A stretch of DNA of 64,000 nucleotides from Sycon ciliatum (taxonomy: Eukaryota > Porifera > Calcarea > Leucosolenida > Sycettidae): NCBI RefSeq assembly GCF_964019385.1, contig NC_088645.1, positions 38,404,350 to 38,468,349 on the forward strand, in the 5' to 3' direction. Below the pieces are notes generated by a model, which was given only the letters and a program-made list of their open reading frames with translations, made no database searches and was not told where the DNA came from. Positions 1 to 64,000 of this stretch are shown here, piece by piece. Every line of letters starts with the position of its first letter. Positions within the stretch are counted from its first letter, which is position 1. The translations under genes and the position numbers were made by a program.

Positions 1-228
1 AAAAGGGATATATTGTATACATAAGTCTTTTCTCCTCCCCCCCCCCCTCCTTCTTCCCCGGAAAGGGAGATGTTGTGTATAGTTCTTGTCGCCGTATTGT
101 CTCCCTCCGTATTGTTTCTCTCTCATCTATTATACACATGCTCGTTGTAGATAATCAGTCTTTGTCTTGTCCCACAAGGGAATCTTGAGAGGAGAGAGAA
201 TCCTGAGAGGTCCCACAAAGGAATCCTG

Positions 229-289
229 TGTGTGTGTGTGTTTATGTGTGTGTTTTTGGATGTGTCTGTGTGTGAGTGCATGCATGCAC

Positions 290-359
<70 letters not shown>
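229..359 (+). repeat. TG microsatellite
   Basis: Nearly uninterrupted TG dinucleotides directly precede the ankyrin exon acceptor. Long Cys-Val or His-Thr open frames across it are simple-repeat translations, not genes. Confidence 0.97.
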
Positions 360-362
<3 letters not shown>

Positions 363-444
363 CATGTGTGCGTGTGCATCAACATGTGTATGACTGTGGC
401 TATGTGTGTACATGTCTTGTCTTTAATTTTGCTGCTACTTTCAG

Positions 445-543
445 GATGGTAACACACCATTACACGATGCGGCAGTGTGTGGTCATGTTTCTGTAGTAGA
501 ATATCTTCTCACTTCTGGACATTCGTTGGAACCAAAGAATAAT
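445..543 (+). CDS. Ankyrin-repeat exon (unit A)
   Basis: The exon is exactly 99 nt and encodes one 33-residue ankyrin repeat. Visible consensus elements are [19 protein letters not shown] and the [10 protein letters not shown] loop. A pyrimidine-rich tract ending in CAG lies immediately upstream and GTGAGT immediately downstream, giving a clean phase 0-0 exon. Ankyrin repeats are helix-turn-helix-loop protein-binding modules; one alone is not a stable domain, so partner exons are expected. Three further copies lie on the same strand at 4045, 34876 and 55611. The parent gene cannot be identified. It could be an exon of a large ankyrin gene or a duplicated exon that is no longer spliced. Confidence 0.75.
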
Positions 544-786
544 GTGAGTCATATTATCCGTGATGCATTCTTGTTTGTATATAAGTAGAAAGAAGAATTA
601 CGCAGGTGAATAAATTCAGTGGGTATTGACCATGCCTGTGGGTCTGCTTTACGCTAGAAATTCACAATATTTTGTTAACAAATTATGTCCACAAAGATTT
701 TTCGTGCGATTCAAATATGCTATAATACTAAGTAGTAGCACAAACTTCAGGCTCTTCAACATCATTATGAAAATTAATGTTTTTTT

Positions 787-1062
787 GCGAGTAAACTTCC
801 GTGCCTTCTCTTTATCTTGTTACGTTCCTTCTCCGTACATTGTCTCCTTCCTCATCAACAAGGTGATATAGCGGCACGAGCAAACGAGAGCAAGAACAAT
901 GAATTATGGATATGCATGATGTATGCATTTATCACTGTTGTTTTTAGCTATTCTACTTTGATCCGGTTTTATCACCTCATTGCTGTACATAATTCATCGT
1001 ATTTGCTCTTGTTTGCTCTTGCTTGTATATCACCTTAGGAGAAGGTACGGAAATTTACTCGC
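787..1062. mobile_element. Small inverted-repeat MITE (copy in unit A)
   Basis: The terminal segment GCGAGTAAACTTCCG is repeated in inverted orientation at the right end, about 21 of 23 positions matching. A second internal inverted pair (GGTGATAT / ATATCACC, followed by related GAGCAAAC/GTTTGCTC motifs) lies inside. The same element occurs at 4395-5451 (interrupted), 42310-42585 and 61795-62070. No protein is encoded, so it is a non-autonomous foldback-type element. The superfamily is not assigned. Confidence 0.65.
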
Positions 1063-1099
1063 GAAACCATTAGATTATGATGAATGTTGTTTAAGAGCC

Positions 1100-1690
1100 T
1101 AAGGTTTGTCCTATCAACATAACGAGCAGTTTCCTTTGCTTCATTAGCCTGGAAAACATTTTGAGTTACTTGCGTCACCTCAAACGTGCTCGTAAGTCCA
1201 ATGTCTTGAAGAGATCTGGTATATGATTCCACGTTGGCAATTCGAGGATCGCAGCATCTATGCTTCCTCCGGAAACCCTCTCGAGTGCTGGACTCTAGGT
1301 GCCATTGTATGATCTACAAGCTGTCCCCCCCCCCCTGCGGTCCTGGAGAATGGCATTGTCGTGTGGATGAGCGCTGCACAAACCACTCTGGCTCGCCTCA
1401 TCCAACCGGGTGGCCATCGCCTAATCGGTGAGGGAACCTACCTTTGCCTCCTGTACAATATGCAAAGTACAGATGCACATCCCCTTCTACAGAGGATGTT
1501 GACACCCCAGCAGCCCTACTGCCAAACAGTCCACTCCACCCGTAGTTCATTTCGAAGATGTAATGCCTACGCACACCAACTGGTAAATGAACTTCCAGTC
1601 CCTTCCTGAAACAACCTGTGTCGAGCCTACCCTCACACAGTTGTCCCCGTCTGGGCTTTTTTGGCCTTTTTTAGCTGTGTAGAGACCGTC
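1100..1690 (+). pseudogene. LINE reverse transcriptase C-terminal fragment
   Basis: Broken frames give RGSQHLCFLRKPSRVLDS and then the ORF2 tail HSTRSSFRRCNAYAHQL. Better copies at 8276 and 42640 show IYKRFVRPMLEHG, which matches the thumb and post-RT region of APE-type LINEs (compare YKGFVRPVLEYAPLIW in the LINE at 22192-22680). It lacks EN, the RT palm motifs and a continuous frame, so it is a 5'-truncated dead copy. Confidence 0.65.
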
Positions 1691-1739
1691 CCATGCTAGG
1701 TACAACACTGTCCTGAGCTATAGCGACAGGCGTGCCAGT

Positions 1740-2460
1740 ACATGTCGAGTGTCCGGCAGATCTGGTGTCCCCACCTTAGCATCGGCAAGTTCAAACCAGA
1801 GTATGGAGAAATCTTAATTTCCGAAGATTGATGAAATGCTGGAGCTAGACCGCAGTGCAGCTTAGGACAGGAAGAAATGACTTCTAAATCGTATCGACCA
1901 CCTTACGCGGAAGGTAGAAGAGCTCACACACGAGATGACGGCTTTGCAGTCTGACCGTAGCTGGCTACCCTCAGAATGAAGTAGTACGAGATTCGGTTGA
2001 ACCCTGCTCCTCAATTGAAAGTAGCGAACAAGATACCAGCGTGACCGAAGCGTCCAGGGTGCATCAAATGCACCCAGATACTCCAACTGATGCCAAACTT
2101 GACAAACAAGGACTTTCCAGAATGCTCCCTACTTTCAAAGAGGATGCAGAAGGCAGCAAATTATGGCAGCTGGTCTGCACCAAGAAGTCAACAGGAAGGA
2201 ACGCTGTTCTGTTTGTGGGCAACCTCAGAAAGGATTGCGATGCAAATACCATTTGTCAATACATACAACGAAGGGCGCAAGAGGTTGGTGTGAAGGTGCA
2301 AATCCATGATTGCACGCTATTTCCCAACGAGAAAGGTCACTCAGCCTGACTCATTCTCAACAGGACGAGTATATTGTTTTGAACATTGACCACTCACTGC
2401 ATGATGAACTAAAATGAGGAGAAGAACTCGACACAAGGGTACATATCCAGCAGGACGGAC
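1740..2460 (+). pseudogene. LINE ORF1 remnant (coiled coil plus RRM-like domain)
   Basis: Around 1890-1955 the frame gives a heptad-like segment (LTRKVEELTHEMTALQSD). At 2200-2340 it gives AVLFVGNLRKDCDANTI, which resembles the RRM-like C-terminal domain of LINE ORF1 proteins. A similar FYLGNVDLGCDAASIELW segment occurs in the intact ORF1 at 60011-60934. The reading frame is interrupted near 2349. LINE ORF1 proteins bind element RNA; this copy cannot make a full protein. Confidence 0.55.
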
Positions 2461-3525
2461 TGGGTGGGACCTGTGAAGCTCAGCCGACCAAGGGTCTCGG
2501 CATCACAGCTGCACATGTGCACCAAAGGAAACAAAACAGGGGTTGGAAGGGTGGGGAGCAGGAGAGCAAGAACTCTGAGGGTAGGAAAGAGAGGAGGGAG
2601 GGGAGGAAACCAGGAAACTTGTTAGTTTGCAAGTTATTCCAAGATATGAGTGCAGACAAGTACGCAAACAAGTACAAAGATAGCAGTATCAAGATCATAA
2701 TGCTGAGGCGAAAGTAGAGGCTGATTGCCGTGCAGTTTTTACGAAAGATTAGAGTGAGAATGGAGGAGAGTTAGAGAGAGAGATAAGGACATACATGTAG
2801 TATATTATGGATTGGGAGTTTGATGAGAAGGGAGTGCTCTGAGAACAGGAACAGGGTCGTAATGGCAATAGCCTAAGGGGCGATGTCCGTGGCCAATGAC
2901 CACCCCGGCCGTTTCAGGTAGCGGTAGGTCAGAACCTTGAACTGCTGCATCCCTTTGGCAGACGGTGCATCGCCTAGGAGAGTGGTTGGCGGTTCATTCT
3001 AGGCTTCGATGAGGCACTCCGGCCTTGTAAACGAACGACTGGAATTCACAACGCATTTTATTCATGTCATGTCACTAACAAAATTGATGAATCGTAAAAA
3101 GAGATCCTTCTGTCCCCTTCTTGCCTGAATGCCGTATGTAAGAATGTTCCAGAGCACTTCAAGATTCTCGCGGGGGCTCGCAGCAAATGTCACCTAGATG
3201 GGCTAGAGGCTGTTTACATTGTAGCCCAGCTACAGCCTGAGTTGTGTAGACAGAAGGAGTTTGTTAGGAAGCTAGTACTATTTTGACTTCCCACCTCCCT
3301 GTTATAGTGCGTGTACTCTTTGGCGCAACCCACACTATCATTCAGCCTGTGTACGTTTCATCACGATTTTTCCGCCAATATGATGTATAAATTGACATGG
3401 TTGTGCTTCGTCACATTATCACCATGTACTGATTTTGAAGAGGAATGGTACGAAAGGCTTCGTCAGATTTTCAACTAGCTTCGTCTCTTCGTGTGCTAAT
3501 ATGTTTCCCTCCGACTAAGTCTCTA
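2461..3525. other. No gene recognised
   Basis: Purine-rich and anonymous sequence lies between units A and B. Short open frames here (for example 2517-2717, Lys/Glu/Gly-rich) have no recognisable domain. No tRNA, rRNA or terminal repeats were seen. Confidence 0.6.
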
Positions 3526-3782
3526 TATATAGTATTTTCCTTGTTCTTTTTTCTTCCCGAAAAAGGGATATATTGTATACATAAGTCTTTTCTCCCCCCC
3601 CCCCCTCCTTCTTCCCCGGAAAGGGAGATGTTGTGTATAGTTTTTGTCGCCGTATTGTCTCTCTCCGTATTTTCTCTCTCTCATCTATTATACACATGCT
3701 CGTTGTAGATAATCAGTCTTTGTCTTGTCCCACAAGGGAATCCTGAGAGGAGAGAGAATCCTGAGAGGTCCCAAAAAGGAAT

Positions 3783-3785
<3 letters not shown>

Positions 3786-3839
<54 letters not shown>

Positions 3840-3885
3840 ATGTGTGTGTTTTTGGATGTGTCTGTGTGTGAGTGCATGCATGCAT

Positions 3886-3952
<67 letters not shown>
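3786..3952 (+). repeat. Compound TG microsatellite
   Basis: Two TG runs are separated by about 50 bp of GTGT/TGCATG-rich sequence. It occupies the same intronic position as the TG run in unit A. Confidence 0.96.
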
Positions 3953-3959
<7 letters not shown>

Positions 3960-4044
3960 ATGCATGTGTGCGTGTGCATCAACATGTGTATGACTGTGGC
4001 TATGTGTGTACATGTCTTGTCTTTAATTTTGCTGCTACTTCCAG

Positions 4045-4143
4045 CGTGGTAACACACCATTACATGAAGCAGCAGTGTGTGGTCATGTTTCTGTAGTAGA
4101 ATATCTTCTCACTTCTGGACATTCGTTGGAACCAAAGAATAAT
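4045..4143 (+). CDS. Ankyrin-repeat exon (unit B)
   Basis: This 99-nt exon is flanked by CCAG and GTGAGT and encodes one ankyrin repeat beginning RGNTPLHEAA and ending with the same HSLEPKNN loop as unit A. Differences from unit A are few (first residue Asp to Arg; Asp to Glu before AA). Reading frame, phase and length are preserved with no stop, which is compatible with a functional exon or with recent duplication. No neighbouring exon is recognisable in the 3 kb on either side. Confidence 0.75.
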
Positions 4144-4663
4144 GTGAGTCATATTATCCGTGATGCATTCTTGTTTGTATATAAGTAGAAAGAAGAATTA
4201 CGCAGGTGAATAAATTCAGTGGGTACTGACCATGCCTGTGGGTCTGCTTTACGCTAGAAATTCACAATTGGCAATTCTTTTTACAAACTACTTATGTCCA
4301 CAAAAAAGTTTCGTGCGATTCAAATATGCTATAATACTAAGTAGTAGCACAAACTTCAGGCTCTTCAACATCATTATGAAAATTAATGTTTTTTGCGAGT
4401 AAACTTCCGTGCCTTCTCTTTATCTTGTTACGTTCCTTCTCCGTACATTGTCTCCTTCCTCATCAACAAGGTGATATAGCGGCACGAGCAAACGAGAGCA
4501 AGAACAATGAATTATGGATATGCATGATGTATATTGGTCAGGCATTTATCACCGTTGTTTTTAGCTATTCTACTTTGACCCGGTTTTTTCACCTCATTGT
4601 TGTACATAATGCATTGTATTTGCTCTTGTTTGCTCTTGCTTGTATATCACCTGAGGAGAAGGT

Positions 4664-5431
4664 TGTGGGAGAACTGGAGCTATCTAGTCTCTCTATCACC
4701 CCTCTTCACCCAACACAACACACCAGCGCAAACGGCAGCTTCTTGGTGGAAATGTATGAATCACGAAAAATGCAAGTAGGAAAAGGAGAGAGAACAAGAA
4801 AAGAACCACAAGAACACAAAATCACCAGCACTTTGGCCAGGAAAAGACACGTCTAAAACATGGCGTCCAAAATGGCGGCAGAGCAACCGATAGAGGCCCG
4901 TCGTGGCTGAAGCTGCTATTGCAGCGACAGCCATTACGACCACCATTGAATGCAGAAAATAGATCTGAAAACGAAGTCGAGCAACAGCAACTCGAACGAA
5001 GCGAAGAAAACAACAAGACCTGCTACGCGACTACGCGCAGCAAGCAAAGGCATAGCGATGACATCATTAGTCACGCGTGAACACAGAATCTAGCATGCAC
5101 ATGCAGCCTTGCAGGCGCTGGCGAAATAAATAATGAAGTCAAGACACAAATAAAATTAATAACACAACGATCGACGAGCGATCGTTGCAGGAAAACAATT
5201 ACAATTCAAATATACTACTTCAAGGAAAGATGAGAAGTGAAACGACTAGCACTAGAAGAAATAGAATAGAATATAGAACAAGGACAATGGAAGCGGACTA
5301 CGGATGAAGCTACAATGAGGTAAGAGGCATGACACACTGATGACAGATGTCACCACAACAAATACATAATCGTAATGTTTGTCTACACACACATTGTATC
5401 GTCACACTACACACATTGTCATATTGTCACA
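4664..5431. mobile_element. Possible solo LTR
   Basis: Comparison with unit A shows a clean 768-bp insertion inside the MITE terminus, between GGAGAAGGT and ACGGAAG. It begins TGTG and ends CACA, as LTRs do. The flanks AGGT and AAGT are an imperfect short duplication. It has no ORF with a recognisable domain, and no matching internal retroelement was found in the window. It could instead be another non-autonomous insertion. Confidence 0.4.
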
Positions 5432-5454
5432 AAGTACGGAAGTTTACTCGCGAA

Positions 5455-6110
5455 ACCATTAGACTATTATGAATGTTGTTGAAGAGCCTAAGGTTTGTCC
5501 TATCAACATAACGAGCAGGTTTCCTTCGCTTCATTAGCCTGGAAAACATTTAATGAATTACTAGCGTCACCTCAAACCTGCTCGGAAGTCCAATGTCTTG
5601 AAGAGATCTGGTACTAGTATATGGTTTCACGTTGGCAATTCGAGGATCGCAGCATCTATGCTTCCTCCGGAAACCCTCTCGAGTGCTGGATTCCAGGTGC
5701 CATTGTATGATCTACAAGCGCCCCCCCCCCCCCGGTCCTGGAGAATGGCATTGTTTTGTGGATGAGTGCTGCACAAACCACTCTGGCTCGCCTCATCCAA
5801 CTGGGTGGCCCTGGGTGGCCATCACCTAATCGGTGAGGGAACCCACCTTTGCCTCCTGTACAATATGCAATGAACCGATGCACATCCCTTCTACAGAGGA
5901 TGTTGACACCCCAGCAGCCCCACTACCAAACAGTCCACTCCACCCGTAGTACGTTTCGAAGATGTAATGCCCACGCACACCAACTGGTAAATGAACTTCC
6001 AGTCCCTTCCCGAAACAATCTGTGTCGAGCCTACCCTCACACAGTTGTCCCCGTCTGGGCTTTTTTTGGGCTTTTTTTACTTGCACTAGCAAGTAGTTGT
6101 GTAGAGACCA
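5455..6110 (+). pseudogene. LINE reverse transcriptase C-terminal fragment (unit B)
   Basis: This paralogue of 1100-1690 has broken frames for RGSQHLCFLRKPSRVLDS and the ORF2 tail FRRCNAHAHQLVNELPVPS. It includes a C-rich homopolymer near 5720 that breaks the frame. It is a dead, 5'-truncated LINE end. Confidence 0.6.
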
Positions 6111-6169
6111 TCCCATGCCAGGTACAACACTGTCCTGGGCTAGAGCGACAGGCGTGCCAGTAGATGTCG

Positions 6170-6600
6170 AGTGTCCGGCAGATCTGGTGTCCCCCACCTT
6201 CGAAACGGCAAGTTCAAACCAGAGTATGGAGAAATCTTGATTTCCGAAGGTCGATGAAATGCTGGAGCTAGACCGCAGTGCAGCTGAGGACATGGAGAAA
6301 TGACTTCTAAATCGTATCGACCACCTTACACGGAAGGTAGAAGAGCTCACACACGAGATGACGGCTTTGCAGTCTGCTGAAGACGACAGTAATGGCGGCC
6401 AAAGACGCCAAGGATCTCGCTCGGTGGTATAATCATCGCGATCAAATGCGCCGGCTATGTCAATGGCGAGTATGCGTGCTGCGTCTTTCTCCCCGACTGT
6501 ATGCAGCCATTGGTGGTGGAGGCTGGAAAGGAGGTGGGCTGCACTATGGCCATGGCGAAATCCAAACTGTCTTCAGGAGAAGACGTTTTTCGACTTGAGG
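6170..6600 (+). pseudogene. LINE ORF1 remnant (coiled-coil part)
   Basis: The frame reads a heptad-like segment around 6290-6375 (LTRKVEELTHEMTALQS), matching unit A at 1890-1955. It then diverges into low-similarity sequence ending near 6598. The RRM-like half seen in unit A is not present. Confidence 0.45.
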
Positions 6601-6699
6601 AAATTAGTTATTGTTCGGTTGGTGATTGTCTCAATCACTAGAGAGGGTAGAGACTTTCATATCCGTTTGAATATAGGGACTATGTTGGCAATATTCTAT

Positions 6700-7770
6700 G
6701 TATTGGCCTGTATCCCAGTTGGGAAGTATTCTGTGAGCAGTGTAGAAAGAGGTTGAGCCAGTTCAGCAGAGCAGCTTTTCAACACTCGTGCCGGTATCCC
6801 ATCTGGCCCGGTGGCCTTTGATGGGTTGAACTGCCGAAGGGTGCGCTCGACAGCAACCACACGGAAACGACCATCCGAAAGGGCCTGTTCATTTCTAGGC
6901 CTGACATATGGGAATGGGGCTGACAGGTCATCTTGGCCAAGCCTGCATTTACTTGCAAAATAGCGTGCCATGCATTCTACTTTGTCTGCGCCGGCTGTGT
7001 ACTCACGTTCATCGAAATCACGTAATGTCGGAACAGATTGGGAAGACGCCCATGGCCAGGGGCACACTTGACGGTGTGCCACCAGTCACTGGGTGGCAGC
7101 TGCTTTGAGGTTATTTTCTGCCTCAGTTTCGCCATGAAAGCACTCTTCGCAGTTTTGAGACAGGCAGCCGTTGAGAGCCTAGCATCTTGGTAAGCTGACT
7201 ATCGATCGTCGTCAGACGGGTCATCTCTCAGGCATCTCCATGCACGTCATTTCCTCACTGTGGCAGCAGTGCACTCAGGGATCCACCATGGAGGGTCGAA
7301 TGCACGGGTTTTCAGGGTATTAGAGGGGATGAATCTCTTCATACCCTCAAGGATCCTCTCCGAGATGCCAGTGCATGAGAGGTCTGGATCAGTCCAAGCA
7401 ATAGCTGCCCAATTGGTGGTTCTGACGAAGTGACTGACCCTGGCCCAATCTGCATTCTGATACCTCCATACAGTTCTTGATATGGGAGGCTCGCGTGATG
7501 CACGGATCTGGAAGTCGGCAAGTAGACAGGCATGGTCAGTTTTGCCAAGAGGTGGCAAAACAGAAACAAATGATTCTACGGGTAGGTCGGACATCATCTG
7601 GTCCAGTGTGTTGCAGCCGTGCGGTGGTTGGTCGACTAACTGTTCAACACCGTGCATGTAGCACATGTCCTCTGCATGGTCGACACCTCTAGTTGTTCTG
7701 CTACTGTGGAGCCACTCTTTGTTATGTCCATGCCAGCAGAGTTGCGGCAAAAATGGCACATAACTGACAA
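6700..7770 (-). pseudogene. LINE ORF2 fragment: endonuclease C-terminus and RT start
   Basis: Reading leftward, 7759-7247 encodes the end of an APE-type endonuclease (GKTDHACLLADF, equivalent to the SDH motif) followed by a linker. 7082-6696 continues into the first RT block (NPSKATGPDGIPARVLKS). The ORF is broken between 7247 and 7082 and truncated before the RT palm. It is the same family as the split LINE at 25091-27097 (both have SRTV.RY..ADW). It encodes no active enzyme. Confidence 0.75.
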
Positions 7771-8021
7771 CATACCGGCCTTACTACAACTCGACGACGC
7801 AACAAACCACCCAACTTGGGAGGCTCAAGTTTATGTAGAAAACAAAGAAAGGGGAATCTAAGCGAAGACGAATTGTGACAAACCGAAACGTCAACATTCT
7901 ACTGAACTTCACTACACTGTATCATGTAAATATGATAGACTAGTTGTGTGCAATAACAATTTGTTCCGCATGACGTACGTTTCGCCGTATAGGTTATGGC
8001 GGCTCATTAGGTATGCAAAGT

Positions 8022-8226
8022 TGAACTCGGATGGTGAGCCAAATATATTATGGTGAAAAAGGAGAAGGATAAAATGTTACAAGTTAAACTGTCCACCAAC
8101 GTAACCAGATCTTATACAGTCAGCGAGTGCGACAAGATGGTGGTTGGTGGACAGTTAGTCGTAACTCGTAACATTTTGTCCTTCTCCTTTTCAACTATAA
8201 TTTAATTGGCTCACCATCCGAGTTCA
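8022..8226. mobile_element. 205-bp foldback MITE
   Basis: The ends are TGAACTCGGATGGTGAGCC and its inverted copy. The two arms pair imperfectly for about 80 bp, through GGAGAAGGA, AAAATGTTAC and CTGTCCACCAAC. It has no coding capacity. No convincing target-site duplication was seen. Confidence 0.75.
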
Positions 8227-8275
8227 GAATTCATTGTATTTGCACTTGTTTCCTCTTGCTTATATATCACCTTAG

Positions 8276-9260
8276 GAGAAGGCACGGAAGTTTACTCGCG
8301 AAACCATTAGTTTTCAGAAATTTGTTGAAGAGCCTGAGGTTTTTCCCATCAACATTTTTTTCCTTAGCTTCATTAGCCTGGAACACGATAATAAGTTACT
8401 TGCGTCACCTCAAACAAGCTCGTAAGTCCAATGTTTTGAAGAGATCTGGTATGTTTTCAAGTTGGCTATTTGAGGATCGCAGCATCTCGGCTTCCTCCGG
8501 ACTCCCTCCCGAGTGCTGGACTCCAGGTGTCATTGTGTGATCTGCAAGCGCTTTGTCCGCCCGGGCACACACCACTCTGGCTCGCCCCATCCAACAGGGT
8601 GGCCATCGCCTAATCGGTGAGGGACCATACCTTTGCCTCCTGTACAATATGCATTGTCCAGATGCACATCGCCTTCTACAGAGGATGTTGCCACCCCAGC
8701 AGCCCAATCCCAAACAGTCCACTCCACCCGTAGTGCGTTTCAAAGATGTAATGCCCACGCACACCAACAGGCAAATAAACCTCCAGTCCCTTCCCGAAAC
8801 AACCTATGTCGAGCCTACCCTCGCGCAGTTTTCCCCGTCTGGAACCAGCTGCCCGCCAGAGACTTCTCTGGTCCATTTTGCACCAAGAACTTGCAGCATT
8901 TCAAGGTTGCAGCCAACCGCTGTTAGAAGACCAACGACTGATCGTGGGCACATGATCATCTCTGAGTATCAGCATCATATCTGCCTCACCCCATGATTTT
9001 CAAAATCCGCTCCACCTGCTCATTCCAATAACGTGTGTCCTTCTTTTCTCTCCTTCTCCTCCTAACACTCGCTGTCTTATCTTTCCCCTCCTTCTAATGT
9101 ACTGTCTCTCTTCCTAACATTTAGTATCATGTACTTGCGACTTCTTTCATTTTTTCTTCTTCGTTCTTTTTGGTGCGTTTATGTACTCAACATGTCGAGA
9201 CCTCAGGTCGGCTGAGGCCAGAAAGCCTCACCATCACTATGCTCCCACTATGCATTTTTT
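8276..9260 (+). pseudogene. LINE 3' end: RT C-terminus, ORF2 tail and 3' UTR
   Basis: This is a third diverged copy of the LINE part of the duplicated unit. It shows SGLPPECW, then the ORF2 tail FQRCNAHAHQQANKPP and RAYPRAVFPVWNQLPARDF, a typical end of LINE ORF2. A pyrimidine-rich 3' UTR follows, containing GTACTCAACATGTCGAGACC. Frames are interrupted. Confidence 0.6.
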
Positions 9261-9329
9261 GAGTCTTTGCCCGAGAGCCGTGATCAATGATTGTAGAAAA
9301 ATGGAAAAACAAAGAAAAACCTCCCTAGC

Positions 9330-9730
9330 CTAGGCATTCCCAGAACGCTTGGAGCACTCTGCTTTCTGTACAAGCTCCATTGTTCAACAGGCCCAGATAT
9401 GCTCCTCGCCCGTCTTCCCCCCTGAGCTACCAACACACCAAGCCATAGCACACAACTGCATTCATCACACCAGTTTCAGCTCACTCCCATTCTTCCCCTC
9501 AGAGAACGGAATGATGTACTTTCTTCCTTCCCCCAGCATGTTGTGGAGGTCTGGAACCAGCCCCTGCAGTGTGTTCTGCTGAACCCGTGAACAAGGAAAG
9601 AATTGCAGATGTTCAAAGAGAAGGTCATTGCCCACCTGGACATAACCCGCTGGGAGTGGGCAATGGACAGGCTACGAACTAAAGACAAAAGACGAAAATG
9701 CTCGTACTCTGTTCCCCCTTCCATTCACTT
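9330..9730 (+). pseudogene. LINE ORF2 C-terminal fragment
   Basis: The translation contains LQMFKEKVIAHLDITRWEW followed by AMDRLR, the usual ORF2 tail (W-N-LP ... L..FK.KV..HL). Upstream frames are broken and carry stops. The + strand orientation is opposite to the LINE piece at 10239-10588. Confidence 0.55.
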
Positions 9731-10039
9731 CTAGACTCCCTCATATTTTACCTACTTTACCTTTAGTACCCCTTCCCCCCCCCCCTTGCATTATTTCTGT
9801 AATAATTTTATGTTGTTTCTGTGGAGCACTTTTATCTTTTTCTTTTTTTACTAGCAAACACAGCCCTACTAATAATCAGGGGAAGAGGACAACTGAAATG
9901 ATACTGGACAACAAGACAAAGGGGAGTAGGAGCAAAGCGCCGATGTGGTTTGCAAGGCTCATCTGACCGGAGGTCTCGGAATCATAGTCTACGACCAGTC
10001 ATCGATAGGAATACAGCTAGGGAGGGAGGGATATCAAGA

Positions 10040-10195
10040 GATAAAGAGAGAGAGAGAGAGAGTGAGCGAGAGAGAGACAGAGAGAGAGAGAGAGAGATAG
10101 ATAAAAGAACGAAACAGCATGCTGTCCGCAGATTGAGTAAATAAATAGATAGATAGATAGAGAGAGAGAGAGAAAGGGAGCCACGAGAAAGAGAA
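10040..10195 (+). repeat. GA-rich microsatellite with GATA run
   Basis: GA/GAGA tracts are interrupted by a short ATAG run. It lies in the presumed 3' UTR of the minus-strand LINE ending at 10239. Confidence 0.9.
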
Positions 10196-10238
10196 ATAAA
10201 ATAAAAAAGAGAAAGAGATGATGGACGAGGGTAATTGC

Positions 10239-10588
10239 TCATTGACGGTTGACATAGCCTGACAGGGAGTCCATAGCCCAGAGCCAATTATTTTGACGCA
10301 AGTGGCGGTGGACCTTCGTCTTGAAGGATTGGAGAGACTTCAACTGGGGCATCGGTTCTGGACACATGTCTTGCGGAAGCCTGTTGCATTCATCCACTTC
10401 ACCATAAGGGAACGAACGCTCGAGAAAGTTGGGGTCGTAAGGAGCACTTTTGTAGCTGATTCTGATGGCGGACATGGAGCTGCGACCTTGTCCGCGGGAC
10501 GAGGCTAGCTTCCTGGCGAGGCGGCACGAGCGAAGAGAGGTGTGGATGGTCTTGAAGGCACATTAGCTTGTACATGTACATGTACGTT
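10239..10588 (-). pseudogene. Split LINE, segment 1: ORF2 C-terminus
   Basis: Reading leftward from the Polinton edge, the frame begins YKLMCLQDHPHLSSLVPP and ends with PQLKSLQSFKTKVHRHLRQN, the post-RT tail of a LINE ORF2, then stops at 10239. The preceding codons lie at 22192-22502 on the far side of the Polinton (ending RQMYALT). If the Polinton and one target-site copy are ignored, the LINE frame runs across this point. This identifies the host sequence of the Polinton insertion. Confidence 0.85.
10583..10588. repeat. Target-site duplication, left (TACGTT)
   Basis: The same six bases occur at 22186-22191 immediately outside the other end. Six-bp duplications are characteristic of Polinton integration. 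Confidence 0.9.
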
Positions 10589-10619
10589 AGTAGAAAGTAT
10601 TAGGCGTGTACCAACTCAC

Positions 10620-10775
10620 TGACGTCATCGATGACGTCATAGCGATTTAACCCTAAAAACCGGGGCGTTTTAACCCTTTTTTCCGATTTACGGCAAATTT
10701 TTGCGATTTACGGTAAATTTTTGCGATTTAACCTAAAATCGGAGCGTTTTACACATGACGTCATCGATGACGTAA
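10620..10775. promoter_or_regulatory. Paired CRE-like palindromes, left arm
   Basis: TGACGTCATCGATGACGTCA at 10620-10639 is a perfect 20-bp palindrome made of two TGACGTCA (CREB/ATF consensus) sites around ATCG. A second copy at 10756-10775 differs only at its 3' end. The mirror copies are at 21998-22017 and 22135-22154. The motif match is direct; factor binding is inference. Confidence 0.5.
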
Positions 10776-11445
10776 TGCGATTTAACCCTAAAACCTGGGC
10801 GTTTTAACCCTAAATTGTGCGATTTAACCCTAAATCTGTACGTTTAACCCTAAAAATCGCGGCATATTAACCCTAATAATCCCTGTAACCCTAACCCTAT
10901 CACCATGACGATAACCCTAACCCTAGGGCTATCACCATAGCGATAACCCTAATATTCCTGACGATGATAACCCTAACCCTATCAACATGACGATAACCCT
11001 AACCCTAGGGCTATCACCATGACGATAACCCTAATATTCCTGACGATGATAACCCTAACCCTATCAACATGACGATAACCCTAACCCTAGGGCTATCACC
11101 ATGACGATAACCCTAATATTCCTGATAACCCTAACCCTATCAACATGACGATAACCCTAACCCTAGGGCTATCACCATGGCGATAACCCTAATATTTCTG
11201 ATAACACCATAACCCTAATAATCCTGACACCATGGCCATAACCCTAATATTCCTGATAACCCTATCACCATGACGATAGCCCTAATATTCCTGATAACCC
11301 TATCACCATGAAGATAACCCTAATATTCCTGATAACCCTATCACCATGAAGATAACCCTAATATTTCTGGTGACTATAAGCCCACCAATAACCCTAATAT
11401 TTCGAGAGACGATAACCCTAGTAGCCCTCGTAACCCTATCACCAT
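10640..11445 (+). repeat. Telomere-like CCCTAA array, left
   Basis: At least twenty CCCTAA motifs occur, first spaced as GCGATTTAACCCTAAA units, then in a longer minisatellite (GATAACCCTAACCCTA with ATCACCATGACG). The C-rich strand runs 5' to 3' inward from the element end, as at a chromosome's left telomere. The array is irregular and sits about 50 bp inside the element. Confidence 0.9.
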
Positions 11446-11455
11446 AACAATCCTA

Positions 11456-11817
11456 TTGCCATGTCAACTCTACTCTTTTTATGTGTGCAGGTACTACAGA
11501 TCACAACGACAACAACAACACTCAGCAAACCCTAATAATCATCTTATGTGTGTACAAGTCCTATATGCCCTATTAGCAAATCTTGTTGTTACGTACACAG
11601 ATCCTATCGTTATTCATCTTATGTGTGTACAGGTCCTATATACCCTATTAGCAAATCTTGTTGTTATGTGTACAGATCCTATCGTAATGCTAACACAACC
11701 ACCATCGCAACCCCCATCAACTCTTTGATGACGACCGTAACCACCCAATCACCATCACATACGGGTCTACAGGTACTGGAGAGATGTGGAAAAACATCCT
11801 CCCCCCGATTTACCTAA
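11456..11817 (+). repeat. Internal tandem duplication (about 81 bp, two copies) in left arm
   Basis: Two adjacent copies contain TCTTATGTGTGTACA and CCCTATTAGCAAATCTTG, giving overlapping open frames with repeated LMCVQVLY / LLANLVV. The right arm has the same at 21084-21445. No domain is recognised and coding is doubtful. Confidence 0.6.
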
Positions 11818-11887
11818 CAGCAAGACTTAGTAAACTATTTTACTTACCTTGCACGAATTTATACAACAATTCAATCGGGGGGAGGAT
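11796..11887. repeat. Long-stem hairpin, left arm
   Basis: ATCCTCCCCCCGATT (11796-11810) pairs perfectly with AATCGGGGGGAGGAT (11873-11887) around a 62-nt loop. It is repeated in the right arm (21012-21104). Confidence 0.8.
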
Positions 11888-12236
11888 CATGCTCATCACC
11901 AGGTAAGATGCACATGTGCATTCACACGCGCAGATGTATGACGATAGTGTTGTAGCTGCAAACGACGAAAAATTACGAACAAATAAATCAAACGCTGCAA
12001 AATTACGAAAAAATAAATATGTCTATATATGGAATCAGACTACGAGCAAGAATTGTGTACGATCCTAATCGGATAGACATGCAATGGCCGACGATCACAT
12101 ACCTTGTACGAAGCAATGCTGCAAGGAGATGAAGAGGGATATCCGTCCGTCTCTTGTCCGACTAAGCGACTAGGCGAAAATAATTCCAGGACTACATGAA
12201 AAAAGGAACACTGTCACTACGAAATGATTTGAGGAA

Positions 12237-12530
12237 ATGAAGATTGCTTCCATATACGTGCACACCACTTGCTCCGACGAGTTTGAAATTTTCAAGTTCG
12301 TACGCATCAAACCACAAAGCCAGGCAAAACGGGAGCCGCGTACCGGATACGCATCAAAAGCTCGCCCGAGCCCTCGCGTCTCACGTACGCGGGTCAAAAG
12401 GTTACGAGGAGTGCGTCGTACGCGCCCACATTATCTAAAGGGAGTAGTAAAAATGTTTATTTTACTCCTCGCTATGCTCAGAGTACACACAGCGTACTCC
12501 GATCAAGCAAAAGTTTCTGGAATCAACTAG
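12237..12530 (+). CDS. Hypothetical ORF in left arm
   Basis: This 97-codon frame starts MKIASIYVHTTC, has a basic middle (RVSRTRVKRLRGVRRTR) and a hydrophobic stretch (VKMFILLLAMLRV). No family is recognised. The identical-length frame in the right arm (20371-20664) is not independent evidence, because the arms are recent copies. It ends about 150 bp before the PolB start. It could be an unspliced leader or a chance frame. Confidence 0.2.
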   Translation: MKIASIYVHTTCSDEFEIFKFVRIKPQSQAKREPRTGYASKARPSPRVSRTRVKRLRGVRRTRPHYLKGVVKMFILLLAMLRVHTAYSDQAKVSGIN

Positions 12531-12676
12531 AACCCACGACAAATTTGGACGCGTTCAAACAGAACGCGGACGAAGTACTCTAGATGCTTTTCCTTTTACT
12601 TGCTCATAATTTATTTTCCTTCGATGAAGAAAGGTGGAAGTAAGTTTGTTTAGTTGAAAGTACATTTAGCTACAAG

Positions 12677-15600
12677 ATGTCTCAACCAAGCCGAGTGATG
12701 CGAATGTTCGAGTTCGAGCTCGAGCATAATGCGAGAATGCTCAGGAACTACGTCTGCCATCTTGGTGCTGGAGAGTACCAGGATGCTAGCGTTTTGTTGC
12801 AGCTGATGGACAGGAGCCTCAGTGAGCTGCTTCGCGATGACGTCCTCGAGTTTGGGAGATACAAAGTAGCTATTGTCCTTCAACTGCGCTTGTTGAAGCA
12901 GGATGGTGTCACCGGTGACAAGGTGTTCATCAGCTTCTTCGTGCGCACGCGAACCACCATCATCCTGAATGATGATGATGTTCGTTACAAATTGGATAGT
13001 GCTGCAGCAGAGATCGATGCTCAAATCGATGAGTTTGTCCGGAATGGATCGGGGTGGATCGTGGATCACGTCGAAGCCGTATATCTGGAATTGTCGAAAT
13101 TTGAGCCGATGGGAGGTGGAACGTTCATCCATCTCCCCCAGCACATCAAGGCTAAGACAGCCTGCCTCAATGTCATCAACAACGACGATCGGTGTTTGCA
13201 GTGGGCTCTGCTGGCCGCAAAACATCACGAGGATGTTGGTCCAAACAACATTCGAGTATCGAAGTACGTTCCATACGTTGACGAGCTGAACTTTGCCAGT
13301 GTAGAGTTTCCAGCTAGTATGTGTGCCATCACGACGTTGGAGCAGAACAATGTCGATCTCGCCGTCAACGTTTTCGGCATATCGGATGATGGGAAGACTG
13401 TCGTTCCGCTTCGTCTGACCAGAAAAGGCGATCCTCAGGAAGCCATCAATCTGCTCCTGTTTTCTGGTCAAACTGAGGACGAACGTAACGTGCAGCACTG
13501 GGTGTTCATCAAGAACATGAGTCGTCTGGTACACAACAAAAGTCATCATTCACGGAAGGTGTGCTACCGGTGTCTGAACGTGTTGAGTACTCAGACGGCT
13601 CTGGAGAGTCACCAGCTGCATTGTAAAGACCATCTCATCGCGCGGGCGGTGATGCCGCAGAAGGGTGAAAAGCTGCGTTTCACGCAGTACGAGAAGCAGC
13701 TTCGTGCACCGTATGTGATTTATGCTGATTTCGAGAGCATCATCACACCTCATGCTGAGCCTAAAAGCATTGGGGGAAGACGAAGCAGCACTCGGAGCAC
13801 ATACCCTGTTCTGCCGCATACATCGTCGTGCGCAGTGATGGCACCGTGACGGATACGTTCCAGCATACGGGCGAAGATTCAGTAGAGCAGTTCCTGACCT
13901 CCCTGGAACTGCAGGAAGTCTCCATTCGTGAAGACTTGGAGAATCGTCGCCCTATGAACCTGACGCCTGATGAGGAGGCTGGTTTTCTCAGCGCCAGGGA
14001 TTGCTGGATATGTAAACGTCGTCTCGGAGGGGATCGTGTGCGTGACCACGATCACATGACGGGTGCGTTTCGCGGAGCAGCGCACAACTCCTGTAATCTT
14101 CAGCTGCGCATCGTACCCGGCAAGGTGAACATCCCGGTGGTGTTCCACAATCTCAAGGGGTACGACGCGCATCACATCGTCAGTCATCTCGGTAAAGCGA
14201 AGATTGACGAAGTGACGTACCAAGATGCTGGAGACAAGGAGCACACGGAGCAGCGCGGCTCCATCAACATCGTTCCGTCCAACACGGAAAAGTACATCGC
14301 TATGATGTGGCGGCAGTTCGTGTTCATCGACTCGTACGCTTTTCTCAGCACTTCGCTGGATAAGCTTGCGAAGGCAACACCTGGAGAAGCGTTCGTCCGC
14401 ATGCGTGATCTGCATGAGGGGGATCCCGAGAAGACGGATCTTCTGCTGCGGAAAGGTGTATACCCGTACGAGTACATGGACTCGTTCAGCCGCTTCGACG
14501 AGGAGAGTCTCCCCCACGGGAGAAGTTCTACTCGTCGCTGTCCGAGGCACACATCACCGATGACGAGTACCGTCACGCGCAAACCGTCTGGAGCAGGTTT
14601 GATTGTGTCACTCTGCGTGATTATCACGATCTTTACCTGAAGACGGACGTGTACTTGCTGGCGGATGTATTTGAGAACTTCCGCACCACCGCCATCGCCA
14701 CGTACTCGCTAGATCCGGCCAACTACTACACGCTGCCCGGGTTTGCGTGGAGTGCGCTGCTCAAGGTGTCCGACGTCAGTCTGGACCTTCTGTCTGACGT
14801 GACGATGCACACCTTCATCGAGCACGGCATCCGCGGTGGAATCAGCATGAGTGTGCAGAGGTACGCCGAGGGTAACAACGATCTTATACCAGACGGGTAC
14901 GACCCCTCGAAGCCTATGACGTATCTGCAGTACGTCGATGCAAATAATCTGTACGGCTGGGCCATGCAGCAGCCCCTGCCCATCGGCGACTTCAAGTTCG
15001 TGGAGGACATCAGCGATGATCTCGTGGACGACATCGTCATGACGCACCCCCACGATTTGCCTGTGGGATATATCGTGGAGTGTGATCTCACGATTCCCGA
15101 TGGTGTGCACGATGCGCTAAACGAGTATCCTCCTTGCCCCGAGAACATGTGCGTGACGGACGACATGCTGTCGCCGCATCAGCAGCAGCTGGCGCAACAG
15201 CTCGGCTTGGGCAAGCAGAAGGAGAAGAAGCTGATGCTCACTCTGCTGCCAAAAACCCGCTACGTGTGCCACTACGTAAATCTGCAGGCGTACGTGGCGC
15301 TTGGCGTGGAAGTGAGTGAAGTGCATCGCGTCCTCCAGTTCACGCAGCGTCCGTGGATGCGCTCGTACATCCAGCTGAACACCGATCTGCGTACGAATGC
15401 TGCATCGGAGTTTGAGAAAGATTTCTACAAACTCATGAACAATGCAGTGTTTGGCAAGACGATGGAGAACGTCCGGCGCCGCTTGAACCTGAAGCTTGTC
15501 CGCTCGGAAGAAGAGGTGGACAGGCTGCGGCGCGCCATCGCCAAGCGAACGTACAAGCGCAGTATCGTGTACGACAACGACCTGGTGGCGGCGGAGTTCT

Positions 15601-16211
15601 TCAAGTGTAAAGTTCACTTGAACAAACCTATCTACGTGGGTTTCTCCATCCTAGAGTTGTCGAAGGTGCTGATGTACAGCTTCTTCTACGACACTCTGAA
15701 GCCACGCTATGGTCAGAACGTACGGCTGTGTTACACGGACACCGACTCGTTCATCCTGCAGTACGCCACGGCCGACCTGTATGCGGACATGAGTGACATG
15801 ATGGGTCAGTACAATACATCCAACTATCCGACTGACCATCCTCTGCACTCCCTCGCAAACAAGAAAGTCGCCGGCAAGTTCAAGGATGAGCTGGGTGGAC
15901 GCATCATGAGCGAGTTCGTGGGGCTTCGCTCAAAGATGTACGCGTACACCGGCGAAGAGTCAGCAAAGCGTGCGAAGGGCGTGAAGAAGTCCGTCGTGAA
16001 CGATACTCTGCAGTTCTCGACGTACAAGGACTGCCTTCTACCCGATCAGCAGAGCATCGAGAGAGAGATGAATGTGCTGCGCAGCCGGAATCACCACATC
16101 TATGGTGAGACCATCCGCAAAGTGGCGCTATCACCGTTCGATAGCAAGAGGTACATCCTCGACGACGGTGTGAGCACACTTGCGTATGGCCATTATAAGA
16201 TACCGGCATAA
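12677..16211 (+). pseudogene. polB: Protein-primed-type family B DNA polymerase, left copy, two frameshifts
   Basis: This would be about 1178 residues if continuous. Domains in order are: N-terminal region of unknown fold (1-290), a Cys/His zinc-finger motif CYRC...HQLHC (about 296-316), exonuclease I DFE (about 351), an endonuclease VII/HNH-like insert with CWICKRR, RDHDH and CN (about 443-480), exonuclease II (YDAHHIV), exonuclease III (YHDLYLKTD), palm motif A (DANNLYG, about 753), motif B (KLMNNAVFGKTMENV) and motif C (YTDTDS, about 1018). This pattern fits Polinton/adinto-like PolB, which copies linear DNA from a protein primer. Single-base deletions in a G run (near 13777) and a C run (near 14512) break it relative to the right arm. 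They may be mutations or sequencing errors. Confidence 0.92.
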
Positions 16212-16282
16212 CACATCTTAGCGTAGCGACAGACCATTCGCTCACTTCATGAAATACATAGTGTTCTCATAATATTTGATTC

Positions 16283-16537
16283 TCACAATATTTTATTCTT
16301 ACGCAATCGATTAGCTTCCGATTTTCTTAGCCATTCATCCACCTTGGCTGGATAGCCTTTGAAAGATACTAGAGATGTATTGCGCTTCGTTTGAATCACT
16401 TTGTTCAGTCTCAGTCCGGTTTCTTTAGCTCGTTGCAATTCATTTTCATAGAAACCGCCTGTAAGTTCCTCACCTTTTAGATCTTCCAACTGATACGTAA
16501 CCGGATCTGTGAATAGAACCTTCCTGATCTGAAACAC
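16283..16537 (-). pseudogene. Polinton integrase C-terminal (chromodomain-like) remnant
   Basis: This 84-codon fragment opens RKVLFTDPVTYQLEDLKGEE, followed by TGGFYENELQRAK. It then has a chromodomain-like end (LNKVIQTKRNTSLVSFKGYP..VDEWL) and stop. This matches my knowledge of Polinton retrovirus-like integrases, which end with an SH3-like segment and a chromodomain. The DDE catalytic core is missing: upstream codons stop at once and the fragment has no ATG. It is convergent with PolB, as in complete Polintons. The deletion junction lies near 16540. Confidence 0.75.
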
Positions 16538-16705
16538 TTACTCACTCCAAAAATTGCATGCAACCTTAACCCTGTTGACGAGCATAATGATGCATGACGA
16601 AAGCAAGCAGAGTCTTTTATATCGACTCCTACGGCCAATGAACACTCGTCGGCTCTGCATTATAGACGGATGCAGACGGTGCATCGACGCCATTTCCCGA
16701 ACATC

Positions 16706-17023
16706 ATGGACCTGTGTGATCAATTCGATGCGCTCATCAATTACGTTCGACAGCCAAAGGGCTCTCCGGCACGTGATGATGGTTGCAATCACGTGACCGA
16801 GGCAGTGATAGATGGACACTACGTGTGCACGTCGTGTGCGCACGTGATCGATCAGCACGTCTACGCACCGGAGCATGATTTTCAAAAGCGGTGCATGCCA
16901 GAAAAAAGATGCTATCAATCTCGACAGCGCCTTCTAGGCGTCGACAGGCATCTGATTAGTTTTCTGAAGAAAACAAACATTGGTGACTTTCTCTCAGCTC
17001 ACTTCAACCTTCATCCCCTGTAA
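16706..17023 (+). CDS. Zinc-ribbon protein, TFIIB-like N-terminus
   Basis: The 105-codon frame from MDLCDQFDALINYV contains CNHVTEAVIDGHYVCTSCAH, with a C-x2-H...C-x2-C zinc-ribbon spacing like that at the start of TFIIB-type transcription factors, followed by a charged segment. An in-frame ATG at 16670 is an alternative start. The cyclin-fold domain of TFIIB is not obvious. The next + strand frame (17054-17638; KILISIVGAYCWETYPLSHL) could be a downstream exon or a shifted continuation. A role in late transcription of the element is inference only. Confidence 0.4.
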   Translation: MDLCDQFDALINYVRQPKGSPARDDGCNHVTEAVIDGHYVCTSCAHVIDQHVYAPEHDFQKRCMPEKRCYQSRQRLLGVDRHLISFLKKTNIGDFLSAHFNLHPL

Positions 17024-17494
17024 GAAACGTTACATTCTCTGAAGAAATCCTGTTTGTACAAAAGTCTCAATTATGCTATTGCACTATCGTGTCTCCTATT
17101 CGATTGCAATTATATCGTTCAGAAGCGTTTACGCGCCTTCCTTCCACGCAGCAACGTTTCCTGGCTACGGTTTGCGCGAATGTTCAAACCCTTGCCGGTG
17201 AGATTTTCTCTCCTTTGGTGTCTTCATTTCATGGAGAGCTCGCGCCAGCTCACACCGCAACACGCGACGACCGCTCGTAGAAATCTACAAAACCTGAGCG
17301 ACGGTGATGCTAAAATTCTAATCTCTATCGTCGGTGCCTATTGCTGGGAGACGTACCCTCTATCCCATCTGATCGACAACTTTCACTCACAGCATCAAGA
17401 CTTGCAGTGTATCCTATACGACTATGCGAAAATCGCATGCGATCGACAGCCATCGGCACGTCAGAGGCGCGTTCGAGCGTGCCGGAGGCACGTC

Positions 17495-17585
17495 CGGGCA
17501 GCCGGACAGCCAGGCAGCCAGCAGCCGGACAGCCAGGCAGCCGGGGGGAGGGGGGGGGGGCAGCAGCCGGGCAGCCCAGCCAGAA
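17495..17585 (+). repeat. GC-rich CAGCCGG minisatellite with poly-G
   Basis: Repeats of GCAGCCGGACAGCCAG are followed by a G-rich run and another CAGCCGGGCAGCC. It ends the possible coding frame from 17054. It is unlike the surrounding base composition. Confidence 0.75.
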
Positions 17586-17992
17586 TGGGGCCAGAATGTG
17601 CTTTAGAACGAGAAGTCGTTTCTTCTTCGGTATTCTGAACAACCCCTTTTTTATTTATAGCTCTTATAGTGCTGGGTAACCCCGATGAAAATTGTAAGAG
17701 TAAGTGGCCCATGACTCGCACCGAGCGTACTCAAAATGTATATGAGGTTTATTTTATTATTTTTATTAATATTTATTATTTTTTTTGAATTGGCCAAAAT
17801 TTGCGCTAGATTTTGAGGTGGTTTTCAGGCTAAAATTTAGGCTAAGTTTTAGGCCAAAAGTAAAGGAGTTTACAAAATAGACCGACTCATTCGAAATTAA
17901 CTTTATGACTTTATACATCACAATAAGTTGAGTAGGTGTTCTTAGAACAATCTATGGCAAGAATTGGCCTCTGACACATGGTCAACAGTTTT

Positions 17993-20224
17993 TCATAAAG
18001 TTTGAAAGTCAGCGCAGATTTTAGGGATTTTAGCGTACCTCTGCACACTCATGCTGATTCCACCGCGGATGCCGTGCTCGATGAAGGTGTGCATCGTCAC
18101 GTCAGACAGCAGGTCCAGACTGACGTCGGACACCTTGAGCAGCGCACTCCACGCAAACCCGGGCAGCGTGTAGTAGTTGGCCGGATCTAGCGAGTACGTG
18201 GCGATGGCGGTGGTGCGGAAGTTCTCAAATACATCCGCCAGCAAGTACACGTCCGTCTTCAGGTAAAGATCGTGATAATAACGCAGAGTGACACAATCAA
18301 ACCTGCTCCAGACGGTTTGCGCGTGACGGTACTCGTCATCGGTGATGTGTGCCTCGGACAGCGACGAGTAGAACTTCTCCCGTGGGGGGAGACTCTCCTC
18401 GTCGAAGCGGCTGAACGAGTCCATGTACTCGTACGGGTATACACCTTTCCGCAGCAGAAGATCCGTCTTCTCGGGATCCCCCTCATGCAGATCACGCATG
18501 CGGACGAACGCTTCTCCAGGTGTTGCCTTCGCAAGCTTATCCAGCGAAGTGCTGAGAAAAGCGTACGAGTCGATGAACACGAACTGCCGCCACATCATAG
18601 CGATGTACTTTTCCATGTTGGACGGAACGATGTTGATGGAGCCGCGCTGCTCCGTGTGCTCCTTGTCTCCAGCATCTTGGTACGTCACTTCGTCAATCTT
18701 CGTTTTACCGAGATGACTGACGATGTGATGCGCGTCGTACCCCCTGAGATTGTGGAACACCACCGGGATGTTCACCTTGCCGGGTACGATGCGCAGCTGA
18801 AGATTACAGGAGTTGTGCGCTGCTCCGCGAAACGCACCCGTCATGTGATCGTGGTCACGCACACGATCCCCTCCGAGACGACGTTTACATATCCAGCAAT
18901 CCCTGGCGCTGAGAAAACCAGCCTCCTCATCAGGCGTCAGGTTCATAGGGCGACGATTCTCCAAGTCTTCACGAATGGAGACTTCCTGCAGTTCCAGGGA
19001 GGTCAGGAACTGCTCTACTGAATCTTCGCCCGTATGCTGGAACGTATCCGTCACGGTGCCATCACTGCGCATGACGATGTATGCGGCAGAACAGGGTATG
19101 TGCTCCGAGTGCTGCTTCGTCTTCCCCCCAATGCTTTTAGGCTCAGCATGAGGTGTGATGATGCTCTCGAAATCAGCATAAATCACATACGGTGCACGAA
19201 GCTGCTTCTCGTACTGCGTGAAACGCAGCTTTTCACCCTTCTGCGGCATCACCGCCCGCGCGATGAGATGGTCTTTACAATGCAGCTGGTGACTCTCCAG
19301 AGCCGTCTGAGTACTCAACACGTTCAGACACCGGTAGCACACCTTCCGTGAATGATGACTTTTGTTGTGTACCAGACGACTCATGTTCTTGATGAACACC
19401 CAGTGCTGCACGTTACGTTCGTCCTCAGTTTGACCAGAAAACAGGAGCAGATTGATGGCTTCCTGAGGATCGCCTTTTCTGGTCAGACGAAGCGGAACGA
19501 CAGTCTTCCCATCATCCGATATGCCGAAATTGTTGACGGCGAGATCGACATTGTTCTGCTCCAACGTCGTGATGGCACACATACTAGCTGGAAACTCTAC
19601 ACCGGCAAAGTTCAGCTCGTCGACGTATGGAACGTACTTCGATACTCGAATGTTGTTTGGACCAACATCCTCGTGATGTTTTGCGGCCAGCAGAGCCCAC
19701 TGCAAACACTGATCGTCGTTGTTGATGACATTGAGGCAGGCTGTCTTAGCCTTGATGTGCTGGGGGAGATGGATGAACGTTCCACCTCCCATCGGCTCAA
19801 ATTTCGACAATTCCAGATATACGGCTTCGACGTGATCCACGATCCACCCCGATCCATTCCGGACAAACTCATCGATTTGAGCATCGATCTCTGCTGCAGC
19901 ACTATCCAATTTGTAACGAACATCATCATCATTCAGGATGATGGTGGTTCGCGTGCGCACGAAGAAGCTGATGAACACCTTGTCACCGGTGACACCATCC
20001 TGCTTCAACAAGCGCAGTTGAAGGACAATAGCTACTTTGTATCTCCCAAACTCGAGGACGTCATCGCGAAGCAGCTCACTGAGGCTCCTGTCCATCAGCT
20101 GCAACAAAACGCTAGCATCCTGGTACTCTCCAGCACCAAGATGGCAGACGTAGTTCCTGAGCATTCTCGCATTATGCTCGAGCTCGAACTCGAACATTCG
20201 CATCACTCGGCTTGGTTGAGACAT
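17993..20224 (-). CDS. polB: Family B DNA polymerase, right-arm copy, C-terminally truncated
   Basis: This uninterrupted 743-residue frame carries the N-terminal region, the zinc-finger motif, the DFE exonuclease motif, the HNH-like insert and YHDLYLKTD, as in the left copy. Similarity ends after SMSVQRYA, and 12 unrelated residues lead to the stop. Palm motifs A, B and C are therefore absent and it cannot polymerise DNA. An exonuclease/endonuclease fragment could still be made. In this arm the two homopolymers that break the left gene have six bases each and the frame is open. About eight substitutions separate the copies. Confidence 0.9.
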   Translation of the reverse strand: MSQPSRVMRMFEFELEHNARMLRNYVCHLGAGEYQDASVLLQLMDRSLSELLRDDVLEFGRYKVAIVLQLRLLKQDGVTGDKVFISFFVRTRTTIILNDDDVRYKLDSAAAEIDAQIDEFVRNGSGWIVDHVEAVYLELSKFEPMGGGTFIHLPQHIKAKTACLNVINNDDQCLQWALLAAKHHEDVGPNNIRVSKYVPYVDELNFAGVEFPASMCAITTLEQNNVDLAVNNFGISDDGKTVVPLRLTRKGDPQEAINLLLFSGQTEDERNVQHWVFIKNMSRLVHNKSHHSRKVCYRCLNVLSTQTALESHQLHCKDHLIARAVMPQKGEKLRFTQYEKQLRAPYVIYADFESIITPHAEPKSIGGKTKQHSEHIPCSAAYIVMRSDGTVTDTFQHTGEDSVEQFLTSLELQEVSIREDLENRRPMNLTPDEEAGFLSARDCWICKRRLGGDRVRDHDHMTGAFRGAAHNSCNLQLRIVPGKVNIPVVFHNLRGYDAHHIVSHLGKTKIDEVTYQDAGDKEHTEQRGSINIVPSNMEKYIAMMWRQFVFIDSYAFLSTSLDKLAKATPGEAFVRMRDLHEGDPEKTDLLLRKGVYPYEYMDSFSRFDEESLPPREKFYSSLSEAHITDDEYRHAQTVWSRFDCVTLRYYHDLYLKTDVYLLADVFENFRTTAIATYSLDPANYYTLPGFAWSALLKVSDVSLDLLSDVTMHTFIEHGIRGGISMSVQRYAKIPKICADFQTL

Positions 20225-20370
20225 CTTGTAGCTAAATGTACTTTCAACTAAACAAACTTACTTCCACCTTTCTTCATCGAAGGAAAATAAATTATGAGCA
20301 AGTAAAAGGAAAAGCATCTAGAGTACTTCGTCCGCGTTCTGTTTGAACGCGTCCAAATTTGTCGTGGGTT

Positions 20371-20664
20371 CTAGTTGATTCCAGAAACTTTTGCTTGATC
20401 GGAGTACGCTGTGTGTACTCTGAGCATAGCGAGGAGTAAAATAAACATTTTTACTACTCCCTTTAGATAGTGTGGGCGCGTACGACGCACTCCTCGTAAC
20501 CTTTTGACCCGCGTACGTGAGACGCGAGGGCTCGGGCGAGCTTTTGATGCGTATCCGGTACGCGGCTCCCGTTTTGCCTGGCTTTGTGGTTTGATGCGTA
20601 CGAACTTGAAAATTTCAAACTCGTCGGAGCAAGTGGTGTGCACGTATATGGAAGCAATCTTCAT
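20371..20664 (-). CDS. Hypothetical ORF in right arm
   Basis: Inverted copy of the 97-codon frame at 12237-12530, identical in translation. No domain is recognised. Coding status is unproven. Confidence 0.2.
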   Translation of the reverse strand: MKIASIYVHTTCSDEFEIFKFVRIKPQSQAKREPRTGYASKARPSPRVSRTRVKRLRGVRRTRPHYLKGVVKMFILLLAMLRVHTAYSDQAKVSGIN

Positions 20665-21011
20665 TTCCTCAAATCATTTCGTAGTGACAGTGTTCCTTTT
20701 TTCATGTAGTCCTGGAATTATTTTCGCCTAGTCGCTTAGTCGGACAAGAGACGGACGGATATCCCTCTTCATCTCCTTGCAGCATTGCTTCGTACAAGGT
20801 ATGTGATCGTCGGCCATTGCATGTCTATCCGATTAGGATCGTACACAATTCTTGCTCGTAGTCTGATTCCATATATAGACATATTTATTTTTTCGTAATT
20901 TTGCAGCGTTTGATTTATTTGTTCGTAATTTTTCGTCGTTTGCAGCTACAACACTATCGTCATACATCTGCGCGTGTGAATGCACATGTGCATCTTACCT
21001 GGTGATGAGCA

Positions 21012-21104
21012 TGATCCTCCCCCCGATTGAATTGTTGTATAAATTCGTGCAAGGTAAGTAAAATAGTTTACTAAGTCTTGCTGTTAGGTAAATCGGGGGG
21101 AGGA
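21012..21104. repeat. Long-stem hairpin, right arm
   Basis: Mirror copy of the 15-bp GC-rich stem hairpin at 11796-11887. Confidence 0.8.
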
Positions 21105-21459
21105 TGTTTTTCCACATCTCTCCAGTACCTGTAGACCCGTATGTGATGGTGATTGGGTGGTTACGGTCGTCATCAAAGAGTTGATGGGGGTTGCGATGGT
21201 GGTTGTGTTAGCATTACGATAGGATCTGTACACATAACAACAAGATTTGCTAATAGGGTATATAGGACCTGTACACACATAAGATGAATAACGATAGGAT
21301 CTGTGTACGTAACAACAAGATTTGCTAATAGGGCATATAGGACTTGTACACACATAAGATGATTATTAGGGTTTGCTGAGTGTTGTTGTTGTCGTTGTGA
21401 TCTGTAGTACCTGCACACATAAAAAGAGTAGAGTTGACATGGCAATAGGATTGTTATGG

Positions 21460-22134
21460 TGATAGGGTTACGAGGGCTACTAGGGTTATCGTCTCTCGAA
21501 ATATTAGGGTTATTGGTGGGCTTATAGTCACCAGAAATATTAGGGTTATCTTCATGGTGATAGGGTTATCAGGAATATTAGGGTTATCTTCATGGTGATA
21601 GGGTTATCAGGAATATTAGGGCTATCGTCATGGTGATAGGGTTATCAGGAATATTAGGGTTATGGCCATGGTGTCAGGATTATTAGGGTTTTTTTTTCTT
21701 TTTTTTTTTCTACAGGTTATGGTGTTATCAGAAATATTAGGGTTATCGCCATGGTGATAGCCCTAGGGTTAGGGTTATCGTCATGTTGATAGGGTTAGGG
21801 TTATCATCGTCAGGAATACTAGGGTTATCGCTATGGTGATAGCCCTAGGGTTAGGGTTATCGTCATGGTGATAGGGTTAGGGTTACAGGGATTATTAGGG
21901 TTAATATGCCGCGATTTTTAGGGTTAAACGTACAGATTTAGGGTTAAATCGCACAATTTAGGGTTAAAACGCCCAGGTTTTTAGGGTTAAATCGCATTAC
22001 GTCATCGATGACGTCATTTGTAAAACGCTCCGATTTTAGGTTAAATCGCAAACATTTACCGTAAATCGCACAAATTTGCCGTAAATCGGAAAAAATAGGG
22101 TTAAAACGCCCCGGTTTTTAGGGTTAAATCGCTA
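21460..22134 (-). repeat. Telomere-like TTAGGG array, right
   Basis: TTAGGG motifs run toward the right end of the element on the + strand, as at the right end of a chromosome. They are set in the same GATAGGGTTATC and GGGTTAAATCGC contexts as the left array. A poly-T tract interrupts the array near 21690. Confidence 0.9.
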
Positions 22135-22154
22135 TGACGTCATCGATGACGTCA
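21998..22154. promoter_or_regulatory. Paired CRE-like palindromes, right arm
   Basis: Mirror images of the left-arm sites: an imperfect copy at 21998-22017 and the perfect 20-bp palindrome at 22135-22154. Confidence 0.5.
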
Positions 22155-22185
22155 GTGAGTTGGTACACGCCTAATACTTTCTACT

Positions 22186-22191
22186 TACGTT
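22186..22191. repeat. Target-site duplication, right (TACGTT)
   Basis: Matches 10583-10588 exactly. Confidence 0.9.
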
Positions 22192-22680
22192 AGAGCGTAC
22201 ATTTGGCGGCGGACAGCTAGCCTCTGCAGCAAGGCGTGAGGACCAGTGATAGAAAGGGCCTTCCGCTGTACTCGGTCGAGACTTTGCAGGTGAGAGTTGG
22301 CTGCGCCCATCCATATCAATGGTGCGTATTCGAGTACAGGGCGTACGAAGCCTTTGTACGTTGTCAAGCGTCCTTCACGATCAAGCAAACTTGATGCTCG
22401 ATGCAGAAATCCTAGACGGTCGACAGCACGAAGAGAAACATTGCGAAGATGGCGTCTGAAGGTGAGTTTGCTGTCGAAGGTCGTCCCCGCATGGAATATC
22501 ATGGGCTCCGAATGTTAGTTCTGGGAGTGGCCAGCGGTTGCGGTGGTGGCCAATATGCAGCAGCTGCGACTTTGTTGGCTCAAAGCGAACCCACCATTGT
22601 TCTCCCCAGCTACATAATCGATCCAGGCTAGATTGCATGTCTGCAATACTGCCAGCAGAGTCATTTCTGGATCGCATGTA
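22192..22680 (-). pseudogene. Split LINE, segment 2: RT thumb region
   Basis: Reading leftward, the frame gives RSRNDSAGSIADMQSSLDRL, then SWGEQWWVRFEPTKSQLLHI, then a frameshifted continuation with YKGFVRPVLEYAPLIWMG and SLDRVQRKALSITG. These are the post-palm and thumb regions of a LINE RT. It connects upstream to 25091-27097 and downstream to 10239-10588. The frame break lies around 22500. Confidence 0.8.
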
Positions 22681-22704
22681 TCTATTATTGCACGATTAAA
22701 GAGG

Positions 22705-22790
22705 TCAATATATGAAATATAGAACGAGTAAAAGACCGAGGTCCCCCGAGGTCTTTTACGAGGACTATATTTCATATATTGACCGATTAT
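22705..22790. repeat. Long palindrome (hairpin), copy 1
   Basis: GAGGTCAATATATGAAATAT folds back on a matching inverted copy. The centre is GACCGAGGTCCCCCGAGGTC and the stem is about 35-40 bp with few mismatches. The homologous hairpin of the second block is at 23767-23850. Shorter palindromes GCGGTCAATAT...TTTGACCGC lie at 23107-23139 and 24151-24186. Confidence 0.8.
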
Positions 22791-23595
22791 GAGGGCAATA
22801 ATAGATTTATCACGACATAGCATACCTAAAACTGTTTTTGCTTTGCTATAGGAAGAAAGGAATACTATTGTAATAGTATAATAGTATGTACATATGCCGT
22901 TTACATTGGACATTACTTCTGTGTAAACCGAAGTTTTCAGTTGTCTCTTGTAGTATGTTCCCCAAGTTCTTTGACTGAGAATTTGACAGTTTGGGTTCAA
23001 ATCCCAGCATTTGGCTTCAGATTTTTCTTCTTTCAGTTCTTTTCTTGAGGAAAAAGTTCTAAGTCCTCGGGCTAAGTGGTCAATAATATTTAAGTGGTCA
23101 ATATAAGCGGTCAATATATGCTGATATTTGACCGCTTAGAGATCACAAGTTTCTGTGGGGGTCAATAATAAGAGAGTGATAAGATGATATATACTGAGCT
23201 TGTATACAAACTCCCATCTCTCCCCACACAACACTCCAGACTTGTATTTTGCATATAACAGGTACTTCGATGACGAGAATATAAACTGGTATATAAACTG
23301 GTTTATACCTCACTCCATATACACCCACACTCATATACCAGATCTCCCATGAAGTTTATAAATTTCCATATACACTGTTCAATATACACCACTAAGGAGG
23401 TATATACACCACTAAGGAGGTATATACATCACTGAGGAAAACCATCAGAAATAAACTCACTGAGGAGCTTTCTTTCTCTAAAAAGGAGTGTATATAGCTT
23501 TCTTTCTCTAAAGCTATATTCACTCCTTTTTAAGGAAAGAAAGCTATATTCACTCCTTTTTGCTCTTGAGCTTGCGCATGGAGAGGTATAAATAT

Positions 23596-23725
23596 ATTAT
23601 AACAAGGGACCTCGTGCATATCGAGAAATATCGACCAGTTATAAAAACCTCGGCTTCGCCTCGGTTTTTATACTGGTCTATATTTCTCGATATAAACTCG
23701 GTCCCTTGTTATAATATAATTATAC
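23596..23725. repeat. Largest hairpin of the insertion
   Basis: Inverted arms share TATAACAAGGGACC, ATCGAGAAATAT and ATAAAAACC around the centre CTCGGCTTCGCCTCGG. The stem is about 55 bp with small bulges. The CTCGGCTTCGCCTC centre recurs at 25020-25034. Confidence 0.8.
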
Positions 23726-24338
23726 ATATAAACTGGTGTATAAGTATCTATTATTGCACGATTAAAGAGGTCAATATATGAATATAGAACGAGTCAAAGA
23801 CCGAGGTCCCCCGAGGTCTTTGACGAGGTCTATATTTCATATATTGACCGATTATGAGGGCAATAATAGATTTATCACGACATAGCATACCTAAAACTGT
23901 TTTTGATTTGCTATAGGAAGAAAGGAATACTATTGTAATAGTATAATAGTATGTACATATGCCGTTTACATTGGACATTACTTCTGTGTAAACCGAAGTT
24001 TTCAGTTGTCTCTTGTAGTATGTTCCCCAAGTTCTTTGACTAAGAATTTCACAGTTTGGGTTCAAATCCCAGCATTTGGCTTCAGATTTTTCTTCTTTCA
24101 GTTCTGATTTTTTGAGGAAAAAGTTCTAAGTCCTCGGGCTAAGTGGTCGATAATAAGTGGTCAATATATGCTGATATTTGACCGCTTAGAGATCACAAGT
24201 TTCTGTGGGGGTCAATAATAAGAGAGTGATAAACTGGTATATAAACTCCTTTTTTTTTAGGATTACACTAGTGACCTGCAGTCCGCCTTGATGGTTTTCG
24301 ACATGCACGACGGTCCCAACTTCAGGATATCTTTCCCG

Positions 24339-24740
24339 TCAACGATGAAGATAAACAACGTCGTCCTTTGAAACTGGTGCCTTGTGCTGCACCTGACGTT
24401 CGAGGCTGTCCTTCTTTTGCTGTTTCAGCAGTCTGTCTGTCAAGCGCAGCACTCGACATGTGCGGTTGAAGAGCCCCGCGTGCCGCTCCTCCTGCGTTTT
24501 TGCATAGACATAGAATGCAGATAGCAGGCGCGACGGAACTTCATTACTGATGGTTTTCCAATCGATGTTCTCCTTTCCGCATCCCTCGCAGAGCGGACGG
24601 AACATGCGCAGCCATAATCCGTGGCACTGCCAGTGTTCTTGGAAACTGCTGCTTGAATAATGGCATCGTGATTCGTGGTCGTCCTCAGAAGAACTAAAGA
24701 AACGTTTGGGAGTCGATTCAACAGGCTCGTGCTGATTCAC
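24339..24740 (-). CDS. Hypothetical ORF inside the insertion
   Basis: This 133-codon frame starts MNQHEPVESTPKRFF, has CEGCGKENIDW near the middle and a charged C-terminus (RLLKQQKKDSLERQVQ). It does not resemble a transposase or replication protein I know. A T-rich tract followed by AG near 24262 lies downstream on the other strand and is uninformative. It may be a fragment of a captured host gene or a chance frame. Confidence 0.25.
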   Translation of the reverse strand: MNQHEPVESTPKRFFSSSEDDHESRCHYSSSSFQEHWQCHGLWLRMFRPLCEGCGKENIDWKTISNEVPSRLLSAFYVYAKTQEERHAGLFNRTCRVLRLTDRLLKQQKKDSLERQVQHKAPVSKDDVVYLHR

Positions 24741-25090
24741 TTTACTCTTACTTTGGAAAGGAGACGAACTCTATGTCTCTAATGAGCAAACGGTTCTTTT
24801 ACAGAGCCCGCGGTGAGATCTGCGCGCGGTAACGGTCACTAGCACTGTGAGGTTCAAACTAACTTACTTGGCACATAGCTGTTACTTCCGATGTTACTAG
24901 TACTTCAGTACTAAACTGAAGTCACAAAGAGTGTGTGATGGTACTGCACTAGAACTGCATGCACTGCACAGAGTCATTGGTAGTCTTGTACTTGATCCGC
25001 ACAGGTTGGGGAAAGGAAGACTCGGCTTCGCCTCAGTTTGTATACAGGTTTATATTTCCCATATAATCAACTAGTTGGGTTATATTATAT

Positions 25091-27097
25091 ACGTACGGTG
25101 TGGTGTCATTTGCGTGCACACCCATTTGCGTTGATGGGGAAAGACAGGCCTCAGCATCGTTGACATACATCAAAAATAAGGTGGGTCCCAGGATCCTGCC
25201 TTGGGGTACGCCAGCTTTAATCTGGAATTGAGCAGACTCCTGTCCATTGACGATTGCGCTTAGTGTGCGATTCCGTAGATAGTCCTGTATCCACTGCAGC
25301 AGGCCACCGCCAATACCGAGAGTGGCCGCTCTGGGTAGGACGCCAGGGTCAAACGCACCAGCAATGTCGACAGCCAGGACGTGAGCACAGCCACCAGCAC
25401 CAGCTGCCAGCGACCAGTCATGCCCAAGCAGTGCTAAAAGGTCCGCTGTTCCAAGGCCACTGCGAAATCCGCACTGCTTGGTCGACAGGAGATGCTGTTT
25501 TTCAAGGTGATTCAATTTGACAGTTCACAGTACGCTCCATCACTTTGGAGATGATGGGGAGGAGGGAGACTGGGCGGTAATTCTTAGGATTGAATAGGCT
25601 GCCCTTCTTGTACACTGGCACAACTAGAGCACTCTTCAAGGCCTCTGGTTAAACACCCTTACGGAAACACAGGGCGAAGAGGGACGTGAGAGGCGATGCA
25701 AGTTCATGGCAGCACTCTTTGAGCACTCGGGCAGGGATGTTGTCCGGACCGGACGCCTTGCCAAGGTCGAGCTGGTCCAGGAGGCGTTTCAGTGTTTGCA
25801 GGCGGAAGTAGATTCGGTTAAGTTGGGTGACCCCGGGCTGGCGAGCATGAGGGAGATCCCCCGGGCCCAAGTCATCAAGCTATGTTTATTGGCGAAATAG
25901 CGACCAAGGCAGTTCGCTTTGGCAGCATTCATGCGGAGTTGGTTACCAGCTTCATCCACCAGGCGTTAGTATGGACGAGCCGTGACTGGCGCCAGCATCA
26001 AATTTGAGCACCGACCACCATTGCTTGTCTCTCAGGCCTCCGCGTAACAGTTTCCGACAAAATCACAGTTCCCAGGATGTGCGAGCTCGCACATTCGCGA
26101 AGATAGCATCTTCTACTGAGCTCATAAAGAAAGCCTTGTGGGCTTCGCTGAAAATGTTGCGTCTCCAGGCGTTCCATGCCTTGTCTTAAGTGTGCAATAC
26201 TGTGGTGCACTCAGGAGTCCACCATTTGGGGTCTGCTGGGCGGGAAACAAGATGCTTGGCGGGGATTAATTTCTGCATCCCGCTGGAGATGACGTCGCTT
26301 ACCTTCCTTCAGGACTCTTCACGGTTGTCAGTCACAATGGTGGACCTGTCAGTAGTGCTGTAGAAGGCCCGCAAGGGCCCCCAGTCTGCCTGATCGTAGC
26401 GCAAGACAGTCCTGGAGGTAGCTTGCTTACCATCAGGGGTGAGATAAAAGTCGGCAAGAACAACTCCATGGTCAGAGCGACCAAGTGGCGCTTTGACAGT
26501 GGTGTTGATAGGAACGGGCATGTTGGGGAGGATGAGGTCCAGGGTATTCAGACCCCTAGTCGGCTACAAGACATGCTGATCGAGTTGAGGCTCAGCACAC
26601 AGTTCTTCCAAGGCCTCTCCAGCTACAGTTGTTTTGCTGCTGCAGAGCCAAGTCTCGTGATGGACATTGAAATCCTCAGGTAGCACTATGTGAGTGCCGT
26701 GAGTGCGGGCCACGTCTAGTGCAGGTCCAAGATACTCAACCAGACCGGTGTCGTTGCCCGCACAGGATCCAGGCCGGAACAAGGCACCGATAACAACAGA
26801 TTGTTGCGTAGAAAGACCCACTGCGAGCCAGAGGACTTCGTGGTCAACAGTGGGAATCTGGTCGAGGTGCACCACTGGAAGACCGGATTTCACCCATACA
26901 GCAATGCAGCCGCCAAATGCATCCCGGTCACGTCGGATGGGAAGCGAGTATCCTGGAAATATGGTCTCAGAGGCTACAGTCTGGGCCGAGAAGTTCGTTT
27001 CTGTGATAACCGCTATTTCGACGTTATCGTTGAGCAGTGCATGCTGCCACGCTTCCAGCTTCACTAGCCAGCGGAGCGGCGGAGCTGTACTGATCAA
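25091..27097 (-). pseudogene. Split LINE, segment 3: endonuclease and RT palm
   Basis: 27097-26564 encodes an APE-type endonuclease N-terminus (IAVITETNF, FGGCIAVWVKSGLPVV, VLPEDFNVHHETW). 26521-26309 gives GRSDHGVVLADF (the SDH motif). 25870-25649 gives the first RT block (GKASGPDNIPARVLKE). 25515-25033 gives CGFRSGLGT, VDIAGAFD and AGVPQGRILGPTLFLMYVND. The catalytic box reads HANDT where active elements have Y/F-A-D-D, and the endonuclease GDFN motif reads EDFN. With several frame breaks, the copy is dead. Confidence 0.88.
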
Positions 27098-27120
27098 TGG
27101 CGGGGGGGGGGGGGGGGGGG
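27098..27120 (+). repeat. Poly-G tract at LINE N-terminal region
   Basis: An almost pure G run of about 19 bases at 27102-27120 (C on the LINE strand). It interrupts the presumed LINE reading frame upstream of 27097. Confidence 0.85.
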
Positions 27121-30100
27121 CGCCAGCTGATGCTGTGGTGTCGCTGTCAGCACCATCATGTGTAGGGTCATCTCTCGCTGGGCTGGCAGGGTGTTGTCGG
27201 TTGGGCTTCGGACGGTCTCGGTACTCCCATGGCCGGGCGTATAGAGGCCTTGGCCAGAAGTCCGGAGCTCAGGTTTGTGGCATCTATACAAATCCTAGCT
27301 GACACCTTTCCCGTCCGCGTTGTGTGGATGCTGCCGTTATGAACACTGGCCGTTGATCCCACTGCCTCGAACTTGGGTAGCAATGAAGCCGAGATCCTAT
27401 TGTCATCAAGCTGCCCCTCCCTTTCCTCCACCCGTGCCATTCCGTATGTCTCATTGCTGCCTTGCTGCTTTGTGCCATCAAAATAACGATGTATGTGTTT
27501 TTGTAAAAACAGTATGATAATAAAGCGCACGCATCCGCCAAAATGTGCTGGAAAGTGTTGTTCCGCTTGATGCGCTTGAGTCTCGTCTTCGTCGTGGTCG
27601 TCATCCCAAATGTAATTCACAGTCTACTGTTGGATCATCCTCTTCCGGTGTAGATATGCCAACTTGCTTCTTTTCCTCCAGATGTGTGAGGCAGGAGTCA
27701 ACCCAGAGAAATGTGAAAGTTGGACAAAGGCCCACCGGAAAACCAACCAAACTGTGAAAGAATCTGTCAGCGTCTGGAAGAGTCACACGAAGCCAAGTGA
27801 GAAGACGTACTGGAGAGGACGGACTTACGATGACAATAGAAATGATAACAAAAGTGGATGTTAGACAACGTGGAAGACCGCGTAATTAAACCAGAACTTT
27901 GAGACTAGAGAAGCTAGAGTGAGTGAGAAGGTCCATGAAGAATAATACTGGAGGAGATGCAGCTGAAGGGACAATGAGCGTCACCAGGCCATGAAATGGG
28001 TACTATGATGTCACGCAGCGGAGAGATTACAGGACACTGGAGGGGACAACAAACGGATAGGAGCCCAAAGAGGCACTTCATCTATCTAAAGCCATCTGTC
28101 ATCTGTCTCAGTACTGTCATGTGGTAGAGGTACATTGCATTCGGCTGTGTTAGAAGCGTTGTACAAACTTAAGTTTGATCCTGAGCTTTGTTTCCAGAAA
28201 GAAAATGTGTTGTCTGTACAATTGCTTGATGCTATTCCTCGTCGATGTGTGAATAATGCTACATTATTTTTTCACTACGCTGTTGTTGTCATTATATCTT
28301 CTTCTGAAAACTCGACATATTTCTACCCTGTCATGAGAGTTGTATCTCAGTATATTTGCGCTATATGTTGTACTTCGAAGTAGTATTTTTATTTCAGCCA
28401 TTTCCTGTATAATCCTGGAGAGAAAGGGAAGAAAAACGCTTTATACATCATGTGAAATGTCTTCTGGACTGGATGCGTTAATTGCGCAGATGTACGCAAA
28501 CTTGGCTTTGTTTTAGAAAAAATGAGAAAAAAGTCACATCAAGCCCTTTGGAGTCCATAACTTTTTTGCTTCCTCAGGATTTGTGGCCGTCACGAAAATG
28601 CGCACTCAATTTCCAACATAACTTTGGTTCTACTTCACCGGTTTTGAAGATCTTGGGCTCGTTGGAAAGCTCTTGATGAGAGAAATACAATGAGCCCAAA
28701 CTCGCCAAGAGCACTACTCATTGTCCGCCACAACGCGCTCCAAACGCGAGTCCAGCTCCAGATCTGAGACGAAATCGGTCTTCTGCAGCCATTTCACTGA
28801 ATCTAGCTCAGAACTGTTCAAGTGTTCAACGTTTTTCGAGTTGAAGCTTACCTTGGCGTGACTTCGCGCCGCGCCGGTCCTGGCACGTGTCATGAAGCTG
28901 GGAAAACCCCTTTTTTTCACGCACTGCTGACTCGCAGCACCCAGAGCAGAAAATTCGAAATGTTTGATCGCTCGCCACTCATTCAAATGTCATCGGAGAG
29001 ACTTCGGACCTGTTCAAGGCAATAGCTGTGAATTTTCTCTACCATCTAGACCCTTCGATTTTTGAATTTGGTCAAGATTTGGCCGAGAACCGAAAGTTTG
29101 ACTGCGCCCACATGCATACAAAATGCCCATGGTTCGAAATCGACCCATGGACTCCAAAGGGTTGATTACCTCCTAAGCGTCATCGAAATTGTCACAGTTT
29201 GAATTTTGAAATAAAACGGGGTATATAATCACCAGCAGTTGTACCACTGTTAAGGAATCGGACATAGACGACAGTCATCAGTATAGGGTGACAGCAAAGT
29301 TCCATTTTCTGTCGTTGGAAACTGAAAATTTTGAACTAGACGCCATGTCTTCGCTGATGTCCCTGCGAGGGTACTTTCGACTCGCTAAGATCAGTCAGGC
29401 ATTGCAATCTGCACATTTCTCATGCTTACTAGTATAGCCATTCACTCAAAAACTGTTCATTGTTTTACCTTAGCTGGGGTGAGAATGACTTCGTGGAACA
29501 AGCAGCAGCGCTTGGAGAAACATCGAGGGGGTCAGCAAACTAATGCATGCAAGGAATGCTGAGACAGTCAGTACTGTACCTGCAAGGGCCGTGTAGACTC
29601 TGCGTGTACACAGTAGTGTAGAGCTAGTGATGCAGTGAGTACAGGTACTGAGTGAATCTACCAGTGATGCTGAAAAAGGGTGCGCGTTCGACGTGATAGT
29701 ACACTTACCTGCATGAGCAGTGACCACACAGCTAAATTGAATAGGGCATCCCACGGCTAAAAAAAAAGTTCATTACAAGCTCGAGGTGATTCCGCCGACG
29801 GTAATCAACCGATCTCGCAACGATCGTGTATTCTTACTGTTTGCGTGGTGAAGTAGAAATCATCCAGAGCCAGCAGACGACAAGCATAGCAGCTGTTGTC
29901 CTGTGGAGAAAGTCTTCATCTCCGCGTAAATCTTTCAGCCTAACTGCCCCGGAACGTTACTCTAGACTTCAGACTACCATCATGTTTACTAATTTTTATG
30001 GTTTAGCGTATGGAGTTGTCAGTAACAAGTGACAAGTCACTAGTCAAACTGCGACAATTTCGATGACGCGGAGGAAGTATATGTTTCGCATCGAAATATT

Positions 30101-30318
30101 CCTGGAAAAGGCACGCATATGGGAGGGGAAAAACAGAAATGGAGGAAAAAACAAAACTCCATTCTTTGTGTACTGAGCCATGTTGCACACAGAATAGCTG
30201 CACTACTGAACTACTGTAAAACCGGAAAGTCTAACGAGTCACAAAGTCTATTGTTTTAACGACCAATTATTTTTCGTTATTTCCAAAAAACGTAATCGCT
30301 AGATGTCTGTGTATAGAT
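27121..30318. other. Anonymous region, no gene supported
   Basis: 27121-27900 may include the 5' part of the split LINE (minus-strand frames with SARICIDATNLSSG), but this is weak. 27900-30318 holds only short frames without known domains, for example 28135-28383 (+) and 28714-28986 (-). No terminal repeats, RNA genes or exon-like blocks were recognised. Confidence 0.5.
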
Positions 30319-31323
30319 GCGACTGTTGATGCAAAAGTGACTGAAGGCCTGAGCGCAGCTTTTGAATTTTATTGCAGTATGCACGGTGAGATCGCGTGCT
30401 CTGTGACGTAGGATGACGCTTCCTGCATCACGATACGCGGCCATCGATCGCGAATGTGCCTGGAACGCTACTCAGAACAGACCATGATGGCAGAGGTAAG
30501 ATGAGCTTCATTCCCTGCTTGAACTGCTGAGAACCCCCACAAACTGTCCTAGGAGTGTTGCAATGGCAGCAAGCCGTTGAAATATGCCCCGTACAGCATG
30601 GAGAGTTATTCGTCTTTCACACTTACCTCCTGCAATCCCGAACATAGTCCAACAGTAAAGTCCCTTGTTTTCATATCGATGCTCGACAAAAGCGGCTAGC
30701 TCGGTCCCTTTGTGTTGACTGGCACGCGAGTAGCACTGACTGCACGCACTTGTCGCGAGAACTGCATGAGAGATTTCTTACGTCATAAAGAAGTTTTGTT
30801 TTTTCACGGCTGAGCGTAGCGAAAGAGTGCAAAAAACGTATTTTTCACTCACAAACATTTTCGTGCATTTCCTCTTGTTCTGCGCAACTCCGTTGAACCT
30901 GCCATCGTGGTCTTTGTTTTTCCTCGTGGTAGTTGAAGTCGTGAGTGTGATTGCTCTGGTAGACCACTACCCCATGTACTGAACAGTCGCTTTGTGAGTG
31001 AAAATGTGATTTCATCATCATTTCACTGGTCTTCGACCTACATGGTCAGGGAAAGTCCCGGTTCGTAGGCCTACAACACGGTCACTGGGTCGGTCAGCGT
31101 GTTCTTGAGCGCAGTAACAACAAAGGTGTGATCACTTTCAGACCAACGGGCGTTCAAGGCGAGTAACAAGCGCACTTGACAAAGGTGACACTGAAATCTC
31201 GTGAGCCGTGGGCCACGCAAATTGGCATTCTTGCGTCACAAGGCACCTGATTTCACCGTGCATCTTGCAATAAAATTCAAAAACTGCGCTCAGGCCTTCA
31301 GTCACTTTTGCATCAACAGTCGC
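30319..31323. mobile_element. 1-kb inverted-repeat (foldback) element
   Basis: The left end 30319-30389 (GCGACTGTTGATGCAAAAGT...) is repeated inverted at 31253-31323 with only a few mismatches, and weaker pairing continues about 30 bp further in. No transposase ORF is present. The flanks show no clear target-site duplication. A relic of Ngaro terminal repeats lies inside at 30788-31003. Confidence 0.8.
30788..31003 (+). mobile_element. Ngaro terminal-repeat relic
   Basis: 30795-30852 matches the inverse of the A repeat of the 36671-42307 element (TTCACGGCTGAGCGTAGCG, then GTGCAAAAAACGTATTTTTC). 30955-31003 matches the inverse of the B repeat (GGTAGACCACTACCCCATGTAC, then TTTGTGAGTG). Only A then B remain, so the interior is gone. 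Confidence 0.6.
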
Positions 31324-32439
31324 ACAAAAAAGTATTGGTGGCGCAAGGAGAAGCTTGTCGTTTGGAGTGACAAGTGATCACCGCTGCTTTTCCTTGTCAG
31401 AGTCAACACTACACTTTGTGCTGCGGCCTTGGGAGTAGTGTTGGAGTAGAAATTGCTGAGGAGACGTCGCGGAGGGGCGAGCTTCCCTGCGCAGGTATGA
31501 CTTTGGCCGTATTTCAGCATGGTCGAGTGGAAAAATCAAAAAAGTTTATTTCAAGAAAACCCCAAAAGGAAGATGGGGGACATGTCCTCAGCGCTAGAAG
31601 AGGTGTTCTACTATCTGCCGGTGTATAGTTCTGGCCAATTGAGGACGTAGCTGGCTGTTTTGCCAGCGCTTGTAAATTGGCTATTTTCAAGAAGATCATT
31701 TGTGGCGTCAGGGGGTGATGGACCTCGTCTTCTGGGATGCTGGCGTGGCTAAGCGGTACTGCTCCAGCAACTCTTCTAAGGTGAGGCAATGTTGGCTTGA
31801 TGGAGTTTTGTTCATAGCTTGTTCGTATACGCTGTGGCGTGACTCGTTTCTAGACCCATAAATAATGTGATATTTCGGCCATTTTTGAGGGGCATGCAAA
31901 TTTCAAGGTTCCCTTTAGAAACTTTTCAAGGGCTTTGCACAATCGATCCACACCCCAAAGGGAACCTACCTGCAAATTTTGAGCGAAATCGGAGAGGCCC
32001 ACTTGCACACATACTTTGGTATGCTCAGACATGCTCTCTTAAACGTTTTGGTCGTTGGACTTTCCAGTTTCACAGTACCTCTTATCCAAAACGACAAAAA
32101 GTCTCCACAGTACAGCTGGCAGACTGGACTGGAGCGATGGGGCAACAGGCTTCATGGATGGCTCATTCTGTACTTTGACATGAGTCCGGTGGAATTCCTC
32201 TCCATCACGGTCCAGGAAAATCTCGGAGTCCTTGACACCCTGGAATCTAAGCTCGCTTGTTGAACAGGCCCTACCGTACGGCTTGGAAAAATAGAATTTT
32301 CATCGCTCGCACAGTCACACTCTCTACTGTAGTACCATCGCCGTGCAAGATTATCGAGAAGCTGATAACCTTTGATTTGATACTGGCTAGAGAATGTTCA
32401 CCAGAACAGCCATCGATTAACTCATCTGGGTGTTTTTTT
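31324..32439. other. No gene recognised
   Basis: Unique-looking sequence with short frames lacking domains (for example 31867-32263 in two overlapping frames). No repeats longer than simple words were noticed. Confidence 0.5.
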
Positions 32440-32600
32440 CTTTTCTTGTCAACTGTTGTGTATAGTGTTTGTCGCTGTATTGTCCCTCTCTGTATTGCCT
32501 CTCTCTCATCTATTATACGCATGCTTATGGTAAATACATGCGTCTTTGTCTTGACCCACAAGGGACTCCTGCGTGGCACCAAGCGAACACAACATAGTGG
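32440..32600 (+). repeat. Partial ankyrin-unit 5' segment
   Basis: It matches the start of units A and B (TGTTGTGTATAGT, TCTCTCATCTATTATAC, GTCTTTGTCTTG, CACAAGGGA) but lacks the TG tract and ankyrin exon. A Ser-rich open frame follows (32573-32794) without a recognisable domain. Confidence 0.65.
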
Positions 32601-33189
32601 CAGCTGTGGTTCCTACACCTGTAGAATTAGGAAAGAACCCTCCGCCTCTAGCCAGCAGTTCGAGCATCCCCAGCTCGTCATCGTCGTCATCGTCATGTGT
32701 CGTCGTCGTCAGTCTGAAAATTTTGTTAACACTAAATGTCAGTCCAGTAATGCCCGGCATGCACTACGCTCTACTTGTTTTGTTCTCCTCATGAACTATA
32801 TTCTTCATCAGCTGTAACGCCACTGCTCCTTGTCTCTCCTGACCATCGTCCCTGTCCAGCCAGTTCGTCGTCCCGCATGCTCTATCTCTCGGCAGCTCCA
32901 ATAAGCCTGCTGTTGAGCACTGATCGCCATGTCCCCATGCCGTGCTCAACCCATCCGTCTGGCAGAGAAAGAGGTGTCACGGTACGTACGTGCCTCGACC
33001 TTGAGCGCTCTGGATCGACTCTGACTCATGAAGGAAGGAACTGTCAGGCGCATGGTTAGCTCTAGCTCATTCTCTCTTTGTGTTTCATTTGTTTTGTTTT
33101 GACCTGTTCACTTGCGGTATATGTACATTCTGAAGCGTACATCACTGAACACTAGACGTGCAGCCATTCTCACGCAGTAACATCTTGTT

Positions 33190-33572
33190 CAGGGGCGAAG
33201 GAGGGGTTTTGGAAGTGGTACGACCATAGGTGGGCGCGGCTGAAGGGCGTTTTGGTGGGGGTCGGGGGGACCTCCCCCGGGAAAATTTTGTAAAAAAGAC
33301 ACAAAATCCTGCGTTCTGGGAACTTCTGGGAACTTCTGGCACAGTCTATAAGTCATAGAATTATTTCACGGGCAGAAGAGATGTGCATGGACATGCACAG
33401 ATGCATGGCAGATCTACGAGTACGAGTCTAGAAAAAGGTCAAAGTCTGATGCGCATATGCAATGATGGATCCTGATTTTTTTATTACGGTTTTGCACGTT
33501 CCGGACGGACCACAGTTTTCGAAAAGTGGTACGGCCATGGTCGTACCAGTCGTAGCGGGTGCTACGCCCCTG
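33190..33572. mobile_element. hAT-like MITE candidate
   Basis: The ends are CAGGGGCG and CGCCCCTG (8-bp perfect inverted repeat), with subterminal GTGGTACGACCAT / GTGGTACGGCCATGGTCGTACC. The CAGGGGCGTAGC-type end is familiar from hAT MITEs of invertebrates. No clean 8-bp duplication was found, so the class is tentative. Confidence 0.45.
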
Positions 33573-33831
33573 TTGTTCTTGCTGTTGCTGTAGTCCAACC
33601 AGACGTTGTACCTCTCTGCGATGGCCTTGCCAAACGTGAGAATCCTTGACGCGCGTGCTTCTTTATTCACTCTCGATCTCTTCATTTTTTGCATCGAAAT
33701 TCTTCATTAATTGTTTCAAACAAAAGAATACTCTCTAGTGTAGCTGTGCAAATGCTAGGCATGCCCTGCTACTTACTGTATGTTGTGCAGGCCCTAGCTC
33801 GTCTCTCAATCTCGTTGATTTGCACTATTTA

Positions 33832-34090
33832 AATATATAGTATTTTGCTTGTTTTTTTTTCTTCGGGGAAATAGGACATATTGTATATATACGTCTTTTC
33901 TCTCTCTCCCCCTCCCCCCTTCTTGCCAGGAAAGGGAGATGTTGTGTATAGTGTTTGTCGACGTATTGTCCCTCTCCTTATCGTCTCTTCCTCATCTATT
34001 ATACGCATGCTCGTTGTAGATAATCAGTCTTTGTCTGGGCCCGCAAGCGACTCATGCGTGGCACCAGGCGAACACAACATGAACTATTTG
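33832..34090 (+). repeat. Partial ankyrin-unit 5' segment, second
   Basis: It begins like the region upstream of unit B (TATATAGTATTTTGCTTG) and continues with the pyrimidine tract, TGTTGTGTATAG and TAGATAATCAGTCTTTGTC. It may be the start of unit C, separated from the TG tract at 34708 by about 600 bp of unrelated sequence. Confidence 0.65.
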
Positions 34091-34554
34091 AAAAGATACA
34101 CGCGCGGTGACGCGAAACATAGAAATAACCTGGTGTGGCCTAATACACATGAAATAGGAATCCTAGGACAGAACGTAGTACGGTTTTGTAAAGCAAACAA
34201 CTACTAGATGTAGGAACCTGTAGGACGCGTCACTCACCTTCATTAGTGAAAGTGGATTGTGAGCAACACTGGCTCACGCAGAATCATATCAGGAAAATAG
34301 TTTATTGTTTCCGTCATAAAATACCCATCATCAGAAATGATAATAGCAACAGGGACATCAAGAATGAATTTGGGCATGGGCACTGTTCTTACTCGCACAT
34401 GCCTCCGGATAGCACAGGACTCGTTGTTTTAGAAGACTGTATGATAATGTTTTACTCTGACTATGCTGGAAATCATCTTGCAGTACAAAGGCAAGTTCTG
34501 CCTCTCTCGAAGCAGAAGCGGAGATTCAAAAAACATTCAAATCAAAAGATCGCG

Positions 34555-34685
34555 CGAAAGCAGTGTGCGCGACTATGCGCATCAGACGTGAATACAACAT
34601 GAGAAGTGAAAGCAGTATACGCGACTACGCGCATCAGACGTGAATACAACGTGAGAAGTGAAAGCAGTGTACGCGACTCCGCGGC
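34555..34685 (+). repeat. Minisatellite, unit about 55 bp
   Basis: About 2.3 copies of a unit containing GTGAAAGCAGT, GCGCGACTA and GCGCATCAGACGTGAATAC lie directly upstream of unit C. Confidence 0.75.
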
Positions 34686-34689
34686 CAGG

Positions 34690-36670
34690 TCTGAGGTCTG
34701 AGGTCTGAGGTGCGTGTGTGTGTTTATGTGTGTGTTTTTGGATGTGTGTATTTATTTTTGGGGGGCTGCATGCATGTATGAGTGCGTGTGTGCGTGCATG
34801 TGTTCGTGCCCATCAACATGTGTATGTCTGTGGGTGTGGGTGGAAATGTTTTGTCTTTAATTTTGCTGTTTCCAGGCTGGTGTCACACCATTTCACCGTG
34901 CATTAGAGAATGGTCATCTTTCTGTAGTAGAATGTCTTCTCACTTATGGACATTCGTTGGAACCAAAGAATAATGTAAGTCTTATTATCCGTGATGCATT
35001 CTCGTTTGTATATGAGTAGAAAGAAGAAAAACGCAGGTGAATATATTCAGTGGGTATTGACCATGCTTGTGGGTCTGTTTTACGCTAGAAATGCACAATG
35101 GGCAAATGGTTTTTTACAAATTATATCCACAAAAAAGTTTCGTGGGATACATATTTGCTATAATGCTACGAAGTACCGTCATGGACATGGAAATCCGGTC
35201 GGACGTCTAGCGGCCCCAGGACGCTGGCCGTGCAGCCGTAGGTAAGCAGTACTTCCTCCGCGTCATTGAAATCGTCGCTTCGCAATTTTTGTGACTTTGC
35301 TGGTCTTAGTCAGACTGTCCAAATCGCTGTTTTCTGTGTTCGAACATTGGTGCGACCCTTTCTGCGCAGTGTCTACCTGTTACTGAAGCCGTGGTGGTCT
35401 CCAACTATGTTGGAGCTCTGTTCCGCACCAAGCAAATTCATCGCGCTCCACAATATTCCACCACAGAGCTCATACCGCTTTTCTGGAGTTCGTGGCGTCC
35501 CACATAGTGCGCGTGGGCAGCAAGACTGCAAGCTCGGGTATACGAATCCTGGTATCTCTCCTGAATACGAAAATTTAATGCTGAAGTTGACGATGGCAAG
35601 AACAAAGTGTTCTCAAATTCCTAAAATGAGCTACTTGTGGCGCATGTTGCTGCGAAGGTAGCAGGTCTGAAAACACCAACAAAATCGGCGAAGTGCTTGC
35701 CAAGGAAAGAAGGTGAGGAAGTGCTTACCCTATTCCGCTGGACGGTCGTTACAGAGTACTTGAAAAATACTCGCTTACCTTCATTGCCTGCCACCTGGAG
35801 GCATGGATCGCTTGAAAACGAAGTTTCTTGACCTGAATTTGAACACGCGTCTTGTTCAGCGTATTGTTGAGTGCTGAAGGGTCTGCCTTAAAATCTGATG
35901 AAGACGTCGACCTTAGCTGCAAGTGCAGCGAAGCTGGAGGCCACAAACTAAAGCTTGGTCAGTCGACAATGATGTGCCTCAATTTCTAGCTGATTTCTTT
36001 GCCCTTCGAGTGGACACAATAATATCGAAAAATCGCTCTGGGAAGCGACAATTTTAATGACGTGGATGAAGTATACACATACATGTATTACTATGCGCTG
36101 CTGATCGCATCGAATCAACATGACGATTCTGCACTACATGCAACAATCTGTAAGCGCTTAGGGCCAGGTTCCACTGGGGCTCCGCTGCTCGTCATCCGAG
36201 GCTTGAAACATCATCATTACCATAGTGACCACGGCTCAAGCTGGAGCAGTGAGGCCGCGGCTCACCGTGAGCTTTCTCTACGATTCTTGATCAAAAACTG
36301 CGAGCCACGGTCGGGGCTCGACCTGCTTCCCGTACTTTGCATTGCTTTGTACGCGAGAATTTTAAACTTCAAATTTTAATGCGTCGCGCAGGCCAGATGA
36401 CGAGGAGTTTTTTTTTATTTCGCGCGGGTAGGCAGGTATCCACAATCAAAAAAGTGGAGCACAACCGCGGCACCGCGAATGGCGAGTGTCAGTGGAACCT
36501 CGCTGCATGCAGCCAACTGCCCTGAACCAGCGGAGCAGCAGAGCCGCGGAGCTGCAGTGGAACCCGGCCCTGAGGCCGCCGGCCCCGGTCTATCGACTGG
36601 ATTTTTTATGCCCACGACAGTAGTACCACAAATTTCAGCCTCTTCAACAACATTATGCAAATTGATGTTT
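34690..36670 (+). repeat. Ankyrin-exon duplicated unit, copy C (left part)
   Basis: It begins with three GTCTGAG(G) repeats, then the TG tract, ankyrin exon and about 1.6 kb collinear with unit D (55421-56790 plus 61063-61780). It is interrupted at 36670 by the Ngaro-type element and resumes at 42308. Apart from the ankyrin exon, no coding segment is convincing. Confidence 0.85.
34876..34974 (+). CDS. Ankyrin-repeat exon (unit C)
   Basis: This 99-nt exon lies between TTTCCAG and GTAAGT. It encodes AGVTPFHRALENGHLSVVE and [14 protein letters not shown]. The TPLH core reads TPFH and the AA pair reads AL, so it is more diverged than the unit A and B copies, but phase and length are intact with no stop. 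Same strand and phase 0-0 as the others. Confidence 0.72.
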
Positions 36671-36727
36671 TCACTCACATAGCAACCGGGTTGTACATGG
36701 GGTAGTGGTCTACCAGAATGTACTCAC
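36671..36727 (-). repeat. B2 terminal repeat
   Basis: Matches 37371-37426 (CACTCACATAGCAACCGGG ... GAATGTACTCAC). A 27-bp part is repeated again at 36728-36754. Confidence 0.9.
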
Positions 36728-37214
36728 GATAGTGGTCTACCAGAATGTACTCACAGAATGAACTCAGTATTCCGTCACACCACACTCGCAGCCACACGCT
36801 AGCCAAAGACTAGGCCAGAAGTAATAAAGAGCAAGGCGGCCAGCAAGAGATATGTCAGTGCAAGACACGAGCAGAGCAATGTCCTGGTGTGGGTGACTAA
36901 ACAGTGGGGGAGCGCCTGAAAATCCGACTCCCTAAATTTCCAGCCACGACCGCTCAACCGGGCTGGGGGAAAAACTCGCCTTGCGGCCAAAAAACCCTTC
37001 TACTAATATGGGACCTGCCCCACTGCCAGTCACACCCAAAAGAAAAACCGAAGAGAAACAAGCAGAAAGGAGTAATCATACTTCGAAGTACAACCAAAAA
37101 ACCCCGAGACCCTCGGGACAGAAACACACAAAACAAAATATGCCATGGAAAACCAGGAAAACAGCACCCAATGGAAGCCCAACAACGTACGGGACCCAAG
37201 GGAGGGAGGGCGGG

Positions 37215-37426
37215 AAAACTCCACGCTCTACGAGGAATACAAGACCACGATGGCAGGTGGGGGAGAGTTGCGCAGTGGAAGAGCAGCAGAGCACGACAGA
37301 AAAATGGTGAGTGAAAAATACGTTTTTTACACTCTTTCGCTACGCTCAGCCGTGAAAAAACAACACTTTTCACTCACATAGCAACCGGGTTGTACATGGG
37401 GTAGTGGTCTACCAGAATGTACTCAC
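37215..37426 (-). repeat. Internal B1-A2 junction
   Basis: A2 (37215-37370) matches the right terminus 42152-42307. B1 (37371-37426) matches the left terminus. They abut without spacer at TTTTCACTCAC. Confidence 0.9.
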
Positions 37427-37440
37427 GAAGCAAAGGATAG

Positions 37441-38490
37441 TCAGGCAGAAGCAATGGCAGTGGAGACAGAAAGCAAGTCGTGCTGTGAATCCGCGATGTA
37501 CTTATCCTTGGAGGACGCGGACCTCCAGCCGCCGTGTCGTTGCAGTAGTCTGTCTGCAATGCCCGAGTTAGCTGCGGCCGTCGCACCACCTGATCGGAGG
37601 CTGTGGAGACCATATGATGTTGGGTCAGTTTGGGTGCGGCCCACCGCTACTTTCAGGAGTTCCGTGGCTCTGCTGTAGCTCATGGTGCCGCGCACGCCTG
37701 GCCCAGAGCGGGCGGAGGTTACCTTGCCCAGTACGTGTTGGTCGGGTGAATGTCCTGCTTGCCGGAGAAAGCTCTCTGTTATGCGAACCGGGCATGGCAT
37801 GGAGCCGGTGAATTGGCGAGCGACCAGAATTACGTCCCCTTGCCTCAGTTGGTCGTTCTTGCGGCTTGGCAGGTGCACGGACATATGGGTCGGGGTAAAG
37901 TCCAGCGAGGACACCACGAGGCGCTGCAAGTCGTCCCAGCGTAGTAGGGCGAAGAACCCAAGACAAATCATGGTGGCACATTGCAGGTCCCCCAGTGGTG
38001 CCTCTGGTTGGGCCAGGGTGGACATCAGTTGGCGGAACAGGGACGGTGAGATCGGAGTGCGGCGGGAGACGGGACGTGCACAGATACGGCGAGCGGCAAC
38101 TTGCAGTTGCGTGATGACCGGTGCCGCGATCGGATCTGGGTGACCGGCCTTACGGTGCAGCCAACGTAGAGCCGCGCAGCCTTGTGCGACAGGGGCAAAC
38201 GTCGTGCCTTGTTGGATCAAACTCGTTAGGTATAGCGCCACGTGGACTGCGCGAGCTGGGAACGGGGTGAATCCGGCCCCAGAAGCCCATGTACGCCAGC
38301 GACCGAATGCCTGTAGGTATGCCCTGCCTGTAGAAGGCGCCACGTCATTGAGCAGGACGACCGGTAGCGCGTCGACCAGGTGTTGAACGGCGGGGTTCCG
38401 TATGGATGCCAGTTCCGTCCAAAAAGGGGAGGAAGCTGAATAAGGCACATGCAAAACGCACGCACACACCCACAGACAGGAAAAAGACAC
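37441..38490 (-). CDS. Tyrosine recombinase of the Ngaro-like element
   Basis: This open frame is 349 residues. The N-terminal part resembles a SAM-like core-binding domain (VAPSTGRAYLQAFGRWRTWA). The catalytic domain shows the first Arg in ALLRWDDL, then HSLRSGGATAAA (H-x-x-R), HGGW and DKYI with the presumed nucleophilic Tyr. These enzymes integrate circular cDNA by strand exchange without duplicating target sequence, consistent with the flanks here. The frame is intact to the stop at 37441. The ATG may lie further downstream, since the first 15 residues look non-homologous. Confidence 0.88.
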   Translation of the reverse strand: MSFSCLWVCACVLHVPYSASSPFWTELASIRNPAVQHLVDALPVVLLNDVAPSTGRAYLQAFGRWRTWASGAGFTPFPARAVHVALYLTSLIQQGTTFAPVAQGCAALRWLHRKAGHPDPIAAPVITQLQVAARRICARPVSRRTPISPSLFRQLMSTLAQPEAPLGDLQCATMICLGFFALLRWDDLQRLVVSSLDFTPTHMSVHLPSRKNDQLRQGDVILVARQFTGSMPCPVRITESFLRQAGHSPDQHVLGKVTSARSGPGVRGTMSYSRATELLKVAVGRTQTDPTSYGLHSLRSGGATAAANSGIADRLLQRHGGWRSASSKDKYIADSQHDLLSVSTAIASA

Positions 38491-38785
38491 ACGGGGGATC
38501 AGATCTGGACAGACTGTGTGTTGTTCCTGTGAGTTGGATCGGTGTTCAGTCCCGGTATTGTGGGTTTCCGGACTCCCCCACCCGGTGTACCTCCCAGGGG
38601 TCTAACCCTCCTCTGCCTCCAACATCACCGTTACCCCGTGTGAGATGTATGTCGTGTAATTTATGAACAGAGTGACTCGGGTAGGGGACCAGGGGTGACA
38701 CCGGCTGCCCTGAACGAGCCGGGCCTCATGTCGCCGCAGCGTCACGCCTCATACCAGCATGCACACAGGCAACCATTGCCAACAT

Positions 38786-39064
38786 CACCGCCCATCGGGC
38801 TTCTCCCTCCCTCATCCTCACTGCCCATCGGGCTTCTCCCTCCCTCATCATCACGGCCCATCGGGCTTCTCCCTCCCTCATCATCACTGCCCATCGGGCT
38901 TCTCCCTCCCTCATCATCACTGCCCATCGGGCTTCTCCCTCCCTCATCATCACTGCCCATCGGGCTTCTCCCTCCCTCACCATCACTGCCCATCGGGCTT
39001 CTCCCTCCCCCGTCATCACCGCCCATCGGGCTTCTCCCTTCCTTGTCGTCCCTGCCCCTCGGGT
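38786..39064 (+). repeat. 33-bp minisatellite inside the Ngaro-like element
   Basis: About eight copies of a 33-bp unit containing GCCCATCGGGCTTCTCCCTC lie between the RT and recombinase ORFs. Because the unit length is divisible by three, all frames stay open and give repeats such as PIGLLPPSSSL or GRSPMGSDDEG. Confidence 0.95.
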
Positions 39065-39289
39065 GTCTCAATCCACATGGGTATGTGTAAGTTCATTGAA
39101 TAGGCAATTCACGCAGAAAGAATGCCCTATACTAAAAAACGGCAGGAACAGAACAGCATAGGCAGCAAGCGCAAGAAAAAACACTAAGAGACATCAATAA
39201 AGGCAACCTCATGGCGGGCGATGGACAGCACATGGGAGGGGGGGGGCAAGGTAACCAAAAATTCTAACTAAGGCCGTGTGGTAAGACCT

Positions 39290-41182
39290 CTAATGAGCAC
39301 AGTTTCGGAGAGAACAAAAATGGACTGCATGAAAACGGAATGGTGGTGGTTCTGGTCCAAAAAGACAGACCGGTTGGGATGTGTGCCGAAATGAGCCGAA
39401 ACCGGGCTGGAAGGTTTCTCGGGTAACGGTGAACGGGGTTGCAAGCCCACTTGGGCGCCAGAACGGCCACCATGGTGCTGATGGCCAGTCAGGAAACACA
39501 ACAGTGGCATGACACGGTATGGCTCTGAGGAAATGAAACAATTTGCTTAACAAGCGAGGTGGGGGGAGACACCAATTGCTTTCACCTTCCCATGATTGAG
39601 TGAAACAGTCAACACCCGATGAACCTGGGGACCACCAAAGGGAGTTGAAAGTAGGGAGTTGATGGGACAAATGACTCGCAAATCTATCGACAGTATGGGG
39701 GCCCCACTTCTTATCAAAATAAACAAACAATTCGGCCGAAATAGCCCAGTCATCCATGTCTAGAATCCGTGAGAGATAGTCAGCCGTGGTATTTTCACCC
39801 CGGGGGATCCACTGTGCAAACAGTTCAATGTGTTCGTGTTGACAGAAACAAAAAATGTCAACAGCTTCTTGGTGCAGCGTTGGGTTACGGCTACCGTTAC
39901 ACAAAATGGACACCACGTTCTGGTTGTCGGTATTAAGACAAATTGCATGGCCAGACAAACGCGACACTAAAGAGATTAGGGCAAAGCGGGCAGCAAGCAG
40001 TTCCCTCAATGTGGAGCTGGTGTGTGCGGCTGACATGGTCCAGGGCCACTCGCCCCTTGCAATTTCAACCCCGTTCATCAGGCTGAAACCACCCCACCCG
40101 GAGTCACTAGCGTCCGTGAATACCAATTGCAGCGTGCGGGGCCCGGCAGACCAGATGGGTCTCCCGTGAAAACGATCAAATTCAGATTGCCAAAAACTTA
40201 ATTCAGCCTTGGGAGCATGCTCAAGTGGGATAGCTATCTCCCAGCCTTCTTCGAGGGTTGGGCCCAGACATGCGTGCAAGCTTCTTGTCTGTAAGCGCAC
40301 CATGCAGCCCAGAGCAAGCCACATAGAGCTCAGCGACCCCGTTAGTTTGGCAAGCAAGCGTGCGGGGACCACAGTGGAGTAAGACATAATCTCAGCTAGC
40401 AGCAGTTTAAATTTGGATACGCGGTTTGGGGTGACATGATTGCTGTTGTTGGCCGTGTCCAGGACATGACCCAAGACCGAGGCCACCTGCCGGGGTTGAA
40501 AGTTACTCTTTTGCTTGTTAATGACAAGACCGCATTTTTCCAAATCTGACCTCACAAGTTGGGCGACCCGCTGCGTCTCCTCTGCGGAGTTTGCGGCTCC
40601 AGTTCCGTCATCCAGATACAGGAAAATACGTATGCCTTGGTCACGCCAATGGGTGACCAAAGGCCGCAGCACTTTTGTAAACACAAATGGGGCGGGCTTA
40701 AGGCCAAACGGAAGTGCGGCAAACACAAAAAACCGGGCCTGACCCCGGAACTGCCATTGAAAACCTAGGAACTTCCTATGTTCTGGGGCAATCGAGATGT
40801 GATGGTAGCCATCCTTCAGATCAAAAGTGAACAGGAAACAACCCGGATCGAACAGGTCCGGGATGAGTCTCAGGTCCTCAACGCTAAAATGGGAGTCTGC
40901 CAAATGCTTATTGAGGAAACGGAGGTCTATAATCAGCCTCAACTTTCCGTTGCCCTTGGGAACCACCCCCAACGGACTAATTACATGGGTGGCGTTTTCC
41001 TCCACCATCTCGACTGCCCCCGAACGTAACAGCATACGGATTTGGTCAGACACAAAACTAGAATGATCATTAGAAGACTTTAGGTTACATGCCCGGAACT
41101 GGGGTGGGGGGAGACAAAACACAAAAAATAGCCATAACGAATAATACGTAAAACAAAATCTGAGGCACCAATATTTTCCCAA
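39290..41182 (-). CDS. Reverse transcriptase / RNase H of the Ngaro-like element
   Basis: This open frame is 630 residues. RT motifs in order are VVPKGNGKLRLIIDLRFLN, FTFDLKDGYHHISI, LPFGLKPAPFVFTK, the catalytic box FLYLDDG and the following SVLGHVLD. An RNase H domain follows (LVFTDASDSGWGG, STLRELLAARFAL, LNTDNQNVVS, GENTTADYLSR). It copies element RNA into cDNA. The first 30 residues are hydrophobic and Phe-rich and may not be the true N-terminus. The ORF lies 81 bp downstream of the gag-like stop, and no methyltransferase-like ORF is seen, unlike DIRS1. Confidence 0.88.
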   Translation of the reverse strand: MGKYWCLRFCFTYYSLWLFFVFCLPPPQFRACNLKSSNDHSSFVSDQIRMLLRSGAVEMVEENATHVISPLGVVPKGNGKLRLIIDLRFLNKHLADSHFSVEDLRLIPDLFDPGCFLFTFDLKDGYHHISIAPEHRKFLGFQWQFRGQARFFVFAALPFGLKPAPFVFTKVLRPLVTHWRDQGIRIFLYLDDGTGAANSAEETQRVAQLVRSDLEKCGLVINKQKSNFQPRQVASVLGHVLDTANNSNHVTPNRVSKFKLLLAEIMSYSTVVPARLLAKLTGSLSSMWLALGCMVRLQTRSLHACLGPTLEEGWEIAIPLEHAPKAELSFWQSEFDRFHGRPIWSAGPRTLQLVFTDASDSGWGGFSLMNGVEIARGEWPWTMSAAHTSSTLRELLAARFALISLVSRLSGHAICLNTDNQNVVSILCNGSRNPTLHQEAVDIFCFCQHEHIELFAQWIPRGENTTADYLSRILDMDDWAISAELFVYFDKKWGPHTVDRFASHLSHQLPTFNSLWWSPGSSGVDCFTQSWEGESNWCLPPPRLLSKLFHFLRAIPCHATVVFPDWPSAPWWPFWRPSGLATPFTVTRETFQPGFGSFRHTSQPVCLFGPEPPPFRFHAVHFCSLRNCAH

Positions 41183-41263
41183 AATGCAATGCAGTGTAAT
41201 AACCGCCCATGAACGTTATTGTCACAAGCACTTATCTCGTCAGACTCCAGCGGGTCTGGGCAC

Positions 41264-42121
41264 TCATGCTCCGTCCATTCGTGGACGAGCTCCTGCAGTG
41301 GGCTGTGGTTGCTGAGTCCAGTGTGGTTGGCGACTACTGCCTCGGCCGAACTGGGGGCAATGCCTGCTGACGTGACCCAACTGTTGGCAGTTCCAGCAAC
41401 GTGGGCCGCTTCCAGGGGTTCGGCCACCGTTGGCAAACGGTCCGTGGCCCGATGGCCTCCGCTCAAACTGGGAGTTGTTGCCGAAACTGGGGGCACGAAA
41501 ATTCCTGCTCGGGTATGGCCTCTCAGTTTCAGGTTGGAAGCGCTCCCTGGGCTGCAGTTGCTTGAGTCGACGAGCAGTGGAGGCCGCGTCCGCGATCCGT
41601 TTGTCGTCAGCGAGGCTGTCACCCACGCTGCCCTCCTCATAAACTCTCACAGTCTCCCAGTCGAACGAATCTGCTATTTTCAGGTGCTTCTGCCTTTTGC
41701 AGATTTCGCGCTTACCCTGCGTCAGGAGTTCCTTGGCCTCGGGTGCGGAGTCCGGGAGCACCGATATGGCGGCATCCACCTTTTGCAACACAGTTTCATT
41801 GGTGGCGAACTGTGCCTGCAGCCCTGGTGACTTGAGTTTCGGCTTTGGGGCCTGGGTTATTTGGCTTGTTAGGGACTGCGCTGCTTTGAGTTTTGCCACC
41901 TCAGCGCGGGCCGCCGTGGCCTCCTCCTGCACTCCCTTGATTTGTGATGACAGGTTGGTAAATGCGGAGGCGAACCACGACGGCATCTCCTCACCTGCCG
42001 AGCTTGGTGTTGGTGGGGCAGGTGAGGTGGCGGAGGTGGCGGCTGGGCGTCGTCTGGCGGTCCTGGCAGGCTCAGGATGAGCTACAGGAGCCGTGGTTCC
42101 TTGGCTGCGAGTAGACGGCAT
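41264..42121 (-). CDS. Gag-like ORF1 of the Ngaro-like element
   Basis: This 285-residue frame starts at an ATG 30 bp inside A1 (MPSTRSQGTTAPVAHPEP). An Ala/Pro/Thr-rich N-terminus is followed by a probable coiled coil (EEATAARAEVAKLKAAQ), then a C-terminal CCHC zinc knuckle (CWNCQQLGHVSRHC) and a Gln/Pro-rich tail. It probably binds the element RNA in a particle. Confidence 0.85.
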   Translation of the reverse strand: MPSTRSQGTTAPVAHPEPARTARRRPAATSATSPAPPTPSSAGEEMPSWFASAFTNLSSQIKGVQEEATAARAEVAKLKAAQSLTSQITQAPKPKLKSPGLQAQFATNETVLQKVDAAISVLPDSAPEAKELLTQGKREICKRQKHLKIADSFDWETVRVYEEGSVGDSLADDKRIADAASTARRLKQLQPRERFQPETERPYPSRNFRAPSFGNNSQFERRPSGHGPFANGGRTPGSGPRCWNCQQLGHVSRHCPQFGRGSSRQPHWTQQPQPTAGARPRMDGA

Positions 42122-42151
42122 AATTTATTACTTTAGATCTCCGGACGTCAA

Positions 42152-42307
42152 AAAACTCCACGCTCTACGAGGAATACAACACCACGATGGCAGGTGGGGG
42201 AGAGTTGCGCAGTGGAAGAGCAGCAGAGCACGACAGAAAAATGGTGAGTGAAAAATACGTTTTTTACACTCTTTCGCTACGCTCAGCCGTGAAAAAACAA
42301 CACTTTT
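42152..42307 (-). repeat. A1 terminal repeat
   Basis: Direct copy of 37215-37370. It begins (minus strand) AAAAGTGTTGTTTTTTCACG and contains GCTGAGCGTAGCGAAAGAGT. Confidence 0.92.
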
Positions 42308-42309
42308 TT

Positions 42310-43010
42310 GGAAGGAAACTTCCATGCCTTCTTTTCAGGTTGTGACGTACCTTCTCCCGTACACTGTCTCCTTCCACATCAACAAGGTGATATACCGGCA
42401 CGAGAAAACGAGAGCAAGAACAATGAATTATGTATTTGCATGATGTATATTGGTCTCGCATTAATTAATCATCGTCTGCTTTGACCCGGTTATATCACCT
42501 CATTGCTGTACATAAGTTATTGTATTTGCTCTTGTTTGCTCCTGCTTTTATATCACCCGAGGAGAAGGTACGGAAGTTTACTCACGAAACCATTAGTTTT
42601 GAGAATGTTGTTGAAAAAACCGAGGTTTGTCCTGTCAACTTAACCAGCAGTGTTCCTTAGCTACATTAGCCTGGAAAACAATAATGAGCTACTTGCGTCA
42701 CCTCAAACCTGCTCGTAAGTCCAATGTCTTGAAGAGATCTGGCATATGTTTCCAAGTTGCCTATTCGAGGATCGCAGCATCTCGGCTTCCTCCGGAATCC
42801 CTCTCGAGTGCTGGACTCCAGGTGCCATTGTGTGATCTACAAGCGCTTTGTCCGCCCAATGCTGGAGCATGGCATGGTCATGGGTGTGAGCGCTACACAA
42901 ACCGCTCTGGCTCACATCAATGCCGTCCAACGGAGTGGCCATCGCCTAATCGGTGAGGGAACCTACTTTGGCCTCATGTACAATATGCGTTGTCCAGATT
43001 CAATCCTGTG
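42310..43010 (+). repeat. Ankyrin unit C, right part, with LINE RT fragment
   Basis: After the Ngaro insertion the small MITE resumes (42310-42585), followed by the LINE RT C-terminal fragment (42640-43010). Its best frame reads SQHLGFLRNPSRVLDS and IYKRFVRPMLEHGMVMGVS, identifying the dispersed fragment family as LINE ORF2. Collinear with 61795-62290. Confidence 0.75.
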
Positions 43011-43061
43011 TGTATGCATACCTGTTAGAAATGTCTCGAGTATGTTCTATATTATAGCTGA

Positions 43062-43670
43062 GTGGCAACCTTCCCTCGAAGAACCATGCCTTTTTCTATT
43101 AGACTGTTGCTTTCCTCTGGTGTCAAACCAGATGAAATAAAACAAATTGACCTGAGCGGAAGGCGAAGAGTCTGTAGATTTTTGTTCTCTTGCACTTCTG
43201 TCAGAGACGAGGTGTTATCCAGAGGGCTCATTGTCGACGGAGCTCAATTAGTACTGTTAGTTGGTGATGGAGCTGTAGTCTCTGTTCATATATTTGGTGT
43301 GGCGGATGATCCTCCACTGTCGGCCATTACATCTGCGATCGTGAAGTTTGGAACCATCGTTGGTCTCCCAAAGCGGGAAGAGAAGTATGTGGATGGATTA
43401 ACGTCCACAACTGGCACTGTATTTGTAAATGTTGTACCCAAGTCCACCATACCGTCTACAATCGTGCTGTCTGGCTCCGGTCAAAAACTTTGAGTTTGGC
43501 ACAGGGGTCAAGTTCCCACATGCTTCAAGTGTGGCTCCAGTACGCAACTCGTGAAGGACTGCACGCAGCAGAACAACTCTGCATCTGCCGGCAATTCCAT
43601 GCTGTACTCTCGCATTCATAAGGCTATTTCAAGGTTGAGTACAAGTCAAGTCCTGGACCCTGAGAATTAA
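43062..43670 (+). pseudogene. LINE ORF1 / gag-like zinc-knuckle protein, first part
   Basis: The frame reads LVGDGAVVSVHIFGVADDPP and ATG-independent flanking sequence with the pattern of LINE ORF1 nucleic-acid-binding proteins. An in-frame TGA at 43491-43493 is followed without shift by VWHRGQVPTCFKCGSST and LVKDC, a zinc knuckle whose expected His reads Gln. The frame ends at TAA 43668, which belongs to the TTAA target site of a MITE. Coding resumes at 44530. Single in-frame stop and altered knuckle indicate a decayed copy. Confidence 0.65.
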
Positions 43671-44529
43671 AGGGGAGGTTAAGGCAAAAAATAATATTTC
43701 ACCAGTTGTAGTCTTCGGGGTTCTGAGTCGAATGGTCTTGGTCCGAGAAAGCAGAGACGCTCCCTTCCTACTTGAATCCCAATCGAACTCGCGCACTTCC
43801 ACCGAAACTGGGGATACTGTGCCCTACCAGATGGGGATTTGTATGCAAAATGTCACTAAAAGCGCCATTTCGTTCTTATAAAAGCACGCATGACCGCGAT
43901 TAGCCCATATGTAGTAGTCTTTTGGACGCTGAGTCGACTGGTTTTGGCCCGAAAAGGCTGCGATGCAGCGTTCCTCCTTTATTCCCAATCGAACATGGTT
44001 GAACAAGCGGTCACGTGCTCCTGCGTACACCAGTCACCTGGTCACCGTGCTTGCAGGGTACAACTTACTAGCCTGTTTGACCTTTTTTGGGTGCACTCTT
44101 GTCACTCGATTTTAACTCGAGTTGAACCTTGGTGTGAAAGTTGTTGCCTGCTGGCATGGTGACCAGGTGATTTGGGCAGCCAGGAGCAGTCGACAGCTTT
44201 TTCAACCATGTTCGATTGGGAATAAATGAGGAACGCTGCATCGCAGCCTTTTCGGATCAAAACCAATCGACTCAGCCTCCAAAAGACTACAACATATGGG
44301 CCAATCGCGGTCATCCATGCTTTTATAAGAACGGCATTAAATGGCATTTTGCGTACAAATCCCCATCTAGTAGGGCGCAGTCACCCAGTTTCGGTGGAAG
44401 TGCGCGAGTTAGATTGGGATTCAAGAAGGAAGGGAGCGTCTCAGCTTTCTCGGACCAAGACCATTCGACTCAGCACCCTGAAGACTACAAGTGGTGAAAT
44501 TTTGATTTTTGCCTTAACTTCTACTTTAA
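43671..44529. mobile_element. Foldback MITE at a TTAA site
   Basis: Two arms (about 43671-44053 and 44155-44525) are inverted copies of about 375 bp. They share GTTAAGGCAAAAA at the tips and GAGTCGAATGGTCTTGGTCC and TTCCCAATCGAACATGGTTG further in. TTAA flanks both ends (43667-43670 and 44526-44529), as for piggyBac-type insertions. The flanking LINE ORF1 frame continues across, which confirms the borders. It has no coding capacity. Confidence 0.85.
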
Positions 44530-44811
44530 GTACTGGCTCAGGCCACTTCATCTGCTGACTCTGAGATGACTACAGATGGAGCTGCTGGACAGCCTGCAGT
44601 TCAGGGCAAAATGCAAGCCTGTCAAACCACTGACATTCTTTCACAGATACTGCACCAGGAACGCAGTGAGACCAGGACGCCAATCCAGGAGAACAACAGA
44701 TTTTTCAGTGGCAGAGGGAAGGCACCTCATCAGTCACCTGACAGTGACAAAAATGGATTCTCCATGGCATCAGGGAAGCATACATTCCCAGCAACTCCCT
44801 GGGCTGCGTAA
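44530..44811 (+). pseudogene. LINE ORF1 remnant, second part
   Basis: In frame with 43062-43670 once the MITE and one TTAA are ignored. The translation is polar and Ser/Gln-rich (ADSEMTTDGAAGQPAVQ, then HQERSETRTPIQENN) and ends at TAA 44809-44811. It resembles the disordered tail that follows the zinc knuckle in LINE ORF1 or gag proteins. Confidence 0.5.
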
Positions 44812-45110
44812 CTCGCCAACGCTTTCTCCACTGCAGCTGAAAGTGACGAAGTTTCAGGTGCTGAATATACGGGTAACAGTGGCGCACAGGTCGCAATCAA
44901 CGGAATAACATTTGAGTGCTAACTTGACAACAATGCCATCTTCCGATACCCTCTGCTCCTCATACCCTAGTTCCTCTAAACCCGAACGCTACAGCATTCC
45001 AACCCACTCTTACAAGAGCAGTGCTTGCAACATCGGAGCAAAATGTGACCATTGCATTCCTCAACATTAATTTTGTAGTCTACGCTACAAAGTATGTGGA
45101 CTACTGATCG

Positions 45111-45475
45111 CTAGATTAACTCTTCTGTAATCATGGTGCTAGAGAAGCTTGTATCAGATCCACTTTGATTTAGCCACCCACACTAGTAGCAAGTATTACC
45201 GGCACTGGGGCAGGGGTAACTGCAGTTGGATCCCGGGACGGATACCCTGATGCCGTCAATCCTTGCCTACACCTTGAGGTGTGGTGAGATCATAAGTGGG
45301 ATGATTTTCAAGTTCACCCAGATTTTGGGATTTTCTGCGGGTGTCAGCCGTTGGGCGGTTCAGAAGCCAATTGATTCATCTTTCCAAGATTCCATTTGAG
45401 TCTCTCTCCCCTCTCTCGGGGAGACCCACATGACCAGCATTGGCAGTGAGCACCAAGAACAAGAACAGGAAGAGT

Positions 45476-45540
<65 letters not shown>

Positions 45541-45788
45541 TGCCAGCTAGTACGGTTGGTGGGTACACATATGCCGGGTAGTATTTGGTCTGTTGCCAAC
45601 AGGCTCGGCTGCTTGAAGGTGTATTGTTGTAATTGCCACCTTAGTTGGTTTCAGGGTTCATGTACTTTCTATTTGAAGTATACATACCTGTTAACCATGG
45701 ACTGCTTCTGTCTAGATTAACTCTTGTGTAATCACTGATGCTAGTGAAGCTTATATCAGATCCACTCTGATTTAGCCACCCACACTAG
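45111..45788 (+). repeat. Tandem units 1 and 2 (start)
   Basis: The unit begins CTAGATTAACTCTTCTGTAATC and contains GCCACCCACACTAGT, a TCTCTCTCCCCTCTC tract, a TG microsatellite (45476-45537) and GCCAGCTAGTACGGTTGGTGGG. Unit 1 is 45111-45712. Unit 2 starts at 45713, is cut by the gypsy element at 45788 and resumes at 51564. Confidence 0.85.
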
Positions 45789-46139
45789 TGTAGTATCCCT
45801 GCCTGGCTGATACGGAAGTAATACGGAAGTAATAAGGAAGCAATACGGAGCGAACTTATGTATATTAATTTTAGTGTATCTTCGCATATAAGCGTACGGC
45901 GTTTGCTGCATAAAAGCAGCTGCGCTTTTTCTGTTTTAATTAGATTAGTTTAGATTGGATAGCAATGAAAGCTAACTCGAAGAATAAGGATTCAGCCTCT
46001 AGGTGAGCACCGGAGAGAAAGTTATTTATTTTGCCGCTTCTTCTTTCACTAACGATTATATCTCAGGTGTGTACCTGAAAGTAGAATAAAAGTAATTCTT
46101 GTTGATTACACCGCGCCTACCACTCGGCTACCCATTACA
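45789..46139 (+). repeat. 5' LTR
   Basis: TGTAG...TTACA, 351 bp, with GGAAGTAATACGGAAGTAAT repeats near its start and an AATAAAAG polyadenylation-like motif near 46086. The likely primer-binding site starts right after it (TTGGTGGCAGCGGTGG). The tRNA is not assigned. Confidence 0.93.
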
Positions 46140-46240
46140 TTGGTGGCAGCGGTGGTTCAATCAAATTTGTCAGATTCGAACTCACCTGTTTACGGAACTC
46201 GTCTTGTAACCCACCTGGCCCTTAGTCAATCGTTGACGTG

Positions 46241-47128
46241 ATGGCTCAACCAGCTGCTGTTCCAGCCGCCGCTGCTGTACCAGCCGCCGCTGCTGTACCA
46301 GCCGCCGCTGCTCCGGCACCCGCCCGCCACGTGCACAACTGGGCCACCCCGGCCAAATACGCAGGTCGGCTAGATGACAACTGGTCGGCATGGTATGCCC
46401 AGTTTGAACAGGTTGCTGCGGTGAACCAGTGGACGCCGGCCGAGCAAACTCAATTCCTGGGGTTGTCCCTCACCGGGGACGCCCAGCTATTCTACCTGAG
46501 TCTCCCACAGGCGACCCGTCAAGGCGCTATCGCTAACCTTGCTCAGGCCCTAGAAGACCGTTTCGCTCCCGCTCAGCGTGCGGAACTACACCGGGCCGCC
46601 TTCAAAGCGTTGCGACAGGAGAAGGGACAGTCGGCCAGCGCTTACTGTGAGAAAGTAAGGGCGGCTGTCGCCCAACCCTATCCCAACATGGCCGCTGCGG
46701 ACAGGGATGTCCTTGCAAAGGACCAGTTTCTTGCTGGTCTCGACTCCAGGTCGATTCGTGTCAGGGTCCGGGAACTAGCTCCGGATACCCTGGATGCTGC
46801 CCTACTCGCCGCCCTTCACCAACATTCCATCCTGCAGGCTGAAGAGCAGGAAACACCACCTCTTCCCGTGTGCGGAGTCGCACAGGAAACGCAGCTAGAG
46901 GCAGTCGCTAAATCGCTGGAAGCCATCAGCGTTCGACTGGCTCGCCTCGAACAACGTGACGCCGGTCCGACTGCACAACCTCTCCACCAGCCACAACGCA
47001 GCCAGCTGCAATGCAGCCAGCCGAGGAGACCCATTACATGCTTCAATTGCGGTCGCTCTGGCCACTATGCCTCTAAGTGCCGCCAGCCCCGTCAGCCATC
47101 GGGAAACAGCCGTCCACAGCAGTCCTGA
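46241..47128 (+). CDS. gag: Ty3/gypsy Gag
   Basis: The 295-residue Gag starts at ATG 46241, preceded by GTG in frame. The N-terminus has four AVPAAAA-type repeats. It is followed by a gypsy capsid-like region (WYAQFEQVAAVNQWTPAEQ, LTGDAQLFYLSLP, ALEDRFAPAQRAELHRAAF) and a C-terminal CCHC zinc knuckle (CFNCGRSGHYASKC). Gag forms the particle and packages RNA. It overlaps pol, which lies in the -1 frame, so pol is probably made by -1 frameshifting near 47080-47128. Confidence 0.9.
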   Translation: MAQPAAVPAAAAVPAAAAVPAAAAPAPARHVHNWATPAKYAGRLDDNWSAWYAQFEQVAAVNQWTPAEQTQFLGLSLTGDAQLFYLSLPQATRQGAIANLAQALEDRFAPAQRAELHRAAFKALRQEKGQSASAYCEKVRAAVAQPYPNMAAADRDVLAKDQFLAGLDSRSIRVRVRELAPDTLDAALLAALHQHSILQAEEQETPPLPVCGVAQETQLEAVAKSLEAISVRLARLEQRDAGPTAQPLHQPQRSQLQCSQPRRPITCFNCGRSGHYASKCRQPRQPSGNSRPQQS

Positions 47129-50100
47129 GTCCAACTGCTGTGCGTGATGCGCTTCGGACTCACCAGCCGGTTAGTTTACCAATAGGAGCCTATTTGCTCA
47201 TTTGTATTCTCGCCATAGTGGGTTTACCCCCTGTCATTCATGCTGTTAGACGTATTGCTATGTTCGCTTGTATTGGGGTGCCAGTCCTAGCAGTTGCTTA
47301 CCTACTCTTCTTAACACCATCGTTTGATGGTCTGAAGTCCCACATTGCTACATTCTTTCACCGCTCCTCCGTACACCGTCCATTCACAGTACCAGTTACT
47401 ATTCAATCCATGCAGTTCAACGCTTTGCTTGACACGGGCTCGGCAGTGACATTAGTGAGCAACAAAGTTTGGTCAAGCTTGCCTGGGCGTACACCTCTAG
47501 TTAAACAGTCACTACCGGATTTGGCTACAATTGATGGGTCATCTATTCCTTTGCATGGATCTGCATGTTTAACTTTTTCCATTGATGATCGGCAAGTTTC
47601 TCACAATGTTCTGGTTGGTGATGTTCAGCCTGATGTTTTGTTGGGAGTTGATTTTTTCAGAACCCATGGTTGCGTTCTCAACCCTGCGGACAATTCACTT
47701 AAGTTCCCTACCAACTCTCCACCTCGTGCTGATGCCTGTAATAATGATACCAAGAGTGTTCACCACCAAGTTTGTCATGTCCAATTGACAACACCTGTCG
47801 CAATACCGCCGTTCAGCCAAGTACTTCTGCCTGGCAAGCTCCAATTCTCTCCAGCTCCGGGTGATTATCTTCTGGAAGCATCTGGTAAGCTGCCCGAGCG
47901 TTATGACCTCCTCTGTCAAGATGCTGCCATTCACGTGCAAGCGGATAATGATGATGCCCCTTCTGCTACGGTTGGCTATCCAGATTTCAATTTCTCCGAC
48001 CAGCCGATCACACTACCACAGGGTGTGCGGATTGGCTCCATCATGCCATGTATTCCGGTCGACGACGATGATACCTCTGCGATATGTGCTGCTACTACAC
48101 TTGCAGACGATGTCTCTCGAGAACCGCAGTTCGATCTCAGTCACCTGGATAGTGCCGGTCGCCGTTCCGTTCAAGACCTGATGAGTGAGTATGCTGACTG
48201 TGTTTCCACCGGCCCGTTTGACACTGGCCACACAGAGTTCGTCACGCACACCATCGACACCTCTGGCGCACCTCCTGTACGCATAGCACCGCGTCGTCTA
48301 CCAATCCACCAGCAACAAGAGGTCAGGGAGCACATTGATAAGCTGCGTGATCATCACATTATCCGTCCGTCGAACAGTCCCTGGTCTGCACCTATTGTCG
48401 TTGTCCGGAAGCCTGACAACTCCATTCGCCTATGTGTGGACTACCGTCAGCTTAACAACATCACGGTAGAAGACGCCTTTCCAATGCCGCATATTGATGA
48501 TGCCATTGACGCCATGAGTGGTGCCCGCTACTTCACAACTATTCACCTCGCTTCTGGCTACTGGCAAGTCGGCATGGATAAAGATGCCCGGCGTAAGTCT
48601 GCCTTCGTCACTCCATTTGGCTTCTATGAGTGGACCTGCATGCCTTTCGGCTTATGCAATGCACCTGCTACGTTTCAGCGCCTGATGAATGCTGTGCTGG
48701 GAGATCTTATTCCATCCACGTGTCTTGTATATCTGGATGATATCATTGTCTTCTCAAGGACGTTCAAGGAACACCTCCAACGGTTACGTTCTGTCCTCGA
48801 CCGTCTCCGTGAGGCCCGCCTCAAAGTGAAGCCGTCTAAATGCTCTCTAGTCAACTCATCTGTTGGATATCTTGGTCATGTGTTCTCTGCTGATGGTGTT
48901 CGCCCTGATCTCGCCAAAATTGAAGCTGTTTCCACCTGGAAGCAACCTACGTCCATCACGGGTGTGCGCCAGTTCCTCGGCTTTGCATCATACTACAGGA
49001 GATTCATCCATGACTTTGCTAAGATTGCGACACCTCTGCATGCGCTAACAAGGAAGCACTCAACATTCGCCTGGCCACCCGAGGCACAGAATGCCTTCGA
49101 TCAGCTCCGCCAACACCTCAGCTCAGCACCCGTCCTTGCCTATCCTGATGCCAATAAGTCCTTCATTCTGGATACAGATGCTAGTGATCATGCCATTGGT
49201 GCGGCCCTTTCACAAATCGGCTCCGATGGTGCAGAACATCCCATCGCCTATGCAAGTAAGACACTGTCCTCTGGTCAACGTAATTACACAACGACAAAGC
49301 GTGAGTTACTGGCTGTTATTGAATTCACTCACTATTTCCGTCACTACTTGCTCGGCGCCACATTCCTACTCCGCACTGATCACAAAGCCCTCCTTTGGCT
49401 ATCTTCATTCAAGAATCCGGATGGCATTGTTGCACGCTGGATAGAACGGTTATCAGCGTTTGACTATGAAACTCGGCCTCGCCCTGGCTCTCAGCATGTC
49501 AACGCCGATAGTTTGTCAAGATTGTGTGGACATGTGTGTTCTTCCCCTGCTGCCAAGAGTATGTGTCTGCCGCCTGCTGCATCTGCTGCTGTGAGTTCAT
49601 GCGGTGTCTCTCTGTCCACAGGCGAGCTCGACCAATGCACTCGTGAGCCTGCTCCGTCAGCGTCCTGGCTGCCGTCTACCTCCCTCCGCACTAGCCAAGC
49701 TGTGGATCCCTCGATTTCTCTAGTGATGAAGTGGGTGAGGTCACAGCAACGACCACCTAAGGGATCAGATGAGTTAGCTGCTGTTCATCCTGATGTGCAC
49801 CGACTCTGGACGCAGTTCAATCGTCTCATTGTCCAAGATGGTGTTCTCTACCGAAGGCATGAGTCGACTGATGATCTGTCCTCGTATCTTCAATTGGTCC
49901 TGCCTGCGTCACAACGTCCTAGTGTTGTCAGATCGCTGCATGCCGGTATTGGATCGGGTCATCTTGGCGTCAACCGCACCATCGACAAGGCCCGTACACG
50001 GTTCTACTGGCCCCACATGGCTGATGACATCGAACAGTGTGTTAGAACCTGCCCGGAGTGCCAAAAACGGAAAGCACCTCAGCCCAAACCGAAAGCACCT

Positions 50101-51171
50101 CTGCAATCGCAAACATCATCCTATCCAAGCCAGCGTGTCGCCATGGACATCATGGGTCCCCTTCCTATCACTGATCGAGGAAATCGGTACGTATAAGTCA
50201 TAATGGATTACTTCTCCAAGTGGGTTGAGATTTTCCCCATGCCCAACATGCTCGCCTCTACTGTCGCTGGTTTGTTCTTCAATGGTTGGATCTGTCGCTA
50301 TGGTGCACCCGCTGCCTTGCACACTGATCAAGGTTCCCAGTTTGAGAGTCGCTTGTTTCAAAGCCTATGCACTATGCTTGATATTACCAAGACCAGAACC
50401 ACACCCTACCACCCACAAAGTGATGGCATGGTTGAAAGATTCAACCGGACACTAGAAGCTATGATTGCAACATCCATCTCTGATCACCGAGACTGGGACT
50501 TGCATCTCCAACCCACGGCGCTAGCATACCGCACTAGTGTACATGCATCGACTGGCTATTCTCCATTCCGCCTCCAGTTTGGTTATGATCCGGTTCTGCC
50601 TCTCGATGTGATGTATGGTTAACCCCGTAACTCACCACCACCATCTTACCCTGAATTCGTCTCTTCTATTCGTACTTCAACTGAGGCTGCCTTTGAGCGT
50701 GCCCGCCAGCACGGCCTTAAATCACACCAGCACCAGAAGAAGGGTTACGATGGTACATCTCGCCCGCCACCGAAGTTCACGAAGGATCAGCTTGTTCTCC
50801 TACATTCACCAGTGGTCCCTCAGAATGAGTCCCCCAAGTTTCACCGATTCTGGACAGGACCATATGTCATCCAGAAGGTGATCGATGATGTCACAGTCCG
50901 GATTCGTTCATTGTGGGATCGCCAGAGGCTTTCAATTGTTCACGTAAATCGCCTGAAGCCATATCATCAAGTAACCGACGTAGATTTACGTCCTGCAACA
51001 CCACCGACATACGATCCCGAGATACACACCACCCCGGCACATACACCACTACCGCAACTCCCACCCCCCGCTCCGCCTCCTCCTCAACTCCAACCCCCCG
51101 CTCCGCCTCCTCCTGCACTTCCGTACAATCTCCGGCCCAGACAGAACATTCACCCACCTGCCTACTTTTGA
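47077..51171 (+). pseudogene. pol: Ty3/gypsy Pol with two in-frame stops
   Basis: A single frame is interrupted by TAA at 50194-50196 and 50620-50622. Domains in order: a hydrophobic pair (LLICILAIVGL and GVPVLAVAYLLFL), protease (ALLDTGSAVTLVS), RT (LCVDYRQLNN, YWQVGMD, FGLCNAPATFQ, VYLDDIIVF), RNase H (LDTDASDHAIGAALS), integrase zinc finger (HLGVNRTIDKARTRFYWPH...CPECQKRK), DDE core (AMDIMGP, LHTDQGSQFES, PQSDGMVERFNRT) and a C-terminal domain (HRFWTGPYVIQKV), then a Pro-rich tail. The first stop falls between the integrase aspartate region and MDYFSKW, so full Pol needs readthrough of both. Confidence 0.92.
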
Positions 51172-51196
51172 AAATCACGAGGGCGTGATTATCTGT

Positions 51197-51208
51197 AGGA
51201 AGGGAGGG
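51197..51208 (+). promoter_or_regulatory. Polypurine tract
   Basis: AGGAAGGGAGGG directly abuts the 3' LTR. It serves as the plus-strand primer in LTR retrotransposons. Confidence 0.85.
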
Positions 51209-51559
51209 TGTAGTATCCCTGCCTGGCTGATACGGAAGTAATACGGAAGTAATACGGAAGCAATACGGAGCGACCTTATGTATATTAATTTTAGTGTATC
51301 TTCGCATATAAGCGTACGGCGTTTGCTGCATAAAAGCAGCTGCGCTTTTTCTGTTTTAATTAGATTAGATTAGATTGGATAGCAATGAAAGCTAACTCAA
51401 AGAATAAGGATTCAGCCTCTAGGTGAGCACCGGAGAGAAAGTTATTTATTTTGCCGCTTCTTCTTTCACTAACGATTATATCTCAGGTGTGTACCTGAAA
51501 GTAGAATAAAAGTAATTCTTGTTGATTACACCGCGCCTACCACTCGGCTACCCATTACA
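51209..51559 (+). repeat. 3' LTR
   Basis: 351 bp, about four differences from the 5' LTR. Confidence 0.95.
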
Positions 51560-52715
51560 CTAGTACCAAGTATTACCTTCACTAGGTACAGGGGTAACTG
51601 CAGGTGGATGCCGGGACAGATACCCTGATGCCGTCAATCCTTTTTCTGCACCTTGTCCTCACCCACTTACTGAAGTGTGGTGAGTCCGTAAGTGGGATCA
51701 TTTTCAAATCCACCCATAGTTTGGAGATTTCAGGGGGTGTCGGCCGTTGGGCGGTTCAATAGCCAGTGGAGTCCTCTTTCCACGATTCCTTTCGAGTTCC
51801 TCTCTCCCCTCTCTCCGGGAAACCCACATGAGCAATTTTGGCAGTGAGCAAGTACAATTACAAGTGTGTGTATGCGCGTGTGTGTGTGTGTGTGCTTGTG
51901 TGTGTTTGTGTGTGGGTGTGGGTGAGTGTGTGTGTGTGTGTATGTGTGTGTGCGTGTGTGCCAGCGGAGATCAGCATGCAGCACCATTCGTCCGACCGAC
52001 CCCGTCACCTTAGACTTTGTTTGCACTTGTGGAAGGCGCTATTGTCGTCGCCAGGACTTGACTCGCCACGCCCGATTCTGCTCGTGACTTGAACACTGTT
52101 GGTACCTTCGGGACCTGCTCTCATCTCCGGATGGGCATATTGTATTGTATTGTATTGTGTGTGCCAGCTAGTACCGTTGGTGGGTACACATATGCTGGAT
52201 AGTATTTGGTCTGTTGCCAACAGGCTCGGCTGCTTGAAGATGTATTGTTTTATCTGCCACCTTTGTTGGTTACAGGGTTCATATACTTTCTATTTGAAGT
52301 ATACATACCTGTTGATCTTGGACAGCTTCTGGCTAGATTAACTCTTGTGTAATCACTGGTGCTAGTGAAGCTTATGTCAGATCCACTCTGATTTAGCCAC
52401 CCACACTAGTACCAAGTATTACCCTCACTGGGGGCAGGGGTAACTGCAGTTGGATCCCAGGACAGATACCCTGAAGCCGTCAATCCTTTTTCTGCACCCA
52501 CTTACTGAGGTGTGGTGAGCTCTTAAGTGGGATCATTTGCAAGTGCACCCATAGTTTGGGGATTTCAGGGGGTGTCGGCCGTTGGGCGGTTCAATAGCCA
52601 ATTGAGTCCTCTTTCCAAGATTCCTTTTCAGTTCCTCTCTCCCCTCTCCCGGGGAAACCCACATGACCAAATTTGGAAGTAAGCAAGTACAGTACAGTAC
52701 AGTATGTGTGTGTGT
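51560..52715 (+). repeat. Tandem units 2 (remainder) and 3
   Basis: Unit 2 resumes at 51564 and runs to 52333. Unit 3 starts at 52334 (CTAGATTAACTCTTGTGTAATC) and is lost near a short TG run at 52703. A compound TG microsatellite lies at 51864-51960. Unit 3 leads directly into the + strand LINE at 52.9 kb, so the units could be 5' monomers of that LINE. Confidence 0.75.
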
Positions 52716-52939
52716 GTCCCTTGTGTTTGAAGGGGACGGTTGCACTTTTGGTAGCTCCGATTTATCTGAGTTTTTTTAGTCGTTCTTCTTACTAGTCTTA
52801 GGTCACAGGGTGGCTCTGGGTTCACCAGAGTCGCCCCTGGCGTGTTCCTAAATTTCCTGGGGCGAGGCTCCGCGGTGCTGTCGTTTTCGTCCTCATCTCT
52901 CCATTCGCGGTGGTGTAGCTGACCCCCCAATTGGTTTCA

Positions 52940-55412
52940 AACTGCGAACCTCAGAGAGTACTCTCAGAAAGGCGGAGGAGAGGAAGGCTTCGAACATTGG
53001 CTTTTGGATCTTGGAACGTCCGCACTCTGTTCAATAATGACGGACCTGTCGAGACGGTTGGGAGAGACTCTTTCAACATCGGCGATGCGACTGTACTCGC
53101 CTCTGGTCGCCCCGTACTTGGACATCGAAAATGTTAGGCGTGGCGAGGGTGTTGCGCTGGTTCTGCGTCGGAGGGCCAAGCAGGTATTTGAACGTGCAGG
53201 CTACCAGTGGAGGCCCGTCTCGTTACGCATCGTGACGGCCAGGTTGAGATTTGAGCAGGGGTGGATGTCAGTGATTTCATGTTACGCTCCTACGTTTCGA
53301 TCCCCCATGCTGACAAGGAAGAGTTCTTGCTCAGTTCCAGTCTGCTCTCAGCGATGTCAACTCTGCTGGACAATGTCATCGTCCTGGGGGAATTCAACGC
53401 TAGTGTTGGTTTTGGCCCACAGCAACTAGAGACGTGGCAGAGAGTACTTGGATCAAATAGTGTTGGTGATGTGAACGATGCTGATCATAGACTACTCACA
53501 TTCTTGGCGTGTCAACAGCTCACAGTATGTAACGCACTGTTTCCCAAGAAATGCATTCACATGTACACCTAGCAACACCCTGGATCACAGAAGTGGCACT
53601 GTATAGATTATGTGTTCGTACGCCAACAACACCGTATACGCTGCATGGACTGTCAGGTGATGAGCACTGCAGAGTGTAGCAGAGACCACCGTCTTGTCCC
53701 CATGAAAAACCGGTTACCTGACGTTGTGCAGCAACTGTACCATCATGATGCACGTTCCAGGCCGCGCAAGTTTGCTGTTCTCTAATTCAATCGGAAGCCC
53801 TTCATGAGTGAAGAGAAGGCTGAGGGTGTGGCTACTGTACGTGCTGAGTACGGTGCTAGCCTTGAATCGAGTTTTTCCACATATGACCTCGCCTCGTCTG
53901 TGGACTGTAAGTGGAGTACCGTGAAGTCGGCTGTTGTTGACGCGGCGAAGCAGGTGGTTGGTCGGGACAAGCTGTGGATGCCACGTTGGTTCGGTGATAA
54001 TGCCCTTGTATTGGAGCCTCTACTGGAGTCTCGTACTACCGTGTATATCCAATGGCTGAGAAGCGGCAGGGACTCTGATCACCGGACTTTCAAAGAAGTG
54101 CGTGGCCGGGCTCATGCTGGTATCCGGGAGGGAAAACAACTTGGTTGATGGACCAAGCGGCGGTGGTGCACCGTGGACGTTTCAGTGGCGAAGCTGTCTG
54201 GTCTGCCATTCGCGATATGCAACGCTGCTTTGGGGGATTGCAACCCCTGTCCGTCCATTCCATCCGCAATGCCGATGGAGTTCTTTGCGAATCCGTTCAG
54301 GAGCAGCAAGGCACATGGCATGGGCATTTCTCGGGTGTCTTGAATGTCTGCAGTGTGTACGATCCGCATGTCTTCCAACTTATCCCTCAGCGTGAGATCG
54401 AGGACCCCCTCTCACTGCCACCATCGGAGAATGAGCTGACTCAGGCAATTAGACACCTACAGAATGGCAAAGCTGGTGGTATGTCACAGATTGTGCCGGA
54501 GCTGCTGAAGGTTGGTGTGCCTGTCCTCCATCCACTCCTCCTGGACCTACTCCAATCTGCCTGGTCCGGGGGTTGCGTGCCCCAGGACTGGCGCGATGTA
54601 CTGCTGATACCGATACCAAAGAAGGGCGACCTCTCTCGCTGTGATAATTGGCGAGGGATCACATTGCTGGAGGTTGTCGGCAAGTTGGCTGCTCGGATCA
54701 TGCCTGTCCTCCATCCACTCCTCCTGGACCTACTCCAATCTGCCTGGTCCGGGGGTTGCGCGCCCCAGGACTGGCGCGATGCACTGCTGATACCGATACC
54801 AAAGAAGAGCGACCTCTCTCGCTGTGATAATTGGCGAGGGATCGCATTGCTGGAGGTTGTCGGCAAGTTGGCTGCTCGGATCATGCAAAACCGATTTCAA
54901 GGTATTGCTGAGGCGGAGTTGCCTGAATCCCATAGCGGGTTTCGGCGGCACCGTGGTTAGGCGGACGCCGTCTTCTCTGTCCGTCAACTTGTCGAGAAGT
55001 CGTACGAACATCGATCGAAGCTCTTCTGAATATTTGTGGATCTCCGCAAAGCGTACGACTCTGTCCCTCGCGAAGCTCTTTGGCAGGCATTCCTGCGGCT
55101 GGGTGTGCTGTCCTCGACTCGGCCATCATCAGATCATTCCATACAGACATGTCAGCTTGCGTTCGAATTGCCGGTTGTTGCACGGATCCGATATCTGTCA
55201 AGAATGGGCTGCGCCAAGGGTGTGTGATGGCACCTGTACTGTTTAACTTGTACTTTGGCTTAGTTATTGAGCGTTAGCGAGACCTTCTCGTGGAGCGTGA
55301 ATTAGAGTCTGGTGTGGACTTAAGCTTCACAAGTGATGGCCGTCTGTTCCATCGTGTCACTAGGCGTCGTCCCCACTCCAAGTCGGGCCATGCTGATGTC
55401 TTCAAATTTGCG
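52940..55412 (+). pseudogene. RTE-like LINE ORF2, decayed and 3'-truncated
   Basis: Across several frames the endonuclease begins LAFGSWNVRTLF and continues VLGEFNASVG, IDYVFVRQQHR and SRDHRLVP. The RT region shows LTQAIRHLQNGKAGGMSQI, LIPIPKKGDLSRCDNWRGI, SHSGFRRHRG, VDLRKAYDSVPREALW and VKNGLRQGCVMAPVLFNLYF. It ends at GHADVFKFA, where the catalytic FADD box should follow, and abuts unit D. GSWNVRTL starts are typical of RTE-type LINEs. A 180-bp block is tandemly duplicated in frame (54522-54701 and 54702-54881). Many stops make it dead. Confidence 0.85.
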
Positions 55413-55420
55413 AGCAGGTC

Positions 55421-56790
55421 TGAGGTCTGAGGTCTGAGGTGCGTGTGTGTGTGTTTATGTGTGTGTGTTTGGATGTGTGTTTGTGGGGGGGGGGGGGGGA
55501 GGGGTGCGTGCATGTATGAGTATGTGCGTGCGTGCATGTGTTCGTGTGCATCAACATGTGTATGTCTGTGGGTGTGGGTGTAAATGTTTTTTGGTTTTTT
55601 TGGCTTCCAGGCTGGTGACACACCATTACATCGTGCAGCAGAGAATGGTCGTGTTTCTGTAGTAGAATATCTTCACACTTCTGGACATCCATTGGAACCA
55701 AAGAATAATGTAAGTCATTATTATCCGTGATGCATTCTCGTTTGCGTATGAGGAGAAAAAAGAAATACGCAGGTGAATAAATTCCGTGGGTGTTGACCAT
55801 GCCTGTGGGTTTGTTTTATGCTAAAAATTCACAATTGGCAAATGTTTTTTTACGAATTATATCCACAAAAAGGTTTCGTGGGATACATATTTGCTATAAT
55901 GCTACTCAGTACTGTCATGGACATGGAAATCCGGTCGGACGTCTAGCGACCCCAGGGCGTGCAGCCGTAGGTAAGCAGTACTTCATCCGCGTCATTAAAA
56001 TTGTTGCTTCGCAACAATTTTGACTTGGCTTGTCTTAGTCAGACTGTCGGAATCGGTGTTTTCTGTGTTCGAACATTGGTGTGATCCTTCCTGTGCAATG
56101 TCTACTTGTTACTGAAGCCGTGGTGGTCTCGGACTTTGTCGGATCTCTCTTCCGCACCAAGCAAATTCATCGCGCTCCGCACTATTCCGCCGCAGAGCTC
56201 ATACCGTTTTTCTGGAGTTCGTGGCGTCCCACATCGTTCGTGTGGGCAGCAAGACTGCAAGCTCGGGTATACGAAACCTGGTATCTCTCCTGAATAGGAA
56301 AATGCAATGCTGAAGTTTACGAGGACAAGAAGAAAGTGTTCTCAAATTTCTTGTGGCGCATGTTGCTGCGAAGGTAGCAGGTCTGAAAACACCAACAAAA
56401 TTGGCTAAGCGCTTGCCAAGGCAAGAAGGTGCGGAACTGCTTACCCTATTCCGCTTGAAGTTCGTTACACAGTACTTGAAAAATACTCGCTTGCCTTCAT
56501 CGCCTGCCACTTGGAGGCATGGATCGCTTGAAAACGAAGTTTCTTGACCTGAATTTGAACGTGTGTCTTGTTCAGCGTATTGTTGAGTGCTGAAGGGTCT
56601 GCCTTAAAATCTGATGAAGACGTCGAAATTAGATGCAAGTGCAGCGAAGCAGAAGGCCAAAAACTAAAGCTTGGCCTGTCGACAATGATGTGCCTCAATT
56701 TCTAGCTGATTTGTTTGCCCTTCGAGTGGACAAACTAATTTCGAAAAATCGCTCTGGGAAGCGACAATTTTAATGACGCGGATGAAGTAT
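55421..56790 (+). repeat. Ankyrin-exon duplicated unit, copy D (left part)
   Basis: Collinear with 34690-36075, starting with the same GTCTGAGG triplet repeats, a TG tract (55441-55485), a G run (55487-55500) and the ankyrin exon. It is interrupted by a LINE at 56790 and resumes at 61063. Confidence 0.85.
55611..55709 (+). CDS. Ankyrin-repeat exon (unit D)
   Basis: This 99-nt exon lies between GGCTTCCAG and GTAAGT. It encodes AGDTPLHRAAENGRVSVVE and YLHTSGHPLEPKNN. The TPLH and AA core positions are kept. The consensus LL of the second helix reads LH. Length and phase match the other three copies and there is no stop. Confidence 0.74.
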
Positions 56791-56812
56791 TATTATTATT
56801 ATTATTATTTCA
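56791..56812 (-). repeat. (AAT)n 3' tail of the LINE
   Basis: Seven ATT triplets on the + strand directly at the target-site duplication. Confidence 0.92.
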
Positions 56813-56996
56813 CAATCACGATGACATAGTGCCAATAAGCATGTGATGCGGGCGATTTTAACCAGCCATGGTGGGGACAACTGAGAAAAAGAAGGAGAAG
56901 AAAAAGAGAAAAGAAAACAAAACAAAAGGAGTACTATAGGAACCTGGAGAGAGCAGTATGAAGATTAGGCTAGCAATGGAAAACAACGAATTCAAT

Positions 56997-59900
56997 TCAA
57001 TTCAACTTAGGCGCGGGCAGAATGGAACAAAATGCAGCGAAGGTGTCACGAGACTTTACCTCCTGCGGAAGCCGAGACCAATGAGAATAGGACTTGAACA
57101 GAGGGGATTTTAAAAGGATCGATGACCTGGCAAGTGGGAAATGGAGAGAACATCTAGTACGCGAGCTATTATTGAACCAGCTTAAATGCGCAAGTGCATG
57201 AGGAGGAGCAAGTTGAAGCTTAATACGGTGAATGAATTTGCATGCCGAGTGGGGAAAGCGTTCTGAGAGAGGGGAAGAGGAAGCCAAAATGTATAGCGTC
57301 TGAGAGGAGGTCAGAGGGGGCATGCGAAATATTAATCGAAGTAATTTACGGTGGGTGACTTCTAACCGATGCATAAGAGCGGAGGATAGACCGGAGGACC
57401 AAACGAGAGAGCAGTAATCAAACAAAGGAAGAACATAAGAGTGATAAATTTGTATTCGACAACCATGGTGTAGATGGGAGATGTGAGGAGAAATGCAGCC
57501 TATCGCGGAGCAAACTCGCTTTTCAATATAGGTTACGTGCGAATCCCAGGACAAGTGTTCATCAAGAAATATACCAAGGTGTTTGTGATTTTTAACAATG
57601 TTGATAGCAATGGGATCATCAGGGAAAGTAAAAAGCCGAGTCGTAAGGAGGGTGAGGTCACTGGAGGGTCGTGGGGGGATACAAAGGATTGCCGTTTTCG
57701 ACACATTGGGGCGGAGTTTCCACTTCGACATCCAGCGCACAACTTGATTAATGTGATACTGTAGCGAGTCGCAGGCTTGCAATAAGCCTGGCTCGGTTAT
57801 ATGGAGCGCTGTATCGTCCGCGTAGAGTGAGGTATGATCCAAACCTGCCAAATCATTAACGTATACGATGAACAATAGAGGCCCCAAGATAGAGCCCTGG
57901 GGCACTCCAGAGTGGACTGTTAGAGGGGCGGACAGGGCATGTCCAATTCGGACACTCTGTCGACGTTCAGTGAGATAGCTGGTGAGCCACTGCAGACACG
58001 TCCCGGCTACGCCAAACGCTGCTAACTTATGGAGGAGACCCCTTGTCCATACAGTGTCAAATGCTTTGCTGAGGTCGAAAAAACATAGGAGGCTAAATTG
58101 CTTCTGATCCTTGCATTCATATAGCTTCTGCACAAGCCTCAGCAACTGCCAGGCGGTCGAATCGCCTCGCCGAAATCCAGACTGTGACGGGTCAAGGACC
58201 GGGTTCACATGTTGGTATAAGTGGCCAAATGCCACACGTTCACAGAGCTTTGAAATGGTGGAAAGGAGTGAAATCGGCCGGTAATTGGATGCAGACAGTT
58301 TACTGCCTTTATTCTTGTAAATAGGCACAACCACAGCTGCCTTCCAAACATCAGGGAAGATTCCGGTGGCGAAGGACTGGTTGAAAACTAGGCTGAGAGG
58401 GATAGCTATACTAGGAGACAGGGCTTTTAGCAGTTCATGGGATATGCCATCTGCACCTGCCGCCTTCTTGGGCTTTAGGCGACGGATGTGTTGGGCAATG
58501 GCGGTGGGAGTTGTGCTAAAAGAGGGTAGTGCTGGGAGCCCGTGGTGTGGAATACCAGGGAGAGACCATGCAGGATCATCCGGTGTTCCAAAGCTGATGA
58601 ATTGGCGATTCAGAGCATTGGCAATCTGGGTAGGGTCGCTGTGTACTGTGTTATTTTCATGGAGTTCAGTGATGATAGGGTTTCCAACAGGGGTCGGCGA
58701 ACGAAGCTGCTTAACAAACTTGAACAAACTAGGGGTGGATGCAATAATGGATGAGGGGTTAGTGCTAATGGAGGACACATACTGGCGGTGAGCCTCTCTA
58801 GATAGGATTCGTGCTCTGTTACGTTCGCACTTGTAATGCTCGTGATTGCTAGGGGTAGGATACTTGCGATACAGGCTGTACGAGTCTCGCTTCCTCTTCA
58901 GCTGAGCTTTAACAGCACGTGTCAGCCACGGGGGACTTGGTGTACGTCGTCTAGGGGCTGAAGAGCGCGACCGGGTGGGTAGGAAAGCGGAGCATAGACT
59001 ATGAAGGATGTCATAAAATGCTGGAGCAGTACGGTTTGGATCTCCAAGCTTCAACTGGAGAGCAGCATGCCAGTTCAAATTAGCAATGGATTCATTTAGA
59101 GCAACTAGGTGAGTGGGAAGAATGGAGGAGATGTCAAACTGACTGAAGTCAGGTATGTGGAAGGAATGGGAGGGCAGTGTAGTGTTGGGTGCAGGTGGTG
59201 ATGCGGTACATGTCGGGATGCACAAACGGCCGAGAACAATTGAGTGGTCCGACTGACCGAGAGGGGCTGAGGGGCGCGGATCGCAGATGCTGGCTGCAGT
59301 GTCAGTGATCATCAGGTCCAGAGCAGCCTCATTGCCTTTGTGGGAGCGGTGGGTCGAGAATGTGACGTGTTGCTGCAAGGCAAACATGTCAAGAAGACAT
59401 GAAAGGTGGTGGCCTGCAGTGTCTGTTGTTGTTCCATACCAGGTGGAACATTTAGCATTGAAATCTCCCATGATGAGGACTGGCGAGCCAGGGGTCCGTA
59501 TTTTAGTCAAGCAGCTTTGAAACGAGGCGTAAAAGTTATCTATCACCGACGGGTCGGTGGACGGTGGGCGGTAGACAGCCGCAATTTGGATGGGCTGCTG
59601 GCGCGTGGGGCAAGCAGAGGTTCCAGTGGATGGCGATATCTCTACCCAGGTAGCTTCGAATTGCGGAAGATGTAGGTCTGTACGGTGGGTAATAGGACCA
59701 AATGCACTTGATTTTACTAAGATAGCAACACCGCCATAGGCCAGGAAGTCGTTGGTGTTAATTTTATTCTCGGAGGTGGGTCGATCCCTTCGAAAACATT
59801 CATAGCCTGGGAAGGGGAGGGAAATTTGTGGACACAACCAGGTTTCAGTTATGCAAACAACAAGGGGACAGCTGGTCGTGAGAAAGTCGGATAGCTCAGC

Positions 59901-60014
59901 AGATTTGTTTCTAAGGGAACGTGCATTGATACAGGCTACGGGAAAGGAGGCTAGGGGCGTTGAAGGATAGAAGGGTGTTGCGTTAGGGTCAAGTTGAGGT
60001 GTTGGTTTACTCAT
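56997..60014 (-). CDS. LINE ORF2: APE endonuclease and reverse transcriptase
   Basis: 1005 residues, uninterrupted. Endonuclease (about 20-260): CINARSLRNK, CITETWLC, IQIAAVYRPP, LIMGDFNAKCSTW, LDLMITDTA and GQSDHSIV, with all catalytic positions present. RT (about 470-760): KKAAGADGISHELLK, NYRPISLLSTISKLCE, CFFDLSKAFDTVWTRGLL, VHSGVPQGSILGPLLFIVY, SLYADDTALHI and HLGIFLDEHLSWDSHV. A thumb-like region follows (YHSYVLPLFDYCSLVW). The endonuclease nicks target DNA and the RT primes on it. The start ATG overlaps the ORF1 stop as ATGA, suggesting termination-reinitiation. Confidence 0.95.
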   Translation of the reverse strand: MSKPTPQLDPNATPFYPSTPLASFPVACINARSLRNKSAELSDFLTTSCPLVVCITETWLCPQISLPFPGYECFRRDRPTSENKINTNDFLAYGGVAILVKSSAFGPITHRTDLHLPQFEATWVEISPSTGTSACPTRQQPIQIAAVYRPPSTDPSVIDNFYASFQSCLTKIRTPGSPVLIMGDFNAKCSTWYGTTTDTAGHHLSCLLDMFALQQHVTFSTHRSHKGNEAALDLMITDTAASICDPRPSAPLGQSDHSIVLGRLCIPTCTASPPAPNTTLPSHSFHIPDFSQFDISSILPTHLVALNESIANLNWHAALQLKLGDPNRTAPAFYDILHSLCSAFLPTRSRSSAPRRRTPSPPWLTRAVKAQLKRKRDSYSLYRKYPTPSNHEHYKCERNRARILSREAHRQYVSSISTNPSSIIASTPSLFKFVKQLRSPTPVGNPIITELHENNTVHSDPTQIANALNRQFISFGTPDDPAWSLPGIPHHGLPALPSFSTTPTAIAQHIRRLKPKKAAGADGISHELLKALSPSIAIPLSLVFNQSFATGIFPDVWKAAVVVPIYKNKGSKLSASNYRPISLLSTISKLCERVAFGHLYQHVNPVLDPSQSGFRRGDSTAWQLLRLVQKLYECKDQKQFSLLCFFDLSKAFDTVWTRGLLHKLAAFGVAGTCLQWLTSYLTERRQSVRIGHALSAPLTVHSGVPQGSILGPLLFIVYVNDLAGLDHTSLYADDTALHITEPGLLQACDSLQYHINQVVRWMSKWKLRPNVSKTAILCIPPRPSSDLTLLTTRLFTFPDDPIAINIVKNHKHLGIFLDEHLSWDSHVTYIEKRVCSAIGCISPHISHLHHGCRIQIYHSYVLPLFDYCSLVWSSGLSSALMHRLEVTHRKLLRLIFRMPPLTSSQTLYILASSSPLSERFPHSACKFIHRIKLQLAPPHALAHLSWFNNSSRTRCSLHFPLARSSILLKSPLFKSYSHWSRLPQEVKSRDTFAAFCSILPAPKLN

Positions 60015-60934
60015 TGTTCAGATTCAGCCTGGTCAGTGTGGAACCTCCATTTCCGGATACTAATTTTGTCAGGCCAGAAACCAGGCCCTTGGATCTTGTC
60101 TCCACAGTTCTCTCCCACAACCAGGTGGGCATAAGCTGTACCAAAGTACCGTGATTCTGAGATTGAGCAGTGAAAAACTTCGACATCTTTCTTTTTACAC
60201 CACAGTTCAATTGAGGCAGCATCGCATCCAAGGTCTACATTGCCAAGGTAGAAAGCCGTGCGCTTCACCCGCTCCACGCCCTGAAGGTCAGTGCGTTTGG
60301 TACGGGCTGGCTCTTTTGTGAACTGGCTTGTGATAGTGCGTTTCAGTGGACTACCGGTAGTGTTGGTGTCGGCTTGTGCAGGGCGGCGGCGGTGTGGGTT
60401 TTGCCACCCATTGTCGCTTGTGCTTGTATCTTGCGTTTGAGGTTTGGCGGGCAGGTCAGGTCTGGCCGTTGGGGTACTACTTCTTGTAGTAGTACGTGTA
60501 CTACCGTCCGTGCTGGTGTGTGTGCCTGTTGGTGAGGCAGCTTTCCTTGCAGTGCTACTGTACAATTTCTCTTGGTCAGTGCAAGCTGGGGACGCTACGG
60601 GTACGGGATTTGTGGACTGCATTCTCTCTACTACTCCCTTCAGTTGAGCAACTTCTACTTGCAAGGAGACAATGGCGTCTGTCTTGCTCGTTCGAAGACA
60701 TTCTATTTCTGAAGCCATACCTTTTATAGTCTCGTTAAGGAGCTGAAAAGTGGAGAGCAGGTCGCTTACCATTTGGTCTGGTGACTTCCGTATTCCTAGT
60801 CCTTCCTTGCGAAGGGCAACAACCAAGTCTTGTCGGCCCATAGTCTCCGGGTTGGTCAGTCCTGTAGCTCGGGCAACTGTGAGCAGCTCCTCGTATGTCA
60901 GCAGAGCTAAGTCCATATCTTCGTTAGTCGCCAT
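60011..60934 (-). CDS. LINE ORF1 RNA-binding protein
   Basis: 307 residues from MATNEDMDLALLTYEE. The N-terminus has a SAP-like helix pair (LLTVARATGLTNPETMGRQD, then LVVALRKEG), followed by a probable coiled coil (residues about 60-110, SLQVEVAQLKGVVERM). A Thr/Ser/Pro-rich linker (about 115-215) leads to an RRM-like end (RTAFYLGNVDLGCDAASIEL) and a tail with WPDKISIRKW. LINE ORF1 proteins coat element RNA. The RRM-like part resembles the relic at 2041-2349. No CCHC knuckle is present. Confidence 0.85.
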   Translation of the reverse strand: MATNEDMDLALLTYEELLTVARATGLTNPETMGRQDLVVALRKEGLGIRKSPDQMVSDLLSTFQLLNETIKGMASEIECLRTSKTDAIVSLQVEVAQLKGVVERMQSTNPVPVASPACTDQEKLYSSTARKAASPTGTHTSTDGSTRTTTRSSTPTARPDLPAKPQTQDTSTSDNGWQNPHRRRPAQADTNTTGSPLKRTITSQFTKEPARTKRTDLQGVERVKRTAFYLGNVDLGCDAASIELWCKKKDVEVFHCSISESRYFGTAYAHLVVGENCGDKIQGPGFWPDKISIRKWRFHTDQAESEQ

Positions 60935-61062
60935 ATTATTGAGTCATACATCAACACTAGAACAAATCAGTGTAGGTGCGGTCCTGCCGAAGGCAGCTAC
61001 ACCGGTGAAACAAACTCGACCGCGGAGCGCAAAAACTTGCATCCGCACTCTCTTTCCGATGT

Positions 61063-62290
61063 AGTATACACATACATGTATTACTATGCGCTGCTGATCG
61101 CATCGAATCAACATGACGATTCTGCACTACATGCAACAATCTGTAAGCGCTTAGGGCCAGGTTCCACTGGGGCTCCGCTGCTCGTCATCCGCTGCTTGAA
61201 ACGTCATCATTACCATAGTGACCACGGCTTGAGCTGGAGCAGTGAGGCCGTGGTTCACCGTGAGCTTTCTCTACGATTCTTGATCAAAAACTGCGACCCG
61301 CAGTCGGGGCTCGACCTGTTTCCCGTATTTTGCATTGTTTTGTACGCGAGAATTTTAAATTTCAATGCGTTGCGCAGGCCAGATGACGAGGATTTATTTA
61401 TTTCACGCAGGTAGGCAGGTATCCACAATCGGTGTTGACTCCGAGACCCACGGTCGGACGAACTGCCCAGGCCTCACCACCACTGCCGTTTCCGTGCTGC
61501 CTTCTCGATACATACGTATGTACACTGTCTATCATGTGCACATTCACATGTCTGAAGGTTTGTGGTTTTTCAATAAAAAATAAATAAATACAAAAAGTAG
61601 ACCACAACCGCGGTACCGCGAATGGCGAGTGTCAGTGGAACCGCGCAGCTCCACTGCATGCTGCCAATTGCCGCGGATCAGCGGAGCAGCGGAGCCGCGG
61701 AGCCGCACCGAGGTCTATCGATTGGATTGCCATGTCCACGACAGTAGTAGCACAAACTTCAGGCTCTTCAACATTATGAAAATTAATGTTTTTTGCGATG
61801 AAACTTCCGTGCCTTCTGTTCAGGTTGTGACGTACCTTCTCCCGTACACTGTCTCCTTCCACATCAATAAGGTGATATACCGGCACGAGAAAACGAGAGC
61901 AAGAACAATGATTTATGTATTTGCATGATGTATATTGGTCTCGCATTAATTAAACATCGTCTGCTTTGACCCGGTTATATCACCTCATTGCTGTACATAA
62001 GTCATTGTATTTGTTCTTGTTTGCTCTTGCTTGAATATCACCTGAGGAGAAGGTATGGAAGTTTACTCGCGAAACCATTAGTTTTGAGAATGTTGTTGAA
62101 GAAACCGAGGTTTGTCCTGTCAACTTAACCAGCAGTCAACAATAATGAGTTACTTGCGTCACCTCAAACCCGCTCGTAAGTCCAATGTCTTGAAGAGTCC
62201 TGGTATATGTTTCCAAGTTGGCTATTCGAGGATCGCAGCATCTCGGCTTCCTCCGAAATCCTCTCGAGTGCTGGACTCCAGCACACACAA
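61063..62290 (+). repeat. Ankyrin-exon duplicated unit, copy D (right part)
   Basis: Continues the unit after the LINE. 61063-61780 matches 36070-36670, the small MITE is at 61795-62070 (complete here, while unit C's copy lost its tip to the Ngaro element), and a short LINE RT fragment is at 62120-62290. No gene is seen. Confidence 0.8.
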
Positions 62291-62673
62291 CACGCACATA
62301 ACGCTCTCTCAGCGTGTGGCCGCCTGCGTTCACTGCACATAGCATTCCACATTTACCCGTAGCGATGCCGCTACTTCACACTGCATTCCACATCTACCCG
62401 TAGCGCTGTCGTTGAGGTGCCCAAACACGCAGCTGCGCATGTGACATGGGTATAGTTTGCGCCACGCGGGAGGCTGTTCCCCTCTAGCTTTGTCGGCAGC
62501 TGAACCTACCACTGTACCAGCGCAACTGAACACATAATTATGTGCATGCACTCGTGCTTTTTGTTCCTGTTGTAGTTTACCACTCTCACTTGCTGTTTGC
62601 TCCAACACTCGCTCTTTGCCAAATTTTCCAAATTTTCGGTTTCCTGTACCTCCAACGTTTTCCATTCGAGACT
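62291..62673 (+). other. Leader region of an LTR-type element
   Basis: Sequence upstream of the gag ATG at 62674, with two copies of GCATTCCACAT.TACCCGTAGCG (62341-62405). It may be LTR and leader. LTR borders cannot be set because the partner LTR is outside the window. Confidence 0.35.
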
Positions 62674-63949
62674 ATGGCCTCCCCTGCATTCAGTGCACTC
62701 ACCTTGCGGCACCTAAGCGCCAATCTCGTGGAACGGGGACTTAGTCCCGCCGGCAAGAAAGCGGAGCTGCTTTCCCGGTTAATGCAATCCGAAGTCGGAC
62801 CCCACGCGGAGTTCTCCGGGAACCCCGCCGAGGCCGCGCGACAAAATGTCGAGGACAAGGACACCCACGAACCTACTATACCTGTCGCCCCCGTGTCCGC
62901 CGCAATCACGACCGCCATGAAACCGTTTATGGACCGACTGAACCGTCGTCCACCGTCAGCCCATAGATCTACATGTTGCTTTTGGTGAGGATCCCGTGTA
63001 TGGAGACCCTAGTAGTAGTAGTACGCATGAACTGGGTGATCAGGCGCAGGCCAGCACTAGTCGTACACGTACACCCGCAGGTCCGCATGCCCCGCACATG
63101 GACATCGATCCTGCTGCTGAGAACCCTGAGCATGAGGCTGAGGCTAAACACGAACAGCGTTCCGCCAACGATGTCGATGTCGACTCGCCGTCCCAGCTGT
63201 CGATGCTCACGCAGTTGGTCACGCAAAAGACGCAAGTGCAACTCACTCAGACCACACGGCGATTCTCTCAGAAGGTGCCACTGGCTAAACTGTGCCCTGG
63301 GGACGATGTTGAGGCATTCCTCACCAGTTTCGAACGATCCATGCGGGCGTACAGAGCTCCTCCGGACGATTGGTTCTATTTGCTAAGCCCACAGCTGACT
63401 GACAAGGCCTTGTTGGCATACACGGAACTTGCCTCCACCGAGGCTGACAGCTACGACCGCGTGAAGGAGGCCATTCTCCATCGCTATGCCGTTACCCCCG
63501 AAATGAGCAGCCGTAAATTTCGGGGCACTACGCTGCAGAACTCGGAGTCCATGATTGACTTCGCCGTCCGTGTCCGTGACACTGGCAGTCGTTGGCTAAG
63601 CCCCGCATCCTCGCACGAAGCCATATGTGAGTTGATCCTACTGGAACAGTTCTTGTCTGTGCTTCCTTTCGGTTTACGCACTTGGCTGCGGGAACGCAAA
63701 CCGTCGTCCCTCGACCAGGCTGCTTCGCTAGCGCAGGATTATCTTGACGCACGGGATCGCGTACAGGAGCCCAGCAGTGGTCGTCTCAGCAGCGGCAGGG
63801 AACAGTCTCTTGTCTGCCACATTTGCCAGCAGCGTGGCCATGGCCATGGATTGTTCTAAGCGACGGGCACCATTGCCGAACACTAACGCACGTGCCCAAG
63901 TGCAGGCATCATTTGCGTCACCCGGACACCGGACGTCCGAGTCATCCAA
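62674..63949 (+). pseudogene. gag: Gag with N-terminal SAP motif, two frameshifts, cut by window end
   Basis: From ATG 62674 the N-terminus reads LTLRHLSANLVERGLSPAGK and KAELLSRLMQ, a SAP-type DNA-binding motif. After a frame change near 62955, a capsid-like region follows (CPGDDVEAFLTSFERSMRAY, YTELASTEADSYDRVKEAIL, FRGTTLQNSESMIDFAVRV) of the kind shared by Ty3/gypsy Gag and vertebrate SCAN domains. A zinc knuckle starts CHICQQRGH, but a second shift near 63840 moves the final AMDCSKRR to another frame. Any pol gene lies beyond 64000. Confidence 0.75.
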
Positions 63950-64000
63950 CCTTGCTCGAGTTCGCAGGGCTGCACCAACCTCAGGCTCAGCGCGGGACCG

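Follow-up and report, generated by a model that had tools for sequence, protein, structure and literature searches.

The analysed stretch, hereafter the window, comprises 64,000 nucleotides of Sycon ciliatum DNA and contains a mobile element flanked by a 6-bp target site duplication (TSD), whose features are collected in Table 1. When the flanks are joined without the element and one TSD copy is dropped, a reverse-transcriptase-like frame of 170 aa spans the two flanks: the insertion broke this frame and its removal restores it. The Polinton-type ends announced by the first-pass annotation are thus established, the AG...CT termini lying at 10589 and 22185 with TACGTT on both sides. The terminal inverted repeats (TIRs) are nevertheless far longer than that annotation had implied.

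Table 1. Features of the element and of its insertion site, in window coordinates
Feature	Positions	Strand	Basis or remark
Element	10589..22185		AG...CT ends; TSD on both sides
Left TSD TACGTT	10583..10588	.	End/TSD comparison and flank joining
Left long TIR (arm)	10589..14866	+	Inner 3658 bp 99.6% identical to right arm
Palindrome TGACGTCATCGATGACGTCA	10620..10639	.	Near element end; mirror copy at 22135-22154
Array of 36 TAACCCTA (= TAGGGTTA) octamers, telobox/TRF-type	10648..11438	-	Left repeat
Left PolB gene, interrupted, three overlapping frames	12644..16211	+	Frames and PF03175
Unpaired middle	14867..18032	+	Rest of PolB and segments matched to full-length relative C11
Right PolB copy, one frame, 754 aa, truncated at central junction	17993..20257	-
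Putative palindrome-centre relic	18010..18026	+	ATPase/TTAGGG junction common to four other loci, then jump into right arm
Right long TIR (arm)	18033..22185	-	Arm-to-arm comparison
Matching TAGGGTTA site array	21463..22126	+	Right repeat
Right TSD TACGTT	22186..22191	.	End/TSD comparison and flank joining

Gene content and relatives

The TIRs of the window copy hold a large part of PolB, and their outer parts are about 90% identical owing to repeat-number indels. The PolB of this copy matches PF03175, as expected from the Polinton-type polymerase previously claimed, and a PolB 78% identical is represented by P0003; no relatives of P0001 were confirmed in viral_contigs. Scanning of 9 frames of the window revealed no integrase, so that this copy seems to be non-autonomous.

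Related copies, referred to as family A, reach about 18.7 kb. The full-length relative C11 (C11:3555990-3574745) was read gene by gene and is a Polinton: it encodes PolB (PF03175, E 3.8e-22), a retroviral-type integrase (rve, PF00665), a Peptidase_C5 protease (PF00770, E 1.5e-5, above cut-off) and a weaker ATPase (AAA_14, E 6.3e-4, below cut-off). A 526-aa ORF of C11 is a mere candidate for the double jelly-roll capsid protein, without Pfam or PHROG match and with a PDB match at chance level only. The Polinton identity initially proposed is therefore borne out by the ends, the 6-bp TSD and PolB, and by the gene content of C11. AG...CT termini with a 6-bp TSD were found in the window copy and in all 9 end pairs fetched out of 13 known. 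The middle segments of the window copy lie near the right end of C11 and reach into its ATPase gene.

Two further families of the same genome, B and C, display no site arrays in the few copies read, namely 1901 bp after PolB (one copy) and 3.9 kb before PolB (two copies) for family B, of which a single end was seen (C10, one copy), and two copies read at both ends for family C. The arrays are therefore dispensable for Polintons in Sycon ciliatum.

Telobox-type sites in the terminal repeats

The TIRs of family A carry arrays of TAGGGTTA in one polarity, and these octamers stay closer to the family majority than the spacers do. Exact TTAGGG occurs 50 times in the window versus 21.0 +/- 4.7 expected, a count reached in 0 of 100 shuffles. 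Twenty-five minus-strand copies are located at 10651-11535 and 18 plus-strand copies at 21366-22123, none of opposite polarity being present in either stretch, which agrees with the CCCTAA (left) and TTAGGG (right) orientation reported earlier; a further 7 are dispersed, including one at 18021 within the element. The first array site is subterminal, some 60 bp inside the element end.

Thirty-two of the 40 family-A ends found were scored (30 of the 40 full-end matches, cut as loci, and two C1 ends). They contain 987 TAACCCTA (overlaps counted) versus 0 TAGGGTTA, or about 31 sites per end, and 821 of the sites display the full TRF form YTAGGGTTR. The 30 full-end matches hold 631 CCCTAA and 0 TTAGGG over 1500 bp inward, and the C1 ends have 1 and 2 opposite-polarity TTAGGG within 5 kb. 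Two site-poor ends are truncated at 218 and 348 bp, their remnants still bearing the motif. Motif and orientation are thus kept in the ends examined. These ends being related by descent, their common polarity effectively counts as a single event that had a prior probability of 1 in 2. The motif and polarity of the telomere-like arrays described by the first-pass annotation were correct; the arrays are however made of discrete TAGGGTTA sites rather than tandem CCCTAA tracts. No sign of helical phasing was seen in family-A ends (no formal statistic), and the left array contains no inverted repeats of at least 14 bp within 60 bp.

In our preferred reading, detailed below, these sites would serve a host telobox protein at the ends of a replicating linear form. 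They could alternatively be bound by a host transcription factor and act as enhancer or promoter of the element genes near both ends, which is judged rather unlikely. Myb and Tbf1-like factors have telobox-like sites, and arrays of sites are typical of enhancers. In C11, PolB and a right-end gene lie next to the TIRs, which measure about 1.9 kb, and CRE-like palindromes adjoin the array in 5 of 5 ends checked, TGACGTCATCGATGACGTCA being composed of what we take to be two CRE/ATF-like octamers. However, some 31 sites per end, placed beside the terminus in both TIRs, are at least as compatible with a role at an origin or at the ends.

The array region includes tandem units of 20, 38 and 82 bp and its length varies between family-A ends. 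Neutral minisatellite growth, in which a telomere-like word happened to become part of a tandem repeat and was then multiplied, would account for these properties and is consistent with the array-less copies of families B and C. Against it, the octamer is present in several repeat-unit classes, and 900 bp contain 36 exact TAACCCTA versus only 2 one-mismatch neighbours. Over the family-A ends, whose shared ancestry makes the comparison not fully independent, departures from the majority base amount to 0.0197 in core columns versus 0.0475 in other columns (2.4-fold slower), or to 0.0172 versus 0.0348 (2.0-fold) with the matched filter. Upon circular shifting of the core columns, 2 of 614 shifts gave a departure rate as low as observed. 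Certain further octamers that recur there are likewise well preserved (CCCTATCA, 8 exact and 0 one-mismatch; CTAATATT, 9 and 2). Judging from these sequences, constraint acts on TAACCCTA and not on tandem CCCTAA. Conservation of the octamer amid changing spacers speaks against simple minisatellite growth, the null model of the first-pass annotation, which appears improbable.

Palindromic copies

The internal junction of the window copy, CAGCGCAGATTTTAGGG, occurs at 7 places in 5 loci and is mirrored in C1 and C13. Each arm of C1 and C13 consists of the end region, further element DNA and the junction in the ATPase gene. At the palindrome centre, head-to-head telomere-like tracts, (TTAGGG)n facing (CCCTAA)n, surround a GC-rich spacer. 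C1, C13 and the window copy share the junction, yet their TSDs differ. The window copy appears to belong to this palindromic sublineage and to have suffered a central deletion: that it descends from a palindrome by asymmetric loss of the centre is suggested by an internal junction which recurs in other copies, including the two symmetric palindromes. The palindromic architecture had been missed by the first-pass annotation. Unbroken PolB frames are present in both arms of three family-A and five family-C copies, the five family-C palindromes having an unbroken 1269-aa PolB frame in each arm.

Near-perfect palindromes are difficult to assemble, and these copies might be assembly artefacts or separate inverted duplications that followed insertion. 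Such an explanation would fit the lack of matching TSD in 2 of the 4 two-ended family-C palindromes (C8, C9), as well as C2:9.35, whose arms are palindromic but which lacks the shared junction. It is made quite unlikely by the substitutions that distinguish the arms (12 in 3658 bp in the window, 16 in 4706 in C13), by arms whose outer limits coincide with element ends bordered by 6-bp TSDs (C13, C1, C2 and the window in family A; C13 and C3 in family C) and by the identical internal junction at five loci. In the family-C copy C14, the right end was not at the predicted place. Since C2:9.35 has no junction and its midpoint is not palindromic, one origin does not fit every inverted-duplicated copy.

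Candidate role of the sites and related systems

The TRF Myb site is YTAGGGTTR, of which TAGGGTTA is the core (excerpts of PMC4357705 and PMC5651854). The host contains one TRF-Myb-like stretch at C1:3496966-3497118 (50 residues, 46% identical, E 4.7e-9, with a TRF2 Myb query). No host match was obtained for the TRF dimerisation domain PF08558, to which 14 controls were equally silent. According to the excerpted text of PMC13223232, the TTAGGGTTA sites of EBV oriP recruit TRF1 and TRF2, and their mutation impairs replication.

With close to an even chance, we regard the element as a mobilised Polinton derivative in which the arrays would be bound by a telobox protein of the host, in all likelihood a TRF-type Myb. 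The Polinton would use the protein bound at its ends, during an extrachromosomal linear phase, as an aid in starting or licensing replication; the bound protein would also keep or segregate the episome. The role of the arrays would be that of the TTAGGGTTA nonamers at the EBV origin, not that of a telomere cap. Palindromes would arise by copy-back, a strand of the linear form, displaced or broken, folding back on itself and then being copied, and the window copy would descend from one of them. A palindromic genome with an origin per arm would stay copied, the integrase being assumed to be supplied in trans.

Telomere mimicry proper, with arrays that, as in HHV-6, would cap a free linear form or drive recombination with host telomeres, was also considered; Marek's disease virus is a further telomeric-repeat herpesvirus parallel. 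The host telomere repeat, as the first-pass annotation had asked to be determined, is indeed TTAGGG, the array polarity is that of a chromosome end, the palindrome centre resembles a telomere fusion, and family-A positions alone are not uniformly distributed (KS p = 0.019; with neighbours collapsed, n = 23 and p = 0.041). Compared with family B (n = 47, leaving out one C209 copy, 6 second pieces of counted copies and 24 family-C rows), the family-A positions (n = 27, from the 40 full-end matches) are nevertheless no closer to chromosome ends (Mann-Whitney p = 0.42; 0.74 collapsed), and 10 of 10 TSDs checked (9 fetched pairs and the window) are differing 6-mers without telomere repeat. Telomere-targeted insertion was rejected on the same two grounds. 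The proposed recombination with host telomeres finds no support in these data, nor do the proposed protective caps in arrays that are irregular, subterminal and not telomeric tandems; mimicry is highly improbable.

The preferred reading, that of host protein sites at a replicating linear form, can be compared with known systems. The family has the AG...CT ends, 6-bp TSD and PolB of Polinton/Maverick elements (polintoviruses), to which C11 adds integrase, protease and ATPase; it differs by about 30 telobox octamers per family-A end and by a palindromic PolB-bearing sublineage. Among the open-licence Polinton/Maverick papers listed, titles and abstract openings do not describe such arrays or palindromes, and no open-licence literature was found on Sycon ciliatum Polintons. 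The dyad symmetry of EBV oriP likewise has discrete TTAGGGTTA-type sites, not telomere tracts, by a viral origin (PMC13223232, excerpt). EBV has 3 nonamers beside EBNA1 sites, whereas the Polinton has about 30 sites per TIR and a presumed linear form. The EBV episome is circular. HHV-6A/B, as described in excerpts, also bear the host telomere motif near genome ends but integrate into telomeres, unlike the Polinton, which has 6-bp TSDs and is no more biased towards telomeres than family B; herpesvirus-type ends, with perfect terminal telomere tandems and telomere insertion, were not observed. Rotifer terminons are large mobile elements with telomere-repeat sequence at one end, but they are retroelements, whose attachment is to chromosome ends rich in G (PMC6431247, excerpt).

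The palindromes share with copy-back or snap-back defective viral genomes the inverted duplication about a centre and the origin kept at both ends. They differ in being integrated, in the unbroken PolB of both arms in the three family-A and five family-C copies, and in the occurrence of related copies at separate loci whose TSDs differ. Self-complementary genomes offer the same parallel. If the preferred reading is true, constrained telomere-protein sites at origins would provide a concrete host factor and an independent oriP parallel outside herpesviruses. The palindromic Polintons, which occur in two families of the same genome, would correspond to copy-back defective genomes and speak indirectly for germ-line strand-displacement replication.

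A broader and more doubtful scenario, likewise drawn from sequence, is that a Polinton lineage recruited a host telomere protein to its TIRs, each TIR offering constrained TRF-type sites by which the linear element would better replicate or persist, and spawned self-propagating palindromic Polintons with an origin per arm, intact relatives giving the integrase. In this picture, several copies have PolB in each arm, and the centre resembles a telomere fusion.

The window element and its family

The Polinton located in the window is inserted within a reverse-transcriptase-like open reading frame. When the element and one copy of its target site duplication (TSD) are omitted, a frame of 170 aa, read here as reverse transcriptase, spans the join, and the element boundaries are therefore right. 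Across their inner 3658 bp the two arms share 99.6% identity; in the array part, where repeat number differs, identity is about 90%. Both hold a PolB gene, interrupted in the left arm and present in the right one as a single 754-aa frame, cut short. A T-rich interruption (T-runs, then CTACAGG) is found at window 21688-21715 in the right array and is absent from the left array.

The host genome was searched for further members of this family (family A) with an 82-base end query. At least 94 matches were obtained, including 40 full ends (39 spanning all 82 bases and one spanning 1-74); these ends make up 13 pairs, separated by 9.5-31.4 kb, and 14 singletons. An exact 6-bp TSD, different in each case, flanks 9 of the 9 pairs fetched. 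The copy at C11:3555990-3574745 (C numbers denote contigs of the host genome), which was read gene by gene, is a Polinton: it encodes PolB (1178 aa), an rve integrase, a Peptidase_C5 protease, an AAA-type ATPase and a 526-aa ORF without family match, and its terminal inverted repeats (TIRs) measure about 1.9 kb. A C5 copy whose PolB is only 82% identical adjoins an end bearing 20 CCCTAA (locus L032); its second end gave no match to the 82-base query.

Coordinates of the window element and of related features (C3:2.88 and similar forms denote element copies at that Mb of a contig)
Feature	Location	Remarks
Window element	10589-22185	starts AG, ends CT; TACGTT on either side
RT-like ORF containing the element	window 10239-10588 and 22186-22514	
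Inverted repeats of the window element	10589-14866 and 18033-22185	4.15-4.28 kb
TGACGTCATCGATGACGTCA	window 10620-10639 and 22135-22154	20-bp palindrome of two CRE/ATF-type octamers
Junction CAGCGCAGATTTTAGGG	C1, both arms; C13:0.14, both arms; C3:2.88; window 18010-18026; C13:4.91	
Family-A copies with extended inverted duplication	C13:0.14; C2:9.35; C1:6.02; C3:2.88; C3:3.78; window	
Family-C palindromes	C13:27662314-27676958; C8:31967341-31981940; C9:13.21 Mb; C14:11.50 Mb; C3:26.40 Mb	ends approximate

Telomere-like arrays in the terminal repeats

The host is the calcareous sponge Sycon ciliatum, whose proteins are the best PolB matches, and its telomere repeat is TTAGGG. Among 13 contig-end stretches sampled, the first 3 kb of C9 consist of CCCTAA (486 copies, 0 TTAGGG), C12 displays 80 telomere-repeat copies in 500 bases following a gap, and the remaining 11 hold 0-6 copies. 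The window contains 50 TTAGGG, against 21.0 +/- 4.7 in shuffles. The first-pass annotation had proposed telomere-like arrays in chromosomal polarity at both element ends, and this description is sound: all 25 TTAGGG of the left repeat (first ~950 bp) lie on the minus strand and all 18 of the right repeat (last ~820 bp) on the plus strand. Thirty of the 40 full family-A ends were cut as loci and scored over 1500 bp inward, yielding 631 CCCTAA and 0 TTAGGG. Each of 28 ends carries 18-27 CCCTAA; the other two, L041 (2 copies) and L045 (6), are homologous only over their first 218 and 348 bp respectively, and the remnants retain the motif. When two C1 ends are added (32 ends), TAACCCTA occurs 987 times, overlaps counted, or about 31 per end, and TAGGGTTA is absent. 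One and two TTAGGG hexamers of opposite polarity within 5 kb of the C1 ends count against strict polarity. The polarity of the family-A arrays is one evolutionary event.

The telobox arrays (telobox being the site type of TRF, a telomere-repeat-binding Myb protein) vary less than their spacers in both TIRs. Over the leftmost 900 bp of the window element, TAACCCTA is exact at 36 positions, within 20-, 38- and 82-bp units as well as at single sites; only 2 neighbours differ from it by one mismatch, and 10 by two. Conservation drops sharply when the word is moved by one base (e.g. ATAACCCT, 20 exact to 19 one-mismatch); a few further repeated words show good conservation too (CCCTATCA, 8 to 0; CTAATATT, 9 to 2). 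In an alignment of 30 family-A ends, the truncated two being left out, departure from the majority base in the array zone is 0.0197 for 215 core columns versus 0.0475 for 400 other columns. Values as low as that of the core were reached in 2 of 614 circular shifts, a statistic which is indicative and not a clean p-value because the aligned ends are related. When a matched filter requires the word to be exact in half of the rows or more, departure is 0.0172 at 27 core sites and 2.0-fold higher, 0.0348, in 210 windows that lie entirely outside the core.

The annotation had also suggested that the arrays could act as telomere-like ends. This interpretation is right only in part: the host repeat and the polarity favor it, but the arrays are not telomeres. 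The first site lies about 60 bp inside the element end, behind AGTAGAAAGTATTAGGCGTG and the TGACGTCATCGATGACGTCA palindrome, the sites are spaced with at most two telomere units run together, and family-A insertions are no more telomeric than those of family B, another Polinton family of this genome. The TGACGTCATCGATGACGTCA palindrome lies near both ends of the window element, is partly repeated further inward, and is present in 5 of 5 ends checked.

The single family-B end seen (...CTATACTACT) has no sites in 1901 bp, and the ends of two copies read from a third family, C (AGTAGTATAGAAG...), display no array and two TTAGGGG in opposite polarity. The telobox motif therefore seems to characterize a single Polinton family. 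Families B and C both terminate in AGTAGTATAG and carry, close to the end, a motif resembling GGTTCTGGCTCACC (L078-L081, L093), possibly a site for a different terminal factor. On C1, interstitial sequence rich in TTAGGG extends from 32448899 onward for at least 8 kb; the repeats are irregular, often about 140-150 bp apart, and seven family-B PolB copies lie near this stretch at 32.47-32.84 Mb.

As judged from sequence, the family-A TIR would be built of conserved telomere-protein sites, i.e. putative binding sites. According to excerpts of the respective articles, YTAGGGTTR is bound by the Myb domains of TRF1/TRF2 (PMC4357705, PMC5651854), both proteins are recruited to EBV oriP by TTAGGGTTA nonamers whose mutation impairs replication (PMC13223232), and TERB1 with a MYB domain is reported in Porifera (PMC7227075). 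The 32 family-A ends hold 821 full TRF-form sites beside their TAACCCTA octamers. One 50-residue stretch of the host genome is 46% identical to a TRF2 Myb query (E 4.7e-9).

Palindromic copies

Inverted duplication well beyond the 1.9-kb TIR was found in 6 of the 13 end-paired copies; in C5:34.79 and C3:5.40 the additional inverted matches are shorter. Two copies, C1:6022135-6039787 and C13:137902-147428, are palindromes with near-identical centres, composed in order of an ATPase gene fragment, degenerate (TTAGGG)n, a GC-rich spacer, (CCCTAA)n and an ATPase fragment. The arms of the C13 copy contain no PolB by mapping, and a PolB search gave no match. This centre recurs in C3:2879744-2898152, where one of its sides is missing; C3:3779525-3798788 shows an asymmetric central deletion and lacks the CAGCGCAGATTTTAGGG junction. 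That junction occurs 7 times across 5 loci. Window 14500-18027 aligns contiguously with the central part of the C1 copy (98.7%). Since the junction is common to the window and four other loci, the window copy reads as an arm-plus-jump structure, in which an entire left arm would run to the first telomere-like unit and then pass straight into the right arm's outer 4.15 kb. Two unbroken PolB frames per copy, in inverted order, are present in C3:2.88, C2:9.35 and C1:6.02. The arms of C2:9.35 are 99.98% identical over at least 5 kb; its history may differ, because it lacks both the junction and a palindromic midpoint. Palindromic copies sit at several loci, with matching TSDs where identified, and the palindromic form appears mobile.

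A putative mechanism can be summarized as follows. A free, linear form of the element would use its ends as origins, and a host TRF-type protein bound to the arrays may aid initiation or maintenance. Fold-back copying, starting from a strand that was displaced or broken, could give rise to palindromes, which would then replicate as self-complementary molecules and be integrated by the integrase of intact relatives. The instability of palindrome centres would explain the central deletion of the window copy. A TIR of telomere-protein sites together with a seemingly mobile palindromic form is more interesting than telomere ends; as far as open-licence literature searches show, both are new variants of Polintons.

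Independently of these copies, palindromes are also present in family C; two parts of its PolB match P0007 with identities of about 41% and 62%. TSDs match in the C13 and C3 copies and do not match in C8 and C9; the right end of the C14 copy was not found. These five near-perfect palindromes of about 14.6 kb carry an unbroken 1269-aa PolB frame in each arm, and their centres, devoid of TTAGGG, are mirror-symmetric at 98.4-99.8% in four copies and at 100% in C3, where the middle 179 bp are unpaired.
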